From Oceanihabitans sp. 2_MG-2023 (GTDB lineage Bacteria; Bacteroidota; Bacteroidia; Flavobacteriales; Flavobacteriaceae), in assembly GCF_030547245.1 (NCBI RefSeq), contig NZ_JAUOQT010000002.1, positions 496,001 through 560,000 of the forward strand: a stretch of DNA of 64,000 bases, written 5' to 3'. This document shows positions 1 to 64,000 of this stretch, one piece after another. The position numbers and the translations under genes were made by a program. The notes below the pieces were generated by a model. The model was not told where the DNA came from, made no database searches, and saw only the letters and a program-made list of their open reading frames with translations. Every line of letters starts with the position of its first letter. Positions within the stretch are counted from its first letter, which is position 1.

Positions 1-2174
1 TTAAAGTTTGCAGCCAAGGTTGCCGACAACTTACCATTTCCTAACTCTATGTTTCTGTAATTTGCAACTAAATCTAAACCTGTAGTATTAGTAGTAACAG
101 CGTTAACAAAGAATTTTAAACTTGTAATAGAATTATCTACTAGAATCTGTTCTACGGGATTCGTACTTGTATCATCGGCATCAAAACCAATTTCATTGGT
201 AAACAAAACGCGGTTATCTACTTTTACATTATAGAAATCTAAGGATAATGATAAGTTGTTAACTGGTTTAAAGGTGATTCCTGCAGAAATATTTTTTGAA
301 GTTTCTGCTGTTAATTGAGGCACTCCTAAACCGTCTCTAATTATTGGGTCTACATTATTAAATGTACCTTGGTTTGAAATTGTCCCTCCAGATACAAGTG
401 TCTGCACATTACTTAAATATATTTGATGTAATGAAGGCGCTCTAAAACCTGTACTATACGACGCTCTAATTGCCCCTTTATCCCCTAAAGAATAACGCCC
501 ATTAACTTTCCATGACGTATTGTCTCCAAAGTCGCTAAAATCCTCATAACGAACTGCACCACCTATTAAAATTTTTTCAGTCGGCTCCCAATCTAAAGCT
601 CCATAAACACCATAATTATCCCTTTTTGCTTCTACAGCATTACTAGGTTGCAATCCAGGAAAAGACTGTGCTCCTCCAGATCCAGAAGGATTGAAATAAG
701 ATGCTGGATCTCCAGCTTCAGCAGTAAAGCGTTCTCCTTTTATTTCAGCACCAAAAGAAACCACAAAAGATCCAAGCTCTCTACTTAAATCTAGATTAGC
801 AAGCGTGTTACTAAAAGTATAAGCTCCTACATCAAAACTTGTTTGGCTATTTGCTCCTAAATCTATATTTAATGTATTATTCACCTCATAGTCTACTGCA
901 TTTCTTCCATACGTACCACTTAAATCTACTTTAAAACCTAATACGTCCCATTTAACACCTGCAGTCATATTATTATCCCTAACATCTGTTTCAAATGTTG
1001 GTTGAAAACCTTGATATTCTGTTCCTGCTTCATGTAATAGATTGTGTGGATCTGTAACCCAGTATGGTGTGCGATATAAAGCAAAACTCTTTCCTGTTCT
1101 ATAGGTTAATCCGCCAAAGGTGTAAAACTCTGCTCCTTTATCTCCAATTGGCACCCCTGCATTTACAAAAATATCCATTATTTTCATTTCTGGTTGACCA
1201 ATAGTCATACCTAAATCCGGATTATCTGCTAACCAAGCTCCAAAAGTTGGGTCATCTGCTGCTACACCAAACAAATCATCTTTACCAGGTTCCCCTGCTC
1301 TATTAGTCTCTTCTTGTTGGTAATAGCCAACTGTGAAATTTAAATAACTACCTTCCTTACCTAGATTCAAAGATGTATTTAAATCTACACCAAAATTAAA
1401 TCCATCTCCTTCTGTAGTAACTCCTGCTTTAGCACTTACTGAAGTGAATTCAACATCCTTTTTCAAGACCATGTTTATTACTCCTGCAATAGCATCAGAA
1501 CCATATTGAGCAGATGCTCCATCTCTTAAAACCTCAATCCGTTCAATAGCAGCTGCTGGTATACTTTTTAAATCTACTCCAACTTCACCTTTACCTGGTG
1601 TATCATTAATATACACTAATGCACTTTGATTTTTACGTTTCCCGTTTACTAAAACCAATGTCCTACTTGGGCCTAATCCTCTCAAATCTGCAGGATCAAA
1701 ATGAGCTGTTCCATCTGAAATAGCTTGAGTAGTAGAATTAAAAGATGGTACTTTATACGTTAACATTTTATCTACAGTAGGTTGACCAGTATTCTTCAAC
1801 TCTGCAACACCAATATTATCAATTGGAACAGGTGAATCTAAAATAGATCTAGGTTTCGCTCTATTACCTACTAGTATTACTTCATCTAATGCAACACCAG
1901 ATTGTAAAGTAATATTTAAAACACTACCACTAACAGTAGCCTCTTTTGACTCATAGCCAACATAAGAATATAATAAAACATCTCCATTACTGGCTTCTAT
2001 GGAATAATTACCATCAAAATCTGTGGTTGTTCCATTTGTGGTTCCTTTTACAACAACAGAAACTCCTGGTATTGGACCTGAATCATCAGAAACATTTCCC
2101 GAAACCTGTTGTGCATTAATAAAACTTGATGTTCCTAACAATAGAAACAACAACATAAAGTAGCTTTTTACCAT
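1..2174 (-). CDS. TonB-dependent receptor (3' end cut by window edge)
   Basis: Outer-membrane active-transport receptor, read leftwards from ATG at 2174 and still open at base 1, so about 724 residues are visible and the last barrel strands are missing. The N-terminus is a signal peptide ending near FINAQQ. It is followed by a CarboxypepD_reg-like beta-sandwich (VSGNVSDDSGPIPGVSVVVKG, a single segment of the usual pattern), then a plug domain with LRGLGPSRTLVLVNGKR and RIEVLRDGASAQYGSDAIAG, and then a beta-barrel. The plug resembles the subgroup of TonB receptors that act without a SusD partner, and no susD-like gene adjoins it on the visible side. The substrate cannot be told from sequence. 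Divergent from aspS across 190 bp. Confidence 0.93.
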   Translation of the reverse strand, partial: MVKSYFMLLFLLLGTSSFINAQQVSGNVSDDSGPIPGVSVVVKGTTNGTTTDFDGNYSIEASNGDVLLYSYVGYESKEATVSGSVLNITLQSGVALDEVILVGNRAKPRSILDSPVPIDNIGVAELKNTGQPTVDKMLTYKVPSFNSTTQAISDGTAHFDPADLRGLGPSRTLVLVNGKRKNQSALVYINDTPGKGEVGVDLKSIPAAAIERIEVLRDGASAQYGSDAIAGVINMVLKKDVEFTSVSAKAGVTTEGDGFNFGVDLNTSLNLGKEGSYLNFTVGYYQQEETNRAGEPGKDDLFGVAADDPTFGAWLADNPDLGMTIGQPEMKIMDIFVNAGVPIGDKGAEFYTFGGLTYRTGKSFALYRTPYWVTDPHNLLHEAGTEYQGFQPTFETDVRDNNMTAGVKWDVLGFKVDLSGTYGRNAVDYEVNNTLNIDLGANSQTSFDVGAYTFSNTLANLDLSRELGSFVVSFGAEIKGERFTAEAGDPASYFNPSGSGGAQSFPGLQPSNAVEAKRDNYGVYGALDWEPTEKILIGGAVRYEDFSDFGDNTSWKVNGRYSLGDKGAIRASYSTGFRAPSLHQIYLSNVQTLVSGGTISNQGTFNNVDPIIRDGLGVPQLTAETSKNISAGITFKPVNNLSLSLDFYNVKVDNRVLFTNEIGFDADDTSTNPVEQILVDNSITSLKFFVNAVTTNTTGLDLVANYRNIELGNGKLSATLAANF

Positions 2175-2271
2175 AATTTATAATTTTATTTATTTAAACA
2201 AAAAAACAACAAAATTATCAAATATGTAAATTTTTAAATGTTTTTATGAAAATATAATAATAAAAAGCCCG

Positions 2272-2279
2272 CAAAAATA
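2272..2279 (-). promoter_or_regulatory. Flavobacterial -7 element (TATTTTTG) for the TonB receptor
   Basis: Exact TAnnTTTG on the minus strand about 98 bp before the receptor ATG. This is the -7 consensus used by the Bacteroidota primary sigma factor. The region is very AT-rich, so a chance match is possible. Confidence 0.35.
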
Positions 2280-2338
2280 AACATACCACCTTTTTGAATT
2301 AGTTTACATAATACCAATTATAGTCAAAATATAAATGT

Positions 2339-2346
2339 TAAATTTG
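2339..2346 (+). promoter_or_regulatory. Flavobacterial -7 element (TAAATTTG) for aspS
   Basis: Exact match to TAnnTTTG ending 18 bp before the aspS ATG. It would give a leader of roughly a dozen bases. No good -33 TTG is seen at 17-23 bp spacing. Confidence 0.55.
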
Positions 2347-2364
2347 CACTTCAAATAAAATTTT

Positions 2365-4119
2365 ATGTACAGAAGTCATAATTGTGGTGAGTTAAATGCA
2401 TCACATATAAACACAGAGGTAACACTAGCAGGCTGGGTTCAAAAGTCTAGAGATAAAGGATTTATTGTCTGGGTAGATTTGCGGGATAGATATGGAATAA
2501 CACAATTGGTGTTTGATGAAGAAAGAACTTCAAAAACAATGATGGAACAAGCGCAAAAATTAGGCCGTGAATTTGTTATACAAGTTAAAGGAACCGTTAT
2601 TGAGCGTGCATCTAAAAACCCTAAAATGCCTACAGGAAATATTGAAATTCTTGTTTCTGAATTAAACATTTTAAACGAAGCATTAGTTCCTCCTTTCACT
2701 ATTGAAGACACAACAGATGGTGGTGAAGAATTGCGTATGAAATATCGCTATTTAGATATAAGACGTAATCCTGTAAAAAACAATCTGATTTTTAGAGCAA
2801 AAGTTACACAAGCAGTTAGAAATTATTTGTCTAATGAAGGATTTATAGAAGTAGAAACCCCTTACTTAATAAAATCTACTCCAGAAGGCGCTCGTGATTT
2901 TGTGGTTCCAAGCAGAATGAACGAAGGGCAATTTTACGCATTACCGCAATCGCCACAAACTTTTAAGCAATTGCTAATGGTTGGTGGAATGGATAAGTAT
3001 TTTCAAATTGTAAAGTGCTTTAGAGACGAAGATTTACGCGCAGACAGACAGCCAGAATTTACTCAGATAGACTGTGAAATGGCTTTTATTGAACAAGAAG
3101 ATATTTTAAATGCTTTTGAAGGGTTAACACGTCATTTATTAAAAGAAGTAAATGGAGTAGAGATTGAAAAATTCCCAAGAATGCTTTATGATGATGCCAT
3201 GCGTTTGTACGGAAACGATAAACCTGACATTAGATTTGGAATGGAATTTGGAGAACTTAATGCCGCAACACAACACAAAGATTTTGGCGTTTTTAATAAT
3301 GCAGAATTAGTTGTAGGTATTGCTGTTCCTGGCGGAAATGTATACACAAGAAAAGAAATAGATAAATTAATCGACTGGGTAAAACGCCCACAAGTTGGTG
3401 CTTTAGGAATGGTTTATTGCCGTGTTAATGACGATGGAACTTTCAAATCTTCTGTAGATAAATTTTACAACCAAGAAGATTTAGCAAAATGGGCTGAAGT
3501 TACAGGTGCAAAACCTGGAGATTTAATTTGTATCTTATCTGGAGAAACAAATAAAGTAAGAGCACAACTAAGTGCATTACGCATGGAGCTTGCAGAACGC
3601 TTAGGTTTACGTGACCCTAAAGTATTTGCTCCACTTTGGGTAATGGATTTTCCTTTATTAGAATTAGATGAAGAAACTGGGCATTATCATGCTATGCACC
3701 ATCCTTTTACTTCACCTAAACCAGGACAAATAGAATTATTAGACACCAATCCCGGAGAGGTAAAAGCAAATGCTTACGATTTGGTTTTAAACGGAAATGA
3801 AATTGGTGGAGGATCTATTAGAATTCACGATAAAAAGACGCAAGCTATCATGTTAAAACATTTAGGTTTTAGCGAAGAAGAAGCAAAAGCGCAGTTTGGA
3901 TTCTTAATGGATGCCTTTGAGTATGGTGCACCTCCACATGGCGGACTTGCTTTTGGACTTGATAGATTAGTTTCTATTTTAGGCGGGCAAGAAACTATTA
4001 GAGATTTTATTGCTTTTCCAAAAAACAATTCTGGACGTGATGTCATGATAGATGCTCCTGCTCCCATTGATGATGAACAACTAACAGAACTAAGTTTAAA
4101 ATTAAACTTAAAATCATAA
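2365..4119 (+). CDS. aspS: Aspartyl-tRNA synthetase
   Basis: Charges tRNA-Asp with aspartate in the cytoplasm. The 584 residues have the full bacterial-type layout: an N-terminal OB-fold anticodon-binding domain (about 1-110), a class II catalytic core, the bacterial GAD insertion (about 290-410), and the C-terminal core. Motif 2 is [16 protein letters not shown] at about 219-234, and motif 3 is GLAFGLDRL near 535. The ATPEGARDF-type loop appears as STPEGARDF. Whether the enzyme is discriminating or also makes Asp-tRNA-Asn cannot be decided here. It is a single gene with its own promoter-like element and a strong terminator. Confidence 0.98.
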
Positions 4120-4120
4120 A

Positions 4121-4151
4121 TAAAAAATCCTGCAAATTGCAGGATTTTTTA
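4121..4151 (+). terminator. Intrinsic terminator after aspS
   Basis: Stem AATCCTGCA/TGCAGGATT with a minimal loop, flanked by an A run and a T run, immediately after the aspS stop codon. It lies only 14 bp before the next start codon. Confidence 0.9.
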
Positions 4152-4164
4152 GTAGCTTTAATTC

Positions 4165-5943
4165 ATGCCAAAACAACATGTAATAAAACGGTTTTTAAAA
4201 TGGAGATACAAACATATCTCTCAAAAAAACTTTGTTTTTATATTAAGTTTGTTCGTTGGTTTACTGGCTGGGTTAGTTTCGGTAACCATAAAAAATATTA
4301 CTTATACCATTGAAGCTGTTTTAGAAAAAGGAATCATTTTTTCACAAAACCAACTCTATTTTATTCTTCCTGTAATTGGTTTATTATTGGTTTACTTATT
4401 TACTAAATATATTACTAAAAAACCTTTAGAACACGCAATTCCATCCATATTATTCTCCCTTTCAAAAAAAGGAGGAATATTGGCCAGAACTAAAATATAC
4501 TATCCTTTAATAGCAGCCCCACTAACTGTAGGTTTTGGTGGATCTGTTGGTTTACTTGGCCCAGCAGTAGCCTCTGGTGCTGCCTTAAGCTCAAACTTAG
4601 GAAAACTACTTCATATAGATAGTAAAACAAAAACATTATTAATTGGTTGTGCTGCAGCTGGGGCAATATCATCTATTTTTAAATCTCCTGTTGCTGCTAT
4701 AATTTTTGCAGTAGAAGTTTTTAGCTTAGACCTAACCTTTGCTTCTTTATTACCATTATTACTAGCCTCGGTTTCTTCTGTTATTACCTCTTATTTCTTT
4801 CTAGGTGACGATCTTCTTTTTAACTTTAATTTTTCGGATAAATTTGAAATAAAAGATACGTTTTTTTATGTATTACTAGGTGTTTCTACAGCTATAGCTT
4901 CTATATATTTCACCAAAATGTATTTCGCAATTTTGAAGTTTTTTGATAACTTTAAAAACCAATTTCAAAGACTAATCATTGGTGGACTTGCAATAGGCGT
5001 TATGCTTTATTTTATTCCGCCACTTTATGGAGAAGGCTTTGGCTTTATAAACAATCTACTTGCAGGAAACCACCTTCAAGCACTTGGCACAACTCCTTTT
5101 GATGCGTACAATAAAAATATTTGGGTAATCATTGCATTACTAATAGGTATCACTATTTTTAAAGCTGTAGCTATGACAACTACTTTTGCTGCTGGTGGTG
5201 TTGGAGGAATATTCATTCCAACCATGGTAATGGGAAGTGCTTTAGGTAACGTGGTTGCAAAAATGATCAATAATATAGGTTTAGGTTTTCAGGTATCCGA
5301 AACCAATTTCACACTCATAGGTATGGCAGGATTAATTGCTGGAGTAATTCATGCTCCATTAACTGCCATCTTCTTAATCGCTGAAATTACAGGAGGCTAC
5401 GAGCTTTTTGTACCGCTAATGATTACCGTTGCCATTTCGTTTATTATTACTAAAAACACCATTGAACATAATATTTACACTAGGGAATTAGCTGCAAAAG
5501 GAGCACTATTAACACATGACAAAGACCAAAGTGTACTTACTTTAATGAAGCTAGATTCGGTAATAGAAAAAAACTTTAAACCCCTAAAACCTTCTATGAC
5601 TTTAGGCGAAATGCTACATGAAGGCGTTTCTAAATCAACTCGAAATTTATTCCCTGTAATTAATAAAGAAAAAGAATTCTTAGGTGTTATTTTGTTAGAT
5701 GATATTCGCGAATTTATGTTCAACCAGAAACTTTACGATACTACTATTGTAGAGGATTATATGCATAATGCTCCAGAAATAATAAATTATGATAAAGACA
5801 ATATGCAAGAAGTTATGGATAAATTTCAAAACTCCAGCGCATGGAATTTACCAGTAATAAAAAACGGAAAATATTATGGTTTTGTTTCAAAATCTAAGCT
5901 ACTTACAGCCTACAGACGGCAATTAATTAACTATACCAAATAG
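4165..5943 (+). CDS. ClC-family chloride channel with CBS domain pair
   Basis: Inner-membrane anion transport protein of 592 residues with the ClC fold and a C-terminal pair of CBS domains (about 450-585). The ClC signatures are present in order: LEHAIPS (GSGIP region, near 88), GSVGLLGP (GREGP region, 126-133) and GGIFIPTMVMG (GxFxP region). Two residues stand out. The position of the extracellular gating glutamate (E148 in E. coli ClC-ec1) is Leu131. The internal proton glutamate position (E203) appears to be Val185, following Glu184. In characterised ClC proteins, loss of both glutamates goes with loss of H+ coupling, so I infer passive anion conduction rather than Cl-/H+ exchange. Confidence 0.9.
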   Translation: MPKQHVIKRFLKWRYKHISQKNFVFILSLFVGLLAGLVSVTIKNITYTIEAVLEKGIIFSQNQLYFILPVIGLLLVYLFTKYITKKPLEHAIPSILFSLSKKGGILARTKIYYPLIAAPLTVGFGGSVGLLGPAVASGAALSSNLGKLLHIDSKTKTLLIGCAAAGAISSIFKSPVAAIIFAVEVFSLDLTFASLLPLLLASVSSVITSYFFLGDDLLFNFNFSDKFEIKDTFFYVLLGVSTAIASIYFTKMYFAILKFFDNFKNQFQRLIIGGLAIGVMLYFIPPLYGEGFGFINNLLAGNHLQALGTTPFDAYNKNIWVIIALLIGITIFKAVAMTTTFAAGGVGGIFIPTMVMGSALGNVVAKMINNIGLGFQVSETNFTLIGMAGLIAGVIHAPLTAIFLIAEITGGYELFVPLMITVAISFIITKNTIEHNIYTRELAAKGALLTHDKDQSVLTLMKLDSVIEKNFKPLKPSMTLGEMLHEGVSKSTRNLFPVINKEKEFLGVILLDDIREFMFNQKLYDTTIVEDYMHNAPEIINYDKDNMQEVMDKFQNSSAWNLPVIKNGKYYGFVSKSKLLTAYRRQLINYTK

Positions 5944-5998
5944 TCTCATCTAATAGGATTGAGATCGTATATAACCTTTAAAAACAAATAATCAATTC

Positions 5999-6238
5999 AT
6001 GAAATACTTCTTATATATTTTATTTTTCACTTGTATATCCAGTATCATTGCTGGCTACATTTTAGAAATAAACTATTCCGAAAAACTTATTGGATTCGGC
6101 GTTTTAGGGCTTTTTCTAATTTTCTTTCCTCTTTTCACCTATTATAGCTGGAAAAACAAAGACATTAAAGACTACATGCTCACCAAAGAAAATTTAGAAA
6201 AAATGCGTAAACGAGAAGGAGACAATAGAAAGTTATAA
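5999..6238 (+). CDS. Small two-helix membrane protein, unknown function
   Basis: A 79-residue protein with two strongly hydrophobic segments (about 3-20 and 30-50) and a charged C-terminal tail (KNKDIKDYMLTKENLEKMRKRE). It follows the ClC gene by 55 bp in the same direction and could be co-transcribed. No family recognised. The short length and hairpin-like topology suggest an inner-membrane accessory protein, which is inference. Confidence 0.7.
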   Translation: MKYFLYILFFTCISSIIAGYILEINYSEKLIGFGVLGLFLIFFPLFTYYSWKNKDIKDYMLTKENLEKMRKREGDNRKL

Positions 6239-6241
6239 TCA

Positions 6242-6338
6242 GGGCATTCCCCTTTTCCGTAAAACTACAAAGCGTCGCGCTATACACTATATCTTTTTGT
6301 AAAAACAAAAAGGATGCCGTTGCTATCGCTAATGCGCT
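6242..6338. repeat. Intergenic palindromic repeat, copy A
   Basis: One of four related intergenic elements in this window (others at 32065-32150, 49929-50012 and 62603-62708). The outer arms are GCATT/AATGC, the inner arms CTTTTTG/CAAAAAG, and the shared core is GTCGCGCT. It lies between the convergent small membrane protein gene and tadA. Confidence 0.75.
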
Positions 6339-6376
6339 TAACATCCAAATTTCATTATAAAAAAGTACAATGCAGT

Positions 6377-6826
6377 TTAATTTAAATTGCGTTTTTCAAT
6401 AAAAAAACGTTTCATAATTGCCGAAGCTTCTTCTGCTAAAACACCACCCTCAATTTTTGTTTTAGGGTGTAATTTTGTTCCCATTACACCACAACCTCTA
6501 TGCGCGTCTGATGCACCAAAAACAATTTTAGAAATCTGACTCCAATACAATGCCCCAGCACACATTTGGCAAGGCTCTAAGGTTACATACAAGGTGCAAT
6601 TTTTAAGATATTTTCCACCTAAAAAATTAGCAGCAGCAGTAATAGCTTGCATTTCTGCATGTGCAGTAACATCGTTTAACAACTCGGTTAAATTATGTGC
6701 TCTAGCAATTATTCTATCTTCTACAACAATAACAGCTCCAACAGGGACTTCCCCTTTTTCTAAAGCTGCCTCTGCTTCTTGAAGCGCTTTTTTCATAAAA
6801 TAAGTAGCATCGTACGGATTAATCAT
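6377..6826 (-). CDS. tadA: tRNA-specific adenosine deaminase (A34 to inosine)
   Basis: Zinc-dependent deaminase of 149 residues that converts the wobble adenosine of tRNA-Arg(ACG) to inosine. The cytidine/deoxycytidylate deaminase fold is plain: HAE at 56-58 (zinc ligand His and proton-shuttle Glu) and PCQMC at 85-89 (zinc-binding cysteines). The length and the N-terminal MKKALQEAEAALEKGEVPVG are typical of TadA rather than guanine or cytosine deaminases. It is divergent from dxs over a 92-bp intergenic region. Confidence 0.93.
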   Translation of the reverse strand: MINPYDATYFMKKALQEAEAALEKGEVPVGAVIVVEDRIIARAHNLTELLNDVTAHAEMQAITAAANFLGGKYLKNCTLYVTLEPCQMCAGALYWSQISKIVFGASDAHRGCGVMGTKLHPKTKIEGGVLAEEASAIMKRFFIEKRNLN

Positions 6827-6885
6827 CGTTATATTATTAAAAATAAATAATTATGGTAAAAATACAATTTCAAATGATATTAGTA

Positions 6886-6912
6886 TTGTATCGTTTTCAA
6901 ATATTACATTTG
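6886..6912 (+). promoter_or_regulatory. dxs promoter: TTG (-33) and TACATTTG (-7)
   Basis: TTG at 6886-6888 and TACATTTG at 6905-6912 are separated by 16 bp, close to the Bacteroidota TTG/TAnnTTTG promoter. The -7 element ends six bases before the dxs ATG (6919), so transcription should begin at or very near the start codon. Confidence 0.7.
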
Positions 6913-6918
6913 CAATAG

Positions 6919-8697
6919 ATGAATACCATTTTAGACCATATTAATTACCCAAAAGATGTACGACTTTTAAAGCAAGAGCAACTCCCAGAACTTGCAAAAG
7001 AATTGCGCGCTTCGGTTATTCATGCGGTTGCAACCAAAGAAGGCCATTTAGGAGCAAGTTTAGGCGTTGTAGAACTTACTATTGCTTTACATTATGTTTT
7101 TAATACTCCTGAAGATTTATTGGTTTGGGATGTTGGCCATCAAGCTTATGTACATAAATTACTTACTGGCAGAAAAAATGTTTTTCATACTAACAGGAGA
7201 CTGGGTGGCATTTCTGGTTTCCCAAAACGAGAGGAAAGCGAATATGACACTTTTGGTGTTGGACATTCCTCCACTTCTATTTCTGCAGCTTTAGGAATGG
7301 CTTTAGTGTCGCAATTAAAAGAAGAATTTAACAAACAACATATTGCGGTAATTGGTGACGCTTCAATTGCTAGCGGTATGGCTTTTGAAGGTTTAAATCA
7401 TGCTGGAGTTACCAATGCAAACCTTCTTGTTATTTTAAATGACAATGCTATTGGTATTGACCCAAGTGTTGGTGCCTTAAAACAATATTTAACCAACGTT
7501 AAAAAAGGGACCCAAAAACAAGATAATATTTTTGAAGCATTAAACTTTAACTATTCTGGCCCAATTGATGGTCATGATTTACCTGCTTTAGTTTTAGAGT
7601 TAGAGCGGCTAAAAAAAATTAAAGGCCCAAAATTTTTACATGTAATAACTACAAAAGGAAAAGGGTTAAAACAAGCGGAAGAAAACCAAGTAACGTATCA
7701 TGCGCCAGGAAAATTTAATGCAGAAACGGGTGATTTATATAAAAAATCGAATCAAATACAACCTCCAAAATTTCAAGATGTTTTTGGACATACCATCGTA
7801 GAACTCGCCAGATTAAACAACAAAATAATAGGCATAACTCCAGCAATGCCAACTGGAAGTTCTTTAAAGTATATGATGCAAGAGTTTCCTGATCGTGCAT
7901 TAGATGTTGGTATTGCAGAGCAACATGCAGTAACCCTAGCAGCAGGAATGGCAACACAAGGATATATTCCTTTTTGTAATATATATTCTACTTTTTTACA
8001 GCGCGCTTACGACCAAATAATACATGATGTAGCTTTACAAAAACTACCCGTAATTTTCTGTTTAGACCGTGCAGGTTTAGTTGGCGAAGATGGAGCAACA
8101 CATCATGGTGTTTTCGATTTAGCATATTTAAGGTGTATACCAAACCTCATTCTTTTTGCTCCAAGAAACGAAATCGAATTACGTAATATTATGTACACAG
8201 CACAGCTTGGTTTAGATTCTCCAATTGCAATTCGATTCCCTAGAGGAAGAGGTAAAATAACCAAATGGAAACAAACTTTCTCTAAAATTGAAATAGGTAA
8301 AGGCATTTGCTTAAAAAAAGGAAAAGACATAGCTATTTTAAGTATTGGCACAATGGCGAACACTGTTGATGAAGCAATTAATTTAATACATTCTGAAATC
8401 GAAATCGCTCATTACGATATGCGCTTTATTAAACCTATTGATGAAACGTTATTACATAATATATGTACTACATATAAAAACATAATTACAATAGAAGACG
8501 GAACAGTAAAAGGTGGTTTTGGAAATGAAATTCTAGAGTTTATAGCAAAAAATAACTATAAAATTAATATAACTATTTTAGGAATTCCAGATCATTTTAT
8601 TGAGCAAGGAAAAATTTTAGAACTTCAAAACTTATTAGCACTAGATGCAAAAAGTCTAGCTAAAAAAATAGAGGAAATAAATTACTCTGTAACGTAA
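6919..8697 (+). CDS. dxs: 1-deoxy-D-xylulose-5-phosphate synthase
   Basis: First enzyme of the MEP isoprenoid pathway: condenses pyruvate and glyceraldehyde 3-phosphate using thiamine diphosphate. It has 592 residues, a little shorter than the E. coli type. The ThDP/Mg site reads GDASIASGMAFEGLNHAG (from 146) followed by NDNAIGID. The pyrimidine-binding domain has VGIAEQHAVTLAAGMA with the catalytic Glu, and DRAGLVGEDGATHHGVFD is typical of DXS. A transketolase C-terminal domain follows. The GDAS in place of GDGA is, from memory, common in Bacteroidota DXS. The promoter abuts the start codon and suggests a leaderless message. Confidence 0.96.
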   Translation: MNTILDHINYPKDVRLLKQEQLPELAKELRASVIHAVATKEGHLGASLGVVELTIALHYVFNTPEDLLVWDVGHQAYVHKLLTGRKNVFHTNRRLGGISGFPKREESEYDTFGVGHSSTSISAALGMALVSQLKEEFNKQHIAVIGDASIASGMAFEGLNHAGVTNANLLVILNDNAIGIDPSVGALKQYLTNVKKGTQKQDNIFEALNFNYSGPIDGHDLPALVLELERLKKIKGPKFLHVITTKGKGLKQAEENQVTYHAPGKFNAETGDLYKKSNQIQPPKFQDVFGHTIVELARLNNKIIGITPAMPTGSSLKYMMQEFPDRALDVGIAEQHAVTLAAGMATQGYIPFCNIYSTFLQRAYDQIIHDVALQKLPVIFCLDRAGLVGEDGATHHGVFDLAYLRCIPNLILFAPRNEIELRNIMYTAQLGLDSPIAIRFPRGRGKITKWKQTFSKIEIGKGICLKKGKDIAILSIGTMANTVDEAINLIHSEIEIAHYDMRFIKPIDETLLHNICTTYKNIITIEDGTVKGGFGNEILEFIAKNNYKINITILGIPDHFIEQGKILELQNLLALDAKSLAKKIEEINYSVT

Positions 8698-8810
8698 TAT
8701 TGATCGTTTTCAACTTCAGAAGCATTGTTATTAGATACTTCATTAATTACCAATAAACATGCAAATGTTACAAAAAATATAACAAGTGCTCCAAGTAGGT
8801 TCTTTTTCAT
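8682..8810 (-). CDS. Possible 42-residue membrane or secreted peptide
   Basis: An unannotated-size frame: ATG at 8810, stop at 8682, overlapping the 3' end of dxs by 16 bp on the opposite strand. The product starts MKKNLLGALVIFFVTFACLL, a charged start followed by one hydrophobic helix, and ends in a polar acidic tail (SEVENDQYYVTE). The N-terminus looks like a genuine signal or anchor segment, which is why I list it. There is no ribosome binding site to test because this phylum does not use them, and no exact -7 element (closest TATATTTT). Function unknown. Confidence 0.45.
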   Translation of the reverse strand: MKKNLLGALVIFFVTFACLLVINEVSNNNASEVENDQYYVTE

Positions 8811-9034
8811 AATTTGAGTTTTAAAATATATTGCAAGCAAGTAATTTCTTTAAACTAAAATGTTATAGAAATCAAACTTAATAAAAATATCGATAAAAAG
8901 CAATTATATCCTTTAAAATACCTATAAAAAGGAAATCAGGAAGCTATATGTAAGTTTTTTAGTACTTTGAAGTTTATTGCATAAAAAAAATGCCTCTTAT
9001 AATATAAGTGGCATTTTTTAAAAGTATCTTTTAA
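8698..9034. other. Intergenic region between convergent dxs and the large T9SS protein gene
   Basis: Holds the possible 42-residue peptide gene (8682-8810) and a bidirectional terminator (8984-9018). The stretch 8811-8983 is AT-rich and shows nothing else I can support. Confidence 0.6.
8984..9018. terminator. Bidirectional terminator between dxs and the large T9SS protein gene
   Basis: AAAAATGCC...GGCATTTTT stem with an inner CTTAT/ATAAG extension, A run on the left and T run on the right. It sits just past the stop codon of the leftward gene. Confidence 0.8.
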
Positions 9035-12000
9035 TTATTTCTTGATAACTAACTTTTCTGAGTGTGAAAAATTAGTTCCTTGAATTTTTAGTATATACAT
9101 TCCAGTAGCTAAATGATTAGCATTTATTGTAGATTGTTGGCTTAAAGAAATTTCTGAAGAAAATACGTTTCTACCATTCATATCATAAATAGTTGCTATA
9201 GCTTTTCCATAATTTTGAGCCACTTTAATATTTATGTTTCCATTAGAAGGGTTAGGAAAAATACTAAATGTATTTTCTGTGTTCTCTTCGATACTTAATG
9301 AATCTGGAGTAAATTGTCCAGAGAAAACTCCTCTTCCATAAGTTGCAGCAAAAACCATATTATCATCTCTTAAATCAAGATCCAATACTCTTACATTACT
9401 CATACCATTATATGCTTGTGTCCATGTAGGAGATGCTGCTGAAAAATTAGTAGTATACCAAGCACCTAACTCAGTACCAATAACTACCTCTTCTAAGTTT
9501 AAAGGGTTTTGAAGTATCGTTTTTACTGGTAAATCTGGTAAGTTACCATCTTTTTGTTCCCAGCTAACACCAGCATCACCAGAGTACCAAACGTTGTTAA
9601 CTCCGTAATTATGTACAGTAACAAATATTTCATTTTCTGATTGTCCGTATTCTACATCCGAAATACTACCAACAATAAGTCTTTGATCTAAATTCGTCCA
9701 AGTTGGCGAAGCCGTATTCGCATTTTCAACTAAAATAATATCTCCTAAAACAGTACCAACTAACAACTTAGAAGATGTAGTAGTATGAGGAGAGACAGTA
9801 AAAGCAGTAGGCGTTGCAGTTAATTCTTCTGCATCTGTTAAATCTGTTTTTGTTAATGTAGCAGTAGATTTAATACCAGAATATCTTTTAATGATAACAC
9901 CACCTGCAGTCGAAGAATAATTAGAATATAAAATATCTAAGTTAGAATCTAATGCTTGTGGATTAATAAATGAACCTATACTAGAGTTTTCACTATTTAT
10001 GGTAACATTTGGTCCATCAAAATTATAAAGGTTAATGGCATCATTATACACATAATTTCTTATAAAATATCTATCTGTACCGTCTTGATCAAAGAAAGTA
10101 TATGCACCGTCACCTCCATAAGGTTCTGTAGCACTATCTGTTCCTGTAGGGTTAGCATTTTCTAAAAGTTGTGTTCCATTATCTTGTAAACCACCTGCAA
10201 AAGTGTCTCCTGTAAATGCCGTTGTTGGCCCTACTCCAACCGTGTAGAATTGAGAAGTTACAAAACCATTATTTCTATCTTCTATTGTAGTACCATTATC
10301 GCTTGAATAGTAAACTCCTCCATCATTACCAAATAACATTTTGGTAGGATCATTTGGTGAAAATGCTACGGCGTGTTGATCTGCATGAACATATTGAATA
10401 GAACCTGAATACCAAAGAGAAAGCTGATTCCATGTTGTTGCCGATGCGCTTCCTGTTCCATTAGTAGTTTTAAATATATCAATTCCACCAGTATATACTA
10501 TATTATCATTTGTAGGATCTAATGCAAGAGTTAAGTCGTAAAACGCTTGTCCTCTAGTAAAATCTGTAGCAGGAATACCAGAATCTATATCGTTTGGTAA
10601 AGGTTTTGTTTGTGTTAAGAAAGTAAGGTTAAAACCATTTGGCGAATACTTAATTGTAACTCCACCAGCACCTAATTGGGCTAATACATAAACTCTACCT
10701 GCAGTTAATTTTGAAGTTGCTATTTGCGTTCTTAATCCGTCAGAAACAGCATATTTTTGAACAAAAGTAGCACCGTTATCTTCTGATTTAAATATAATTC
10801 CACCACCATCACCATATAGTGCACTTGCAGTTGTAGCTAACCATACATCTCCATTTACATCATAATCTAAATCGTTAGGTTCGTGTTTATTTCCATCTGC
10901 AGTTAAAGGTAAATCTATTTCTGCCCAGTTTGCTCCAGCATCTGAAGATTTATATAAACCATAAGTTTCTCCTCCAACACTAGTTCCAGCATTAGAATCG
11001 GCATACGTACCTTCTCCAGCGGCAACATACACATCTGAAGTCCCTCCATTATCTACCACAATAATATCATTAATAAGTTGCACACCAGGAACAACTGTTG
11101 CTGTGAAGTCTCCTACAGCAGGATTTAATGAAGCGTTTACAGTTCCTGAAGCTAAAGCTGCTTCTAAAATATCTCCATTTTCTTTAGATATCATTACAGA
11201 AGGAATAGTAATAGTAGCATCTTCTCCTCCCATTGGAATTGGTTCTCCAGAAACATTGTTCATCATTATTGCACCAATAGCACCATTATCTTGAGCATGT
11301 TTTATTTTTTCAGTAAAGTTACAATCTCCTCTACGAATTAATGCTATTTTACCTGTTGCACTTGGACCAAAAGTATTACATCCTTCGGTTACAGGATCAC
11401 TAGCTGTATCATTAGCTAAAATTAAATCCCCTGTAATTACAGCAGTAATTTCTGGACCAAAATTAGTTGTCGGAAAAGATTGGTAATTTCCAGCAATACT
11501 TGCTGGTGAGTTTACAGTAATATTAGATGCAGAAACAAAATAGCTATCTCCAGTGCTTCCACCAAAAATCTTAGCCCAAGTAGCACCTCCATCCGTAGAT
11601 TTCCATACACCATCTCCTGTTGCATCACCTGATGTGTAAGACTCTCCTGTTCCTACATAAAATATATTTGTATTATTTGGATCGTATGTAATTACTGAAA
11701 CTGCAATGTTTTCAGGAATTCCTACTCTTTCCCATACGGTACTTGCGCTAGATATATTTGAGTTTTTCCATAAACCTCCACTAACACCTCCTGCAAATAC
11801 GGTATTGCTAGATGCGTCATTTGGATCGAACATTACTCCTCTAGTTCTTCCTCCTACATTATTAGGTCCACGAGAAATCCATCCATTATCCATAGCATCA
11901 CCAGGAACTCTATTTGAAGCGAAATCATTTGCTCTTTGCTCATAAAGTTCTTTTTGTAATTCCGATACTTTTTCTGGAGTCGGTCTTCCTAATTCTGGAT

Positions 12001-12241
12001 TCATGGTTAATTCCCACATTTCCTCGTAGTATTTGTTAGGAGGTAATCCTGCTGCTTTTCTTTCTTTTTTGTTTAACTTAAGTTGCTCTGTAAAAGGGCT
12101 TTTCTTTAAATTTTCAGCATGTAATTCTTTTAATTGTGTTACATCTAATTGTGTTACATCTTTTTTTGTTTCTTCGTTAGAATTACATCCAACTAACACG
12201 AAAACAAAAAACACGCTTAATAAATAGGTAATTTTTTTCAT
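9035..12241 (-). CDS. Large BNR/VPS10-like repeat protein with PA domain and T9SS sorting domain
   Basis: Exported protein of 1068 residues. It starts with a lipoprotein-type signal (FVFVLVGC, lipobox Cys about 19). It then carries many sialidase/VPS10-like propeller repeats (SSDNGTT, STDGGATW, SGDAGVSWEQK), expected to form one or more beta-propellers. A protease-associated (PA) domain is inserted at about 255-360 (GKIALIRRGDCNFTEKI, then IGAIMMNN). The last 80 or so residues form a type A T9SS sorting domain (FSIFPNPSNGNINIKV to SEKLVIKK). Having a lipobox and a T9SS tail together is unusual. Function probably adhesion, glycan binding or scaffolding; no catalytic site seen. It stands alone, with its own terminator. 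Confidence 0.85.
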   Translation of the reverse strand: MKKITYLLSVFFVFVLVGCNSNEETKKDVTQLDVTQLKELHAENLKKSPFTEQLKLNKKERKAAGLPPNKYYEEMWELTMNPELGRPTPEKVSELQKELYEQRANDFASNRVPGDAMDNGWISRGPNNVGGRTRGVMFDPNDASSNTVFAGGVSGGLWKNSNISSASTVWERVGIPENIAVSVITYDPNNTNIFYVGTGESYTSGDATGDGVWKSTDGGATWAKIFGGSTGDSYFVSASNITVNSPASIAGNYQSFPTTNFGPEITAVITGDLILANDTASDPVTEGCNTFGPSATGKIALIRRGDCNFTEKIKHAQDNGAIGAIMMNNVSGEPIPMGGEDATITIPSVMISKENGDILEAALASGTVNASLNPAVGDFTATVVPGVQLINDIIVVDNGGTSDVYVAAGEGTYADSNAGTSVGGETYGLYKSSDAGANWAEIDLPLTADGNKHEPNDLDYDVNGDVWLATTASALYGDGGGIIFKSEDNGATFVQKYAVSDGLRTQIATSKLTAGRVYVLAQLGAGGVTIKYSPNGFNLTFLTQTKPLPNDIDSGIPATDFTRGQAFYDLTLALDPTNDNIVYTGGIDIFKTTNGTGSASATTWNQLSLWYSGSIQYVHADQHAVAFSPNDPTKMLFGNDGGVYYSSDNGTTIEDRNNGFVTSQFYTVGVGPTTAFTGDTFAGGLQDNGTQLLENANPTGTDSATEPYGGDGAYTFFDQDGTDRYFIRNYVYNDAINLYNFDGPNVTINSENSSIGSFINPQALDSNLDILYSNYSSTAGGVIIKRYSGIKSTATLTKTDLTDAEELTATPTAFTVSPHTTTSSKLLVGTVLGDIILVENANTASPTWTNLDQRLIVGSISDVEYGQSENEIFVTVHNYGVNNVWYSGDAGVSWEQKDGNLPDLPVKTILQNPLNLEEVVIGTELGAWYTTNFSAASPTWTQAYNGMSNVRVLDLDLRDDNMVFAATYGRGVFSGQFTPDSLSIEENTENTFSIFPNPSNGNINIKVAQNYGKAIATIYDMNGRNVFSSEISLSQQSTINANHLATGMYILKIQGTNFSHSEKLVIKK

Positions 12242-12299
12242 AGTATTATTTTTTAGTAGAATAGCAAATATAACAAAACTAGGGGTATAAAAAAAAATC

Positions 12300-13646
12300 T
12301 TAAATGTTAAAGCTTAGGCCTTTAATTTTCTTATAAACCATAATAGCTTTGCTATCGGAAAGCAAGGAAACATAATTACAAATACTTAGCAATCTCAAAT
12401 ACAAATTGTCTTCATTAATATTAATTGTTTGAGGTAATCTTTTAAGTATGAGCTTATCATAATTAGTAGGGGTTTCCTTATAATTATTATTAATTGCACT
12501 TGTATACACTTTTAATAGTGTATTTAACACCTGGTAGCCTGAAATTTCTTTATCTATAACTTCTTTAGATTGGTATACATTATCCACACTTATTTTAATA
12601 ATATCGTTTATTTGTGCTTCATATTTACTTTTATCTAATAATGCAATATGAAATGTATCTTTTAATATTGCTTCCTCATTAGCAATAAAAACATCTACCG
12701 CTTCATTAATTAGTGTATTAATTGCTAAAGCTCTTAGATAACTAACTCTATCTTGCGTATTACTTAATTGGTGGTATTTTTTTGTGTTTATGGTTTCTCT
12801 AACCAAATTAATTAAATATTCTAAAGCATATTCTTCTTGAATTAAGCCCAGATTAATTCCGTCTTCAAAATCAATAATAGTGTAACAAATATCATCTGCC
12901 GCTTCTACTAAAAAAGCTAAAGGGTGACGAGAAAAACTGATATCTGTTTTACTTCTGCTTATTAAACCTAATTCATTTGCTACATCTAAAAAAGCTTCTT
13001 TTTCACTTTGAAAAAAACCATATTTTTTATCTGCAATATGTTTCGTTGGTTTTTTTGGTAACGACTCTTTAGGGTATTTCATGAAAGCACCAAGAGTTGC
13101 ATAACTTAAGCGCAAACCACCTTGTCTACCAACTCTATTTTCTGTAACTATTTTAAAACCGTTAGCATTTCCTTCAAAATCACATAAATCCTGGTATTCT
13201 TTGGCTGTAAGCTCTTCTTTATATTTTTTACCTTCTCCTGTTTTAAAAAATTCTCCTATGGCCTTCTCTCCAGAATGCCCAAAAGGCGGATTACCTATAT
13301 CATGTGCAAGTGCAGCTGATGCTACTATAGCTCCAAAATCATTTGCTTGATAACCATGAATATTTTGCAGATGAGGATACTTCTCTAATAGTTTCAACCC
13401 TACTTTTCTACCTAAAGATCTTGCAACTACACTTACTTCTAAACTATGCGTTAAACGAGTGTGTACAAAATCTGTTTGCGAAAGAGGTATCACCTGTGTT
13501 TTATCTTGTAGACTCCTAAATTCTGAAGAAAATATGATACGATCATAATCTACTTCGAAGCCTAACCGTGTTTCGTCTTGTTCTTTTCGTAACCTTTTAT
13601 TTGTATCGCCAAAGCGCTTTAAAGAAAGTAATTGCTCCCAGTTCAT
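12300..13646 (-). CDS. dgt: Deoxyguanosinetriphosphate triphosphohydrolase-like protein
   Basis: HD-domain dNTPase of 448 residues that would hydrolyse dGTP (or other dNTPs) to the nucleoside and triphosphate. Metal-binding residues are visible: His67 in THSLEV, the HD pair in LAHDIGNPPFGHSGE (115-116) and His124. The N-terminal DETRLGFEVDYDRIIFSSEFRSLQDKTQV is typical of the dGTPase family. It is the first gene left of the phosphate-type island and faces away from it across a 205-bp intergenic region. Confidence 0.92.
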   Translation of the reverse strand: MNWEQLLSLKRFGDTNKRLRKEQDETRLGFEVDYDRIIFSSEFRSLQDKTQVIPLSQTDFVHTRLTHSLEVSVVARSLGRKVGLKLLEKYPHLQNIHGYQANDFGAIVASAALAHDIGNPPFGHSGEKAIGEFFKTGEGKKYKEELTAKEYQDLCDFEGNANGFKIVTENRVGRQGGLRLSYATLGAFMKYPKESLPKKPTKHIADKKYGFFQSEKEAFLDVANELGLISRSKTDISFSRHPLAFLVEAADDICYTIIDFEDGINLGLIQEEYALEYLINLVRETINTKKYHQLSNTQDRVSYLRALAINTLINEAVDVFIANEEAILKDTFHIALLDKSKYEAQINDIIKISVDNVYQSKEVIDKEISGYQVLNTLLKVYTSAINNNYKETPTNYDKLILKRLPQTININEDNLYLRLLSICNYVSLLSDSKAIMVYKKIKGLSFNI

Positions 13647-13727
13647 AGTATATATTTAATCTTTTGCAAGATAGCATTTTTGAATGTTAAGAAATTATTT
13701 CCAAATAAAAATAATATGTAAATCTCA

Positions 13728-13789
13728 TAACATTAAGCTAACCGTTTTATTACGCTTGTTTAATCTTTGGTTAACACCAACTTTACACA
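13728..13789 (+). promoter_or_regulatory. Array of six 11-bp-phased half-sites, candidate PhoB box cluster
   Basis: Seven-base half-sites start exactly every 11 bp: TAACATT (13728), TAACCGT (13739), TTACGCT (13750), TAATCTT (13761), TAACACC (13772), TTACACA (13783). A 7-bp direct repeat with a 4-bp spacer is the architecture of PhoB/PhoP boxes. The array lies 63 bp before the start codon of the beta-helix lipoprotein. A pair of the same TAACATT half-sites precedes the PiT phosphate transporter gene. The assignment to PhoB is inference from architecture and context. Confidence 0.65.
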
Positions 13790-13851
13790 CTTGGACTTTC
13801 TTTGCTCAAAATATTTAACTCAAAATAATTACAATTTAAAAACAAATTCTA

Positions 13852-15129
13852 ATGAAAAAATTATTCGTATCTGCTGTAGCAGTATTAGCTTTAGGTTTCA
13901 CTTCTTGTATAGAAGATGATGATACTCCTATTATAATTGAAGAGGTTACTAACAATTACGATAACAGCGGAAGTAGTGATGATGATTCATGTATAGTGAA
14001 AGCTGGTGGTATCGCTGTAAATGAAACTTGGACAGCTGACAATTGCTACATCTTAGACAGAAAAGTAGTAGTTCAAGAAGGTGTTACTTTAACAATTGAG
14101 CCAGGAACTATTATTAAAGGTCGTGCAGGAACTGGATCTTTATCTTCTGCATTAATTGTAGCTAGAGGTGGTGTACTTATCGCAGAAGGAACAGCTTCTC
14201 AACCAATTATTTTTACTTCAGAAGCAGATAATATCTCTATTGGTGAAACTGCTGGTACAAACTTAGACGAAAACAATATTGGTCTTTGGGGAGGAATCAT
14301 TGTATTAGGGAATGCAACATGTTCTCTTTCTGGTGATGTTACTGAAAAACAAATTGAAGGTATTCCTGCTAGTGATACTTTTGGTTTATATGGTCCTGGT
14401 GATGCTGGAGCAATTGATGATCAAAACTCTGGTATTATACGATATGTTTCTATTCGTCATGGTGGTTCTTTATTAGGAGAAGGAAATGAAATTAACGGAT
14501 TAACATTAGGTGGTGTTGGTTCTGGTACAACTTTAGATCATATAGAAGTTATCGCTAACAAAGATGACGGAATTGAATTCTTTGGTGGTACAGTAAGCGC
14601 TTCAAACTTATTAGTTTGGGCACAAGGTGATGACGGTTTAGATATAGACGAAGCATACTCTGGAACAATAACAAACGCTGTTGTAGCTTTAGGAGTTAAT
14701 TCGGATCACGCATTAGAAATTGATGGTCCTGCAGGTTCTATTAATGGTGCTTGTATTTTACAAGACTTAACTTTAATTGGTAATGGATCTATAAACTCTG
14801 AATACGCAGATTATAGAGACAATGCACAAATAGCAACAAACAATGTATATGCTTTTGATTTTGGTGATGATTCTGATGTTGAATTAGACAACGATGGTAT
14901 TGCTACCAACTACAACAATGGTCTTATTACTTTTAGTGATTGGCAAATTGTACTTCCTACTGGAGTTACTGCTGTGGAAGATATTTTTGTAAATAAAGCA
15001 ACTACTGTAACCGTAACTGGTTTTGGTTCTGAAGCAACAGCTGTTTCTGCTGGAGCTAACACTGTTGGTGCAGATGCATCTGTTTTAAGCTGGACATTTG
15101 CAATTTCTACTGGAGGAGTAAGTCTATAA
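13852..15129 (+). CDS. Beta-helix surface lipoprotein paired with a TonB receptor
   Basis: Lipoprotein of 425 residues: signal peptide with lipobox LGFTSC (Cys about 19), then an acidic linker (EDDDTP, SSDDDS). The body looks like a right-handed beta-helix, with repeated LTIEPGTIIKG, LIVARGGVLIAEG and LDHIEVIANKDDGIEFFGG rungs. Conserved Asp-rich turns (DDGIEFF, DDGLDIDEA) could bind metal. No enzyme motif recognised. It is followed after 133 bp, across a strong hairpin, by a TonB receptor, so it probably works as the surface partner or substrate-capture protein of that receptor. The half-site array upstream points to control by phosphate, which is inference. Confidence 0.75.
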   Translation: MKKLFVSAVAVLALGFTSCIEDDDTPIIIEEVTNNYDNSGSSDDDSCIVKAGGIAVNETWTADNCYILDRKVVVQEGVTLTIEPGTIIKGRAGTGSLSSALIVARGGVLIAEGTASQPIIFTSEADNISIGETAGTNLDENNIGLWGGIIVLGNATCSLSGDVTEKQIEGIPASDTFGLYGPGDAGAIDDQNSGIIRYVSIRHGGSLLGEGNEINGLTLGGVGSGTTLDHIEVIANKDDGIEFFGGTVSASNLLVWAQGDDGLDIDEAYSGTITNAVVALGVNSDHALEIDGPAGSINGACILQDLTLIGNGSINSEYADYRDNAQIATNNVYAFDFGDDSDVELDNDGIATNYNNGLITFSDWQIVLPTGVTAVEDIFVNKATTVTVTGFGSEATAVSAGANTVGADASVLSWTFAISTGGVSL

Positions 15130-15219
15130 TCTACTTCTTAGTATTAATTAGTAATAACTAAACTAATTAGTTGTTACAATTAAACAAAAATTTGTTTTAA
15201 CAATTAAAAACATAAATAT

Positions 15220-15251
15220 AGCAACTGCTCAAAATAGAGCAGTTGCTTTTA
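15220..15251 (+). terminator. Partial terminator between lipoprotein and TonB receptor genes
   Basis: Perfect 11-bp stem AGCAACTGCTC/GAGCAGTTGCT with a 6-base loop and TTTTA, 12 bp before the receptor start codon. No promoter is evident between the genes, so some read-through is expected; the hairpin would make the lipoprotein message more abundant than the receptor message. Confidence 0.75.
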
Positions 15252-15262
15252 TAGAAACAAAA

Positions 15263-18106
15263 ATGAAATACTCAAAATATCTTTTCTGCATACTAACCTT
15301 TTTTATATCCTGTATTACATTAGCGCAAACAGGTCATGTTGCTGGTACTGTAATTGATGGAGATTTTACAGAACCACTTGCCTTTGCAAATGTTTTAGTA
15401 AAAGGAACAACTACCGGTACTGCTTCCGATTTTGATGGTAAGTATGATATTGAATTAGGTGAAGGAACGCATACTTTAATTTTTTCTTTTGTTGGGTATA
15501 ACACACAAGAGATTACAGATGTAGTAATAAAAGCAGGAGAAGTTGTAACTCTAGATGTTACGCTTTCGGCTAATACGTTAGAAACCGTTGTTATATCAAC
15601 ATCTGTTAAAAGAAACACAGAAAATGCAGTATTAAATTTTCAAAAAAAATCGGCTAACTTATTAGATGGTCTTTCTGCACAAACCATTAAAAAAACTGGC
15701 GCAAGTAATATTGCTTCAGCGGTTAAAAGTGTGCCAGGAGTATCTGTAGAAGGCGGTAAATATGTGTATGTTCGTGGTCTTGGTGATCGTTACACTAAAT
15801 CTATATTAAATGGTGTAGATATTCCTGGATTAGATCCAGATAGAAATACGATTCCAATGGATATTTTTCCAACGAACATAATAGATAATGTCATTGTTAT
15901 TAAATCTGCAGCAGCAGAATATCCAGCAGATTTTACTGGTGGAATTGTTAATGTGGTTACTAAAGATTTTCCAACAAAAGAGGAATACTCAGTATCTCTT
16001 GGTATGTCTTACAATCCTAATATGCACCTTAAAGATAATTATTTAAGCTACGATGGTAGTAAATCTGATTTCTTAGGATATGATAATGGAGCTCGTAATA
16101 GACCTATTAATAGATACCAACCAATTCCAGGTACGTTTGAAAACAGACAATTGCTTACAAGTCTTACTAGTCGTTTTGACTCTCAATTAGGAGCAGATGT
16201 AGAAAACAGTGGTGTAAATTACGACTTTGGCTTTACCTTAGGTAATCAATTCGAAGTAGGTAATAATAAACTTGGGTATCAAGCATCGCTTTCTTACAAA
16301 AACAACACTACTTTATATGATGATGCTAAAGATGGTTCTTATACTAGAAACTCTAATGCAGATTTAAATGAGTTAGTTATAGATCGTACTGTTGAAGGAA
16401 GTATTGGTGTAAACGAAGTATTATTAAACGGTTTGATTGGGTTAGCATATAAAACAGATAATTCAAAATACAAATTAACTGCTTTGCATATTCAAAATGG
16501 CGAATCTACTGCCGGTCAATTTAATCAAGTAATTAGTGAAGCTCAAAATGGTTCTGGTTTATTAGATGGTACTAATGATGTACTTTTATATACTGAAAGA
16601 TCTATTACAAACTTTGCAATTTCTGGTGATCACGCGTTAGACTCGAATTCGGACACAAAATTAGAATGGGTATTCTCTCCTTCATTCTCTAGAGTTTTAG
16701 ATAAAGACCATAGAACTACTCCTTTAAGAATTCTAGAAAATAATGGTGTAACAGAATATCAAATTGATGCTAGTTCTGTTGGAAGTCCGCTTAGAGTTTG
16801 GAGAACTTTATCTGAAGAAAGCTGGGTTGGTAATGTTAACTTTAGTAAAAAATACGAATTATTTAATAGACCTGCTAAATTAAAAGTTGGTGGTGGATAC
16901 ACCTTTAAGTATCGAGATTTTAGTACCGACCAATATATCTTTGATGTAACTTCTCAAAATGTTGCAAATGGAGATGTAAATACATTATTAGCTGAAGAAA
17001 ATTTATGGACACCAGACACACAATCTGGTACTTTTTTAGATCCTAACAATGCTTTTGATCCTAAAAATGCTTACGAAGGAAAATACACAGTTGGTTCTTT
17101 ATATATTTCTAATGAATTTAATCCTACCGAAAAATTAAAAGCTATCATTGGGTTAAGAACAGAAAACTTTGATCTTTACTATACAGGGGTAACTAATGCT
17201 GGTGCTGTTGTTGGTGAAAACACAATTAGTGAATTTGACTTTTTCCCTTCAGCAAATTTAATTTATGCCGCTTCCGATAAAACTAATTTTAGAGGTTCTT
17301 ATTCTAGAACAACAGCTAGACCTTCTTTTAAAGAAGCATCTACAGCACAAGTTTACGATCCTACTACAAATAGATTCTTTATTGGTGGTTTAGATAATAA
17401 TACTTTTGACAACGTAAAACCATCTTATGTAAACAACTTTGATTTACGTTATGAAGTATTTAGAGAAAAAGGACAAATGATAGCTGTAAGTGGTTTCTAT
17501 AAAGATTTTAAAGACCCTATTGAGCTAGTATCTTTCCCACAAGCTTCTAACCAAATTACGGTTACCAATACAGGTAATGCTCGTGTAATTGGAGCAGAAA
17601 TTGAATTTAGACAAGCATTAGGTTTTATAGCTAATTCGCTTGAAAACTTACGTCTTACAACAAATGTATCTATTATAGATTCAGATTTAAAAATGACAGA
17701 TAATGAATATGGTACTAGACTTGCAGCTGCTAGAAATGGAGAAAACATTAAAGACTCTAGAAATATGCAAGGGCAAGCACCTTATTTAATCAATGCTGGA
17801 TTAGATTATGGTAATGACGACAAAGGTTTTAGAGCTGGTATATTCTATAACGTACAAGGAAAAACGCTAGAAGTTGTAGGTACTGGTTACGTTACAGATG
17901 TATATTCAAAACCTTTTCATAGTTTAAACTTTACATTTAATAAAGCTTTTGGTGAAGACAAAAACTCTGCTATCGATTTTAAAGTGACAAACATTTTAGG
18001 CTCAGATAGAGAAAGTGTTTACGAATCTTATCAAGCAGCCGACCAAGTATATCAATTACGTTCTCCTGGAACTGAAATTTCTTTAGGCTATTCGTATAAA
18101 TTCTAA
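15263..18106 (+). CDS. TonB-dependent receptor of the putative phosphate island
   Basis: Outer-membrane receptor of 947 residues with signal peptide (cleavage near ITLAQ), a CarboxypepD_reg-like domain (about 22-110, with FANVLVKGTTTGTASDFDGKY), a plug domain (about 120-240; VRGLGDRYTKSILNGVDIPG) and a 22-strand-type barrel ending in aromatic LGYSYKF. It sits behind the beta-helix lipoprotein gene and the half-site array, and is followed by a YwqK-like gene and a PiT phosphate transporter. I infer uptake of phosphate or a phosphorylated compound; the sequence alone does not show the substrate. Confidence 0.93.
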   Translation: MKYSKYLFCILTFFISCITLAQTGHVAGTVIDGDFTEPLAFANVLVKGTTTGTASDFDGKYDIELGEGTHTLIFSFVGYNTQEITDVVIKAGEVVTLDVTLSANTLETVVISTSVKRNTENAVLNFQKKSANLLDGLSAQTIKKTGASNIASAVKSVPGVSVEGGKYVYVRGLGDRYTKSILNGVDIPGLDPDRNTIPMDIFPTNIIDNVIVIKSAAAEYPADFTGGIVNVVTKDFPTKEEYSVSLGMSYNPNMHLKDNYLSYDGSKSDFLGYDNGARNRPINRYQPIPGTFENRQLLTSLTSRFDSQLGADVENSGVNYDFGFTLGNQFEVGNNKLGYQASLSYKNNTTLYDDAKDGSYTRNSNADLNELVIDRTVEGSIGVNEVLLNGLIGLAYKTDNSKYKLTALHIQNGESTAGQFNQVISEAQNGSGLLDGTNDVLLYTERSITNFAISGDHALDSNSDTKLEWVFSPSFSRVLDKDHRTTPLRILENNGVTEYQIDASSVGSPLRVWRTLSEESWVGNVNFSKKYELFNRPAKLKVGGGYTFKYRDFSTDQYIFDVTSQNVANGDVNTLLAEENLWTPDTQSGTFLDPNNAFDPKNAYEGKYTVGSLYISNEFNPTEKLKAIIGLRTENFDLYYTGVTNAGAVVGENTISEFDFFPSANLIYAASDKTNFRGSYSRTTARPSFKEASTAQVYDPTTNRFFIGGLDNNTFDNVKPSYVNNFDLRYEVFREKGQMIAVSGFYKDFKDPIELVSFPQASNQITVTNTGNARVIGAEIEFRQALGFIANSLENLRLTTNVSIIDSDLKMTDNEYGTRLAAARNGENIKDSRNMQGQAPYLINAGLDYGNDDKGFRAGIFYNVQGKTLEVVGTGYVTDVYSKPFHSLNFTFNKAFGEDKNSAIDFKVTNILGSDRESVYESYQAADQVYQLRSPGTEISLGYSYKF

Positions 18107-18122
18107 TTTCATTTTTAGAAAT

Positions 18123-18160
18123 AAAAAAAAAGCATCCTTAAAAAAAAGGATGCTTTTTTA
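18123..18160. terminator. Bidirectional terminator after the TonB receptor gene
   Basis: AGCATCCTT/AAGGATGCT stem with A run before and T run after, between two convergent genes. Confidence 0.88.
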
Positions 18161-18181
18161 TTTAAACTATTACCAGTCTAA

Positions 18182-18538
18182 TTAATCTCTTATTGCTAAA
18201 GTAGATTTATTAGACCATTCGTTAACACTAGTAATTAAATTATTACTATAATCAACTTCTTTTAAAACATTATTGTTCCAAAAAAACCATTTCCCTACTT
18301 TAATACCAACATTGTATTTAGCAGAAGCTGTTTTTACTCCTTTTGTATCATAACTTAACCATTCTCCTTGAAGCTTACCCTCTTTTGTAAAAAAACCGGT
18401 TTGACTCACAGTTCCATTATCGTGAAAGTATGTTGCTTCATATAAACTTGTGTCTTCGTTAAATTTTATACTTTTTTCATTTTGTGCAAAACTTACCATT
18501 GTAAATAATAGGATTGCTACAGTTATTATCTTTTTCAT
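18182..18538 (-). CDS. Secreted YwqK/MORN-like repeat protein
   Basis: A 118-residue exported protein with signal peptide (MKKIITVAILLFTMVSFAQ) and two to three MORN-variant repeats (YFHDNGTVSQTGFF, GKLQGEWLSYDTKG, GIKVGKWFFWNN). Databases often call such proteins YwqK-family antitoxins, but no toxin partner is present and the export signal argues against that role. Its promoter region is shared with the divergent PiT gene, and a TAACATT pair (18609-18626) lies 71 bp upstream, so it may belong to the same regulon. Function unknown. Confidence 0.8.
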   Translation of the reverse strand: MKKIITVAILLFTMVSFAQNEKSIKFNEDTSLYEATYFHDNGTVSQTGFFTKEGKLQGEWLSYDTKGVKTASAKYNVGIKVGKWFFWNNNVLKEVDYSNNLITSVNEWSNKSTLAIRD

Positions 18539-18569
18539 TTGTATATTTATTTAATTAATGATTCTGTAA

Positions 18570-18577
18570 CAAATATA
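18570..18577 (-). promoter_or_regulatory. -7 element (TATATTTG) for the YwqK-like gene
   Basis: Exact TAnnTTTG on the minus strand, 31 bp before the start codon at 18538. The TAACATT pair at 18609-18626 is about 31 bp further upstream, a plausible activator position. Confidence 0.5.
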
Positions 18578-18608
18578 TAATTATTTTTACAATTACGAAA
18601 CTATTTGG

Positions 18609-18626
18609 TAACATTAAATTAACATT
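18609..18626. promoter_or_regulatory. Candidate Pho box pair 1 (TAACATT-4-TAACATT)
   Basis: Two identical TAACATT half-sites 11 bp apart in the divergent region between the YwqK-like gene and the PiT gene. Confidence 0.6.
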
Positions 18627-18742
18627 GAACGTGTATTTTCTTGATTAACAAGCCTTTGCACTTGTTTATTTTCTTAATCTTAACAAAAAAAGCTACTAAA
18701 AGAGGTTTTAATAATACTGAAAGCAACTTCCTTTAAAGAACA

Positions 18743-18760
18743 TAACATTTTCGTAACATT
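18743..18760 (+). promoter_or_regulatory. Candidate Pho box pair 2 (TAACATT-4-TAACATT)
   Basis: A second perfect TAACATT pair with 11-bp period, 52 bp before the PiT ATG at 18812. Its placement just upstream argues against a start codon at the GTG at 18761. Confidence 0.65.
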
Positions 18761-18811
18761 GTGTTCAATTTAAAACAAGAAATTTGTTGCTTTAATTTTA
18801 CCAATTATTTG

Positions 18812-21118
18812 ATGGAGAATATCTATTTGTATATGATTATTGCGCTTGCTATTTTGGCTATTGCCGATTTAGTTGTTGGTGTAAGTAACGATGCTGTAAA
18901 TTTTTTAAATTCAGCTATTGGCTCTAAAGCCATTTCGTTTAAAACTATTATGATTGTCGCTAGTGTTGGTGTAGCAGTTGGTGCTGTATTCTCTAGCGGA
19001 ATGATGGAAGTTGCAAGAAAAGGAATCTTTAATCCTGGAGAATTTATGTTTAATGAAATCATGATTATTTTCATGGCAGTAATGATAACAGATATTCTGC
19101 TATTAGATTTCTTTAATACGATAGGAATGCCTACTTCTACAACAGTCTCTATTGTATTCGAATTACTAGGTGCTGCTGTTGCCATGGCGCTAATAAAAAT
19201 TGGTCATGATGGCGGAAGCTTTAATGATTTAGTAAACTACATAAACACTTCTAAGGCTTCTCAAATTATTTTTGGAATCATACTCTCGGTAGTTGTCGCC
19301 TTTTCTATTGGCGCACTAGTACAATGGGTTTCTAGATTATTATTATCTTATAATTTTGAAAAGAAAGCAAAATGGGTTGGCGCTTTATTTGGTGGATTAG
19401 CACTTACAGCAATTACTTATTTTATTTTCATGAAAGGCTTAAAAGGCACATCATACGCTAGCCAACCTTTTGATCTTTTAGGAGGTGAAACCATGAAGGA
19501 CTTTTTAGAACACCAAGTATTCTATATTATCATAGTAAGTTCTATAATCTGGTCTGTATTATCTTATCTAGCAATAATTCTTTTTAAAACAAACATTTAC
19601 AAACTAATTATTGTAGTAGGTACATTTGCTTTAGCTCTTGCTTTTGCTGGAAATGATTTAGTGAATTTTATAGGTGTACCTATCGCAGCCTATAATGCAT
19701 TTACAGAATGGACTGCCTCTGGATTAGCAGCAGAAGCATTTCCTATGGATGTATTGGCCGAAAAAGTACCAACAAATAACTTACTCCTTTTTATTGCGGG
19801 ACTAATTATGGTATTAACCATATGGTTTTCAACTAAAGCTAAAAAAGTAGTAAAAACCTCTTTAGACTTATCTAGTCAAAGCGCAACAAAAGAACGCTTT
19901 CAACCAAACTTTTTATCTCGTGGATTTGTACGAGTTGCCATGGGAATGTCTCAAATGTCCTCGTACATTTTACCAGAATCTTGGCAAGAAAAAATTGAAA
20001 AACAATTTGAAGCTCCTGTAATAAAAGTATCTAAAGATAAAATACACGAATTACCTGCTTTCGATTTAGTGCGTGCGGCTGTTAACTTAATGGTTGCTGC
20101 TGTATTAATCTCTTTAGCCACTTCCTATAAACTTCCTTTATCTACAACCTATGTAACTTTTATGGTTGCCATGGGAACATCTTTAGCAGATAGAGCTTGG
20201 GGAGCAGAAAGTGCTGTGTATCGAGTAGCTGGTGTTATAAATGTAATTGGAGGTTGGTTCTTTACTGCTTTTAGTGCATTTCTTGCCGCTGCTTTAGTTG
20301 CTTATTTATTAAACTTAAACCTACAGGTAATGTTTCCTATTTTGCTTTTTGCAGCATTTGGTTTATTACTAAGAAACTATTTAGCACACAACAAAAAAAG
20401 CAAAGAAGAAAAAGCTGAAGATAGTTTAACAAAAGCAGAAAGCAGCTCTGTTCAAGGGGTGATACACGAAAGCGCAAGCAATATAGCAAGTGTCGTAAAA
20501 CGTGGTAACAGAATTTACACGAATGCAGTAAGAGGTCTTGCAAAACAAGATTTAACTTTACTTAAAAAGAATAAAAAACAAGTTATTAAGCTATCAGATG
20601 AAATTGATGAATTACGAGACAACATCTTTTATTTTATTAAAAATTTAGACGAATCTAGTGTTGGAGCAAGTAATTTTTACATTAATATTTTAGGTTATCT
20701 ACAGGACATGACACAGTCTTTAGAATATATATCTAGAGTAAGCCATAAACACATTAACAATAACCACAAGAAACTTAAATTTAACCAAATTAAAGAGTTA
20801 AAACAAGTAGATGATAAGTTAGAGATTTTATTTAATGATATTAAAGAAGCTTTCGATTCTGGTTCTTTTGAAAAAATTGGTGCTATTTTAAATGAAAAAA
20901 CAGAAGTATACGATTTAGTAAAACAAAAGATCCAAGCACAAGTTGCACGTACACGTACCGAAGAATCAAGCCCGAAGAATACAACGCTTTATTTTGGGTT
21001 GTTATTAGAAACTAAAGATTTATTAAATGCTACTATGAATTTACTAGAAGAATATCATGGTGCACACGATAGTAGTATAAAACCTGCTACTATTATTGGA
21101 GAAGTAGAAGAAGAGTAA
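18812..21118 (+). CDS. PiT-family inorganic phosphate transporter with C-terminal PhoU-like helical domain
   Basis: Inner-membrane low-affinity phosphate permease. I choose ATG at 18812 (768 residues, MENIYLYMII). An in-frame GTG at 18761 abuts the TAACATT pair and would place a polar, unconserved-looking segment before the first helix. Both PiT signatures are present in diverged form: VVGVSNDAVNFLNSA near residue 22 and FAGNDLVNFIGVP near 275. After the last membrane segment a basic linker leads into about 220 residues of soluble helices, resembling PhoU/DUF47 proteins that regulate phosphate entry in other species. Candidate Pho boxes upstream suggest induction by phosphate limitation. Confidence 0.9.
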   Translation: MENIYLYMIIALAILAIADLVVGVSNDAVNFLNSAIGSKAISFKTIMIVASVGVAVGAVFSSGMMEVARKGIFNPGEFMFNEIMIIFMAVMITDILLLDFFNTIGMPTSTTVSIVFELLGAAVAMALIKIGHDGGSFNDLVNYINTSKASQIIFGIILSVVVAFSIGALVQWVSRLLLSYNFEKKAKWVGALFGGLALTAITYFIFMKGLKGTSYASQPFDLLGGETMKDFLEHQVFYIIIVSSIIWSVLSYLAIILFKTNIYKLIIVVGTFALALAFAGNDLVNFIGVPIAAYNAFTEWTASGLAAEAFPMDVLAEKVPTNNLLLFIAGLIMVLTIWFSTKAKKVVKTSLDLSSQSATKERFQPNFLSRGFVRVAMGMSQMSSYILPESWQEKIEKQFEAPVIKVSKDKIHELPAFDLVRAAVNLMVAAVLISLATSYKLPLSTTYVTFMVAMGTSLADRAWGAESAVYRVAGVINVIGGWFFTAFSAFLAAALVAYLLNLNLQVMFPILLFAAFGLLLRNYLAHNKKSKEEKAEDSLTKAESSSVQGVIHESASNIASVVKRGNRIYTNAVRGLAKQDLTLLKKNKKQVIKLSDEIDELRDNIFYFIKNLDESSVGASNFYINILGYLQDMTQSLEYISRVSHKHINNNHKKLKFNQIKELKQVDDKLEILFNDIKEAFDSGSFEKIGAILNEKTEVYDLVKQKIQAQVARTRTEESSPKNTTLYFGLLLETKDLLNATMNLLEEYHGAHDSSIKPATIIGEVEEE

Positions 21119-21144
21119 ATAGTAATTACAGCTTTCTATATCAC

Positions 21145-21174
21145 AAAAAACCACTTCATTAGAAGTGGTTTTTT
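21145..21174 (+). terminator. Terminator after the PiT gene
   Basis: CCACTTC/GAAGTGG stem extended by A6/T6 tracts. Confidence 0.88.
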
Positions 21175-21285
21175 GTATACAAACATATAATTATAGATGT
21201 ACTTTAACTACAAAACAATTACTGCTAGGAAGCCAAATTGGCTATAAAAATAATGATAGGAGTGTTCATTTTATCTTTAAAAACA

Positions 21286-21313
21286 AAAAAACCACCTCTT
21301 TCAAGGTGGTTTT
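21286..21313 (-). terminator. Terminator for nrdBA
   Basis: AAACCACCT/AGGTGGTTT stem, read from the minus strand just past the nrdA stop codon. Confidence 0.85.
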
Positions 21314-21338
21314 ATAACACTTAATTAAATTTCACTAA

Positions 21339-23132
21339 TTAGCCTTCGCAACTAGCACACTCTTTCTTCTGCTTAAATTTTTGAGCAGCGTTCATACTGT
21401 GTTGGTAATACAAAGATTTAACTCCTAATTTCCAAGCAGTAACGTATATATTATTAATATCTTTTACAGGCATATCTGGATGCACCATAATATTTAAAGA
21501 TTGTCCTTGATCTATATGATTTTGTCTGTTAGCAGCTTGATAGATTATAGTCATCTGGTCTATTTCAGAATAGGTTTTAAACACATCTTTTTCATGCTCT
21601 GTAAGACCTTCTAAATGTTGTACAGAACCATCAAAATCACGAATACTCTTCCAAGTATCAATATTGTTCAACCCTTTTTCTTCTAAAAGATCCACTAAAA
21701 ACGGATTTTTAATAGTCGTTTTAATTTTAGCAATATCTTTTACATAACTGTTAGACCAAATTGGCTCAATACCTTGAGATACTTGTCCTAAAATGAAAGC
21801 AGAAGATGTTGTTGGTGCAACAGCATTTAATGTTGTATTACGTCTTCCGTATCCTTTTAACACTTCTGGTTCCCCAAATAATCCTGCTAATTCTTCGGAT
21901 GCTTTTTTAGACTTTTCACCAATAGTTTTAAATATTTCACTATTTAAGTTAAATGCTTCTTGACTATCAAAAGACAACATTTTAGATTGTAGTAACGAGT
22001 GCCATCCTAAGGCTCCCATTCCTAAAGCTCTATTTTCTTTTGCAAAGTTATATGCTTTTTCCATAAACATAAACGTTTGCTTATCGTCTCTATTTGTAGA
22101 GTCTCTATAGTCTTCTAATTTGGTAACAAACTCTTCTAAAACAGCATCTAAAAAGTATACCATCGTTTCTACAGCATCGGTATCTTTCCACTTATCATAA
22201 TGTAATAAGTTTATAGAAGAAAGTACGCATACAAAAGACCATTTATCGTTAGTTGGCAACATGATTTCCGAGCACAAGTTACTTGCATAAATTTCATGAT
22301 TCTTATCTTGATATACATCTGGCGCTGTATTATTAGCATTATCTTTAAAGAAGATATATGGATATCCTATTTCTCCTCTACGTTGTAATACTTTTGCCCA
22401 AATTGCTCTTTTATCGGAATCCCCATCGATCATCTCTTGCATCCAATCATTTCCAACGGTTACACCATGTGTTAATTCTTGAATCGGATTCCCTTCTGTT
22501 CCAATTTCTAAAAACTCATGAATATCTGGATGATCTATTGGTAAATATGGTGAAAAACGACCTCTTCTTACCGAACCTTGACTTACAACATCCACCATTT
22601 TTTCAAAAAGTTGCATGATATGTACTGCTCCCGAAGATTCTCCATTATTTTTAACTGGAGCACCACGATGACGAAGTTTACCAAAATAACCAGAGGTACC
22701 ACCTCCAAGTTTAGACATCATCCCTACTTCCGATTGTGTATAAAGAATATCCCCCATATCATCTGATATATGGGAACCAAAACAGCTAATAGGAAGCCCT
22801 CTTCTTTTACCAAAGTTAGACCAAACCGGTGAAGCTAATGAGTAATAGCCTTCTGCCATATACCCATAAAACTTATCTGCAAAACCATCTATTTTTAAAA
22901 TAGTTTCGGCTCTTTCGGCTATTTCTCTAATTCTTTCTTCTGGAGTTGTATTTTCTGTTAAGTAACCTGAAGCTAAAAACTTGCGACTGTTTTCTGTTAA
23001 CCATTTAATTTCTGGTTGTTTATTGGCTTCTTTTCTGGCTTCTTTTCTAGCGTTAATTAATTCATCATAGTTTGAAGCTTTTGCCTCTTGGCTTATGTTT
23101 GCTTCGGTGTTTTGTTTTGTTTGGTTGTTCAT
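21339..23132 (-). CDS. nrdA: Ribonucleoside-diphosphate reductase, large subunit without ATP-cone
   Basis: Catalytic subunit of class I ribonucleotide reductase (NDP to dNDP). At 597 residues it lacks the N-terminal ATP-cone of the E. coli enzyme. The active site is complete: LPISCFGSH (first redox cysteine), NLCSEIMLP (Asn, radical Cys, Glu), FVCVLSS (second redox cysteine), the Tyr pair in KSLYYQHSM, and the C-terminal CASC thioredoxin-interacting pair. It begins one base after the nrdB stop, so the two are co-transcribed. Overall activity control appears to have moved to NrdB. Confidence 0.97.
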   Translation of the reverse strand: MNNQTKQNTEANISQEAKASNYDELINARKEARKEANKQPEIKWLTENSRKFLASGYLTENTTPEERIREIAERAETILKIDGFADKFYGYMAEGYYSLASPVWSNFGKRRGLPISCFGSHISDDMGDILYTQSEVGMMSKLGGGTSGYFGKLRHRGAPVKNNGESSGAVHIMQLFEKMVDVVSQGSVRRGRFSPYLPIDHPDIHEFLEIGTEGNPIQELTHGVTVGNDWMQEMIDGDSDKRAIWAKVLQRRGEIGYPYIFFKDNANNTAPDVYQDKNHEIYASNLCSEIMLPTNDKWSFVCVLSSINLLHYDKWKDTDAVETMVYFLDAVLEEFVTKLEDYRDSTNRDDKQTFMFMEKAYNFAKENRALGMGALGWHSLLQSKMLSFDSQEAFNLNSEIFKTIGEKSKKASEELAGLFGEPEVLKGYGRRNTTLNAVAPTTSSAFILGQVSQGIEPIWSNSYVKDIAKIKTTIKNPFLVDLLEEKGLNNIDTWKSIRDFDGSVQHLEGLTEHEKDVFKTYSEIDQMTIIYQAANRQNHIDQGQSLNIMVHPDMPVKDINNIYVTAWKLGVKSLYYQHSMNAAQKFKQKKECASCEG

Positions 23133-23133
23133 C

Positions 23134-24408
23134 TTAAAATAGGTCGTCGCTAGTTATACTTTTTGTTCTTTTGCTATAGTTTATAGATCGTTTCACGAAG
23201 AAATCTCCATGTTTTGTTCCTATAATCTCGTCGTCAAACCATTCGGTTTGCGCAATTAATTTTTCGTTTACTTCAAATACTTTATCAATTCCTATACTCT
23301 CTAAAGAGTTATTAAAACGGTTTTTAATAAACTCGTTAATAACATCTTTTGGTAAGAAATCTAATTCCCCTGCTTCAAAAATCCAGTCTATAATTTTACT
23401 TTCCGATTCGAATGCTTCTTTACATAATTCTTGTACAGATGCTGCATGTGCTTCGTCAAACCATGTTGGGTTTTCGGCTTTAATAATTTTAATAATGTCA
23501 ATTCCGAAGTCACCATGAATTTGTTCTTCTTTAGAGGTTGCTTCTACAACATTAGAAACTCCTTTAAGCATATTTTTATGCTTATTGAATGCCATAATTA
23601 TTAAAAACTGAGAAAACAGAGATACGTGTTCTATAAATAAAGAGAATAGCAAAATAGATTCTGCATACTCTTTATTGTCTTCACTCTTAGAATTTTTTAA
23701 AGCCATTTCTAAATAATGCACACGACGCATAATTACTGGCTTTTTCTTTATGTTTTTAAACTCGTTGTTCAATCCTAATATTTCTAACAAATGCGAATAA
23801 GCGTCTTGATGTCGCACTTCACTTTCTGCAAAAGTTGCTCCTACAGAACCAATTTCTGGCTTTGGCATTTTATTATAAATCTCTCCCCAAAAATTCTTTA
23901 CTGCAACTTCAATTTGAGAAATTGCTAGCATGGTATTTTTTATTGCATTTTGCTCTACTACAGTAAGTCTTGTTTTAAAATCTTGTATATCGCTAGTAAA
24001 GTTAAATTCAGAGTGAATCCAATACGAATGTCTAATGGCATCCACATAATCATTAAGCGCTGGATATTCATAAGGCTTAAGATTTATACGTTTTTCAAAA
24101 ATATTAGTTTTTCTATTTCTAGTTTGCTCGTCTCTATATAAGATATAGGCTTTAGCAACATTAGGGAATTCGCTTCCCATTAATTTCTCTTCTACAAGAT
24201 CTTGTACTTGTTCTACCGTTGGTACATATCTGTAGTCTTTTTCTTTTCGATCTAAAAGCGCTTTAAGAACATTTATAGAAATGGTATTCGCATCTTCTTT
24301 AGTTCCATTACCAACAGAAAGCATCGCCTTTTCAATGGCATTAGAAATTTTATTTAAAACAAAAGGACTTGTTTCATAATCTCTTTTAATAATTTGCGTA
24401 ATCTCCAT
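23134..24408 (-). CDS. nrdB: Ribonucleoside-diphosphate reductase, small subunit with N-terminal ATP-cone
   Basis: Radical-generating subunit of 424 residues. Residues 1 to about 100 form an ATP-cone (QIIKRDYETSPFVLNKISNA, then a YRYVPTVEQVQDLVEEKL segment), a module normally found on NrdA. The ferritin-like domain follows, with ExxH ligands E197 and H200, the radical tyrosine at Y204 (spacing as in E. coli E115/H118/Y122), and a second ExxH in EEQIHGDFG. This is the arrangement described for Leeuwenhoekiella blandensis NrdB, where dATP binding to the small subunit controls activity. First gene of the nrdBA operon. Confidence 0.96.
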   Translation of the reverse strand: MEITQIIKRDYETSPFVLNKISNAIEKAMLSVGNGTKEDANTISINVLKALLDRKEKDYRYVPTVEQVQDLVEEKLMGSEFPNVAKAYILYRDEQTRNRKTNIFEKRINLKPYEYPALNDYVDAIRHSYWIHSEFNFTSDIQDFKTRLTVVEQNAIKNTMLAISQIEVAVKNFWGEIYNKMPKPEIGSVGATFAESEVRHQDAYSHLLEILGLNNEFKNIKKKPVIMRRVHYLEMALKNSKSEDNKEYAESILLFSLFIEHVSLFSQFLIIMAFNKHKNMLKGVSNVVEATSKEEQIHGDFGIDIIKIIKAENPTWFDEAHAASVQELCKEAFESESKIIDWIFEAGELDFLPKDVINEFIKNRFNNSLESIGIDKVFEVNEKLIAQTEWFDDEIIGTKHGDFFVKRSINYSKRTKSITSDDLF

Positions 24409-24442
24409 AATCTCTTTATTAAATAGCTAGCTAGTTATTTAG

Positions 24443-24458
24443 AATGATTTGCATCATT
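24443..24458. repeat. Inverted repeat before nrdB
   Basis: AATGAT-TTGC-ATCATT, 35 bp upstream of the nrdB start codon. Possible operator; it does not match the NrdR box consensus closely. Confidence 0.35.
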
Positions 24459-24802
24459 TAAAAACGTATTAGTAAATCTGTAAAAACGTTGTTATATTTT
24501 CCTTTTAAAGGAATAAAAAAGGGCGTATTCATTAAAAAAAATTGATTTTCCATTACTTTTTTTTATTAAAGAAAACAGAAAATCTATTTTGTTTTTTTTG
24601 CCTTGAACAAAGATTGACAATTGTGCTTAAAAATGAAAGGGTATTTTGTAAACGTTGTCAACAAGTTTTTAACAACCTAGTGTTCACGTTGTTTTTCAAA
24701 GGATTTTCAGCAATTACAACAACCAACTAACTACCAATACGTTGAACACACCAACACTTTGTTAACAGCAGTAAAATAAGGGTTTGTTAATTTTATAAAA
24801 CA

Positions 24803-24835
24803 AAAAAAAACGAGCGTTTATAACACTCGTTTTTC
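24803..24835. terminator. Orphan terminator-like hairpin
   Basis: AACGAG/CTCGTT arms with an inner GTT/AAC pairing, A run on the left and T run on the right. It has no adjacent gene on either strand, so it implies an unannotated transcript or protects the nrd and LytTR promoters from read-through. Confidence 0.6.
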
Positions 24836-25003
24836 TCCCTAAAATAACTAACTGAAATAACTAAAAAAATCAATCAATATCTTTACAATATTTTTGTATT
24901 TCAAAATAATGCATGTCTACTAATAGCAAATAGATATTGATTATTTTTTACAATTAATAGCAATGCTAATATCTAGGTTTTTCTCAAAAAACATACACAC
25001 AAA

Positions 25004-25110
25004 TGTATAGTTGGTAAGCTATTTTGTATAGTTGGTAACTATAATACTTTTGAAACCTAAGAAAATAGTAAACGATACTTATTATACAAAAAAAGTTACC
25101 AGCTATACAT
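25004..25110 (+). promoter_or_regulatory. LytTR-type binding sites
   Basis: TGTATAGTTGGTAA occurs at 25004-25017 and again, identical, at 25025-25038: a 21-bp period, as in LytTR regulator sites. A third, inverted copy (GTTACCAGCTATACAT) lies at 25095-25110, nearer the promoter. The downstream gene encodes a LytTR regulator, so autoregulation is likely. Confidence 0.7.
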
Positions 25111-25139
25111 AATAAAGTTAAAGCTTCACTTTATATTAT

Positions 25140-25147
25140 TATATTTG
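25140..25147 (+). promoter_or_regulatory. -7 element (TATATTTG) for the LytTR operon
   Basis: Exact TAnnTTTG ending five bases before the ATG at 25153, predicting a leaderless or nearly leaderless transcript. Confidence 0.6.
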
Positions 25148-25152
25148 ATATT

Positions 25153-25893
25153 ATGATAAAAGCAGTAATTGTAGATGATGAACCTAAAGCAATCCAAAGT
25201 CTAAGTTGGGAACTAGGTCATTTTAACAAAGACATAGAAGTTATAGAAACTTTTTCTAGCCCTGAAAAGGCTATTACATTTTTAAATAAAACAGCAAACA
25301 CACCAGACTGCCTGTTTTTAGATATACAAATGCCTACCATGGATGGGTTTCAGTTTTTAGCAAAAATAACCAATAAAGATTTTGCTGTAATTATTACCAC
25401 TGCTTATGATGAATATGCTATTAAAGCCATAAAACATGAAGCCATAGATTACTTATTAAAACCTATAGATTCTGATGACTTAAGTAGTACTATTAGCAAA
25501 TTAAAAAATCTACAAACTAAAGACATCAATTACGACAAGTTAGAAGAATTATTCTATAAGTTTAATGAAGAAAACAGTAAGCAAAAAATTACTATTAACA
25601 CAGACGGGAAGCTCATTTTTTTAAATGTAGATGACATACTTTTTATTGAATCTGATGGTAATTATAGCACACTTATTTTAAAAGACAACCAAAAACTAGT
25701 AGTTACAAAAAAACTAAAAGAAGTAAATGCTTTACTGCCAGAAAGAATGTTTTTTAGAATTCACAACTCTTATATAATAAACCTAAACAAGGTTAAAGAA
25801 TTTATTAAAACAGAAGGTTATGTTGTTATGCAATCCAACCATAAAATACCTGTTGCTAGACAACGCAAACTAGATTTTTTAGACAGACTTTAA
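25153..25893 (+). CDS. LytTR-family response regulator
   Basis: Two-domain regulator of 246 residues. The receiver domain (about 1-120) has the acidic pair in VDDEPKA, the phosphoacceptor Asp in LFLDIQMPTMDG, and the conserved Lys in LLKPID. A LytTR DNA-binding domain (about 145-246) follows, with FLNVDDILFIESDGNYS and FFRIHNSYIINLNKVKEF. It is followed four bases later by its presumed kinase. The 21-bp-phased repeats upstream are the probable target. Confidence 0.95.
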   Translation: MIKAVIVDDEPKAIQSLSWELGHFNKDIEVIETFSSPEKAITFLNKTANTPDCLFLDIQMPTMDGFQFLAKITNKDFAVIITTAYDEYAIKAIKHEAIDYLLKPIDSDDLSSTISKLKNLQTKDINYDKLEELFYKFNEENSKQKITINTDGKLIFLNVDDILFIESDGNYSTLILKDNQKLVVTKKLKEVNALLPERMFFRIHNSYIINLNKVKEFIKTEGYVVMQSNHKIPVARQRKLDFLDRL

Positions 25894-25897
25894 GTAC

Positions 25898-27865
25898 ATG
25901 CAAAAACTAAAAAAGACGATATTAAAGTGCTTAAAACTAATTATAGTTTTCTGGTTAGCAAACAATCTACATGCACAACAACCTGTAGACACCAATTTTA
26001 ATGCACAAATAGAAGAACTTTTAGAAAGAAAACCGAGTAGTTATCAAGAGCTTTATTCTCTTTTTAACCCCATTAGTAACGACACCATTAAAATGCGTTA
26101 CTTGTCTATTAAAAGCAAAGAAGCAAAATACTTAGAAGGGGAAAGTTATGCCTTAAACATGATAGGTATTTTTTATAGAAACACCTCTAAATACAATGAA
26201 GCTTTAGCGCTTCATAAACAAGCGCAAGAATTAGCAATACAAGCGAATAATTTAGAATTACAAGTAATAAGCTTAAACATGCTTGGTGTAGTAAACAGAA
26301 GGCTAGACTTAATTCGTTATGCGTTAGATTTTCACAAACAAGCTTTAGATCTTGCTGAAACCGAAAAACAACCTTCCATTAACTTAAAACGGAGTATTGC
26401 TGTTTCCAGAAATAGCATGGGAAACATTTATTTAGCATTAAAACAATATGATTTAGCGCTAATTCAATTTAACCAATCTTTAGAAATTGAAAAATCTTTA
26501 GACAATAAACTAGGATTAGCCATTAACTATCAAAACATTGGATACGTAAAAGAAAGCAAAGGCTTACTAGAAGATGCGCTTGCAGACTACAAAACATCTT
26601 TAGATTATAACAGTCAGATAAATTCTGATATTGGTCGTGTAATATGCTACAACAGTATTGGTGTAATTTATATAAAACAAGAAAAATTTAAAGAAGCAGA
26701 AACCACACTTAACTTTGCTTTACAAAAAGCATTACAATTAAATGATCAATATCACATTGCACCAGTTTACATTAATTTAGGATGGCTACAATTAAAACAA
26801 AACAAATTTGAAATTTCGGAAAAGAACTTAACAAAAGGATTAAAAACATCGAATGATTACAATTTAGTGTCATCAAAAATTGATGCTTACAAATATCTTT
26901 CTAAAGTATACGAATTAAAAAGAGACTATAAAAAATCTAACGAATATTACAAAGCACATGTAGCCCTAGACCAAACAGTAACTAACGAAAGAAATTTACA
27001 ATATGTAAATGATTTGGTAATTAAATATGAAAGCGAAAAGAAAAACAATCAAATAAAAGAGTTAGCCAGTGAAAATGAAATAGTAAAACTGCGCTTAGCA
27101 CAAAACAGAAGAATCCTTTTATTAAGTGTATTTGGAGCTGTATTAACCTTAGGAATTTTATTTGTTTTAAATAGACAGAAAAGGTTAAAAAGCGAAAAAC
27201 AAATCATCATGTTGGAGCAAGATATGTTGCGCAATCAAATGAATCCACATTTTATTTTCAATACTCTCAACTCTATTAAATTATATATTATAAATAATGA
27301 AAAGGAAAACGCCGTTTACTATTTAAACAAGTTTTCTAAACTAATTCGAAAAATTTTAGTCGCATCTACAGAAAAAGAGATTTCTTTAGCAGAAGAAATA
27401 GAAACAATGACACTTTACATGAACATTGAAAACATACGATTTGATAATGAAATTAAATACAAAGTAGATATTGATAAAAATGTAAATACCGAAACCATCA
27501 AAGTACCATCTCTTATTTTACAACCATTTTTAGAAAATGCCTTGTGGCATGGTTTATCTTCTAAAACAAAAAACAAAGAGATTCATGTACATATTGAAAA
27601 ACCAAAACATAATGCCGTTTCTATCTACATAACAGATAATGGCATAGGTAGAGTTGCTTCCGAAAAAATCAACAAACAAAAAACACTAAAACGAAAATCT
27701 GTTGGTATCTCTATCACTAAAGAACGATTAGAAAATTTCTCGAAACAATTCACAAACGACTATACACTTGAAATAATAGATTTATACAATGCAAATAATC
27801 AAGCTAGCGGAACAAAAGTAATAATAGAAATCCCTACGGAAGAAATTAAACTAAGAACAGCTTAA
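25898..27865 (+). CDS. TPR-containing LytS-type histidine kinase
   Basis: Membrane sensor kinase of 655 residues, partner of the LytTR regulator. Signal peptide (to about NNLHAQ), then some 330 residues of tetratricopeptide repeats placed in the periplasm, one membrane helix (about 403-423, RILLLSVFGAVLTLGILFVL), and a His_kinase domain with the phosphoacceptor in QMNPHFIFNTLNSIK. An HATPase domain follows (LILQPFLENALWHGL, ITDNGIGR). The TPR sensor layout is common in Flavobacteriia. The ligand is unknown. Confidence 0.94.
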   Translation: MQKLKKTILKCLKLIIVFWLANNLHAQQPVDTNFNAQIEELLERKPSSYQELYSLFNPISNDTIKMRYLSIKSKEAKYLEGESYALNMIGIFYRNTSKYNEALALHKQAQELAIQANNLELQVISLNMLGVVNRRLDLIRYALDFHKQALDLAETEKQPSINLKRSIAVSRNSMGNIYLALKQYDLALIQFNQSLEIEKSLDNKLGLAINYQNIGYVKESKGLLEDALADYKTSLDYNSQINSDIGRVICYNSIGVIYIKQEKFKEAETTLNFALQKALQLNDQYHIAPVYINLGWLQLKQNKFEISEKNLTKGLKTSNDYNLVSSKIDAYKYLSKVYELKRDYKKSNEYYKAHVALDQTVTNERNLQYVNDLVIKYESEKKNNQIKELASENEIVKLRLAQNRRILLLSVFGAVLTLGILFVLNRQKRLKSEKQIIMLEQDMLRNQMNPHFIFNTLNSIKLYIINNEKENAVYYLNKFSKLIRKILVASTEKEISLAEEIETMTLYMNIENIRFDNEIKYKVDIDKNVNTETIKVPSLILQPFLENALWHGLSSKTKNKEIHVHIEKPKHNAVSIYITDNGIGRVASEKINKQKTLKRKSVGISITKERLENFSKQFTNDYTLEIIDLYNANNQASGTKVIIEIPTEEIKLRTA

Positions 27866-27868
27866 TAC

Positions 27869-28438
27869 TTATTTTTTCATGGTTGCTGCAACCTTTTCTA
27901 ATTCGGCATACCAATCTTCACCAAACTTCCTAATCAAAGCCTGTTTAACAAATTTATAAACTGGCACCTGAAGTTCTGCACCAAGCGTACATGCATCATC
28001 GCAAATTTCCCATTTATCATAATTTACAGCAGAAAACTCGGAATACTCTTTCACTCGAATTGGATACAAATGACAGGACACTGGTTTTTTCCAATCTATA
28101 TCTCCTTGATTATAGGCCTCTTCAATTCCACAAAGTGCAGTTTTTTTATCATCAAAAATCACATATGCGCAATCTGCCCCATTAATTAACGGTGTTTCTA
28201 AATCGCCAAAATCAGTAACTATAGAAGTACCTTGGGCCTCAATAGCAGCAATACCTTCTTTACGTAAATATGGTTTTACTTTCGAATAAATATCTGCAAG
28301 TATTTTAACCTCCTCTTTATCTAAAGGTGCACCAGCATCTCCATCTATACAACAAGCACCTTTGCAGGCAGATAAGTTACATACAAAATCTTTTTGTACA
28401 ATATCTTCAGATATAATTGTTTTTCCTAGTTGAAACAT
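27869..28438 (-). CDS. DUF3109 family cysteine-cluster protein
   Basis: A 189-residue cytoplasmic protein with many cysteines in a fixed pattern: VCNLSACKGACC (20-32), ADCAYV, ALCGIE, SCHLYP, ICDDAC. This is the DUF3109 pattern, related to the zinc/iron-chelating YkgJ-type proteins; the metal and function are not established. It is convergent with the kinase gene (3-bp gap), with no terminator between. Confidence 0.87.
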   Translation of the reverse strand: MFQLGKTIISEDIVQKDFVCNLSACKGACCIDGDAGAPLDKEEVKILADIYSKVKPYLRKEGIAAIEAQGTSIVTDFGDLETPLINGADCAYVIFDDKKTALCGIEEAYNQGDIDWKKPVSCHLYPIRVKEYSEFSAVNYDKWEICDDACTLGAELQVPVYKFVKQALIRKFGEDWYAELEKVAATMKK

Positions 28439-28532
28439 GTTACAAATATACTAGATATTACACTAAAAAAACGAACAATTAAAGCACATAAAATTTACGA
28501 TTATTTAATGTTATGAATCCTTTTTTTATACC

Positions 28533-28540
28533 GACATTTG
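28533..28540 (+). promoter_or_regulatory. -7-like element (GACATTTG) for marC
   Basis: Seven of eight matches to TAnnTTTG, 24 bp before the ATG at 28565. It contains a TTG that could be mistaken for a start codon. Confidence 0.4.
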
Positions 28541-28564
28541 CACCGAAATTTAAAAGCGAAAACA

Positions 28565-29146
28565 ATGCAACTTGATTTTAAAGAAATATTTACAGCATTT
28601 ATGATACTATTTGCTGTAATTGATATTATAGGAAACATTCCAATAATTATTGATTTACGAAAAAAAGTAGGCCACATCCAAAGTGAAAAAGCATCTATTA
28701 TTGCTGGTGTAATAATGATTATTTTTTTGTTTTTAGGACAAAATATACTCTCCCTAATTGGTGTAGGCGTTAATAGTTTTGCAGTAGCAGGCTCTTTTAT
28801 CTTATTTTTTATTGCTCTAGAAATGATTCTTGGGATTACTTTATATAAGGAAGAAGAAAACAGTGCAATGACAGCTTCTGTTTTTCCGTTAGCATTTCCA
28901 TTAATTGCTGGACCAGGAAGTTTAACCACTTTACTATCTTTACGTGCCGAATACAGAATAGAAAATATTATAGTTGCCGTTTTATTCAATGTTTTAATTA
29001 TCTTTATTGTGTTAAAAACTTCTGCTAGAATTGAAAAACTAATTGGTCAAAACGGGATTAGCATTATTAGAAAAGTTTTTGGAGTTATCCTTTTAGCTAT
29101 TGCAGTAAAGTTATTTGCACACAATATTAAAGCACTTTTTATATAG
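28565..29146 (+). CDS. MarC family integral membrane protein
   Basis: A 193-residue inner-membrane protein with about six hydrophobic helices and the MarC signatures DIIGNIPIIIDL and FPLAFPLIAGPGSLTTLLSL. The family was first linked to multiple antibiotic resistance but its transport role is unproven. I start it at ATG 28565; an in-frame TTG at 28538 falls within the -7-like element. It is followed by a small membrane protein gene. Confidence 0.93.
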   Translation: MQLDFKEIFTAFMILFAVIDIIGNIPIIIDLRKKVGHIQSEKASIIAGVIMIIFLFLGQNILSLIGVGVNSFAVAGSFILFFIALEMILGITLYKEEENSAMTASVFPLAFPLIAGPGSLTTLLSLRAEYRIENIIVAVLFNVLIIFIVLKTSARIEKLIGQNGISIIRKVFGVILLAIAVKLFAHNIKALFI

Positions 29147-29225
29147 AGGAAATGTTAGGGTTAAAAAGTTTAATCTGAAAAACAAAATCACAGATATTAT
29201 AGTGCCTATTAACAAATAAAAGTAC

Positions 29226-29429
29226 ATGAAAGTATTTACCATTATATTCACCATTATAGCTATTGGCTTAATTATTTTTAATATTACACAAATAGATTTT
29301 AACAACCTACTTGAAGGACAAAGTGTAGTTGCGCTAATTACTATTTTTGCTTCATTATGTGCAATTGCATTACTGCAAGTTTTAAGACTTTCTAAAAAAG
29401 TAAACAACCAACTAAATAACAGAAAATAA
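29226..29429 (+). CDS. Small two-helix membrane protein coupled to a flavoprotein
   Basis: A 67-residue protein with two hydrophobic helices (about 2-21 and 36-55) and a basic C-terminus (LSKKVNNQLNNRK). Its stop codon overlaps the ATG of the next gene (TAATG), so the two are translationally coupled. No family recognised; possibly it brings the flavoprotein to the membrane, which is inference. Confidence 0.7.
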   Translation: MKVFTIIFTIIAIGLIIFNITQIDFNNLLEGQSVVALITIFASLCAIALLQVLRLSKKVNNQLNNRK

Positions 29430-30031
29430 TGTTTGACGTACTTATTGTTGGTGGTGGAGCGGCAGGAATGTCTTGTGCATTAGTTTTAGGTTCGGCTAAA
29501 AACAAACCCTTTGCGAATAACAAGCGTATTGGTATTTTTACACACCAAAAAACATCGCATTTACAAAATGCATTATTTAATAATGTACTAGGTTTAAAAC
29601 CTGGAACCAATGGAGCTTCTATTTTAGAAGATGGCTTAAAACAACTAACTTCACAATACCCTCACGTCACACAAATAGAAAACGAGAAAGTTTGCGAAAT
29701 TAGAAAAACTGAAACGGGCTATACTATATATACTAATAAAGAAACCTATCAAACGAAGTTAGCTGTAATTGCTGTTGGTTACACCAATTTAATAAACATA
29801 AAAGGATTAGAAGACTATATTGAACCTCACCCAAGAGCAGTAAAAGAAAAAGACAGAGTTTGGCTAAAAAGTATAGACCATAAAATAGAAGACAATTTAT
29901 ATGTTGCAGGAACTTTAGCTGGATGGAGAAGTCAATTTGCTATTGCTTCTGGAAGTGGAGCACATGTTGCTACAGACATTTTAACCATTTGGAACAATGG
30001 CACACACACCAAAGTACATGATAAAATTTAA
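29429..30031 (+). CDS. Compact FAD-dependent oxidoreductase (thioredoxin-reductase-like)
   Basis: A 200-residue flavoprotein. It has the Rossmann FAD motif VGGGAAGMSCALVLG at the N-terminus and the second FAD motif NLYVAGTLAGWRSQFAIASGSG near the end. These are the two halves of the thioredoxin reductase FAD domain, but the NADPH domain and the CxxC pair that lie between them are absent (a full enzyme has about 310 residues). The electron donor and acceptor are unknown. It could be a subunit that needs a partner, or a methyl-accepting or oxidase-type flavoprotein. Coupled to the small membrane protein upstream. Confidence 0.85.
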   Translation: MFDVLIVGGGAAGMSCALVLGSAKNKPFANNKRIGIFTHQKTSHLQNALFNNVLGLKPGTNGASILEDGLKQLTSQYPHVTQIENEKVCEIRKTETGYTIYTNKETYQTKLAVIAVGYTNLINIKGLEDYIEPHPRAVKEKDRVWLKSIDHKIEDNLYVAGTLAGWRSQFAIASGSGAHVATDILTIWNNGTHTKVHDKI

Positions 30032-31621
30032 TTAGTTTTCTTCGCTTAATTTAACGACTTCTTCAATCATAATATCTTGTTGGTTTATTACTTCTTGATA
30101 AGTACCTTTTCCAAATAACTGCTCACCTAAAGCAGCTTTAATAAGTAATTTTATTTCTTCTTTAAACGTTAAAAAGGTAATATTTCTATTTAAGCGTTCT
30201 CTTAAATATTCTTGGAAATCTTGCACAACATCTTCGGTAATAATAAAATCATTTACATAATCTTCTTGTGTTAAATTATCGTAGGCTTCTCTTTGCTTAT
30301 CTAATTGCTCGAAAACAAAATAATTTAAAAAACCGGTTTGCTGTAAATATAAAAATGTATCATTTTGCATGCTTAAATCTAATGGCACGAATACATCTGG
30401 AATAATACCACCTCCTCCATACACTATTTTCCCTTTTGGTGTAGTAAACTTTAGAGAATCGGCAACTTCAATTTTTTCTGGATCTAGTAATTCTCCACTA
30501 TCTAAACGTGAAAAATATTCGTCGTAATAATCTTTATTCCCTTTTTCATAAGAACGCTGTATCGACCTACCAGTTGGCGTGTAATAACGAGAAACAGTTA
30601 GACGTACTGCACTACCATCACCAAGTTGCATTTCGCGTTGCACCAAACCTTTCCCATAAGAACGTCTACCAACAATGATTCCTTTATCGTTATCTTGTAA
30701 TGCTCCAGCAACAATCTCGCTTGCAGATGCAGAGTTTTCATCTATAAGCACAAAAACATCTGCTTTTTCAAAGTCTCCTTTTTTTGTTGCAAAACTTTTT
30801 TCTATAGTGCCGCGTTTGTTTTTTGTAAACAAAATGAGTTTATCATCTTCTAAAAATTCATCTACAATTTGTTCTGCAATATTTAAAAAACCTCCAGGGT
30901 TATTTCTTAAATCTAGAGCAATTTGTGTAGCCCCAAGGCTTTTAAGCTTCCTTAACTCTGTTTTAAACTCTTTAAAAGTAGACTCTGCAAATCGGTTTAT
31001 TTTTACATAACCTAAAGTATTTGTCAACATATATGCAGCATCTACACTAACAATTGGCACATGACTTCTTTTTACTTTAAAATCAAGTAATTCCTCTTCT
31101 CCTTTCCTAAATACTTTTAAATTTACTTCTGTATTTATTTTTCCTTTTAATTTAGAAACAATTTCAGTATTTGAAAAATTATTCCCAAACAAAGTATCGG
31201 CATTTGCAAAGAGTATTCTATCTCCTCCTTGAATACCAATTTTTTCACTAGGACCTCCTTTTACAGCTCTTATAACTGCTATAGAATCTTTATAAGGGTA
31301 AAAACTAACACCAATACCAACAAAATCTCCTTTCATGTTTTCGCTAACGCGCTGCATGTCTTCTTTAGGAATGTATATAGAATGTGGGTCTAGGTTTTCA
31401 AGAATTCCATTTACAGTTACATCTACTATGCTATCTGTATTTACATCGTCTACATACTCATAATCTATATAATCTATAAGTCTGTTTAATTTATCTTTTT
31501 TGCTATTAGAGGTAAATAATCTATCCGAAGAATCTGTAAAGTTTAATTTTCCACCAATAAAAATACCTATCGCAATTGCAATTCCAAGAATTAATGGCAG
31601 GTATTTTTTTGTGTTATTCAT
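30032..31621 (-). CDS. S41 family C-terminal processing protease
   Basis: Periplasmic or membrane-anchored serine protease of 529 residues. One N-terminal membrane anchor (about 6-24), a PDZ domain (about 90-175, GVSFYPYKDS to GGDRILFA) and an S41 catalytic domain. The catalytic Ser lies in ENSASASEIVAGALQD, with the Lys in RRSYGKGLVQ. Likely trims or degrades exported proteins in the way of CtpA/Prc. Its start codon overlaps the stop of the dCMP deaminase gene by one base. Confidence 0.93.
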   Translation of the reverse strand: MNNTKKYLPLILGIAIAIGIFIGGKLNFTDSSDRLFTSNSKKDKLNRLIDYIDYEYVDDVNTDSIVDVTVNGILENLDPHSIYIPKEDMQRVSENMKGDFVGIGVSFYPYKDSIAVIRAVKGGPSEKIGIQGGDRILFANADTLFGNNFSNTEIVSKLKGKINTEVNLKVFRKGEEELLDFKVKRSHVPIVSVDAAYMLTNTLGYVKINRFAESTFKEFKTELRKLKSLGATQIALDLRNNPGGFLNIAEQIVDEFLEDDKLILFTKNKRGTIEKSFATKKGDFEKADVFVLIDENSASASEIVAGALQDNDKGIIVGRRSYGKGLVQREMQLGDGSAVRLTVSRYYTPTGRSIQRSYEKGNKDYYDEYFSRLDSGELLDPEKIEVADSLKFTTPKGKIVYGGGGIIPDVFVPLDLSMQNDTFLYLQQTGFLNYFVFEQLDKQREAYDNLTQEDYVNDFIITEDVVQDFQEYLRERLNRNITFLTFKEEIKLLIKAALGEQLFGKGTYQEVINQQDIMIEEVVKLSEEN

Positions 31622-32052
31622 TATGCTTTTAAATCTTCTAATAATTGTAATTCTATCCCTGCTTTTTCTAAAAAGCGCAATCCAGAATCATCTTTATAAG
31701 TTTGGTTATAAACCACTCTTACAATTCCAGCTTGATGTATTAGCTTGCTGCACTCCTTACATGGAGACAAGGTAATATATAAAGTAGCTCCTTTACAGGA
31801 TTGTGTAGAAGATGCTACTTTTAAAATAGCGTTAGCTTCAGCATGCAACACATACCATTTTGTATAACCTTCTTCATCTTCACAAAAGTTTTCAAAACCA
31901 GTTGGTGTTCCATTAAATCCATCAGAAATAATCATTCTGTCTTTAACTATTAATGCACCAACTTGTTTACGTTCGCAAGCAGATAATTTCCCCCATTCTG
32001 TTGCTATTCTTAAATACGCTTTATCATACTTAAGCTTCTTTTTTTCTGACAT
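31621..32052 (-). CDS. dCMP deaminase (ComEB-like)
   Basis: Zinc-dependent deoxycytidylate deaminase of 143 residues (dCMP to dUMP, feeding dTMP synthesis). The zinc site is complete: HAEANAI with His and catalytic Glu, and PCKECS with both cysteines. Length and the KRKQVGALIV-like segment CERKQVGALIVKDRMI fit the ComEB/dCMP deaminase group rather than TadA. First gene of a two-gene operon with the S41 protease. Confidence 0.92.
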   Translation of the reverse strand: MSEKKKLKYDKAYLRIATEWGKLSACERKQVGALIVKDRMIISDGFNGTPTGFENFCEDEEGYTKWYVLHAEANAILKVASSTQSCKGATLYITLSPCKECSKLIHQAGIVRVVYNQTYKDDSGLRFLEKAGIELQLLEDLKA

Positions 32053-32064
32053 ATATTATTTTTT

Positions 32065-32150
32065 GGGCGTGTCCTTTCGAATACTTCAGGTCAGGCTTTC
32101 GGTAGTCGCTATTAAAATGAGCTCCAACAATACCTCAATCCTTCACGCAA
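32065..32150. repeat. Intergenic palindromic repeat, copy B (diverged)
   Basis: Outer arms GCGTG/CACGC; shares GGGCGT, GGCTTTCGGTAGTCGCT and CAATCCTTCACGCAAAG segments with the other copies. The inner stem is degraded. Confidence 0.6.
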
Positions 32151-32227
32151 AGTCGTATAACGAAGATACTTGCTATGTATTTTAATTACAACACTTGTAA
32201 GTTAAAGTTTTACCAAAACTTTAGTAA

Positions 32228-32818
32228 TTAGCTAAGTAGATCACTTGCAATTATCATTGGTATTACTAAACCAATTACGATAGCAGAGACTACCATAACC
32301 CAATCGCGCTTAGAAAACCTAAAAATGGTTTGCATTAAAAAGCCTAAAAAGAGTACAACAAAAACTATAATTATTTGAGCTAACTCTATACCTAGAGCAA
32401 ACTCTAAAAGTGTTACCAATTTATTTTCTGTTTTACCCACCATGATTTTAAACTCTCTTGCAAAACCAAGACCATGCACTAAACCAAAAAAGAGTGTAGA
32501 GAAAAACAAAACACCAACCTTATCACTTTTAGCTGTTTTACCAGCTGTAAACACATTAAAAATAGCCATTATTAATATTGTAATTGGAATTAAAAACTCT
32601 ACTAACTTACCATTTACAGCAACCACATTATAGGCAGCCAAAATTAAAGATAATGTATGTCCTAAAGTAAAAACAGAGACCAGCATTAATACTCGTTTCC
32701 AATCTTTAAAAATATAAGGGACAGCAAGAACTATTAAAAAAAGTACATGATCGTAAGCATTAATGTCTAACACATGGTTTACACCATATTGAACGTTAAA
32801 CCAGAATTCATCTAGCAT
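32228..32818 (-). CDS. HupE/UreJ family membrane protein
   Basis: A 196-residue protein with five to six hydrophobic helices and the HupE/UreJ_2 signatures NAYDHVLFLIVL and FGLVHGLGFAREF, whose histidines suggest metal handling. Proteins of this family are linked to nickel or hydrogenase maturation in other bacteria, but no urease or hydrogenase genes are near, so the substrate is uncertain. Upstream there is a TATATTTA near-match to the -7 element. Confidence 0.9.
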   Translation of the reverse strand: MLDEFWFNVQYGVNHVLDINAYDHVLFLIVLAVPYIFKDWKRVLMLVSVFTLGHTLSLILAAYNVVAVNGKLVEFLIPITILIMAIFNVFTAGKTAKSDKVGVLFFSTLFFGLVHGLGFAREFKIMVGKTENKLVTLLEFALGIELAQIIIVFVVLFLGFLMQTIFRFSKRDWVMVVSAIVIGLVIPMIIASDLLS

Positions 32819-32861
32819 AAATTAAGTATTTGGGTTGTGGGTAAATATACAATTTAAAATA

Positions 32862-32889
32862 AAAAACCTTAACATTTCTGTTAAGGTTT
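32862..32889 (-). terminator. Terminator of tRNA-Leu
   Basis: AACCTTAACA/TGTTAAGGTT stem with TTTC/GAAA loop and a T run on the minus strand, directly after the tRNA. Confidence 0.88.
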
Positions 32890-32890
32890 G

Positions 32891-32972
32891 TACTCAAGGT
32901 GGGAATCGAACCCACACTCTCGAAAGAACTGGATTTTGAATCCAGCGCGTCTACCAATTCCGCCACTTGAGC
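32891..32972 (-). tRNA. tRNA-Leu (anticodon CAA)
   Basis: Class II tRNA of 82 nt on the minus strand. The acceptor arm is GCTCAAG/CTTGAGT, the anticodon arm CTGGA-TTCAAAA-TCCAG gives CAA (reads UUG), a variable arm follows, and the T arm has GGTTCGATTCC. The CCA end is not encoded. Confidence 0.97.
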
Positions 32973-33056
32973 AATTTTGAATTGCAAAACTAATTTATTT
33001 TTCTATAAAACCTTTAAAAATAGCACAGAAATGCTTTATAGAATGAAAAAAAACTC

Positions 33057-33064
33057 TAAATTTG
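33057..33064 (+). promoter_or_regulatory. -7 element (TAAATTTG) for prs
   Basis: Exact TAnnTTTG, 52 bp before the prs ATG, giving a leader of about 45 bases. Confidence 0.6.
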
Positions 33065-33116
33065 CACCTCAATAAAAAACAGGGCATTTAAAAGCCTAAT
33101 TAATAATAGATTAATC

Positions 33117-34058
33117 ATGTCAAACACCATTACTGAAGCTAAGATTTTTTCTTGTATGCAAAGTAAAGTTTTAGCTCAGAAAATCGCTGATGCTTATGGT
33201 ACACATTTAGGTAATGTAATTACATCCACCTATAGTGATGGAGAATTTCAACCATCTTATGAAGAATCTATTCGTGGAACTCGTGTTTTTATTATTGGTT
33301 CTACAAACCCTGGTCCAGAAAACTTAATGGAAATGTTATTAATGTTAGATGCTGCAAAACGTGCATCTGCAAGACACATTACAGCAGTTATTCCTTATTT
33401 TGGTTGGGCTAGACAAGACAGAAAAGACAAACCTAGAGTGCCTATTGCTGCTAAATTAGTGGCAAAAATGCTAGAAACTGCTGGAGCGACTAGAATAATC
33501 ACTATGGATTTGCATGCAGATCAAATACAAGGTTTCTTTGAAAAACCTGTTGATCACCTGTTTGCTTCCACCATATTTTTACCATATTTAAAAGAACTAA
33601 ACTTAAAAAATCTTACTATTGCTTCTCCAGACATGGGAGGTTCTAAAAGAGCATATGCATATTCTAAAGCTTTAGAAAGTGATGTTGTAATTTGTTACAA
33701 ACAACGCGCTAAAGCGAACGTAATTTCTCACATGGAACTCATTGGAGATGTTACTGGAAAAAATGTAGTATTAGTGGATGATATGGTAGATACCGCTGGA
33801 ACTTTAACAAAAGCTGCAGATTTAATGATGGAAAGAGGTGCATTAAGCGTTAGAGCAATTTGTACACACCCTATTTTGTCTGGTAATGCATACGAAAAGC
33901 TTGAAAACTCTAAACTTGAAGAATTAATAGTAACAGATTCTATTCCTATTCAAAAAGAAAGTTCTAAAATTAAAGTATTAGGCGCAGCTAATTTATTTGC
34001 CGAAGTGATGCAAAACGTACATCACAACAAATCGATTAGCTCCAAATTTTTAATGTAA
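33117..34058 (+). CDS. prs: Ribose-phosphate pyrophosphokinase
   Basis: Makes PRPP from ribose 5-phosphate and ATP for purine, pyrimidine, histidine and NAD synthesis. 313 residues, class I. Visible motifs: the N-terminal FSDGE-type loop as YSDGEFQPSYEESIRG, the flexible-loop region YFGWARQDRKDKPRVPI, the divalent-cation histidines in MDLHADQIQGFF, and the PRPP-binding loop VVLVDDMVDTAGTLTKA. It heads an operon with rplY, 26 bp downstream. Confidence 0.98.
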   Translation: MSNTITEAKIFSCMQSKVLAQKIADAYGTHLGNVITSTYSDGEFQPSYEESIRGTRVFIIGSTNPGPENLMEMLLMLDAAKRASARHITAVIPYFGWARQDRKDKPRVPIAAKLVAKMLETAGATRIITMDLHADQIQGFFEKPVDHLFASTIFLPYLKELNLKNLTIASPDMGGSKRAYAYSKALESDVVICYKQRAKANVISHMELIGDVTGKNVVLVDDMVDTAGTLTKAADLMMERGALSVRAICTHPILSGNAYEKLENSKLEELIVTDSIPIQKESSKIKVLGAANLFAEVMQNVHHNKSISSKFLM

Positions 34059-34084
34059 TTAATAATTAATATAAAAACAAAACA

Positions 34085-34705
34085 ATGAAATCAATTACAA
34101 TCAACGGATCTCAAAGAGAAAGCGTAGGCAAAAAAGCAACAAAAGCCTTACGTAATGCTGGTCAGGTTCCTTGCGTATTATACGGAGGAGATAAACCAGT
34201 GCATTTCTCTGCACCAGAATTAGCTTTCTCTAAATTAGTATACACGCCAAATGCGCATACAGTTGTGATTGAGCTTGCTAACGGAACAACATTTAATGCG
34301 GTATTACAAGACATTCAATTTCACCCAGTAACAGATAGAATTTTACACATAGATTTCTACCAATTATTTGATGATAAAGAAATTGCATTAAATATCCCTG
34401 TAAGTTTAATAGGAAATTCTAAAGGTGTTAAAAATGGTGGTGTTTTAAGAATAAACAACCGTAAATTACGTGTTAAAGCATTGCCTGCTAACTTACCAGA
34501 TTTAATCGAAATAGATATTACTCCTTTAAAAATTGGAGATAAAGTATCTGTAAGAGATTTAAATCAAGAAAAATACACTTTATTACATTCTGAAAACACA
34601 GTTATCTGTCAAGTTAAGACTTCTAGAACTGCAGTTGTTGACGATGAAGATGAAGAAGATGAGGATGCAGCAGCAGCTCCAGCAGAAGAAACTGCTCAAG
34701 AATAA
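34085..34705 (+). CDS. rplY: 50S ribosomal protein L25, CTC form
   Basis: Ribosomal 5S rRNA-binding protein bL25 of 206 residues. It carries the L25 domain ([20 protein letters not shown], then [19 protein letters not shown]) and the TL5/CTC C-terminal beta domain (to about 185), followed by a very acidic low-complexity tail ([15 protein letters not shown]). The prs-rplY-pth order is common in bacteria. Confidence 0.97.
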
Positions 34706-34730
34706 ATTTATTTATTTATACAATTTTAAA

Positions 34731-34761
34731 AGCATTCTGTGTATTCAGAATGCTTTTTTTA
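34731..34761 (+). terminator. Terminator between rplY and pth
   Basis: AGCATTCTG/CAGAATGCT stem and long T run. An upstream in-frame GTG (34739) of pth lies within this stem, which rules it out as the start. Confidence 0.9.
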
Positions 34762-34786
34762 TTTTTACAAAAAACTAAAAGCTACT

Positions 34787-35422
34787 ATGTGTAATTTCTT
34801 AAAAGCTCTTTTCAAAAAAAAGACGACTACACATAAAGTAGAAGAAATAGATTATATGAAAAAATTTCTAATTGTTGGACTAGGTAATATAGGAGAAAAA
34901 TACGCCAATACCAGACATAATATTGGTTTTAAAATATTAGATTTTTTAGCAGAAAAAGAAGATTTATTATTTGAGACTCAAAAACTTGGAGATATAACCA
35001 CTTATAAATTTAAAGGAAGAACCTTTATTTTACTCAAGCCAAGTACCTATATGAATTTGAGCGGAAAAGCTATATTATATTGGCTAACAAAAGAAAAAAT
35101 ACCTTTAGAAAATTTATTGGTTATTACAGACGATTTAAACTTACCTTTTGGAAGTATTAGAATTAAAACTAAAGGAAGTGATGGAGGTCATAATGGATTA
35201 AAAGACACACAAGACAAATTAAACACTACAAAGTATAACAGATTTAGATTTGGTATAAGTGATGCCTTTAGCAAAGGAAAACAAGTCGATTATGTTCTAG
35301 GAGAATGGACAGATGAAGAAAACGCCAAACTTCGTGAACGCTTAGAAAAAGGTTATGAAATTATCAAGTCCTTTGGTACAGCAGGAATAAATAATACCAT
35401 GAATGCTTTTAACGGAAAATAA
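34787..35422 (+). CDS. pth: Peptidyl-tRNA hydrolase
   Basis: Recycles peptidyl-tRNA released by stalled ribosomes. I start at ATG 34787 (211 residues), giving a basic N-terminal extension (MCNFLKALFKKKTTTHK) before the conserved core MKKFLIVGLGNIGEKYANTR. The alternative ATG at 34856 gives the standard-length enzyme (188 residues). Catalytic residues are seen: His in NTRHNIGFK, Asn in TYMNLSG, Asp in ITDDLNLPFG, and GGHNGLKD. The promoter must lie close to the terminator that separates it from rplY. Confidence 0.95.
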   Translation: MCNFLKALFKKKTTTHKVEEIDYMKKFLIVGLGNIGEKYANTRHNIGFKILDFLAEKEDLLFETQKLGDITTYKFKGRTFILLKPSTYMNLSGKAILYWLTKEKIPLENLLVITDDLNLPFGSIRIKTKGSDGGHNGLKDTQDKLNTTKYNRFRFGISDAFSKGKQVDYVLGEWTDEENAKLRERLEKGYEIIKSFGTAGINNTMNAFNGK

Positions 35423-35453
35423 AAAAAGGAAGCCAATTGGCTTCCTTTTTTTA
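35423..35453. terminator. Bidirectional terminator after pth
   Basis: Near-perfect palindrome AAGGAAGCC-AATT-GGCTTCCTT with A and T runs, between convergent pth and the reprolysin-like gene. Confidence 0.9.
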
Positions 35454-35473
35454 TTTTAAATCCTCAGTAATTA

Positions 35474-38400
35474 TCATTCCACGATTACTTTTTTCGTAAT
35501 TCGTCTATCACCATCTGTAATATTTAATAAATACACACCAGATTGCACATTACCTAATTCAATAGTTTGATTAAAACTAGAATGATTTATAAAACTATTA
35601 TTATACACTTTTCTTCCTCTAATATCATAAACAACAACACCAATAGCGTTACCTGAATTAGAGTTTAGTTTTATTGTAAACGCTCCGTTATTAGGATTAG
35701 GAAATACTTGAATAGCATCACTTGTAAATTCAGAAACACTTAAAGAAGTCATTACGTTAACGCTATAATCCTCCACTTCAGCATCATGATTATTTTCACA
35801 TGAAGTAGCAGCCCCATTCCATTTAGTAGTTACACGCATTGTGGTACTACCAAGAACAGCATCTGTAGGAACAGTAATTGCTAAAGGAGAATTCCCTGCA
35901 GGGCCATTTGCTGTATTATATGCAGAACCTAAATCGTACGCTTCATTAGCTTCAAATAAACAATTTTGGTTCCAATCAATCCATGCTACAGAATAACAAG
36001 TATACGCTCCATCTGTATTCATGTTAACAGTCAAATCATAAGTACTATCTCTATTTACATCGGTGGATAATCCTGTAAAGTCAGTATATCCAACATCTCC
36101 TCCCGGATTATTGTCTAAATTATTAATGGTATTAAAAATAACACCTGTTGTACTGGTAAGATAATTATCTGTCATATTACCAACAGAAGTACATAAACCA
36201 TCTACAACATCTAAAACCACCTCTACTGTTTTTGTTTCTGAAGTAGAAGTTCCAGTAACCGTAATTGTATATTCTCCTTCAGCTGCTCCTAATAAATTAG
36301 ACACCTCCATAACTGTTTGCCCGTTAGCATTTAAAGTTTCTGGAGTAAAAGTCACTATAGATCCTGCTGGATTTCCAACAGCACTAAAAGTTGTTGTTTC
36401 GTTAAACCCATTAACTACAAAAAAGTCTACATTGTAAGATACCATATCTATATTACACGCAGATTGGTTAACAACAGGACTACTCATTGCAAATGATGGC
36501 GCACTAGATATGGAAAAAGTATCGGATAGCGCATAAAAGATATTATCGGCAGCTTCAACCATTACCCTTGCAGAATCGGTATCAGCAATTGCAGGCACAT
36601 TAATTATTTCAGAACCATCATTTGCAACCCCTGAAGCTAATGTTGTTGGAAAAGTTAACCCTCCATCTATAGAGAATTTAATATTTACAGTTTGACAATT
36701 AATAGGTGCTGTATTAGTACCAGCAACATTCCATGTTAGTGTTTGTGCACTTCCTGAACCCCAAGCCGGTGGAGAAACAACAGTAAAAGGCTGTCCGTCT
36801 TGTACATTAACAACCATTAAATCTGCATCTGTTTGACCAATACCTTCTGCCAAACCGCTTCCATTATCTCGAACAATAAAAGAAAAATTCATTTCTCTTC
36901 CAACACTTGGAGTTACCTCCCAAGTTGGTGTTAAATTACCTGCAACAACATCACTCCAACTAGGCATGTAACGATCTGGCGATGTGGTAGGCAATATAGA
37001 TCTATATAAAGGACCAACTGTCCATGTAGATTCTGGACTTCCATCTCCAGGAGCTCTGTCTGGGTCATTTTGTGACCAGTTATATGTTAAAGAAGCTGTC
37101 CCATCAGGATCTGTCGCAGCACCACGCAAAACATAAGCCGTACTAGGTGGAATAGAATAATCTGCTCCAGCATCTGCAACAGGTGGTTGATTAGCTAAGC
37201 TCGTTTCTACATCACAAGAACTACTAACTCCAGTTTGGATATTAGTAGAAATATCTCTAATATTTACGTAATTAAAATGTGCATCACTATTAGATTGAAC
37301 ATTGGTTGCACAAATTCCTGCATAGCCCATTATAGAACTTCCTGAAGCAGGTTCTACTTCTGTAGTACCGTTTCCAGAACGACTACACGTATTCATAGAA
37401 TGCCAACCATCAAATTGATGTCCCATTTCGTGTGCAACATAGTCTATATCAAAAGCATCTCCTGTAGGATTAGACCTTCCTGTATATCCTCTCCCTTTAT
37501 GAAAACTACTTTGAGATGTACTAGCGCATACACAGCCTAAACAACCTGCACTCCCACCTCCAGTGGTATTAAAATTATGCCCAATATCATAATTGCTTAC
37601 TCCTATAACATTATCTAATGTTTGTGCAGTTGTTGTATTAAACTCTCCACCCCATGGATCTGTTAAAGGGTTTAAATAAATAACCTCATCATTATTAGCT
37701 ACAAAAACTAAACGAATTGCTAAGTCACGTTCATAAATTTCATTAACTCTATTCATTGTGACAGCCATTTGAGCTTGAACATTTGCTTTTTGTTGCGCTT
37801 CAGTACCAGTTCCAGCAAATATTTGTGCATACTCCCCATTACATGACTGTGCTAAACGATAGGTTCTTAATTTTCGATCATCGATATCATTTCTACTTGA
37901 ACCTCTATCCATTTTTAAAGATGATAAATCTATATTTTCCTCTACTAAGCATTCAAAACTTTGTGTATCTTGACCTAAAGAAACTCTGTCATATGCAATA
38001 TAGGTTGCTCTGTCTTCCGTGTAAGGGTCAATATAAACAGAACTTCTACTACCAGACAATGACATGGCATGTAATCCAAATTGGGTTACACTAAATCGCA
38101 TAGTAGCTGTAGGGTCATCTACCCCTATTGCTTTATATGTTTTTATCATTGGATAGCGTGCAGCAAGGCCTGCTTCCATTATAGGAGACTCGGATACACT
38201 AAACTTTTCGAAATTCCCTCCTTCCATAGGAAATTCTATAACTAAGTTAGACCTTCCACTTACAGACTCAGCTAAAGGTGCATTTATTAATGCATTTTTT
38301 AAACTATTTAAATCTAAATGGAATACTTCATATTCTTTTGGTTGTGATGCTCTGTCTACCTTTTCAGAATTATTTAAGCTTTCTTTAGAAACTTTGGACC

Positions 38401-38479
38401 AAAAGTTGTTTTGACCAAAACTTAAAGAATAACTAAAAAGTATTGCTAGAAAGAATACATAATGTAGTTTTATTTTCAT
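35474..38479 (-). CDS. Secreted reprolysin-like metalloprotease with GEVED and T9SS sorting domains
   Basis: Exported zinc endopeptidase of 1001 residues. Signal peptide (to about SLSFGQ), a pro-region (to about 200), and an M12-type catalytic domain with HEMGHQFDGWH near residue 350 (HExxHxxxxxH, with the third ligand spacing kept). Then come a PKD-like or Ig-like segment (ADAGADYSIPPST), a GEVED domain (YTDFTGLSTDVNRDSTYDL to AEVEDYSV) and a T9SS sorting domain (VFPNPNNGAFTIKL to TKKVIVE). It is divergent from a second metalloprotease over 215 bp, and both carry almost the same GEVED module. Confidence 0.92.
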   Translation of the reverse strand: MKIKLHYVFFLAILFSYSLSFGQNNFWSKVSKESLNNSEKVDRASQPKEYEVFHLDLNSLKNALINAPLAESVSGRSNLVIEFPMEGGNFEKFSVSESPIMEAGLAARYPMIKTYKAIGVDDPTATMRFSVTQFGLHAMSLSGSRSSVYIDPYTEDRATYIAYDRVSLGQDTQSFECLVEENIDLSSLKMDRGSSRNDIDDRKLRTYRLAQSCNGEYAQIFAGTGTEAQQKANVQAQMAVTMNRVNEIYERDLAIRLVFVANNDEVIYLNPLTDPWGGEFNTTTAQTLDNVIGVSNYDIGHNFNTTGGGSAGCLGCVCASTSQSSFHKGRGYTGRSNPTGDAFDIDYVAHEMGHQFDGWHSMNTCSRSGNGTTEVEPASGSSIMGYAGICATNVQSNSDAHFNYVNIRDISTNIQTGVSSSCDVETSLANQPPVADAGADYSIPPSTAYVLRGAATDPDGTASLTYNWSQNDPDRAPGDGSPESTWTVGPLYRSILPTTSPDRYMPSWSDVVAGNLTPTWEVTPSVGREMNFSFIVRDNGSGLAEGIGQTDADLMVVNVQDGQPFTVVSPPAWGSGSAQTLTWNVAGTNTAPINCQTVNIKFSIDGGLTFPTTLASGVANDGSEIINVPAIADTDSARVMVEAADNIFYALSDTFSISSAPSFAMSSPVVNQSACNIDMVSYNVDFFVVNGFNETTTFSAVGNPAGSIVTFTPETLNANGQTVMEVSNLLGAAEGEYTITVTGTSTSETKTVEVVLDVVDGLCTSVGNMTDNYLTSTTGVIFNTINNLDNNPGGDVGYTDFTGLSTDVNRDSTYDLTVNMNTDGAYTCYSVAWIDWNQNCLFEANEAYDLGSAYNTANGPAGNSPLAITVPTDAVLGSTTMRVTTKWNGAATSCENNHDAEVEDYSVNVMTSLSVSEFTSDAIQVFPNPNNGAFTIKLNSNSGNAIGVVVYDIRGRKVYNNSFINHSSFNQTIELGNVQSGVYLLNITDGDRRITKKVIVE

Positions 38480-38694
38480 GATTAAGAATGAATTAATGAT
38501 TACTATAAGGAATAAAAATAGGAATATATTTTATTAATACCCCTTTTTTAACAAAAAAAAGATTCATGCTTCGGCTTATCGTAACAACTTTTAATCACTA
38601 AAAAACACACTTTCCACGAAGAAATAATCATGCTTAAAAAAAAAATCACTATTTTTATCTCTTGATATTTAATTCAACTATTTAATAATAAAAA

Positions 38695-40941
38695 ATGAAA
38701 AAAATTACTTTTAAACTTTTTGTTTTGTTCTTAACATTTCAGGTTACTGTTACTGGATATGCTCAAGAAAAATCAAAAAGCACAGCAAGCAATAGATCAT
38801 CTCAAGTATTTGATCCTACCCCTGAAACACTAGAATCTTTAAGCCAAACTGGTTTTGCAAGATGTTTAACGGTAGAAAATGAAGCTTTATTAAAACAAAA
38901 ATACCCAGAACGTTTATCTACAGAAGAATTTGAAGCTTGGTTAGCTCCAAAAATTTTGGAAACAAAAGCAAATAGAGCAACCAATAGAACAGTATACAAC
39001 ATTCCTGTAGTAATTCATATTATTCATGATGGTGATGCCTTAGGTACTGGTGAGAACATTACAGATGCGCAAGCAATGTCTCAAATCACAGTAATGAATG
39101 AAGATTATAGAAAACTAACTGGTACTCGTGGTGGTGCTAATACAACAGGTTTAGCTGTAGATACAGAAATCAACTTTTGTATGGCAGTACAAGATGAAAA
39201 TGGTGTTGCAACCACAGGAATCGTAAGACATGTTATTACGCCTTACAGCAACAATGTAACGGATGGTTTTTTGAGTGGTCCTGACTGGGAAACTACCGCA
39301 GACGTAGAAATCATGAAAGCAAACACACAATGGGACCCTACAAAATATTTAAATATGTGGGTAATTCGTCCAGGAGGACTAAGCCTACAAAACGGAGGAT
39401 TAAACGGTCTTTTAGGTTATGCACAATTTCCAAGTAATTCAGGATTAGCTGGACTAAACACTTCAGGAGGAGGTGCTGATACCGATGGTGTTGTTGCAGG
39501 TTATAACGCAATGGGAACTATTGATTTAGATGATGGTTCTTTTATTTTAAATGCACAATATAACTTAGGAAGAACTATGACTCACGAAGTTGGTCACTGG
39601 CTAGGGTTACGTCATATTTGGGGAGATGGCGGATGTACTGCTGATGACTATTGTGACGACACTCCAGCTTCAGATAGCGCAAATTACGATTGTGCTGCAG
39701 TAACAAGTTGTGGTTCGGCAGATCAATACCAAAACTATATGGATTATTCCTATGATTATTGTATGGATACTTTTACACAAGATCAAATGGATAGAATACA
39801 AACAGTAATGAGTGTTTCTCCTCGTAGAATGGAATTAAATTCATCTAATGCTTGTGCACCAGCACAAATTGAAGACTTAGATGGCCAAATTGAAATTGAA
39901 AATTTAAACGTAGCTAACTGCTCTGATTACTCAATTACTCCAGAATTAACTATTACTAACAAAGGGAACATTACATTAACATCTGCTACTATTAACTATA
40001 ATTTAGACAGTGGTACAAACACAACAATAAACTGGACAGGTTCTTTAGACTTAAACGAATCGGAAATTATTTATGTTCCACAAATTACTGCAGCAATTGG
40101 CACACATGTTTTCAATGTAACACTTAGCAACCCTAATGGTGCTACGGATGATCAATTGGGTAACAATTCAGATAGTGGTAACTTTACGATTACAGGTTCT
40201 GCTTGTGCTTCTTCTGGAGATGCAACAGATAATTACCTTACAAGTACAACTGGAGTTACTTTTAATACCATTGATAACTTAAATAATAACCCTTTTGGTG
40301 ATGTTGGCTATAGTGATTTTACTAATTTATCTACAAATGTGAACCGTGAAAGCGACTATGATTTATCTGTTTATTACAATCCTGATGGCAATTATCAAAC
40401 AATAACTTATGTATGGATTGATTGGAATCAAAACTGTAGTTTTGACGATCCAGGAGAGCAATATAATTTAGGGACTAACCCTGGAGATACAACATTAACA
40501 AGTTTACTTTCTGCTAATTCTCCATTAACTGTCACTATTCCTAACGAAGCTCTTCTTGGTAATACAACTATGCGAGTAACAACTAAATATACAGATCCGG
40601 ATGAAAATCAATTTCCAACATCTTGCGAAATAGGTTTAGACGGTGAGGTTGAAGATTATACTATAAATGTTCTTACTAGTTTAAGTATAGACGAATATGC
40701 ACTAAATAGCATAAGCCTATACCCTAACCCTACTACAAACACTTTAAACATTTCGTTATCTAATAACGATTTACCTGACGGTTATAAAATTCATAACATG
40801 CTAGGTCAAGTCATTATGAATAATACAGTTTCAAGTAATGCCGATTTATCAATTAACACCTCGGCATTAAGTAACGGTATGTACTTTATTCAAATAGCAA
40901 AAGAAGGAAATACAATTTCTTTACCTTTTATAAAAAAATAA
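38695..40941 (+). CDS. Secreted pappalysin-like (M43) metalloprotease with GEVED and T9SS sorting domains
   Basis: Exported zinc peptidase of 748 residues. Signal peptide (to about VTGYAQ), pro-region, and an M43 catalytic domain with MTHEVGHWLGLRHIW (HExxHxxGxxH) near residue 300 and the cysteine-rich DGGCTADDYCDDTP that follows it in this family. Then a CARDB-like segment (NCSDYSITPELTITNKG), a GEVED domain and a T9SS tail (LYPNPTTNTLNISL to LPFIKK). The metzincin Met-turn would be in the QNYMDYSYDYC segment. Likely a secreted nutrient-scavenging protease. Confidence 0.93.
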   Translation: MKKITFKLFVLFLTFQVTVTGYAQEKSKSTASNRSSQVFDPTPETLESLSQTGFARCLTVENEALLKQKYPERLSTEEFEAWLAPKILETKANRATNRTVYNIPVVIHIIHDGDALGTGENITDAQAMSQITVMNEDYRKLTGTRGGANTTGLAVDTEINFCMAVQDENGVATTGIVRHVITPYSNNVTDGFLSGPDWETTADVEIMKANTQWDPTKYLNMWVIRPGGLSLQNGGLNGLLGYAQFPSNSGLAGLNTSGGGADTDGVVAGYNAMGTIDLDDGSFILNAQYNLGRTMTHEVGHWLGLRHIWGDGGCTADDYCDDTPASDSANYDCAAVTSCGSADQYQNYMDYSYDYCMDTFTQDQMDRIQTVMSVSPRRMELNSSNACAPAQIEDLDGQIEIENLNVANCSDYSITPELTITNKGNITLTSATINYNLDSGTNTTINWTGSLDLNESEIIYVPQITAAIGTHVFNVTLSNPNGATDDQLGNNSDSGNFTITGSACASSGDATDNYLTSTTGVTFNTIDNLNNNPFGDVGYSDFTNLSTNVNRESDYDLSVYYNPDGNYQTITYVWIDWNQNCSFDDPGEQYNLGTNPGDTTLTSLLSANSPLTVTIPNEALLGNTTMRVTTKYTDPDENQFPTSCEIGLDGEVEDYTINVLTSLSIDEYALNSISLYPNPTTNTLNISLSNNDLPDGYKIHNMLGQVIMNNTVSSNADLSINTSALSNGMYFIQIAKEGNTISLPFIKK

Positions 40942-40963
40942 TACAGTAATACTATAATTAAAC

Positions 40964-40997
40964 AAAGAGGATTGATACTTTATCAATCCTCTTTTTT
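40964..40997 (+). terminator. Terminator after the M43 protease gene
   Basis: 14-bp perfect stem AAAGAGGATTGATA/TATCAATCCTCTTT with a 3-base loop and T run. It overlaps the putative ribF promoter. Confidence 0.92.
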
Positions 40998-41004
40998 ATT
41001 TTTG
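40972..41004 (+). promoter_or_regulatory. ribF promoter overlapping the terminator
   Basis: TTG at 40972-40974 (inside the terminator stem) and TATTTTTG at 40997-41004, 22 bp apart, within the 17-23 bp spacing of Bacteroidota promoters. Confidence 0.5.
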
Positions 41005-41022
41005 TATAAAACATAAATACAG

Positions 41023-41961
41023 TTGAAAATAATTCAATCATTTCAAGATTTAGAATCACATAAGACCATTGCTACTATTGGTACTTTTGACGGTGTACAT
41101 ATTGGTCATCAAAAAATAATTGAACGTCTTTCAAAAACTGCAAAAAAAGAAAATTTAAAATCCGTTGTATTAACTTTCTTTCCACATCCTAGAATGGTTT
41201 TACAAAAAGATGCTAATATTAAACTTATTAATACCATTGAGGAAAGATCCAAAATTTTGAACCAATTAGGTATTGATTATTTATGCATAAAAACCTTTAC
41301 TAAAGAATTTTCTCGCATAACAGCAGAAAACTTTGTAAAAGATATTTTAGTAAAACAACTTAATATTAAAAAAATAATTATTGGTTACGATCATCATTTT
41401 GGAAGAAATAGATCGGCCAATATTGAGGATTTAAAAAAATTTGGTGAAGCTTATAATTTTGAAGTCGAAGAAATTTCTGCCCAAGATATAAATGATGTAG
41501 CAGTAAGTTCTACAAAAATAAGAAAAGCACTTAATGAGGGTGATATTAAAACTGCAAACGCATTTTTAGGATATCATTTTATGCTAAACGGAAAAGTCAC
41601 CAAAGGCAAAGGATTAGGAAAAACCATTAGCTTTCCTACTGCTAACATTTCGCTTTCGGAAGACTATAAACTAATACCAAAACAAGGGGTTTATGTGGTA
41701 CATTCTAAATATAAAAACCAAGATCTTTATGGTATGATGAATATTGGAACTAACCCAACAATTAGTAACAACACGAAACTAACTATTGAAGTACACTTCT
41801 TTCATTTTAATGAAGATATTTACAACGAAAATCTTACCATAGAAATTTTAAACAGAATTAGAAATGAACAAAAATTCGAATCTCTAGAAGCATTAAAAAA
41901 TCAAATCAAAAAAGATAAAATAGTTGCTCAAAAATTTCTAAACCAAAAACATATTGAATAG
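41023..41961 (+). CDS. ribF: Bifunctional riboflavin kinase/FAD synthetase
   Basis: Makes FMN and then FAD from riboflavin; 312 residues. The N-terminal FAD synthetase domain has IGTFDGVHIGHQKII and FFPHPRMVL; the C-terminal riboflavin kinase domain has GKVTKGKGLGKTISFPTANI and MMNIGTNPTI. The start is TTG at 41023 (no ATG or GTG upstream, and the family begins at this point). Its last eight bases overlap the next gene, so the HTTM protein is translated from the same message. Confidence 0.95.
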   Translation: MKIIQSFQDLESHKTIATIGTFDGVHIGHQKIIERLSKTAKKENLKSVVLTFFPHPRMVLQKDANIKLINTIEERSKILNQLGIDYLCIKTFTKEFSRITAENFVKDILVKQLNIKKIIIGYDHHFGRNRSANIEDLKKFGEAYNFEVEEISAQDINDVAVSSTKIRKALNEGDIKTANAFLGYHFMLNGKVTKGKGLGKTISFPTANISLSEDYKLIPKQGVYVVHSKYKNQDLYGMMNIGTNPTISNNTKLTIEVHFFHFNEDIYNENLTIEILNRIRNEQKFESLEALKNQIKKDKIVAQKFLNQKHIE

Positions 41962-43267
41962 CTTTTTATTTAAACATATAGACAATAGCCCATTAATAGT
42001 CTTCCGAATTATTTTTGGATTATTATGCTTTTTAGAATCTGTTGGTGCAATTTTTACCGGTTGGGTAAACAGAGCCTTTATTGAACCTAAATTTACATTT
42101 ACATTCATAGGTTTCGAATGGCTACAGCCGTTACCAGGAAATGGCATGTACTTCTATTATTTAATCATGGGACTTTTTGGTTTTTTAATCATGATTGGTT
42201 ATAAATATAGGTTTAGTGTAATTATGTTTACTTTAATGTGGACAACTACTTATTTAATGCAAAAAGCATCCTATAACAATCATTATTATTTATTGATTTT
42301 ATTAAGTGCAATAATGGCATTTCTTCCGGCAAATAAATACTACTCAATAGATGCAAAACAAAACCCTGAAATACAAAGTAACTCCATGCCACAATGGTGT
42401 AGTTGGGTGTTCATTTTACAAATGTTTATTGTGTATACATACGGTTCTATTGCTAAAATATATCCAGATTGGCTAGATGCTTCGGTTATGGAAATCTTTA
42501 TGTCAGGAAAAAAACATTACCACATTATTGGTGATTTTTTACAACAAAAATGGCTGCATTATTTCCTTGCTTATGGAGGTATTTTGTATGATGGCTTGGT
42601 TGTCCCTTTTTTATTATATAAACCAACACGAAGAATTGCCTTTCTTGGCTCCATATTTTTTCACCTATTTAATTCCATTGTATTTCAAGTTGGTATTTTT
42701 CCATATTTAGCATTAGGTTTTAGTTTATTCTTTTTCAATCCTAAAACCATTAAAAATATCTTTTTTAAGAAAAAAGAATTTTATGAGGATGCCGAAATTA
42801 TAGAACCAAAATTTAAAAAATCATTAATTGCCGTATTTAGCATTTATTTTATATTTCAATTAGCACTGCCACTACGCCAACATTTTATAAAAGACAATGT
42901 ACTCTGGACCGAAGAAGGACACAAAATGTCTTGGCGTATGATGCTTCGCTCTAAAAGAGCACACATAAGTTTTAAAGTAAGAGATAAAGAAGAAAACAAA
43001 ACCGTATTTGTAAAATTAGAGGATTATTTAAGTAGAAAGCAAAAACGTCTAATTAGCACCCACCCAGATGTAATGTGGCAATTTGCACAAAAACTAAAAA
43101 AAGAATATACCAAAAAAGGCAAAGACATTAGTGTTTTTATAACTTGTAATGTTAGTGTTAACGGAAGGCCTTATGAGAAACTCATTAATTCGGAAGTAGA
43201 TATCGCTGCGGTTCCATGGAACACTTTTAAGCATAGCGAATGGATTTTACCTTCTAAACTAGATTAA
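41954..43267 (+). CDS. HTTM / vitamin K-dependent gamma-carboxylase-like membrane protein
   Basis: Integral membrane protein of 437 residues with an HTTM domain (about eight hydrophobic helices to residue 300) and a C-terminal soluble part (HKMSWRMMLRSKRAHISFKV). This is the architecture of bacterial homologues of gamma-glutamyl carboxylase; in this phylum the quinone would be menaquinone. The substrate and even carboxylase activity are unproven. The start is probably TTG at 41954, inside the end of ribF (8-bp overlap), since the first ATG lies after the conserved IDNSPLIVFRIIFG segment. Confidence 0.87.
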   Translation: MNSFLFKHIDNSPLIVFRIIFGLLCFLESVGAIFTGWVNRAFIEPKFTFTFIGFEWLQPLPGNGMYFYYLIMGLFGFLIMIGYKYRFSVIMFTLMWTTTYLMQKASYNNHYYLLILLSAIMAFLPANKYYSIDAKQNPEIQSNSMPQWCSWVFILQMFIVYTYGSIAKIYPDWLDASVMEIFMSGKKHYHIIGDFLQQKWLHYFLAYGGILYDGLVVPFLLYKPTRRIAFLGSIFFHLFNSIVFQVGIFPYLALGFSLFFFNPKTIKNIFFKKKEFYEDAEIIEPKFKKSLIAVFSIYFIFQLALPLRQHFIKDNVLWTEEGHKMSWRMMLRSKRAHISFKVRDKEENKTVFVKLEDYLSRKQKRLISTHPDVMWQFAQKLKKEYTKKGKDISVFITCNVSVNGRPYEKLINSEVDIAAVPWNTFKHSEWILPSKLD

Positions 43268-43304
43268 TACCAAACAAACATAACGTGCAATCTAAACTAT
43301 TTCT

Positions 43305-43312
43305 TATTTTTG
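43305..43312 (+). promoter_or_regulatory. -7 element (TATTTTTG) for serS
   Basis: Exact TAnnTTTG, 43 bp before the serS ATG. Confidence 0.5.
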
Positions 43313-43355
43313 CGCTTTCCTAAAGGAATACATTTCAGAACATAAAAAATAAAAC

Positions 43356-44627
43356 ATGTTACAAGTACCATTTATTAGAGAAAACAAAGACTTAGTAATT
43401 ACACGTTTAGCAAAAAGAAATTTTGATGCTTCACAAATAATTGAAGAAGTAATCACTTTTGATGAAGCACGTAAACAAATTCAAACCGAATTAGACAATA
43501 CGCTTGCAGAATCCAATGCGATCTCTAAAGAAATAGGTATGCTATATAAGTCTGGGCAAGCAGAAAAAGCAAATGTTTTAAAAGCGAAAACTTCAGATTT
43601 AAAAGAGACTTCTAAAGAATTAAGCGAAAAACTAAACGCCAAAACAGAAGCTTTAACAGATTTGTTATATAAAATTCCTAACGTACCACATGAATCTGTT
43701 CCTAAAGGAAATTCTGACGAAGACAACGAAGAAATTTTTAAAGAAGGAACCATTCCAACTTTACACGAAGGAGCAATGCCACATTGGGAACTTGCAAAAA
43801 AATACGATATCATAGATTTTGAGCTAGGTAACAAAATTACTGGAGCTGGATTTCCGGTTTATAAAGGAAAAGGAGCTAGATTACAACGTGCTTTAATTGC
43901 TTATTTTTTAGATAAAAACACAGAAGCAGGATATACAGAATACCAATTACCACATTTGGTAAACGAAGCATCTTGCTATGGAACTGGACAATTACCAGAT
44001 AAAGAAGGACAAATGTACCACGATTCTCGTGACGATTTATACTTAATACCAACTGCAGAAGTTCCTGGAACGAACATTTTTAGAGATGTTATTTTAAATG
44101 AAAACGAATTACCTATTGGCATTACTGGCTACACGCCCTGCTTTCGTAGAGAAGCAGGTAGCTATGGTGCACACGTTAGAGGACTTAACAGATTACACCA
44201 ATTTGATAAAGTAGAAATTATTCGTGTAGAACACCCAGACAATTCTTACAATGCTTTTAATGGTATGATAGAACACGTTCAAAATATTTTACGAGAACTT
44301 AATCTACCCTACAGAATATTGAGACTTTGTGGAGGAGATACAGGTTTCCCTTCTGCAATGACTTACGATTTTGAAGTGTTTTCTACTGCACAGGACAGAT
44401 GGTTAGAAATATCCAGTGTTTCTAACTTTGAAAACTATCAAGCCAACCGATTAAAACTACGTTTTAAAAATAGCGAAGGTAAAAACGAACTAGCTCACAC
44501 CCTTAACGGAAGCTCATTAGCATTACCAAGAGTATTAGCCGGGATTCTTGAAAACTACCAAACAGAGGATGGTATTGTAATTCCTGAGGCATTAGTACCT
44601 TACACAGGATTTAATATTATTAATTAG
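43356..44627 (+). CDS. serS: Seryl-tRNA synthetase
   Basis: Charges tRNA-Ser; 423 residues. The N-terminal antiparallel coiled-coil arm (about 30-105) is followed by a class II core. Motif 2 is CFRREAGSYGAHVRGLNRLHQFDKVE (shown in the stretch near residue 255), and motif 3 is NGSSLALPRVLAGILENYQ near the C-terminus. No ribosomal frameshift or truncation. Transcribed alone, with a -7 element upstream. Confidence 0.98.
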   Translation: MLQVPFIRENKDLVITRLAKRNFDASQIIEEVITFDEARKQIQTELDNTLAESNAISKEIGMLYKSGQAEKANVLKAKTSDLKETSKELSEKLNAKTEALTDLLYKIPNVPHESVPKGNSDEDNEEIFKEGTIPTLHEGAMPHWELAKKYDIIDFELGNKITGAGFPVYKGKGARLQRALIAYFLDKNTEAGYTEYQLPHLVNEASCYGTGQLPDKEGQMYHDSRDDLYLIPTAEVPGTNIFRDVILNENELPIGITGYTPCFRREAGSYGAHVRGLNRLHQFDKVEIIRVEHPDNSYNAFNGMIEHVQNILRELNLPYRILRLCGGDTGFPSAMTYDFEVFSTAQDRWLEISSVSNFENYQANRLKLRFKNSEGKNELAHTLNGSSLALPRVLAGILENYQTEDGIVIPEALVPYTGFNIIN

Positions 44628-44783
44628 CTTTGTAGTTTTTTTCCTATAAATAAGAAGTGTTTTCTTATTTTTTACCGATGAAATGCTAAAATTTTGTGCT
44701 GTTTAACGAATTTACGATGAATTACAAGGCCGTTTTAAAAAAAAATCTCAATTTTACAACACTTAAACAAAGACTATAAATAT

Positions 44784-44890
44784 AAAAATGCCCCAATCCA
44801 ATATTTGAATCTTGTTAAATTGACATAGATTAATAGCACATTTATTAAGATTGGTAAATGCCTGAAATAAAATTTCAGGCATTTTTTTAT
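44784..44890 (+). ncRNA. Candidate structured leader or small RNA ending in a terminator
   Basis: An 11-of-13 paired hairpin (44808-44820 with 44840-44852) is followed by a perfect 13-bp terminator stem (44856-44868 with 44872-44884) and T run. AAAAATGCC at 44784-44792 is complementary to GGCATTTTT at 44878-44886, the 3' arm of the terminator, so two mutually exclusive folds are possible. The layout suggests an attenuator for the TPR gene or a separate small RNA. No known RNA family recognised. Confidence 0.4.
44856..44890 (+). terminator. Strong intrinsic terminator 66 bp before the TPR gene
   Basis: Perfect stem AAATGCCTGAAAT/ATTTCAGGCATTT with AAA loop and seven Ts. It is 229 bp after the serS stop, so either serS has a long 3' UTR or a separate RNA ends here. 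Confidence 0.88.
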
Positions 44891-44955
44891 CATAATATTT
44901 ACAATATCTACTAGTTACATTTCTTATATTTACCCAAAGTACACGCAATAACCTT

Positions 44956-46725
44956 ATGAAGCTTTTATATATAATATGTTTTCTTTTTAGTATTCTTACT
45001 TTCGCTCAAGAAGAAATTTTAGCTAAAGAATATTATAAAAATGGAGAATTTGAAAAAGCACAAGTACTATACAATAAACTTTACAACAAAAGTCCTAACA
45101 ATTACCTTCATCTAATACAATTAGTAAAAACACACCAACAACTTGAACAATTAGATCAAGCACAAGAGTTACTTCAAGCATCCATTTTAAAATACCCAGC
45201 ATTATATGTAGAACTTGGTTATAATTACCAATTAAAAAAGGATCTAGTTAACACAAACATTAACTACAATAAAGCTATTGAAACTATAGATCTTGATGTA
45301 AATGCAGCCTACTCTATTGCTCGCGCTTTTGAAGAACACTCTCTACTAGATCAAGCAATCATTACTTATGAAAAAGCAATGAAGCTAAAACCGGAATATA
45401 ATTTTAATATACAATTAGCTAGAATTTATGGAGAGCAAGGAGATGTAGAAAAAATGTTTAGCAGCTATATAAATTTTATTCAAACCAACGAAAATTATGT
45501 AAACACCATAAAAAGAGCATTTAATGAATTTATTAGTGAAGATAAAAACAACCAGAATAATATCCTCCTAAAAAAAATACTTTTAAAAAAGATTCAAGAA
45601 ACTCCAGACTTACTATTTAATAATTTATTAAGTTGGCTATTCATTCAACAAAAAGAATATTATAAGGCTTTTACACAAGAAAAAGCAATATTTAAAAGAA
45701 ACCCAGAAAGTCTAAGTAGAATAGAAAATGTAGCATCCATTGCTGCAAATGAAAACCAACACGATATTGCTATTGAAATTTTCGAATACATTGTAAAAAC
45801 TGCACAAGATCCAGAAATTACATTGGAAGCAGAAAACAACATTCTACAAATTAAAACAAAAAACGCAACACCAAAAGACTATGCAGATTTAAACAAGAAA
45901 TATATAAATCTATTAGAAACCTATGGTAAATTTCCAGGCACAATAGATTTACAAGTAGCATATGGACACTTCCTTGCCTTTAATTTAAATAATACAGAAC
46001 AAGCATCCACATTTTTAAAAGAAAGCTTAAAACTTCGCTTATCCTCCTATCAAGAAGCAAAAGTAAAACTAGAACTAGCAGATATTTTAGTATTTCAAGA
46101 AAAATTTAATGAAGCTTTAATTTATTACACACAGATTCAGCGAAGTCTAAAAAACAGTACTATTTCACAAGAAGCACGATATAAAGTAGCAAAAACAAGT
46201 TACTATAAAGGTGATTTTAAATGGGCAGAATCGCAATTAAAAATTTTAAAATCTTCTACTTCGCAACTTATAGCAAATGATGCTTTAGATTTAAAACTAC
46301 TTATTTCCGATAATAAATACGAAGACTCAACCCAAACCGCTTTAAAATTATATGCCAAAGCAGATTTATTTGCCTTTCAAAATAAAACAGACGAGGCTAT
46401 TAATCTATTAGGCAAAATTCTGGAAGCTCATAAAACAGAAACCATAATAGATCAAGCCTTATTTAAACAAGCACAACTTTTTGAAAACAAAAAACAATAT
46501 CAAAATGCAGCAGACAACTATCTGTTAATCATAAAAAATTATAAAGAAGAAATTCTTGCAGACGATGCGCTTTTTTATCTAGCAAAATTATACAGTGACC
46601 AATTAGCACAACCTGAAAAAGCAAAAGAACTATACGAACAAATTATATTTAATCATCAAGATAGTATCTATTTTATTGATGCCAGAAAAAACTTTAGAAT
46701 GCTTCGTGGTGATGCTATTAACTAA
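44956..46725 (+). CDS. Exported tetratricopeptide-repeat protein
   Basis: A 589-residue periplasmic or outer-membrane-associated TPR protein. Signal peptide (MKLLYIICFLFSILTFAQ), then about 15 helical repeats in two blocks. The second block (about 355-580) reads like the YbgF/BamD-type repeats used in envelope complexes (LFKQAQLFENKKQYQNAAD, LADDALFYLAKLY). Ends in RNFRMLRGD-type sequence (ARKNFRMLRGDAIN) common at the end of such proteins in this phylum. The partner is unknown. It is followed after 70 bp by a GNAT gene on the same strand. Confidence 0.85.
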   Translation: MKLLYIICFLFSILTFAQEEILAKEYYKNGEFEKAQVLYNKLYNKSPNNYLHLIQLVKTHQQLEQLDQAQELLQASILKYPALYVELGYNYQLKKDLVNTNINYNKAIETIDLDVNAAYSIARAFEEHSLLDQAIITYEKAMKLKPEYNFNIQLARIYGEQGDVEKMFSSYINFIQTNENYVNTIKRAFNEFISEDKNNQNNILLKKILLKKIQETPDLLFNNLLSWLFIQQKEYYKAFTQEKAIFKRNPESLSRIENVASIAANENQHDIAIEIFEYIVKTAQDPEITLEAENNILQIKTKNATPKDYADLNKKYINLLETYGKFPGTIDLQVAYGHFLAFNLNNTEQASTFLKESLKLRLSSYQEAKVKLELADILVFQEKFNEALIYYTQIQRSLKNSTISQEARYKVAKTSYYKGDFKWAESQLKILKSSTSQLIANDALDLKLLISDNKYEDSTQTALKLYAKADLFAFQNKTDEAINLLGKILEAHKTETIIDQALFKQAQLFENKKQYQNAADNYLLIIKNYKEEILADDALFYLAKLYSDQLAQPEKAKELYEQIIFNHQDSIYFIDARKNFRMLRGDAIN

Positions 46726-46795
46726 TCACTTAAACATGGGCCATTTCGAGAAAAATCGAGAAATCATTCCATTCAATCTCTAACCAAATATAAAA

Positions 46796-47311
46796 ATGAT
46801 GGTAGCAAAAACACAAAGATTAACCCTATCTAAATTCACACTAGAGGATGCTGCTTTTTTTTTAGAATTAGTAAATACACCACATTGGCTAAAATATATT
46901 GGAGATAGAAATACAAAAACCATTCAAGACGCAGAAAACCGTATTAAAGAAGGCCATTTAAAAAGCTATAATACCAATGGTTTTGGTTTCTATGTACTTA
47001 GACTAAATGAAAGCAATACGCCAATTGGCACTTGCGGACTAATTAAACGTGAAACACTCGACCATGTAGATATTGGTTTTGCAATGCTTCCAGATTACGA
47101 AAAAAAAGGCTTTGGCTATGAAGCTTCTCTAGCAGTTTTAAAACTAGCCAAAGAAACGTTTAAATTAAAAAAAATAGTAGCCATAACCTTACCAACAAAT
47201 ACACCTTCTATTAAATTATTAGAAAAATTAGGACTATCTTATCAAAAAAAGGTAAAACCCTTTGAAGATGATGAAGAACTTCTGTTATTTGCAAAAACTT
47301 TAAACAAATAA
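46796..47311 (+). CDS. GNAT N-acetyltransferase (RimJ/RimL type)
   Basis: A 171-residue cytoplasmic acetyltransferase. It has the RimJ/L-like start (TQRLTLSKFTLEDAAFFLELVN) and acetyl-CoA binding loop GIG/GYG-type segment LPDYEKKGFGYEASLAVLKLA, ending in VKPFEDDEELLLFAK. The substrate is unknown; relatives acetylate ribosomal proteins, amino sugars or antibiotics. ATG at 46796 or the next codon (MM). Directly abuts the DUF4286 gene (stop TAA then ATG). Confidence 0.9.
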   Translation: MMVAKTQRLTLSKFTLEDAAFFLELVNTPHWLKYIGDRNTKTIQDAENRIKEGHLKSYNTNGFGFYVLRLNESNTPIGTCGLIKRETLDHVDIGFAMLPDYEKKGFGYEASLAVLKLAKETFKLKKIVAITLPTNTPSIKLLEKLGLSYQKKVKPFEDDEELLLFAKTLNK

Positions 47312-47647
47312 ATGAGCCAACAAAAGTACATCTATAACGTAACCGTAAATTTTGAAGAAGAAATTCATGACGAATGGCTAATCTGGATTAAAGAACATAT
47401 TCCACAAGTATTAGGAACTGGTAAATTTGAAAAAGCAACACTAACAAAAGTGCTTGTAGAAGATAAAATTGAAGGACACACCTATTCTATTCAATACACA
47501 AGCTATTCTAGAGATGCATTAGATGCCTATTATAAAGAAGATGCAGATCGATTAAGAACTGAAGGACTAAAAAAATTCGCAAACAAAATGCTAGCCTTTA
47601 GAACCGAACTCCAAATTGTAGACGAATATGCAGTAACTTTTAAATAG
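47312..47647 (+). CDS. DUF4286 family protein
   Basis: A 111-residue cytoplasmic protein starting YIYNVTVNFEEEIHDEWLIW and ending LAFRTELQIVDEYAV, the DUF4286 pattern. It looks like a ferredoxin-like alpha/beta fold of the dimeric barrel kind. Function unknown. It sits between the GNAT gene and rsmA in one strand-consistent run and is often next to rsmA in related genomes (recalled, not checked). Confidence 0.87.
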   Translation: MSQQKYIYNVTVNFEEEIHDEWLIWIKEHIPQVLGTGKFEKATLTKVLVEDKIEGHTYSIQYTSYSRDALDAYYKEDADRLRTEGLKKFANKMLAFRTELQIVDEYAVTFK

Positions 47648-47704
47648 ACTATTTTTTAACGCTCTGCACAGTCGAAGAGTCTTTAATCCTAAAAAACGAA
47701 TTAC

Positions 47705-48493
47705 GTGTCAAACAATCATCAAGTAAAAGCAAAAAAACATTTAGGTCAGCATTTTTTAAACGATGAAACCATTGCGCAAAAAATTGCAGATACACTAAGC
47801 CTAAAAAACTATAAAACCGTTTTAGAGATTGGTCCAGGAATGGGTGTTTTAACAAAGTATTTACTTAAAAAAGAAGTTACAACACACGTTATAGAAATAG
47901 ACACAGAATCTGTAGAATATTTAAAAAATAACTATTTAAATCTTGCATCTAGAGTTATAGAAAAAGATTTTTTAAAGTACGATTTAAACGAAGTTTTTAA
48001 AGGAGAATCTTTTGCAATAATTGGTAACTTCCCTTATAACATTTCTACACAAATCGTTTTTAAAACAATAGAAATGCGAGACCAAATACCAGAATTTTCT
48101 GGTATGTTTCAAAAAGAAGTAGCACAGCGTATTTGCTCTAAAGAAGGATCTAAAGTATACGGCATTCTTTCGGTATTAGCACAAGCTTTCTATGATGCCG
48201 AATATTTATTTACAGTTCCTCCAGAAGTTTTCAATCCACCACCAAGAGTAGAATCTGGAGTACTTCGACTTACCAGAAAACAAGATTACTCGTTGCCATG
48301 CAATGAAAAAATGCTATTTAAAGTAGTAAAAGCAGCTTTTCAGCAACGCAGAAAAACACTTCGTAACAGTTTAAAAACTTTTAATTTATCCGATAATTTA
48401 AGAGAAGATGTTATATTTGGCAAACGTCCAGAACAATTAAGCGTAGAAGCATTTATAGCACTTACCTTAAAAATTGAAAACGACATCAATTAA
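47705..48493 (+). CDS. rsmA: 16S rRNA dimethyladenosine transferase
   Basis: Dimethylates A1518 and A1519 in helix 45 of 16S rRNA during late 30S assembly. 262 residues, with a GTG start (47705). Motifs: [11 protein letters not shown] at the N-terminus, SAM-binding [12 protein letters not shown], and the adenine-binding NFPYNIS. The C-terminal domain has [15 protein letters not shown] and [14 protein letters not shown]. Followed by mgtE 34 bp downstream. Confidence 0.97.
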
Positions 48494-48527
48494 AATGGCA
48501 CGCGATGCGTAATCGAAGAGTTTATAA

Positions 48528-49898
48528 GTGGAAGAAAACAACGAAAATATTCAGTTTAAAATAAGTCAAGAACTTATTGAGCAAGTGGCACAATTAGTAG
48601 ATGCTAGAAGTGATGACGATCTTTCTAATCTATTAAATGAATTCCACCATGCAGATATTGCCGAAATTCTAGACGAAATTAATCTAGAACAAGCCACCTA
48701 TATTTTTAAACTTTTAGATAGCGATAAAACCTCCGAAATTCTTTTAGAACTCGACGACGACAATCGAGAAAAAATATTAGCTACACTTTCTGTAAAAGAA
48801 ATTGCCGAAGAATTAGAAGAACTGGATACAGATGATGCCGCAGATATTATTTCCGAACTTCCAGAAGCACGTAAAGAACACGTTATTGCAGAAATTTTAG
48901 ACGTAGAACACGCAGCAGATATTCAAGAACTTTTAACCTACGACGAAGACTCTGCAGGTGGACTAATGGCTAAAGAGTTAGTAAAAGTAAACGAAAACTG
49001 GACCATAAATAAATGTGTGAAAGAAATGCGCGCGCAAGCTGAAGATGTTACACGTGTGCACTCTATTTACGTAGTAGATAACGACGGAAAACTAATTGGT
49101 CGACTTTCTTTAAAAGACCTCTTAATAGCTTCTACGAAAGCACATATCTCAGACGTTTACATACCAAAAGTAGATTATGTAGATGTGCATGAAGATGTAG
49201 AAGAAGTCGCAAAAATCATGCAAAAATACGACCTCGAAGCAATTCCTGTAGTAGATGCAAACAAAACATTACTTGGCCGAATTACCATAGACGATATTGT
49301 AGATGTAATAAAAGAAGAGGCCGAAAAAGATTACCAATTAGCAGCAGGTATTACACAAGATGTAGAAGCAGACGATAGCATTATACAACTTACAAGAGCA
49401 CGATTACCTTGGCTATTTCTTGGCCTGGTTGGCGGTGTTGGTGCATTTTTAATCATGGAAGGCTTTCAAGGAGTATTCGCGAAATACAAAGAACTATTCT
49501 TTTTCACACCATTAATCGCAGCAATGGCAGGAAACGTAGGAGTTCAATCTAGTGCAATTATAGTACAAGGACTTGCAAACGACGATGTAAAAGGAAGCGT
49601 TAACAAACGTTTAATTAAAGAAATGTTTCTGGCAGCACTTAACGGAATCATTTTAGCACTCTTTCTATTTCTCTTCGTTTGGACCTATAATCAAGACTAT
49701 AAAATAGCACTCGCTATTTCCGTTTCACTTGTAGCAGTTATTATTATTGCAGGACTTATTGGTACATTCATTCCATTATTTTTAGACAAAAGAGGTATCG
49801 ATCCAGCCATTGCAACAGGACCATTTATTACTACGAGTAACGATATTTTTGGTATCTTAATTTACTTCTGGATAGCCAAACTTATTCTTAATATTTAA
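48528..49898 (+). CDS. mgtE: Magnesium transporter MgtE
   Basis: Inner-membrane Mg2+ channel of 456 residues, GTG start. Domain order: N-terminal superhelical MgtE_N domain (about 20-130, LLNEFHHADIAEILDEI), two CBS domains (about 140-265) that sense cytoplasmic Mg2+, a plug helix, then five membrane helices. The pore signature is AAMAGNVGVQSSAI, with a conserved Asp in GTFIPLFLDKRGIDPAIATGP. Co-directional with rsmA, with which it is often linked in this phylum. Confidence 0.96.
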   Translation: MEENNENIQFKISQELIEQVAQLVDARSDDDLSNLLNEFHHADIAEILDEINLEQATYIFKLLDSDKTSEILLELDDDNREKILATLSVKEIAEELEELDTDDAADIISELPEARKEHVIAEILDVEHAADIQELLTYDEDSAGGLMAKELVKVNENWTINKCVKEMRAQAEDVTRVHSIYVVDNDGKLIGRLSLKDLLIASTKAHISDVYIPKVDYVDVHEDVEEVAKIMQKYDLEAIPVVDANKTLLGRITIDDIVDVIKEEAEKDYQLAAGITQDVEADDSIIQLTRARLPWLFLGLVGGVGAFLIMEGFQGVFAKYKELFFFTPLIAAMAGNVGVQSSAIIVQGLANDDVKGSVNKRLIKEMFLAALNGIILALFLFLFVWTYNQDYKIALAISVSLVAVIIIAGLIGTFIPLFLDKRGIDPAIATGPFITTSNDIFGILIYFWIAKLILNI

Positions 49899-49928
49899 TT
49901 ACCAATCCAGTAATTATATTTACTCCTT

Positions 49929-50012
49929 GGGCGTTACCACAAGGGTCGCGCTTTTCGCTACAATCTTTTGCAAAAAAAACAAAAGGATTTTCACTACAAT
50001 CCCTAACGCAAA
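49929..50012. repeat. Intergenic palindromic repeat, copy C (most complete)
   Basis: Outer arms GCGTTA/TAACGC, inner arms CTTTTG/CAAAAG, core GGGTCGCGCTT and distal box CTACAATCCCTAACGCA. It lies between mgtE and the dehydrogenase gene. Confidence 0.8.
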
Positions 50013-50020
50013 CAAAAGAC

Positions 50021-50028
50021 TATCTTTG
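50021..50028 (+). promoter_or_regulatory. -7 element (TATCTTTG) for the dehydrogenase gene
   Basis: Exact TAnnTTTG just beyond repeat copy C, 62 bp before the ATG at 50091. Confidence 0.5.
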
Positions 50029-50090
50029 TCCTGCAAAACGCATTTTTGCAACTAACTAGAATTTATCTTTTTCTCAAAAAAAAACGGCTC

Positions 50091-51050
50091 ATGAAAATCC
50101 TTCACATAGATTCCAACCATTCGCTTTTAATAAATCAATTAAACAACTTAGGCTTTACCAATCATGAAGATTACACCGCTTCAAAAGCAGACATTCAAAA
50201 TAAAATTGCAAACTACGATGGCTTTATTATTAGAAGTCGTTTTAGTATCGATAAAACCTTTTTAGATGCAGCAACAAATCTAAAATTTATAGGTCGTGTA
50301 GGTGCTGGCTTAGAAAACATAGATTGCGAGTATGCAAAAAGCAAAAATATACATTTAATTTCTGCACCAGAAGGAAACCGAAATGCCGTTGGCGAACATA
50401 GTCTAGCCATGTTACTAAGCCTATTTAACAAACTAAACAAAGCAGACCAAGAAGTACGATCTGGCAAATGGCTACGCGAAGAAAATCGAGGAATCGAACT
50501 AGACGGAAAAACCATAGGTTTAATTGGTTATGGCAACATGGGAAAAGCATTCGCTAAAAAACTCCGTGGTTTTGATGTAACTGTTTTGTGTTACGATGTA
50601 AAAGAAAATCTTGGCGATAAAAACGCAAAACAAGTAACATTACAAGAACTACAAAAACAAGCAGATGTTTTAAGTTTACATACACCAGAAACGCCACTAA
50701 CCGTTAATATGATTAATTCTAATTTTATCAGTCAATTTACAAAACCTTTTTGGTTAATAAATACAGCTCGAGGTAAAAGTGTAGTTACTAAAGATTTAGT
50801 TTCTGCTTTAAAATCTGGCAAAATATTAGGAGCTGGATTAGATGTTTTAGAATATGAAAAAGCTTCGTTCGAAAATCTCTTTAAAAAAGAGATCTCATCG
50901 AGTGCAGTCATGATGCCAGAAGCATTCCAACATTTAATACAAGCCGAAAATGTACTACTTTCGCCTCATGTAGCTGGTTGGACCATAGAAAGTAAAGAAA
51001 AATTAGCGCAAACAATTGTAGATAAAATCAAGCATTTTTATAAGCTTTAA
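50091..51050 (+). CDS. D-2-hydroxyacid dehydrogenase (phosphoglycerate dehydrogenase-like)
   Basis: NAD-dependent dehydrogenase of 319 residues, starting at ATG 50091 (an in-frame TTG at 50046 would add an unconserved tail). The substrate domain has GRVGAGLENIDCEYA. The NAD fold has GLIGYGNMGKAFAKKL. Catalytic Arg is in NTARGKSVV and His in LSPHVAGWT. Probably 3-phosphoglycerate to 3-phosphohydroxypyruvate in serine synthesis; the short form without the ACT domain makes the exact substrate uncertain, and no serC is adjacent. Confidence 0.88.
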   Translation: MKILHIDSNHSLLINQLNNLGFTNHEDYTASKADIQNKIANYDGFIIRSRFSIDKTFLDAATNLKFIGRVGAGLENIDCEYAKSKNIHLISAPEGNRNAVGEHSLAMLLSLFNKLNKADQEVRSGKWLREENRGIELDGKTIGLIGYGNMGKAFAKKLRGFDVTVLCYDVKENLGDKNAKQVTLQELQKQADVLSLHTPETPLTVNMINSNFISQFTKPFWLINTARGKSVVTKDLVSALKSGKILGAGLDVLEYEKASFENLFKKEISSSAVMMPEAFQHLIQAENVLLSPHVAGWTIESKEKLAQTIVDKIKHFYKL

Positions 51051-51107
51051 TGAAGCTTCTATATTAGAAAAAAAATCACTATTTTTAAATCTATAAAACA
51101 AACAACA

Positions 51108-51533
51108 ATGCATCCAATTATTAGAAATATTTTAGCTGTAGTATTTGGCTGGTTTGCTGGTAGTATAGTTAACATGTCACTTATTCAATTAGGTAACAAG
51201 CTACTACCTATCCCAGGAGTAGAGCCAAATAATATGGATGCACTAGCAAAAGTAATACCAACTTTAGAACCGCAATTTTTTATTTTTCCTTTTCTAGCAC
51301 ACGCTTTAGGCACTTTTGTAGGCGCAATAATTGCTGGATATATCGCTTTTAATCATAAAATGAAATTTGCTTTAGCTGTTGGTTTTTTATTTTTATTGGG
51401 AGGCATTACCGTAAATTATATGCTACCAGGACCTACGTGGTTTACTATTACCGATATTGTTTTAGCATACCTACCAATGGCTTGGTTAGGATGGAAAATT
51501 GTAATTAATACATCTAAAAAAAATGCAATATAA
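51108..51533 (+). CDS. Four-helix membrane protein, unknown function
   Basis: A 141-residue protein with four hydrophobic helices (about 5-25, 62-82, 90-108, 112-135). It starts HPIIRNILAVVFGWFAGSIV and has a glycine-rich second helix (ALGTFVGAIIAGY). Reminiscent of small conserved membrane proteins of Bacteroidota. No function recognised. Its 3' end overlaps the DUF1801 gene by 11 bp. Confidence 0.75.
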   Translation: MHPIIRNILAVVFGWFAGSIVNMSLIQLGNKLLPIPGVEPNNMDALAKVIPTLEPQFFIFPFLAHALGTFVGAIIAGYIAFNHKMKFALAVGFLFLLGGITVNYMLPGPTWFTITDIVLAYLPMAWLGWKIVINTSKKNAI

Positions 51534-51981
51534 AGCAGATACGCCAGAAGAATACATAAATCAAGTACCTGAAGAAAGAAAAGCGGTTTTAAAAAAATTG
51601 CGTAAAACCATTAAAGACAATTTACCAAAAGGCTTTCAAGAAGGAATTGCTTATGGCATGATTGGTTATGTAGTACCGCACTCCATATATCCAGATGGCT
51701 ACCATTGTAATCCAGAAACACCACTGCCTTTTTTGAGTTTTGCCTCTCAAAAAAATTCCATAAATTTATATCACAGTGGTATTTATGCAAAAAAAGAAAT
51801 TCACGATTGGTTTGTTACAGCATACCCAAAACATAGCAAACGCAAATTAGACATGGGGAAAAGCTGCATTCGCTTTAAAAAGATAGAAGAAATACCTTTC
51901 GATTTAATTGCAGAACTATGCACAAAACTTACAGTTAAGGAGTGGATTAATATTTACGAAACGAATATTAAAAAGAAGTAA
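51523..51981 (+). CDS. DUF1801 domain protein (YdhG-like)
   Basis: A 152-residue cytoplasmic protein with the DUF1801/YdhG pattern: an early helix (YINQVPEERKAVLKKLRKTI), then GIAYGMIGYVVPHS, and SCIRFKKIEEIPFDLIAEL near the end. The fold is related to SufE-unrelated YdhG proteins of unknown role. It overlaps the upstream membrane protein gene by 11 bp, so the two are coupled. Confidence 0.85.
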   Translation: MQYKADTPEEYINQVPEERKAVLKKLRKTIKDNLPKGFQEGIAYGMIGYVVPHSIYPDGYHCNPETPLPFLSFASQKNSINLYHSGIYAKKEIHDWFVTAYPKHSKRKLDMGKSCIRFKKIEEIPFDLIAELCTKLTVKEWINIYETNIKKK

Positions 51982-52033
51982 ATTAAATAAAGTTTAACTA
52001 GACACCCTTTTTCAAGGGAACAAAAGAATTATT

Positions 52034-52423
52034 TTGATGAAAAAAAGAGTTACTGGAATTGGAGGTCTATTCTTTAAAACAAAAGACCCAAAAGCAGCAA
52101 AAGATTGGTATAAAAAACATCTTGGTTTTAATACAGACGATTATGGTTGCACCTTTAAGTGGAAGGATATAGACGGAAAAGATTGCACTACGCAATGGAG
52201 CCCGTTTGCCGAAGACACAAAATATTACGAGCCTTCTAAAAAAGATTTTATGTTTAACTATCGTGTAGAAAACTTAGTAGAATTATTAGCTACATTAAAA
52301 GAAGAAGGCGTAACGATTGTTGGTGAAATGGAGGAATACGAATACGGAAAATTTGGTTGGATTTTAGATAACGATGGGAATAAAATTGAACTTTGGGAAC
52401 CTATAGACCAACCTTTCCTATAA
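52034..52423 (+). CDS. VOC superfamily protein (glyoxalase-like)
   Basis: A 129-residue protein of two beta-alpha-beta-beta-beta modules typical of the glyoxalase/bleomycin resistance fold. It starts with FFKTKDPKAAKDWYKKHLGF and ends with FGWILDNDGNKIELWEP, where the Glu in IELWE is the usual metal ligand. Substrate unknown. The stop lies 23 bp before the next gene's ATG. Confidence 0.9.
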   Translation: MMKKRVTGIGGLFFKTKDPKAAKDWYKKHLGFNTDDYGCTFKWKDIDGKDCTTQWSPFAEDTKYYEPSKKDFMFNYRVENLVELLATLKEEGVTIVGEMEEYEYGKFGWILDNDGNKIELWEPIDQPFL

Positions 52424-52446
52424 AAATGAACTTAATAAATAATACA

Positions 52447-53007
52447 ATGTCTGAAGAAAATAAAAACATAGAAGATACTACTGAAAATACGCAACAAACA
52501 ATAAATAATTCTGAAGATGTAACTGCAGATAAAACGAATGCAAGTGAAACATTAGATGCTGCAAAAGAAAAAGCAAGTGCGTTTGCAAATGAAGCGAGCA
52601 ATAAATTAGAAGACTTAGCCGAGGATGCAAAAGAAGTTTTTTCTAAAGCAAAAGACAAGGCAAACGAATTTATAGAAGGAGATGCTAAAGAAACTATAGA
52701 TGCTGCTAAAGCAAAAGCAAGTGAACTAGCAGAAGACGCTAAAGAAGTTTTTTCTAAAGCAAAAGATAAAGCAAACGAATTTATAGAAGGAGATGCTAAA
52801 GAAACTATAGATACTGCTAAAGCAAAAGCAAATGAACTAGCAGAAGACGCTAAAGAAGCTTTTGATAATGTAACAGATAAAACCACAGAGTTTGTAAACG
52901 AAGCTAACGAAAAACTAGAAGATTTAACCGAAGTTGCAAAAGAAACACTGGAAGAAACCAAAGTAAAAACAAAGAGCTTTTTTCAAAGACTTTTTGGTTC
53001 TAAATAA
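52447..53007 (+). CDS. Amphipathic-repeat (LEA/YtxH-like) protein with two near-identical 37-residue repeats
   Basis: A 186-residue, highly charged, Ala/Lys/Glu-rich protein starting at ATG 52447. It consists of amphipathic helical repeats: the unit AEDAKEVFSKAKDKANEF plus IEGDAKETIDAAKAKASEL occurs twice, almost identical also in DNA (111-bp period, about 52622-52845), then a diverged third unit (AEDAKEAFDNVTDKTTEFV). It ends in FFQRLFGSK. This looks like group 3 LEA or apolipoprotein-like stress proteins. The next gene has a related segment. Confidence 0.8.
   Translation: MSEENKNIEDTTENTQQTINNSEDVTADKTNASETLDAAKEKASAFANEASNKLEDLAEDAKEVFSKAKDKANEFIEGDAKETIDAAKAKASELAEDAKEVFSKAKDKANEFIEGDAKETIDTAKAKANELAEDAKEAFDNVTDKTTEFVNEANEKLEDLTEVAKETLEETKVKTKSFFQRLFGSK
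52622..52845 (+). repeat. Two tandem 111-bp coding repeats
   Basis: Period measured from identical GAAGTTTTTTCTAAAGC blocks 111 bp apart (52633 and 52744). The copies differ at only a few positions, so the duplication is recent or kept homogeneous. Confidence 0.85.
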
Positions 53008-53027
53008 AAAACTAAATCAGATTAAAA

Positions 53028-53057
53028 AAAAGCTAGACGAAAATCTAGCTTTTTTTT
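53028..53057 (+). terminator. Terminator after the amphipathic-repeat gene
   Basis: AAGCTAGA/TCTAGCTT stem, loop CGAAAA, long T run. Confidence 0.88.
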
Positions 53058-53094
53058 ATTAAATTAGAAGTCAACTAATTAAAAACAAGAAATT

Positions 53095-53553
53095 ATGTCA
53101 GATGACAAAAATTTAAGCGACGACCTTGATGATATGATAGGAAGCGCTAAAGAAGGTGCAAAAAAAGCAGCAGATAAAGCTGAAGATTTTGCCGATGACG
53201 CAAAAGAAGCAGCGAAAGACTTTGCAAATGATGCGAAAGAAGTATTAAGCGATGGTAAAAACGTAGCTATTATTGCACATTTTTGGTGGATTGGATGGAT
53301 TATAGCCTTAATCATGAATAGTGGTGAGAAAAAATCGGAATATGGTTCATTTTATATTAGACAAATGTTAGGCTTATTAATATTATCACTTGCTAGTTAT
53401 GTGCTAAATTTTGTTTCTGTTTTTGTAGGTGGCATTTTTGGTATCGTATTATTAGTATTATGGATTATGAGTTTAATAGGCGCATTAAGTGGAGAAAAGA
53501 AACCAACTCCTGTTGTTGGAGCGATGTTTCAAGATTGGTTTAAATCGCTTTAA
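53095..53553 (+). CDS. Membrane protein with amphipathic N-terminal repeats
   Basis: A 152-residue protein in two parts. Residues 1-60 are amphipathic and charged (AADKAEDFADDAKEAAKDFA), similar to the repeats of the upstream protein. Residues 62-150 have three hydrophobic segments (HFWWIGWIIALIM, LLILSLASYVLNFV, GIVLLVLWIMSLIGAL) that resemble the DUF4870/Tic20-like membrane family. Function unknown; perhaps both proteins act in membrane or desiccation stress, which is inference. Confidence 0.78.
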   Translation: MSDDKNLSDDLDDMIGSAKEGAKKAADKAEDFADDAKEAAKDFANDAKEVLSDGKNVAIIAHFWWIGWIIALIMNSGEKKSEYGSFYIRQMLGLLILSLASYVLNFVSVFVGGIFGIVLLVLWIMSLIGALSGEKKPTPVVGAMFQDWFKSL

Positions 53554-53559
53554 AATATA

Positions 53560-53591
53560 AAAAAGCCAAAATTAACATTTTGGCTTTTTTT
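53560..53591 (+). terminator. Terminator after the amphipathic membrane protein gene
   Basis: AAAGCCAAAA/TTTTGGCTTT stem and T run. Confidence 0.87.
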
Positions 53592-53606
53592 ATGAGACAC
53601 AATATC

Positions 53607-53624
53607 GTAATATTGCAATATTAC
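53607..53624 (+). promoter_or_regulatory. Perfect 18-bp palindrome, candidate ArsR operator
   Basis: GTAATATTGCAATATTAC is its own reverse complement and lies immediately before the -7 element of the ArsR-family gene, where a repressor would block the polymerase. Confidence 0.7.
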
Positions 53625-53627
53625 TAT

Positions 53628-53635
53628 TATATTTG
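53628..53635 (+). promoter_or_regulatory. -7 element (TATATTTG) for the ArsR gene
   Basis: Exact TAnnTTTG, 23 bp before the ATG at 53659 and 3 bp from the palindrome. Confidence 0.6.
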
Positions 53636-53658
53636 TAATAGAATTATAAATTACACTT

Positions 53659-53991
53659 ATGGGATCTACTAAATCAAACATTCATGATGCAGATAATAAT
53701 TACTTAGCTAAAGTCGCTAAAGTCTTTAGTCATCCTGCTAGAGTTGCGATAATAAAATATATTAGCAGTAGCCAATCTGGTTGTATTTGCAATGATATTG
53801 TAAAAGAAATTGGTTTAGCACAACCAACCATATCACAACATTTAAGCGAAATAAAAAAAATTGGTTTGCTAGATCAATCTGCAAGTGGGAAAAGTTTAAG
53901 TTATTCTATTAATACCGAAAAACTAAATGCATGTAGAAGACTTATTAACGACTTTTTTGTAAAGACTCAAGTAAATAGTAGCGTTAAATAA
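53659..53991 (+). CDS. ArsR-family winged-helix regulator
   Basis: A 110-residue dimeric DNA-binding regulator: KVFSHPARVAIIKYIS, then the recognition helix region GLAQPTISQHLSEIKKIGLL and the wing SGKSLSYSI. A CIC motif (in SGCICNDIV) precedes the recognition helix; cysteines here could form a metal or redox sensor. No resistance gene is adjacent. The palindrome at its own promoter suggests autorepression and gives a site to look for elsewhere in the genome. Confidence 0.92.
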   Translation: MGSTKSNIHDADNNYLAKVAKVFSHPARVAIIKYISSSQSGCICNDIVKEIGLAQPTISQHLSEIKKIGLLDQSASGKSLSYSINTEKLNACRRLINDFFVKTQVNSSVK

Positions 53992-54024
53992 ATTGGTTTT
54001 TTAATATATAAATACGAGGATAAA

Positions 54025-55848
54025 CTATTCGCTTTCTGTATTCTCTCCATTAGCAAATTTACGTTCTAATTCAGCTTGAAACTCTTCCATAACAGGACGA
54101 ACAGTGCTTTCTGGTAAGTCAGCAATTTTTATATACATCAAACCATCTACTGCATTATTAAATAAAGGATCAACATTAAAAGCAACCAATTTAGCATTTT
54201 GTTTAATGTACTTTTTTAGCAATACAGGAAGTCGTAATGCTCCAGGTTCTACTTCATCAATAATTTTATCAAACTTGTTTAAATCTGCTTCCGCTTCATC
54301 AAAAACAAAGTCTTTATCAGCATCTTTTAAAACGACTTTAAATTCTTTTTTTGGATGCACATATTGCGCTACATAAGGATCATAATAATTAGATTTCATA
54401 AACTCAATCATTAAAGATTTGGAGAAATTTGAAAACTGATTACTAATACTAACACCTCCAATTAGATATTTATGTTCTGGGTAGCGTAGTGTAGTATGTA
54501 CAATGCCTTTCCAAAGTAAAAATAAAGGCATAGGTTTTAGTTGGTAGCTTTTAATAATGAAGGCTCTTCCCATTTCAATAGACTGGCTCATCATTTTGTA
54601 TAACTCCGGTTCAAACCTAAATAAATCTTGAAGGTAAAAACCATCAATCCCATATTTTTCAAATATTTGAGAACCTAAACCCATTCGATAGGCTCCAGCT
54701 AAAGTATTGGCATCGTTATCCCAAAGAAACATATGGTGATAATAATTATCAAAGCTATCTAAATCAATCGCTTCATTAGTTCCTTCACCAACCTCTCTAA
54801 ATGTAATTTCACGTAGACGCCCTATCTCATGAAGAATATTAGGTATTTTACTAGCTGGAGTTAAAAACACTTCATAATTCTTACTTTGTAAAAGTCTTAA
54901 ATCTTCATTTCGTAATGCTTCAACTTCTTCTAGCATAGACTCTGCATTTCCTGGAGTTGCTATACGTTTTGGTGGTTTTGGAGGTGTTTTTAAAGTGTTA
55001 GAAAGATTATCTAGCATCTTTGGTTTATCTTCAAATGCATGCGATAACATGTACGTTTTCTTTCTTAAAAACTCAGAAAAACCTTCAATTGTTTCGTGTT
55101 CTTTTTGGTCGTTTACACTAATTGGTTTTCCTATTCTAACTTTAATAGTTCTACGTTTTTGCGTTAAAAGCTCTGATGGTAATTTGGCTGTTCTAAACGT
55201 ATCACTAATTTTAGAAAGCTTGTAAAACAACTTCGAATTTTTAGCGTGAAAATAAATAGGTACAACAGGTACTTCTGCTCTTTTAATAAGCTTAATGGCA
55301 GTTTCTTCCCATGGCTTATCGACCATTAACTTTCCATCTTTATAGGTAGAAACTTCTCCAGCTGGAAATACACCAAGTGGATGACCATCTCGTAAATGCG
55401 TAATTGCATTTTTAAATCCTGCAATGCTAGACTTTACATCTTTTCTGTCTTCAAAAGGGTTAACAGGCATGATATATGGTTTCATTGGCTCAATACGATG
55501 AAGCAAGAAATTTGCTATAATTTTAAAGTCTTCTCTTTGCTCTAGCATCAGCTTTAAAAGTAAGATTCCATCAATTCCACCAAGTGGATGATTAGATACA
55601 GTTATATAGGCTCCGTCTTTTGGCAAACGCTTTAAATCTTCTTCCGGAATTTCAAATTTAATTTGAAATTCATCTAAAATAGCTTCTAAAAAAGGCAACC
55701 CTTCAAGATGTTTGTTCCTATTATAAATTCGGTTTAAAGTAGATATTTTTAGAACTTTCATTAATAGCCAACCAAAAAAGGTACCAACAAAACCATATTT
55801 ATCAACATGTATGGCTTTTGCTACTTCTTTTGCTGTTACTAGACTCAT
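54025..55848 (-). CDS. Bifunctional acyltransferase for ornithine or glycine lipids (OlsF-like)
   Basis: A 607-residue two-domain enzyme. Residues about 1-280 are a PlsC-type O-acyltransferase with VSNHPLGGIDGILL (catalytic His87) and FPAGEVSTYKDG. Residues about 310-600 are a GNAT/OlsB-type N-acyltransferase (hemolysin-like), with ITFREVGEGTNEAIDLDSFD and LIGGVSISNQFS. This is the domain order of OlsF, described in Flavobacterium johnsoniae and Serratia, which makes ornithine lipid; relatives in Bacteroides make glycine lipid. The amino acid used cannot be read from sequence. Monocistronic by appearance. Confidence 0.85.
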   Translation of the reverse strand: MSLVTAKEVAKAIHVDKYGFVGTFFGWLLMKVLKISTLNRIYNRNKHLEGLPFLEAILDEFQIKFEIPEEDLKRLPKDGAYITVSNHPLGGIDGILLLKLMLEQREDFKIIANFLLHRIEPMKPYIMPVNPFEDRKDVKSSIAGFKNAITHLRDGHPLGVFPAGEVSTYKDGKLMVDKPWEETAIKLIKRAEVPVVPIYFHAKNSKLFYKLSKISDTFRTAKLPSELLTQKRRTIKVRIGKPISVNDQKEHETIEGFSEFLRKKTYMLSHAFEDKPKMLDNLSNTLKTPPKPPKRIATPGNAESMLEEVEALRNEDLRLLQSKNYEVFLTPASKIPNILHEIGRLREITFREVGEGTNEAIDLDSFDNYYHHMFLWDNDANTLAGAYRMGLGSQIFEKYGIDGFYLQDLFRFEPELYKMMSQSIEMGRAFIIKSYQLKPMPLFLLWKGIVHTTLRYPEHKYLIGGVSISNQFSNFSKSLMIEFMKSNYYDPYVAQYVHPKKEFKVVLKDADKDFVFDEAEADLNKFDKIIDEVEPGALRLPVLLKKYIKQNAKLVAFNVDPLFNNAVDGLMYIKIADLPESTVRPVMEEFQAELERKFANGENTESE

Positions 55849-55922
55849 GATTGGTTATTTATACTAAATTATTTTTTTACTTACAGAAAAAATCTACTGG
55901 CAAACGCAAATGTAATAAATGT

Positions 55923-57173
55923 TTACTTAGTAACAATCTGTGTGGTGGACTGTGTTACTTGTTTTAATAACACATTTTTATCCTTTTCTAATTGTTTAAC
56001 AACCTGCTCATTACTATGTCTAATAGTATATAACGAAACGTTTTCATTATATTTCACTTTAAATTTTGCTTTAAGATGTTGTATTAACTCTCCTAAATTA
56101 CCATAATTATTTTCAATACAAACAGAAAAACTAATTGCAGAGTTTTGTATTACATCTACTTTCATTTTATATAAATGAAGTAAATTAAATATTTCGCTTA
56201 TGTTTTCTTCTACGATATAGGAGAAATCTAAAGAGGAAAGTGAAATTAGTATTTGATTTTTCTTTACAATAAAACAAGGTATTTCTGGATCTAAATCTAC
56301 TCCTTTACTCACCTTAGTTCCTGCAGCTTCTGGATTTAAAAAAGATTTAACAAATAACGGTATTTCTTTTTGCTGTAATGGCTGTAATGTTTTTGGATGT
56401 ATTACTGAAGCGCCATAAAAAGCTAACTCGATGGCTTCTTTATACGATATTTTGCTTAATAATTGTGCATTTTCAAAATAACGAGGATCTGCATTTAACA
56501 CACCAGGAACATCTTTCCAGATGGTTACACTTTCGGCATTTAAACAATAAGCAAAAATTGCTGCAGTATAATCGCTTCCCTCTCTTCCTAAAGTGGTTGT
56601 AAAATTATTAGCATCACTACCAATAAAACCTTGAGTAATATTTAAAGTGTTGGTATTAAAATTTTTACTTATTTGTTCTTGTGTAATTTGCCAATTTACG
56701 TTTGCTCTTCTATAATAATTGTCTGTCTTAATATATTCTCTAACATCTAACCAGCTATTTTTAATGCCAATTTCTTTAAAATATTCGCTAATAATAGTAG
56801 TAGAAACTAGTTCTCCATAACAAATAGTTTGATCATATACATAATTATAATCTGGTGATTTATTAGTTTGAAAAAAGCTATTTAATTCGTCTAACAAACC
56901 ACTAACTTTAGCATATATAACATGATTTTCGTCACTAAAAAGATCTAACAATATGGCATTATGAAATTTTTTAATTTCTTGAATAGCACTTTGTAATGCA
57001 GTTTTATCCTTATAATATTTATCTATAACTTGTTCTAAAGCATTGGTGATTTTACCCATTGCTGAAACTACAATTAAGGTATTATTAAATCCAACTGTTT
57101 GTAATGTTTTTACTAAGTTTTTTACACCTTGAGCATCTTTAATAGATGCACCTCCAAATTTAAAAACCCTCAT
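55923..57173 (-). CDS. Aspartate kinase (monofunctional)
   Basis: Phosphorylates aspartate, the first step to lysine, methionine and threonine. 416 residues, with KFGGASIKDA at the N-terminus and TTLGREGSDYTAAIFA and WKDVPGVLNADPRYF in the kinase domain. Two C-terminal ACT-like segments follow (about 300-400). The usual KFGGTS is KFGGAS, a common Bacteroidota variant. No fused homoserine dehydrogenase. Overlaps the GNAT gene by four bases (ATGA), so translation is coupled. Confidence 0.93.
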   Translation of the reverse strand: MRVFKFGGASIKDAQGVKNLVKTLQTVGFNNTLIVVSAMGKITNALEQVIDKYYKDKTALQSAIQEIKKFHNAILLDLFSDENHVIYAKVSGLLDELNSFFQTNKSPDYNYVYDQTICYGELVSTTIISEYFKEIGIKNSWLDVREYIKTDNYYRRANVNWQITQEQISKNFNTNTLNITQGFIGSDANNFTTTLGREGSDYTAAIFAYCLNAESVTIWKDVPGVLNADPRYFENAQLLSKISYKEAIELAFYGASVIHPKTLQPLQQKEIPLFVKSFLNPEAAGTKVSKGVDLDPEIPCFIVKKNQILISLSSLDFSYIVEENISEIFNLLHLYKMKVDVIQNSAISFSVCIENNYGNLGELIQHLKAKFKVKYNENVSLYTIRHSNEQVVKQLEKDKNVLLKQVTQSTTQIVTK

Positions 57174-57649
57174 ATATTTAATAAATAGTTTTTTATTCCA
57201 TTTTCATCCAGTTGCACAACATCCCAGTCACGAAGTACTTTTGCTCCTTTTTGTTCATAAAAATCGATAGCAGGTTGATTCCAATCAATTACTTCCCAAT
57301 TAATTCTTTTAACACCTAGTTGGTTTCCATAAATAACTACTTGATTTAAAAGTAAAGTACCAAGACCTTTACCTCTGTGTTTTTCACTTACAATAAGGTC
57401 TTCAAGATGAATTATTTTACCTTTCCAGGTGGAGTATCTATTATATACTAAAGCAATTCCAGCAATTTCATTATTAAATTCTGCTACAAAACATTTAAAA
57501 ACTGGGGTGTCTCCAAAACCATCTTCTTCTAAATCTTTAATAGTAACTTCTACTGCATTTGGTTCTTTTTCAAAAACTGCTAGTTCTACTATTAAATCTA
57601 ATATTTGTTTTACATCACTTTTTATAGCGTCTCTTATAATATAGTTCAT
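57170..57649 (-). CDS. GNAT N-acetyltransferase
   Basis: A 159-residue acetyltransferase with the CoA-binding loop VSEKHRGKGLGTLLLNQVV and the C-terminal WNQPAIDFYEQKGAKVLRDW. It resembles the spermidine/diamine acetyltransferase and thialysine acetyltransferase group (IIHLEDLIV precedes the CoA loop). First gene of a two-gene operon with aspartate kinase; a substrate related to amino-acid metabolism is possible but unproven. Confidence 0.92.
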   Translation of the reverse strand: MNYIIRDAIKSDVKQILDLIVELAVFEKEPNAVEVTIKDLEEDGFGDTPVFKCFVAEFNNEIAGIALVYNRYSTWKGKIIHLEDLIVSEKHRGKGLGTLLLNQVVIYGNQLGVKRINWEVIDWNQPAIDFYEQKGAKVLRDWDVVQLDENGIKNYLLNI

Positions 57650-57768
57650 TTGTTTATTTTATTATCAAATATAGTTTAAAGACACTAATTTTTATGCATT
57701 ATTATAAAACGATAACGTTATAGTTTGTTAAAAAATACGATATTTGTAAAAACAACAATAAAGCTATT

Positions 57769-58773
57769 ATGTCTAGAAAAAAACAAACATTAGGAGAATT
57801 TATTATAGAAAACCAAACATCTTTTAAATATACTTCTGGTGAGTTATCTAGACTTATAAACTCCATTCGTTTAGCAGCAAAAGTGGTTAATCACGAAGTA
57901 AACAAAGCTGGTTTAGTAGATATTATTGGTGCAGCTGGCGATACAAACATTCAAGGAGAAGATCAGCAAAAACTAGATGTTTATGCCAATGAGAAATTTA
58001 TTCAAACACTTACAAAAAGAAATATAGTATGTGGTATTGCAAGTGAAGAAGAAGATGATTTTATTGCAATTAATAGCCAAGACGAAAACAACCAAAACAA
58101 ATATATTGTATTAATAGATCCTCTAGATGGCTCTTCTAACATAGATGTAAATGTTTCTGTAGGAACTATTTTTTCTATTTACAGACGTGTAACACCAATT
58201 GGAACTCCTGTAACTTTAGAAGATTTTTTACAAAAAGGAAGTGAACAAGTAGCTGCCGGATATATCGTTTATGGTACATCAACAATGATTGTTTATACCA
58301 CTGGAGATGGTGTTAATGGTTTTACTCTTAACCCAGCTATTGGAACGTTTTACTTATCGCATCCAGACATGCAATTCCCTGTAGATGGAAAAATTTATTC
58401 TGTTAATGAAGGTAACTACGTACATTTTCCTCAAGGTGTAAAAAACTACATCAAATATTGCCAAATGGAAGAAGGAGACAGACCATATACAAGCAGATAT
58501 ATTGGTTCTTTAGTTTCCGATTTTCATAGAAATATGATTAAAGGTGGAATCTACATGTATCCAAAAAGTTCTAAAAATTCGGAAGGGAAATTACGCTTAT
58601 TGTATGAGTGTAATCCAATGGCATTTCTAGCAGAACAAGCTAACGGAAAAGCTAGTGATGGTTTTACCAGAATCATGGAAATTAAACCTACAGAATTACA
58701 CCAAAGAGTGCCTTTTTTATGTGGAAGTAAGAATATGGTTGAAAAAGCAGAAGAATTTATGCAAAACGCTTAA
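57769..58773 (+). CDS. fbp: Fructose-1,6-bisphosphatase, class I
   Basis: Gluconeogenic phosphatase of 334 residues. Metal and substrate motifs: [27 protein letters not shown] (the class I signature) and [18 protein letters not shown]. Near-match -7 element (GATATTTG) 23 bp before the start codon. The following gene has its own promoter, so fbp is probably transcribed alone. Confidence 0.97.
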
Positions 58774-58804
58774 AAAATACTAGTTTAAGTCCTTCCTTTT
58801 TTAT

Positions 58805-58812
58805 TATTTTTG
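58805..58812 (+). promoter_or_regulatory. -7 element (TATTTTTG) for the GTPase operon
   Basis: Exact TAnnTTTG, 33 bp before the ATG at 58846. Confidence 0.5.
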
Positions 58813-58845
58813 TACATTACTTTTTTAAACAAAAGCTAAACCATC

Positions 58846-59208
58846 ATGGCTAAAGATAAACACGAAAATAATAATACCTCAACGCAAGATTCTAATGTGG
58901 AAGCTTCATCTAAAATTGACGCAATAAAACAGCTCATTTTTGGAGAGAATATGCAAGCTTATGAAATTGAGTTTGAAGCCGTTAAAAAGGATATTCTTTC
59001 CAAGAAACAAGAGTTAGAAAACTTGATGGATGATGTTCGAAAAGAATTACTTCAAAACATCGACAATTTAAGTACCGACATTAATATTAGAATTACAGAA
59101 ATTGAAGATTCTTTTAATGACAAAGCAGATAGCCTTGACGATAAAAAATTAGACAGAAAATTGTTTGGTGATTTATTAATAAATCTTGGCGAAAAAATAA
59201 GCAAGTAA
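58846..59208 (+). CDS. Small coiled-coil protein of the GTPase operon
   Basis: A 120-residue acidic helical protein, probably a coiled coil from about 40 to 100 (heptad-rich KKDILSKKQELENLMDDVRK). The segment IDAIKQLIFGENMQAYEIEF resembles the N-terminus of the next protein, suggesting a shared interaction surface. No catalytic motif or export signal. First gene of a four-gene operon (18-bp gap to the next). Function unknown. Confidence 0.75.
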   Translation: MAKDKHENNNTSTQDSNVEASSKIDAIKQLIFGENMQAYEIEFEAVKKDILSKKQELENLMDDVRKELLQNIDNLSTDINIRITEIEDSFNDKADSLDDKKLDRKLFGDLLINLGEKISK

Positions 59209-59226
59209 TACCAATTACTAGCACTT

Positions 59227-60045
59227 ATGAATCAAGAAGATAAACTTAAAGTTCTTAAAGACATCTTACTAACAGATGAAAGAGAATATGCTTTATCTAT
59301 TCATGAAAAAATTAAAATTCTTGAAGAAACATTAAATAAAAAAAATAACTTATCGGAAAAGGTAGACCCTATTATAGAAGACAAACTAAATAAATTTGTT
59401 CTTGAAATACCAGACACCTTAGGACCAACGATTACAGAAGCTTTAAAAACCGAGATAAAGAACTCTCAAGACGCAGTAGTTGAAGTATTGTACCCTATTT
59501 TAGGTAGAATGATAAAAAAATATATTCAAAATGAATTTAAACTTTTATCCGAAAAAATAAACCAACAAATAGACAATACTTTTTCTTTTAAAGGCTTTAA
59601 ACGAAAATTTAAAGCTAAAGCTTCAGGGGTTAGCGAAGCAGATTTAATTGTTGCCCAGCAATTTGCTCCTAAATTAAACCAGTTTATGGTTATTGAAAAA
59701 GGATCTGGTTTACTTATCTCTAAATACTCTAAAACTGATGATATAGACGAAGATATGGTTGCAGGTATGCTAACAGCAATTAAAAGTTTTGTAGAAGATG
59801 CTTTTAAAAAAAACGACCAAAACCTAGAACTTATTGAGTATGAAACCTATACTATATATCTTCAAAATTTTTCGTCTTATTATATCGCTGTTGTAATTTC
59901 TGGCATATTTAATGCTACTCATAAAAGTGAATTAGAAGATAAACTTCTAGATTTTGCTCAAAACATTATTAACAAAACAGATTTAAATAATAAAGAATCT
60001 TTAACTAAAAAATTAAAAGCATATTTTGCTAATGAATATCTCTAA
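59227..60045 (+). CDS. Helical protein with roadblock/longin-like C-terminus, next to the GTPase
   Basis: A 272-residue cytoplasmic protein. Residues 1 to about 145 are helical (KVLKDILLTDEREYALSIHE). From about 150 the pattern is strand-strand-helix-strand-strand-helix, as in roadblock/LC7 or longin domains: FMVIEKGSGLLISKYS, then MVAGMLTAIKSFVEDAF, then TIYLQNFSSYYIAVVISG. Roadblock proteins are the regulators of MglA-type GTPases, and the next gene encodes such a GTPase with 14-bp overlap. The roadblock call is from reading secondary structure by eye. Some databases label relatives as OmpA biogenesis proteins, which nothing here supports. Confidence 0.7.
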   Translation: MNQEDKLKVLKDILLTDEREYALSIHEKIKILEETLNKKNNLSEKVDPIIEDKLNKFVLEIPDTLGPTITEALKTEIKNSQDAVVEVLYPILGRMIKKYIQNEFKLLSEKINQQIDNTFSFKGFKRKFKAKASGVSEADLIVAQQFAPKLNQFMVIEKGSGLLISKYSKTDDIDEDMVAGMLTAIKSFVEDAFKKNDQNLELIEYETYTIYLQNFSSYYIAVVISGIFNATHKSELEDKLLDFAQNIINKTDLNNKESLTKKLKAYFANEYL

Positions 60046-60526
60046 AAAAATTGTTTTACTAGGTCATTTTGGCGTTGGTAAATCTTCGCTTATTAGACGT
60101 TTTGTAGAAGACACTTTTACAGACAATTATAAAGTGACTATTGGTGTACATATATTAAAAAAAGAAGTCGTAATTTCTGAAAAAGAAACTGTTTCCTTGA
60201 TCATTTGGGATTTAGAAGGTAACGACGATATTACAAACACTAGAGCTTCCTACATGTTAGGTACTAGTGGTATTATTTACGTTTTCGACCTAACAAGACC
60301 TGCAACTTACCAACAATTAGAAAGTGATTTAAACTTTGTTAAAACAAACTATCCAAATATTCCTGTAAAAGTTGTTGGAAACAAAAACGACTTAGTTACA
60401 AAAGACTTTATCAAACAGAACAGCGATGTTTTTAAACCGTTTGTCGATTTTTATACAAGTGCAAAAGCAAATACTAAAGTTAATGATCTATTCTCTACTT
60501 TAGCTAAACAACTACTTAAACTATAG
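60032..60526 (+). CDS. Ras/Rab-like small GTPase
   Basis: A 164-residue GTPase starting at ATG 60032. All five G motifs are present: P-loop GHFGVGKSS (11-19), switch I Thr36 in YKVTIGV, DLEGN (60-64), NKND (117-120) and SAK (143-145). The switch I sequence is strikingly Rab-like. Two changes matter: the position of Ras Gly12 is Phe, and that of the catalytic Gln61 is Asn, both expected to weaken hydrolysis and make the protein dependent on a partner. No lipidation signal. It overlaps the upstream gene and is four bases from the kinase gene. Confidence 0.9.
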   Translation: MNISKKIVLLGHFGVGKSSLIRRFVEDTFTDNYKVTIGVHILKKEVVISEKETVSLIIWDLEGNDDITNTRASYMLGTSGIIYVFDLTRPATYQQLESDLNFVKTNYPNIPVKVVGNKNDLVTKDFIKQNSDVFKPFVDFYTSAKANTKVNDLFSTLAKQLLKL

Positions 60527-60530
60527 AATA

Positions 60531-62045
60531 ATGCTTGCAGAACACAAAATAGCTCACGAAAAAGCTATTATTCAATATCTAATTTTAGATACAAAAGGTA
60601 ATATCTTAGAGTCTGACGATGCGTTCTTTTCAAAAATAATAAAAAAAAACATAACTAGTTTACACCCTTTTTTTGAAAGTACTACTACCTTATTAGAAAC
60701 TAAAAAGGATAAAGAATTTATATTTTCATGTATTCATTTAAATACTAAAAACAAAGATATTATTGCAGATGTTACACTTAAAACTTTTCAAGATAAAAAC
60801 CCCTTATTAATAATACAAGATCTTACAACACATTATAACAACTACCAACTAACTGCACAAAAGAGAAACGAATCTGTTATAAATTCTCAAATACTTGAAT
60901 TAAAAAACAAATATTTAATAGAGAAAGAAGAATTTAAAAACACTTTTATTGCAAATTTTAGTCACGAAATTAGAGAACCTCTTTCTGGTATTGGAACTTT
61001 TGTAGATATTTTAAGTAAAACAAATCTAGATTCCCAACAAAAAGATTACTTAAATATTATTAATACATCCTCCAATCATTTAAAACATATGATTGAAGAC
61101 ATTTTAGACATATCTAAAATTGAAGTTGGAAAACTTAATCTAATAGAAGATACTTTTAATGTAAATGAGTTTTTAGAAGAAATAATTTTTACCTATAAAA
61201 TAAAAGCAGAAGAAAAAGGACTTGAGTTTTTTAATAACATAGGCAGTAAATTACCAGAAAGACTTATTGGTGATCCATACAGATTAAAACAAATACTTGG
61301 CAATTTACTAGACAACGCTATTAAATATACAACTAAAGGAAGCATCAATTTAGATATTTCCTTAAATCAAATAAGAGCGAACAAAGCATCTATTCATTTT
61401 GCAATTACAGATACAGGAATAGGTATTGAAGAAGAAAACCTAGAAAAAGTATTCAATAGTTTTACACAAATAGACCAAAGTCAACAAAATAAAGGTACAG
61501 GATTAGGTTTAGCAATAGTTAAAAACCTTGTAAAATTAATGGAAGGTAACATCTCTATTAATAGTACTTTTAAAAAAGGCACTACTTTAGCATTAAACTT
61601 AAGCTTTAAATTAGATAATACAAAGAAATCTAAAAAAGCACAAACTCCTACGCAAGAAAAACTAGAAAAAGATAAATACCATATAATTTTAGTAGAAAAC
61701 TCAGAAATAACACAACTCTCTGTACTTAAAATTCTAGCAGCACAAAGAAGGTTTTATTTAGACATAGTTTCTAACCCAGAAAATTTAATAGAAAGCTTAA
61801 AAAACCAACATGCAGATCTAATTTTAATGGATATTAATTTACCTAATACATCTGGCGACCTGCTTGCTAGAGAAATTAGACAGCTTCCAGAAAAAGAAAT
61901 CAAAAAAATACCAATTATAGCATTAACAGGTAAAGTATTTCCCGAAGATTTAAAACGCTATAAAAAAGCAAAAATAAACGATGTTATTAGCAAACCTTTC
62001 GACGAAAAAAGCTTACTAGAAACCATCACAAAATATTTAAAATAA
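60531..62045 (+). CDS. Soluble hybrid histidine kinase of the GTPase operon
   Basis: A 504-residue hybrid kinase with no membrane helix. A PAS-like N-terminal domain (about 12-100), a short coiled coil, and HisKA with His145 in FSHEIREPLSG. An HATPase domain follows (N box LGNLLDNAIKY, G boxes DTGIGI and GTGLGLAIV). The C-terminal receiver (about 385-504) has the phosphoacceptor in LILMDINLP and the conserved Lys in SKPFDE; its acidic pair is Glu-Asn in VENSE instead of two acidic residues. Last gene of the operon, before a strong terminator. The downstream regulator is not in this window. Confidence 0.93.
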   Translation: MLAEHKIAHEKAIIQYLILDTKGNILESDDAFFSKIIKKNITSLHPFFESTTTLLETKKDKEFIFSCIHLNTKNKDIIADVTLKTFQDKNPLLIIQDLTTHYNNYQLTAQKRNESVINSQILELKNKYLIEKEEFKNTFIANFSHEIREPLSGIGTFVDILSKTNLDSQQKDYLNIINTSSNHLKHMIEDILDISKIEVGKLNLIEDTFNVNEFLEEIIFTYKIKAEEKGLEFFNNIGSKLPERLIGDPYRLKQILGNLLDNAIKYTTKGSINLDISLNQIRANKASIHFAITDTGIGIEEENLEKVFNSFTQIDQSQQNKGTGLGLAIVKNLVKLMEGNISINSTFKKGTTLALNLSFKLDNTKKSKKAQTPTQEKLEKDKYHIILVENSEITQLSVLKILAAQRRFYLDIVSNPENLIESLKNQHADLILMDINLPNTSGDLLAREIRQLPEKEIKKIPIIALTGKVFPEDLKRYKKAKINDVISKPFDEKSLLETITKYLK

Positions 62046-62078
62046 AAAAAGGCGAACTAATTAGTTCGCCTTTTTTGT
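62042..62078. terminator. Bidirectional terminator after the GTPase operon
   Basis: AAGGCGAACTA/TAGTTCGCCTT stem (nearly perfect palindrome) with A and T runs. Confidence 0.92.
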
Positions 62079-62096
62079 ATAAACTTCAATAATAAA

Positions 62097-62552
62097 TTAT
62101 TTGTTCATCGTTTTAATTTCTTCCATAAAAGTATCTAAATCTACTTTATTACTAACTAAAGTAAGTGCTTTATCTACTACATATTTTACGTTTATAGCAG
62201 AAAACCCTAAACCAACAGCTATTTTGCGTAAAACAATCTCTTCATGATCTCCTTTAATATGATCTACATGTACCATTCTAGCCAAATCAAACAAACGCTC
62301 TAAACGTCTATCGTAAGAAGTTGGAGGATTGATATTATGAGAAGCATAATCCTTTAAAATCGTGGCATAATCCCCTTCGCTAATATCTAAATTTCTAGCT
62401 AAACGATCTAAAAACGCCTTCTCCTCATCAGTAATAACACCATCATCCATTGCAACTCTAACTATTGATGCAAAATGATCTTCATTACGCTTTTTAAACC
62501 CACTATCAAATAAATCTGAAATTGACATATATTCTTTTTTTAAGTGCGACAA
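62097..62552 (-). CDS. TerB-like protein
   Basis: A 151-residue all-helical protein with the TerB/DjlA-N pattern: ASIVRVAMDDGVITDEEKAFLDRLARNL, with acidic residues as in the metal-binding site of tellurite-resistance TerB. No other ter genes are close, so resistance is unlikely to be its only job. Single gene convergent with the GTPase operon; upstream lies repeat copy D. Confidence 0.85.
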   Translation of the reverse strand: MSHLKKEYMSISDLFDSGFKKRNEDHFASIVRVAMDDGVITDEEKAFLDRLARNLDISEGDYATILKDYASHNINPPTSYDRRLERLFDLARMVHVDHIKGDHEEIVLRKIAVGLGFSAINVKYVVDKALTLVSNKVDLDTFMEEIKTMNK

Positions 62553-62602
62553 AGATAATTAAACTAAACACTTTTTAAAAGATTATTAATAGCTTTTTTT
62601 AT

Positions 62603-62708
62603 GGCATTACACTACTTCGCTTAAGCTACGTAACGTCGCGCTTTCCGTTAATAGTTTTGGCTTAAAGCGCACACGCGCCAAAAGCTAACCACTACAATCC
62701 CTAATGCA
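62603..62708. repeat. Intergenic palindromic repeat, copy D
   Basis: Outer arms GCATTA/TAATGC, inner arms TTTTGGC/GCCAAAA, core CGTCGCGCTTTCCG and distal box CACTACAATCCCTAATGCA. The rest of the 62553-62832 gap is AT-rich, with a TATATTTA near-match to a -7 element before mfd. Confidence 0.8.
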
Positions 62709-62832
62709 AAATGTATCGCTTCGTTAAGGGATTCTAATAAAAAAAACAAACGATATAAAAGAAGAAAAAAACAGACATCAATTCTTAACAAAAAAAAAAT
62801 GGAAGTAGTATATTTACAAAAAAATTATTTAG

Positions 62833-64000
62833 GTGAGTAAAACACTTCTCTCGCAAACCTACGCACAGTCTTTGCAAACGCAAAAACTGCAAAATGCTAT
62901 TGCCCAAACCGAAACAAAAACACATATTAAAGAACTTGTTGGCTCTTCGCTTTCCTTTATAGTTTCACAAACTTTTAAACAAGCAGACAAACCGTTTCTA
63001 CTTATTTTTAACGATAAAGAAGAAGCTGCATTTTATCTTAATGATTTAGAACTATTACTAAATACAAAAGATGTACTCTTTTATCCTGGAAGCTACAGAA
63101 GACCATACCAAATAGAAGAAACAGATAATGCAAACGTATTGCTTCGCGCCGAAGTTTTAAACAGAATAAACTCGCGTAAAAAACCTGCTATAATTGTTAC
63201 CTATCCAGATGCACTTTTCGAAAAAGTAGTAACGCGTAGAGAACTCGAAAAAAACACATTAAAAATCTCGGTAAACGATGACCTTTCTATAGACTTTGTA
63301 AACGAAATACTATTTACATACAAATTTAAACGTGTAGATTTTGTTACAGAACCTGGAGAGTTTTCAGTGCGTGGTGGTATTGTAGATGTGTTCTCCTTTA
63401 GTAATGACGAGCCCTATAGAATTGAGTTTTTTGGTGACGAGGTAGACAGCATTCGTACCTTCGATGTAGAAACACAACTCTCGACAGAACAGATTAAAAA
63501 AATAAGTATCATTCCTAATGTTGCTAATAAATTTCTAGAAGAAAGCAGACAAAGTTTTTTAAAATATATCGCACAAAAAACAGTGGTCTTTACTAAAAAC
63601 ACAGATCTTATTTTTTCTAGAGTAGATTCGCTTTTTGAAAAAGCAGTAGAAGCTTTCGATGCACTTTCTTCAGAAATCAAACATGCTGCACCTAAAGAAC
63701 TATTTTGTAGTGCAACACTATTAAAAAAACAACTTTTAGAGTTTAATGTAATCGAATTTGGCACATCTGCAATCCTCTCTAAAACCAACGATACATCGCA
63801 ACTTATAGCGTTTAAAACAACACCACAACCAGCTTTTAATAAAAATTTTGAGCTTTTAATCGAAAACCTTAACAGTAACCACAACAAAGGCTTTACCAAT
63901 TATATCGCTTGTGCTAGCGAACAACAAGCAAAACGTTTCCATGATATTTTTGAAGACGTAGATCAAGAGGTAAAATATAAAACCATAGTACTTTCCCTTT
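62833..64000 (+). CDS. mfd: Transcription-repair coupling factor, N-terminal part (cut by window edge)
   Basis: Releases RNA polymerase stalled at DNA lesions and recruits UvrA. The frame starts at GTG 62833 (VSKTLLSQTYA) and runs open to the end of the window, about 389 residues. The UvrB-like N-terminal module is clear: LFYPGSYRRPYQIEETDNA, then the diagnostic FVTEPGEFSVRGGIVDVFSF and IEFFGDEVDSIRTFD. The RNA-polymerase-interacting and helicase domains lie beyond the window. Confidence 0.95.
   Translation, partial: MSKTLLSQTYAQSLQTQKLQNAIAQTETKTHIKELVGSSLSFIVSQTFKQADKPFLLIFNDKEEAAFYLNDLELLLNTKDVLFYPGSYRRPYQIEETDNANVLLRAEVLNRINSRKKPAIIVTYPDALFEKVVTRRELEKNTLKISVNDDLSIDFVNEILFTYKFKRVDFVTEPGEFSVRGGIVDVFSFSNDEPYRIEFFGDEVDSIRTFDVETQLSTEQIKKISIIPNVANKFLEESRQSFLKYIAQKTVVFTKNTDLIFSRVDSLFEKAVEAFDALSSEIKHAAPKELFCSATLLKKQLLEFNVIEFGTSAILSKTNDTSQLIAFKTTPQPAFNKNFELLIENLNSNHNKGFTNYIACASEQQAKRFHDIFEDVDQEVKYKTIVLSL

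Follow-up and report, generated by a model that had tools for sequence, protein, structure and literature searches.

The Rup small GTPases are described as the prokaryotic group closest to the eukaryotic Rab, Ras and Rho proteins (PMC4316618, PMC4915359), and the 2014 survey by Wuichet & Sogaard-Andersen states that none had been characterized by that time (PMC4316618). The survey gives a computational outline of the Group 1 Rup neighbourhood, likened there to the actinobacterial conservon, in which a Ras-superfamily GTPase lacking the G3 glutamine, found in Bacteroidetes among others, is encoded with a coiled-coil cytoplasmic protein, a conserved-domain protein often continuing into a membrane helix and an OmpA domain, and an output protein that is as a rule a histidine kinase or of GGDEF/EAL type and has an invariant glutamine in its N-terminal part (PMC4316618). 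We describe here a four-gene operon of Oceanihabitans sp. 2_MG-2023, contained in a stretch of 64,000 nucleotides that is called the window below (contig NZ_JAUOQT010000002.1, positions 496,001 to 560,000). Judged by its gene content the operon is a Group 1 Rup neighbourhood, and the remark in a preliminary description of this DNA that no described pathway has such a make-up is superseded by the outline of 2014 (PMC4316618). The notable point added by the present analysis is that the Rab-like GTPase of a bacterium has next to it a gene for a partner of predicted longin type. Our literature searches, which covered open-licence papers with supplements aside, turned up no experimental work on Group 1 Rup systems.

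The open reading frame list of the window bears out the four packed genes, with the coordinates, the 14 bp overlap (the GTPase ATG lying inside gene 2) and the 4 bp gap between GTPase and kinase that the preliminary description had given (Table 1). Its view of the kinase as membrane-free was also sound, the 19-residue hydropathy mean peaking at 1.26 across the four proteins. The single promoter that it proposed found no support: the region contains 23 sigma-70-like sites compared with 25.5 in shuffled sequences, no excess, and 72 bp separate gene 1 from the end of a same-strand gene upstream, which we take to be fbp (fbp, aspK, gnat and mfd are presumed labels of flanking genes). As for the single terminator, a palindrome of 14 pairs is present, with a T run visible on the + strand although the scan puts the site on the - strand, but terminator-like sites in the region are no more frequent than expected (2 compared with a shuffle mean of 1.5), and the terminator rests on the strength of the palindrome itself and not on the site count.

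Table 1. Features of the operon (positions are those of the window)
Feature	Coordinates	Strand	Description or basis
Gene 1	58846..59208	+	120 aa; soluble, probably helical; counterpart of Group 1 Rup coiled-coil protein
Gene 2	59227..60045	+	272 aa; N-terminal half helical, C-terminal domain with a longin/roadblock fold (predicted)
Predicted longin domain, gene 2 residues 147-272	59665..60042	+	AlphaFold2 model and fold search
Gene 3, small GTPase (Rab-like, Rup type)	60032..60526	+	Pfam Ras 1.9e-31
Gene 4, soluble hybrid histidine kinase	60531..62045	+	504 aa; Pfam, hydropathy
PAS-like N-terminal domain of kinase	60534..60914	+	hhalign; proposed GTPase-facing module
Gln110 codon, kinase N-domain	60858-60860	+	Conserved in alignments
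Palindromic terminator-like site	62045..62076	.	Between kinase and convergent TerB-like gene

Conservation of the operon was followed in the best 80 of 387 confirmed relatives, hereafter the named loci. All four genes are present in 79/80 of these, gene 1 lying upstream of gene 2 in every one of the 80, and the single exception (L062) keeps genes 1 and 2 while the GTPase and kinase are missing. The four genes likewise occur in 11 of the 11 close relatives that have gene 2, one kinase being cut by a contig end; three genomes are common to both sets (L041 = L016, L042 = L024, L043 = L018), and from the 13 matches behind this count one, G026, was dropped (E 3.5e-4, 24% identity, internal stop). 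The set is retained where the flanks differ (L020-L023), and its genes are also found side by side in other classes and phyla, where the GTPase may lie on the opposite strand (L155, L156, L162, L163); at L127, L131, L157, L158 and L161 gene 2 occurs without a GTPase in the fetched stretch. There were four plasmid matches, three of which were looked at (all but H2). The GTPase, its partner of predicted roadblock/longin fold and the kinase thus belong to one conserved operon, and the persistence of the four genes in relatives, on which the preliminary description had made its reading depend, was indeed found.

Gene 3 encodes a Rab-like GTPase: the Pfam match to Ras (Table 1) is accompanied by Rab1B as the closest PDB sequence match (1.1e-22). 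Its motifs are GHFGVGKSS (G1), WDLEGN (G3), NKND (G4) and SAK (G5), the catalytic glutamine being missing from G3. In an alignment of 101 GTPase rows, which takes in the window and some near-identical rows, glutamine occupies the G3 position in 9 and Asp60 is kept in all 101; a second set of 23 rows, which takes in the window and ten overlapping loci, has glutamine in 2 and aspartate in 23. Retention of the G3 aspartate and loss of the G3 glutamine both agree with Group 1 Rup, and the same aspartate is described as conserved in GTPases other than MglA (PMC4316618). Only one GTPase of the genome matches Ras strongly, and the second-best match (6.4e-8) falls in a longer frame.

Gene 1 had been called a coiled-coil protein. 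This is plausible, as residues 36-116 are free of proline, but significance was not reached in a simple heptad test (271/2000 shuffles were equally good), and the profile matches were weak and of SMC, apolipoprotein or ATP-synthase-b-like kind.

For gene 2, AlphaFold2 was run on 80 sequences, namely that of the window and 79 of the 85 non-redundant gene 2 rows, an alignment that omits L152, L153, L156 and L163 (long matched stretches). The model has a mean pLDDT of 79 and a pTM of 0.50, with pLDDT per ten-residue block of 62-93 over residues 151-270 and 87-93 over residues 201-270. The elements of its C-terminal domain run beta-beta-alpha-beta-beta-beta-alpha-alpha, ending in two helices as in a longin domain. 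With VIA, the model matched the AP-4 mu adaptor longin (Z 13.0, 115 aligned, 2.4 A) and the Rab exchange factor Mon1-Ccz1 (Z 12.1); the longin matches cover residues 149-272, and the lone roadblock recognized among the 50 VIA rows listed (7yh1_A, Z 10.0, 96 aligned) ends at residue 246. In the fold searches, rows such as those for adaptors, COPI and TRAPP were taken to be longin domains where their titles do not say so. A shallower model (12 sequences, mean pLDDT 55.8), since replaced by the deeper one, likewise put longins on top. Foldseek returned many roadblock rows (a single MglB entry accounts, through its chains, for 11 of the 50 listed), including MglB 6hjm_A at E 8.1e-4, and the model contains a helix at residues 137-145 ahead of the first strand, a roadblock-like feature in that roadblock domains are described as having a helix in this place (PMC10933270). 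Gene 2 alone had no match among PDB sequences, and the 80-sequence profile gave chance-level PDB matches with no longin or roadblock among them, so that the longin call comes wholly from structure prediction. In the Pfam scan PF03259 (Robl_LC7) was absent from gene 2 and from the whole genome, and it was matched in 1/149 genomes of a class sample. We favour a longin over a roadblock for this predicted domain, and the by-eye assignment of a roadblock/longin-like C-terminus holds as a predicted fold; a fold unrelated to either, named in the preliminary description as the outcome that would count against it, was not what the model gave. The domain of gene 2 left as unknown in 2014 is accordingly modelled here as longin-like, a prediction for a Group 1 Rup partner that appears to be new, as our searches of open-licence papers found nothing linking Rup with longin and no related work joining a longin domain with a histidine kinase.

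In the distant homologues of gene 2, from other classes and phyla, a membrane helix is added and in most cases an OmpA domain as well, as in the description of Group 1 Rup. A hydrophobic stretch was found in 6/6 long homologues scanned (1.93-2.66) and an OmpA domain in five of them (L130, L152, L156, L164 and L165, the exception being L129). The gene 2 protein of the window, by contrast, is cytosolic and has neither part, an absence for which the 'often' of the 2014 description leaves room. The extension that hints at an input from the envelope is thereby missing here, which counts somewhat against the input role that we propose for gene 2 below.

The fourth gene encodes a hybrid kinase with Pfam matches to HisKA (1e-18), HATPase_c (4.4e-27) and Response_reg (6.8e-19), the phosphorelay residues by position being His145 of HisKA and Asp434 of the C-terminal receiver. 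Its N-terminus is probably a PAS-like domain: in hhalign the N-domain aligned with a profile built on 16 PAS domains of the same genome at probability 67 (E 5e-5, 90 columns; controls <0.3), while none of the 39 members of the N-domain set (the window and 38 of 81 non-redundant rows) had a match to any PAS model of Pfam within an E limit of 1. One of the 39 had a weak Robl_LC7 match (E 0.019), which was not taken up, and the N-domain profile gave chance-level matches to PDB sequences. Two glutamines are strongly conserved, Gln110 in 97/102 and Gln15 in 99/102 N-domain rows. When six of the 39 members were aligned with ten chosen distant N-termini, Gln110 was present in 15 of these 16 sequences spanning other outputs (a forced alignment), and Gln15 gave way to Glu or Asp in the rows of sigma-54 activators and of distant kinases. 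Gln110 is therefore our candidate for the invariant glutamine of the 2014 paper, with Gln15 as a second candidate.

The fourth place of the operon is not always filled by such a kinase. It holds a kinase with Hpt at L122 and L164, a kinase with a receiver at L128 (with REC-LytTR and Hpt genes nearby, beyond an opposite-strand ORF), a kinase and a REC-sigma-54 regulator at L155 and L156, sigma-54 activators at L152-L154 and an adenylate cyclase at L165 and L166. Clear copies of the N-domain stand alone, with no kinase, at L123-L126 and beside a kinase at L081 and L114, and at L108 and L117 the GTPase and N-domain are duplicated together. The sigma-54 activators, adenylate cyclases and lone N-domain thus extend the range of outputs, none of the three being named in the available text of the survey (PMC4316618). 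The N-termini of the sigma-54 activators and adenylate cyclases appear weakly similar to the kinase N-domain and to share its glutamine, the N-domain profile matching a Nostoc kinase at 6.8e-5, the cyclases at 0.007-0.012 and the sigma-54 activators of L152 and L153 at 0.02-0.03; at E up to 10 it gave no match to L154 or to the L155, L156, L159, L160, L162 and L163 kinases. As the place of the kinase can be taken by sigma-54 activators or adenylate cyclases, the arrangement suggests that the signal passes from gene 2 to the GTPase to the output. The preliminary description had left it undecided whether the kinase is the operon's output or its input; these relatives favour the former, and the kinase is probably the output.

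The opposite direction of flow is that of the conservon model, in which the kinase stands upstream and provides the input (PMC13343842). Applied to this locus, the kinase would sense, its phosphorylation would control gene 2 and hence the GTPase, and the GTP form would be the output. The PAS-like domain could bind a ligand, and gene 2 of the window has no envelope part, both of which would suit a sensing kinase; however, the proteins that replace the kinase in relatives are outputs with weakly similar N-termini, and some copies of the N-domain are not accompanied by any kinase. We regard this direction as rather unlikely. The operon does resemble the conservon, or AGPS (CvnA-D), in combining a kinase, a roadblock-superfamily protein (here by predicted fold), a small GTPase and a further protein, and so in mixing two-component and G-protein signalling. 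In the conservon, however, the GTPase CvnD is of the MglA family, CvnB is an MglB-type roadblock (Robl_LC7) and CvnA, the kinase held to be the input, has membrane helices and an LPxR C-terminal extension, whereas the window has a Rup GTPase, a partner with no PF03259 match whose predicted fold favours longin (with roadblocks among its matches), a swappable fourth gene and a kinase with no membrane-like stretch that ends in a receiver, its LPER lying within the kinase core and none in the last stretch. Membership of the conservon was rejected on the features of GTPase (Ras match, G3 aspartate) and kinase, and we retain it as a functional analogue.

A polarity switch of MglA/MglB type, in which a roadblock-superfamily GAP would place surface machinery and the kinase would be a RomR- or Frz-like regulator, can be argued from the fact that longin and roadblock folds are related and that Foldseek matched gene 2 to MglB, among others; as in MglA/MglB, a small GTPase is encoded with a presumed regulator from the roadblock/longin superfamily. 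Against it stand the G3 aspartate and Rab-like motifs of the GTPase, the former a non-MglA trait (PMC4316618), the VIA ranking in favour of longin, the helical N-terminal half of the partner, the absence of PF03259 from the genome and the lack of any motility gene recognized in the neighbourhood. This switch is very unlikely, and membership of MglA/MglB was rejected because Asp60 is kept in every aligned GTPase row, window included; the preliminary description was right that the operon, with no motility gene near, is not simply MglA/MglB, while the polarity role that it considered finds no support in our results. It is extremely improbable that an ordinary hybrid kinase merely neighbours an unrelated GTPase operon: synteny in the family is high, with fbp within 300 bp upstream in 65 and a TerB-like gene in 70 of the 80 named loci (again the best 80 of 387), but the genes also hold together where the flanking genes are not the same and in further classes and phyla, which already contradicts chance proximity, and the genome has one gene 2 match and one kinase N-domain match, both in this operon. 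No less improbable is a defence or other conflict system built on GTPase and kinase, which the patchy distribution of gene 2 would fit (matches in 14/395 genomes of the class sample, including the genome itself and two weak matches, G070 and G097, E 5-7e-4) and which the stable position within the family contradicts; PADLOC matched none of the four proteins, and the candidate was rejected.

The explanation that we prefer, and consider likely as a whole, is a Flavobacteriaceae version of the Group 1 Rup relay, running from a gene 1/gene 2 input through the GTPase to an interchangeable output enzyme. Our current working model is that the gene 2 protein, by means of its predicted longin domain, forms an input platform together with the gene 1 protein, and that this platform, on a stimulus which we infer, would bind the Rab-like GTPase and set its nucleotide state, gene 2 acting as GEF, GAP or scaffold. 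The GTP-bound GTPase would then engage the PAS-like N-terminal domain of the kinase, where Gln110 may complete the active site of a GTPase that has no glutamine of its own, the idea of an output protein supplying this residue coming from the 2014 paper (PMC4316618). Binding would alter autophosphorylation of the kinase, and phosphate would pass from His145 to Asp434 and on to presumed partners, an Hpt protein and a response regulator.

A longin domain together with a Rab-like GTPase is also the combination of the eukaryotic TRAPP, Mon1-Ccz1 and Fuzzy-Inturned exchange factors and of Asgard longins (fold Z about 10-12), although the system described here is bacterial and encoded in an operon with a signalling enzyme, its exchange activity is hypothetical, and the fold matches, at 7-16% identity, are too distant to demonstrate common descent. 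That gene 2 encodes a homodimeric exchange factor of longin type for its Rab-like GTPase and that the Rup pair shares descent with the Rab-longin partnership of TRAPP and Mon1-Ccz1 is a speculation that we hold to be unlikely. If it were true, this partnership would predate or lie outside the eukaryotes, and would first have served envelope-to-cytosol signalling with plug-in outputs. The predicted longin partner bears in this way on the origin of the Rab-longin partnership in membrane traffic, and it offers a concrete, testable idea of how Rup GTPases are regulated. That the fourth gene can be exchanged suggests a G-protein relay of general use in bacteria, one comparable to the conservon but differently built, of which the soluble version found here, with one match per part in the genome, would be a simple system to test.

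The four same-strand genes at 58846-62045 are as tightly packed as the preliminary description had reported, down to the overlap and the gap flanking the GTPase gene; its observation is confirmed, and its interpretation is supported in part. Hydropathy analysis found no membrane-like stretch in any of the four proteins, so the kinase was rightly called membrane-free. Of the single promoter and single terminator that had been proposed, the latter is represented by a terminator-like palindrome, and a scan of the region singled out no promoter. The gene upstream of gene 1, which we take to be fbp, lies on the same strand and ends 72 bp before gene 1, so that co-transcription with the operon is possible; among 80 named loci (the best 80 of 387 confirmed relatives), 65 have an fbp-labelled gene no more than 300 bp upstream and 70 have the TerB-like gene. 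Parts of the intergenic stretch 62600-62745 in the window recur at three further sites of the genome (68-80% identity), and the stretch is possibly a small dispersed repeat.

Features of the operon and its 3' flank
Feature	Position	Strand	Description
Gene 1	58846, start of block	same as genes 2-4	120-aa protein
Gene 2	just after gene 1	same	272-aa protein
Gene 3, small GTPase	start codon ATG at 60032, overlapping gene 2 by 14 bp	same	164 aa; Pfam Ras 1.9e-31
Gene 4, hybrid histidine kinase	4 bp past GTPase gene	same	504 aa; Pfam HisKA, HATPase_c, Response_reg
Terminator-like palindrome	62045-62076		3' of kinase gene
TerB-like gene	62097-62528	-	convergent to operon; Pfam TerB 1e-6

By its gene content, we assign the operon to the Group 1 Rup systems, on the basis of the loss of the G3 glutamine, the OmpA- and membrane-segment-bearing homologues of gene 2 and the kinase as fourth gene. 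According to the available text of the survey by Wuichet & Sogaard-Andersen (2014; PMC4316618), Group 1 Rup GTPases lack the G3 glutamine and are accompanied by three conserved neighbour genes, whose products are a coiled-coil protein, a second protein that has a conserved, uncharacterized domain and in many cases a membrane helix and OmpA after it, and an output protein, as a rule a histidine kinase or of GGDEF/EAL type, that has an invariant glutamine near its N-terminus. The window GTPase has Asn at the G3 position; the G3 glutamine is present in 9, and the G3 aspartate in all, of 101 aligned GTPase rows. Another set, of 23 rows with the window and ten overlapping loci among them, gave corresponding counts of 2 and 23. 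OmpA was found in five of the six long gene 2 homologues scanned (those of loci L130, L152, L156, L164 and L165; absent from L129), and a hydrophobic stretch ahead of the OmpA part in all six (mean hydropathy 1.93-2.66). The earlier view that no pathway of this make-up had been described does not hold, the four-gene neighbourhood being already present in the part of the 2014 survey available to us; the system is of a known kind, for which no experimental study was found in the open-licence literature searched.

Genes 1 and 2 have no Pfam match above the curated cut-off, and searches by sequence (Pfam, and PDB by sequence and by profile) gave no support for a longin or roadblock fold in gene 2. 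The roadblock/longin-like C-terminus that had been suggested was borne out as a predicted fold. The structure model, built from 80 sequences (mean pLDDT 79, pTM 0.50), has ten-residue-block pLDDT values of 62-93 over residues 151-270 and 87-93 over 201-270, and its residues 149-272 match longin domains in the VIA comparison, namely the AP-4 mu chain (Z 13.0, 115 residues, 2.4 A), Mon1-Ccz1 (12.1), TRAPP (about 10.7) and a Lokiarchaeal longin (10.5). Two points speak for a roadblock instead: helix 137-145, which precedes the first strand as in roadblocks, and the Foldseek list, where a single MglB entry accounts for 11 of the 50 rows through its several chains (E-values from 8.1e-4); Foldseek E-values were modest (best 2.2e-4), with longins and roadblocks mixed among the matches listed. 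The alignment with the one roadblock recognized among the 50 VIA rows listed, 7yh1_A (Z 10.0, 96 residues), ends at residue 246, and the longin alignments cover the second C-terminal helix of the model; for this reason we favour a longin over a roadblock as the predicted C-terminal domain. Longins also came first with an earlier, poorer model, and a topology with this second C-terminal helix is given for longins in the available text of PMC10933270. PF03259, the roadblock family, had no match in the organism's own genome and a match in 1 of 149 class genomes, and the accessible part of PMC4316618 gives MglB coupling for 0 of 121 Rup sequences. Within the open-licence literature searched, the longin prediction appears to be new. 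Shared ancestry with the Rab-longin exchange factors of eukaryotes is no more than a possibility: longin, roadblock and PAS folds are mutually related and the fold matches show sequence identities of 7-16%, so that resemblance of fold is not enough to decide on descent.

That the four genes stay together in relatives proved correct, all four being found in 79 of the 80 named loci. Gene 2 was also found in 13 of 60 genomes, the window's own included; one of the 13 was spurious and was dropped, and genes 1-2-3-4 were in order in all 11 others, with one kinase cut by a contig end (three genomes are common to this set and the named loci). Much of this conservation is family-level synteny; in L020-L023 the block is intact within flanks unlike those of the window. 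L062 (4572-6236) keeps genes 1 and 2, lacks the GTPase and kinase and has the TerB-like gene directly after gene 2, possibly through recent loss. The GTPase and the kinase N-domain (residues 2-128) were duplicated together in L108 (4612-8933) and L117 (4633-9562), where an extra GTPase gene, with one or two copies of the N-domain on its own, is placed after gene 2 and before the main GTPase-kinase pair; in L081 and L114 a lone N-domain is present and no second GTPase. The kinase itself is duplicated in six of seven loci shown (L044, L045, L047-L049 and L051; from Bizionia, Lacinutrix and one related record): immediately 3' of the first hybrid kinase comes another complete one that has the same N-domain.

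Farther afield, gene 2 matched in 14 of 395 genomes of the class sample, counting the window's own and two weak ones. Twelve loci from 11 other genomes were examined: five have all four genes (L121, L122 and L128-L130), four (L123-L126) have gene 2, the GTPase and a lone N-domain with no recognizable gene 1, L132 has gene 2, GTPase and kinase, L131 genes 1 and 2 only, and L127 gene 2 alone. In L123-L126, which belong to a single family with large genomes, the N-domain by itself (134-185 aa) makes up the fourth gene, and no kinase lies beside it. The phylum sample likewise matched in 14 of 395 genomes, three of them already in earlier samples, and in 9 of 12 loci from the 11 new genomes a GTPase lies near gene 2, on the opposite strand in four of the nine. 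The other three (L157, L158 and L161, of one genus) keep gene 1 and a long gene 2 and have no GTPase within the 12.7 kb fetched; it may be elsewhere in the genome or lost. GTPase matches occurred in 4 of 72,556 plasmid records, and the three plasmid loci opened (Nostoc, Mesorhizobium and Rhizobium) read gene 1, long gene 2, GTPase and kinase or cyclase.

The fourth gene itself varies in more distant relatives, over a range that appears to be new within the open-licence literature searched: Hpt-bearing kinases (L122, L164), a kinase that has receiver, REC-LytTR and Hpt genes in its vicinity, beyond an opposite-strand ORF (L128), sigma-54 activators (L152-L154), a kinase plus a REC-sigma-54 regulator (L155, L156) and adenylate cyclases (L165, L166). 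The N-domain profile clearly matches relatives' kinases, the lone domains of L123-L126 and, in Ulvibacter-type loci, the lone N-domain beside a full kinase. Scores are weak in the farthest outputs (Nostoc kinase 6.8e-5, cyclases 0.007-0.012, sigma-54 activators of L152 and L153 0.02-0.03), and up to E 10 the profile gave no match in L154 or in the kinases of L155, L156, L159, L160, L162 and L163. When six representatives were force-aligned with ten distant N-termini, 15 of the 16 rows had Gln110 (Thr in L128), and we equate this position with the invariant glutamine described in the available text of PMC4316618. A PAS profile could be aligned with the N-domain over its full length (hhalign 67, E 5e-5; two controls below 0.3); because Pfam found no PAS in 39 members, we call it PAS-like with moderate confidence.

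Because a transcription activator or a cyclase can occupy the fourth place, the signal would enter through gene 2, which in distant relatives carries a membrane/OmpA part, and leave through the fourth gene. In this simplest reading, all of whose contacts we infer, input to gene 2 would set the nucleotide state of the GTPase, which would act on the output protein by way of that protein's N-terminal domain, whose glutamine may complete the GTPase active site, an idea put forward in the available text of PMC4316618. Since the output in the window would be the hybrid kinase, the following steps would be a phosphorelay, as is suggested by the presence of Hpt and LytTR, as genes or as domains, in some relatives. 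The 2014 survey likened such systems to the conservon, the actinobacterial kinase/roadblock/GTPase operon; the published conservon model, as given in the accessible part of PMC13343842, places the kinase upstream, whereas the signal flow proposed here for the Oceanihabitans operon would be the opposite, from gene 2 through the GTPase to the kinase.
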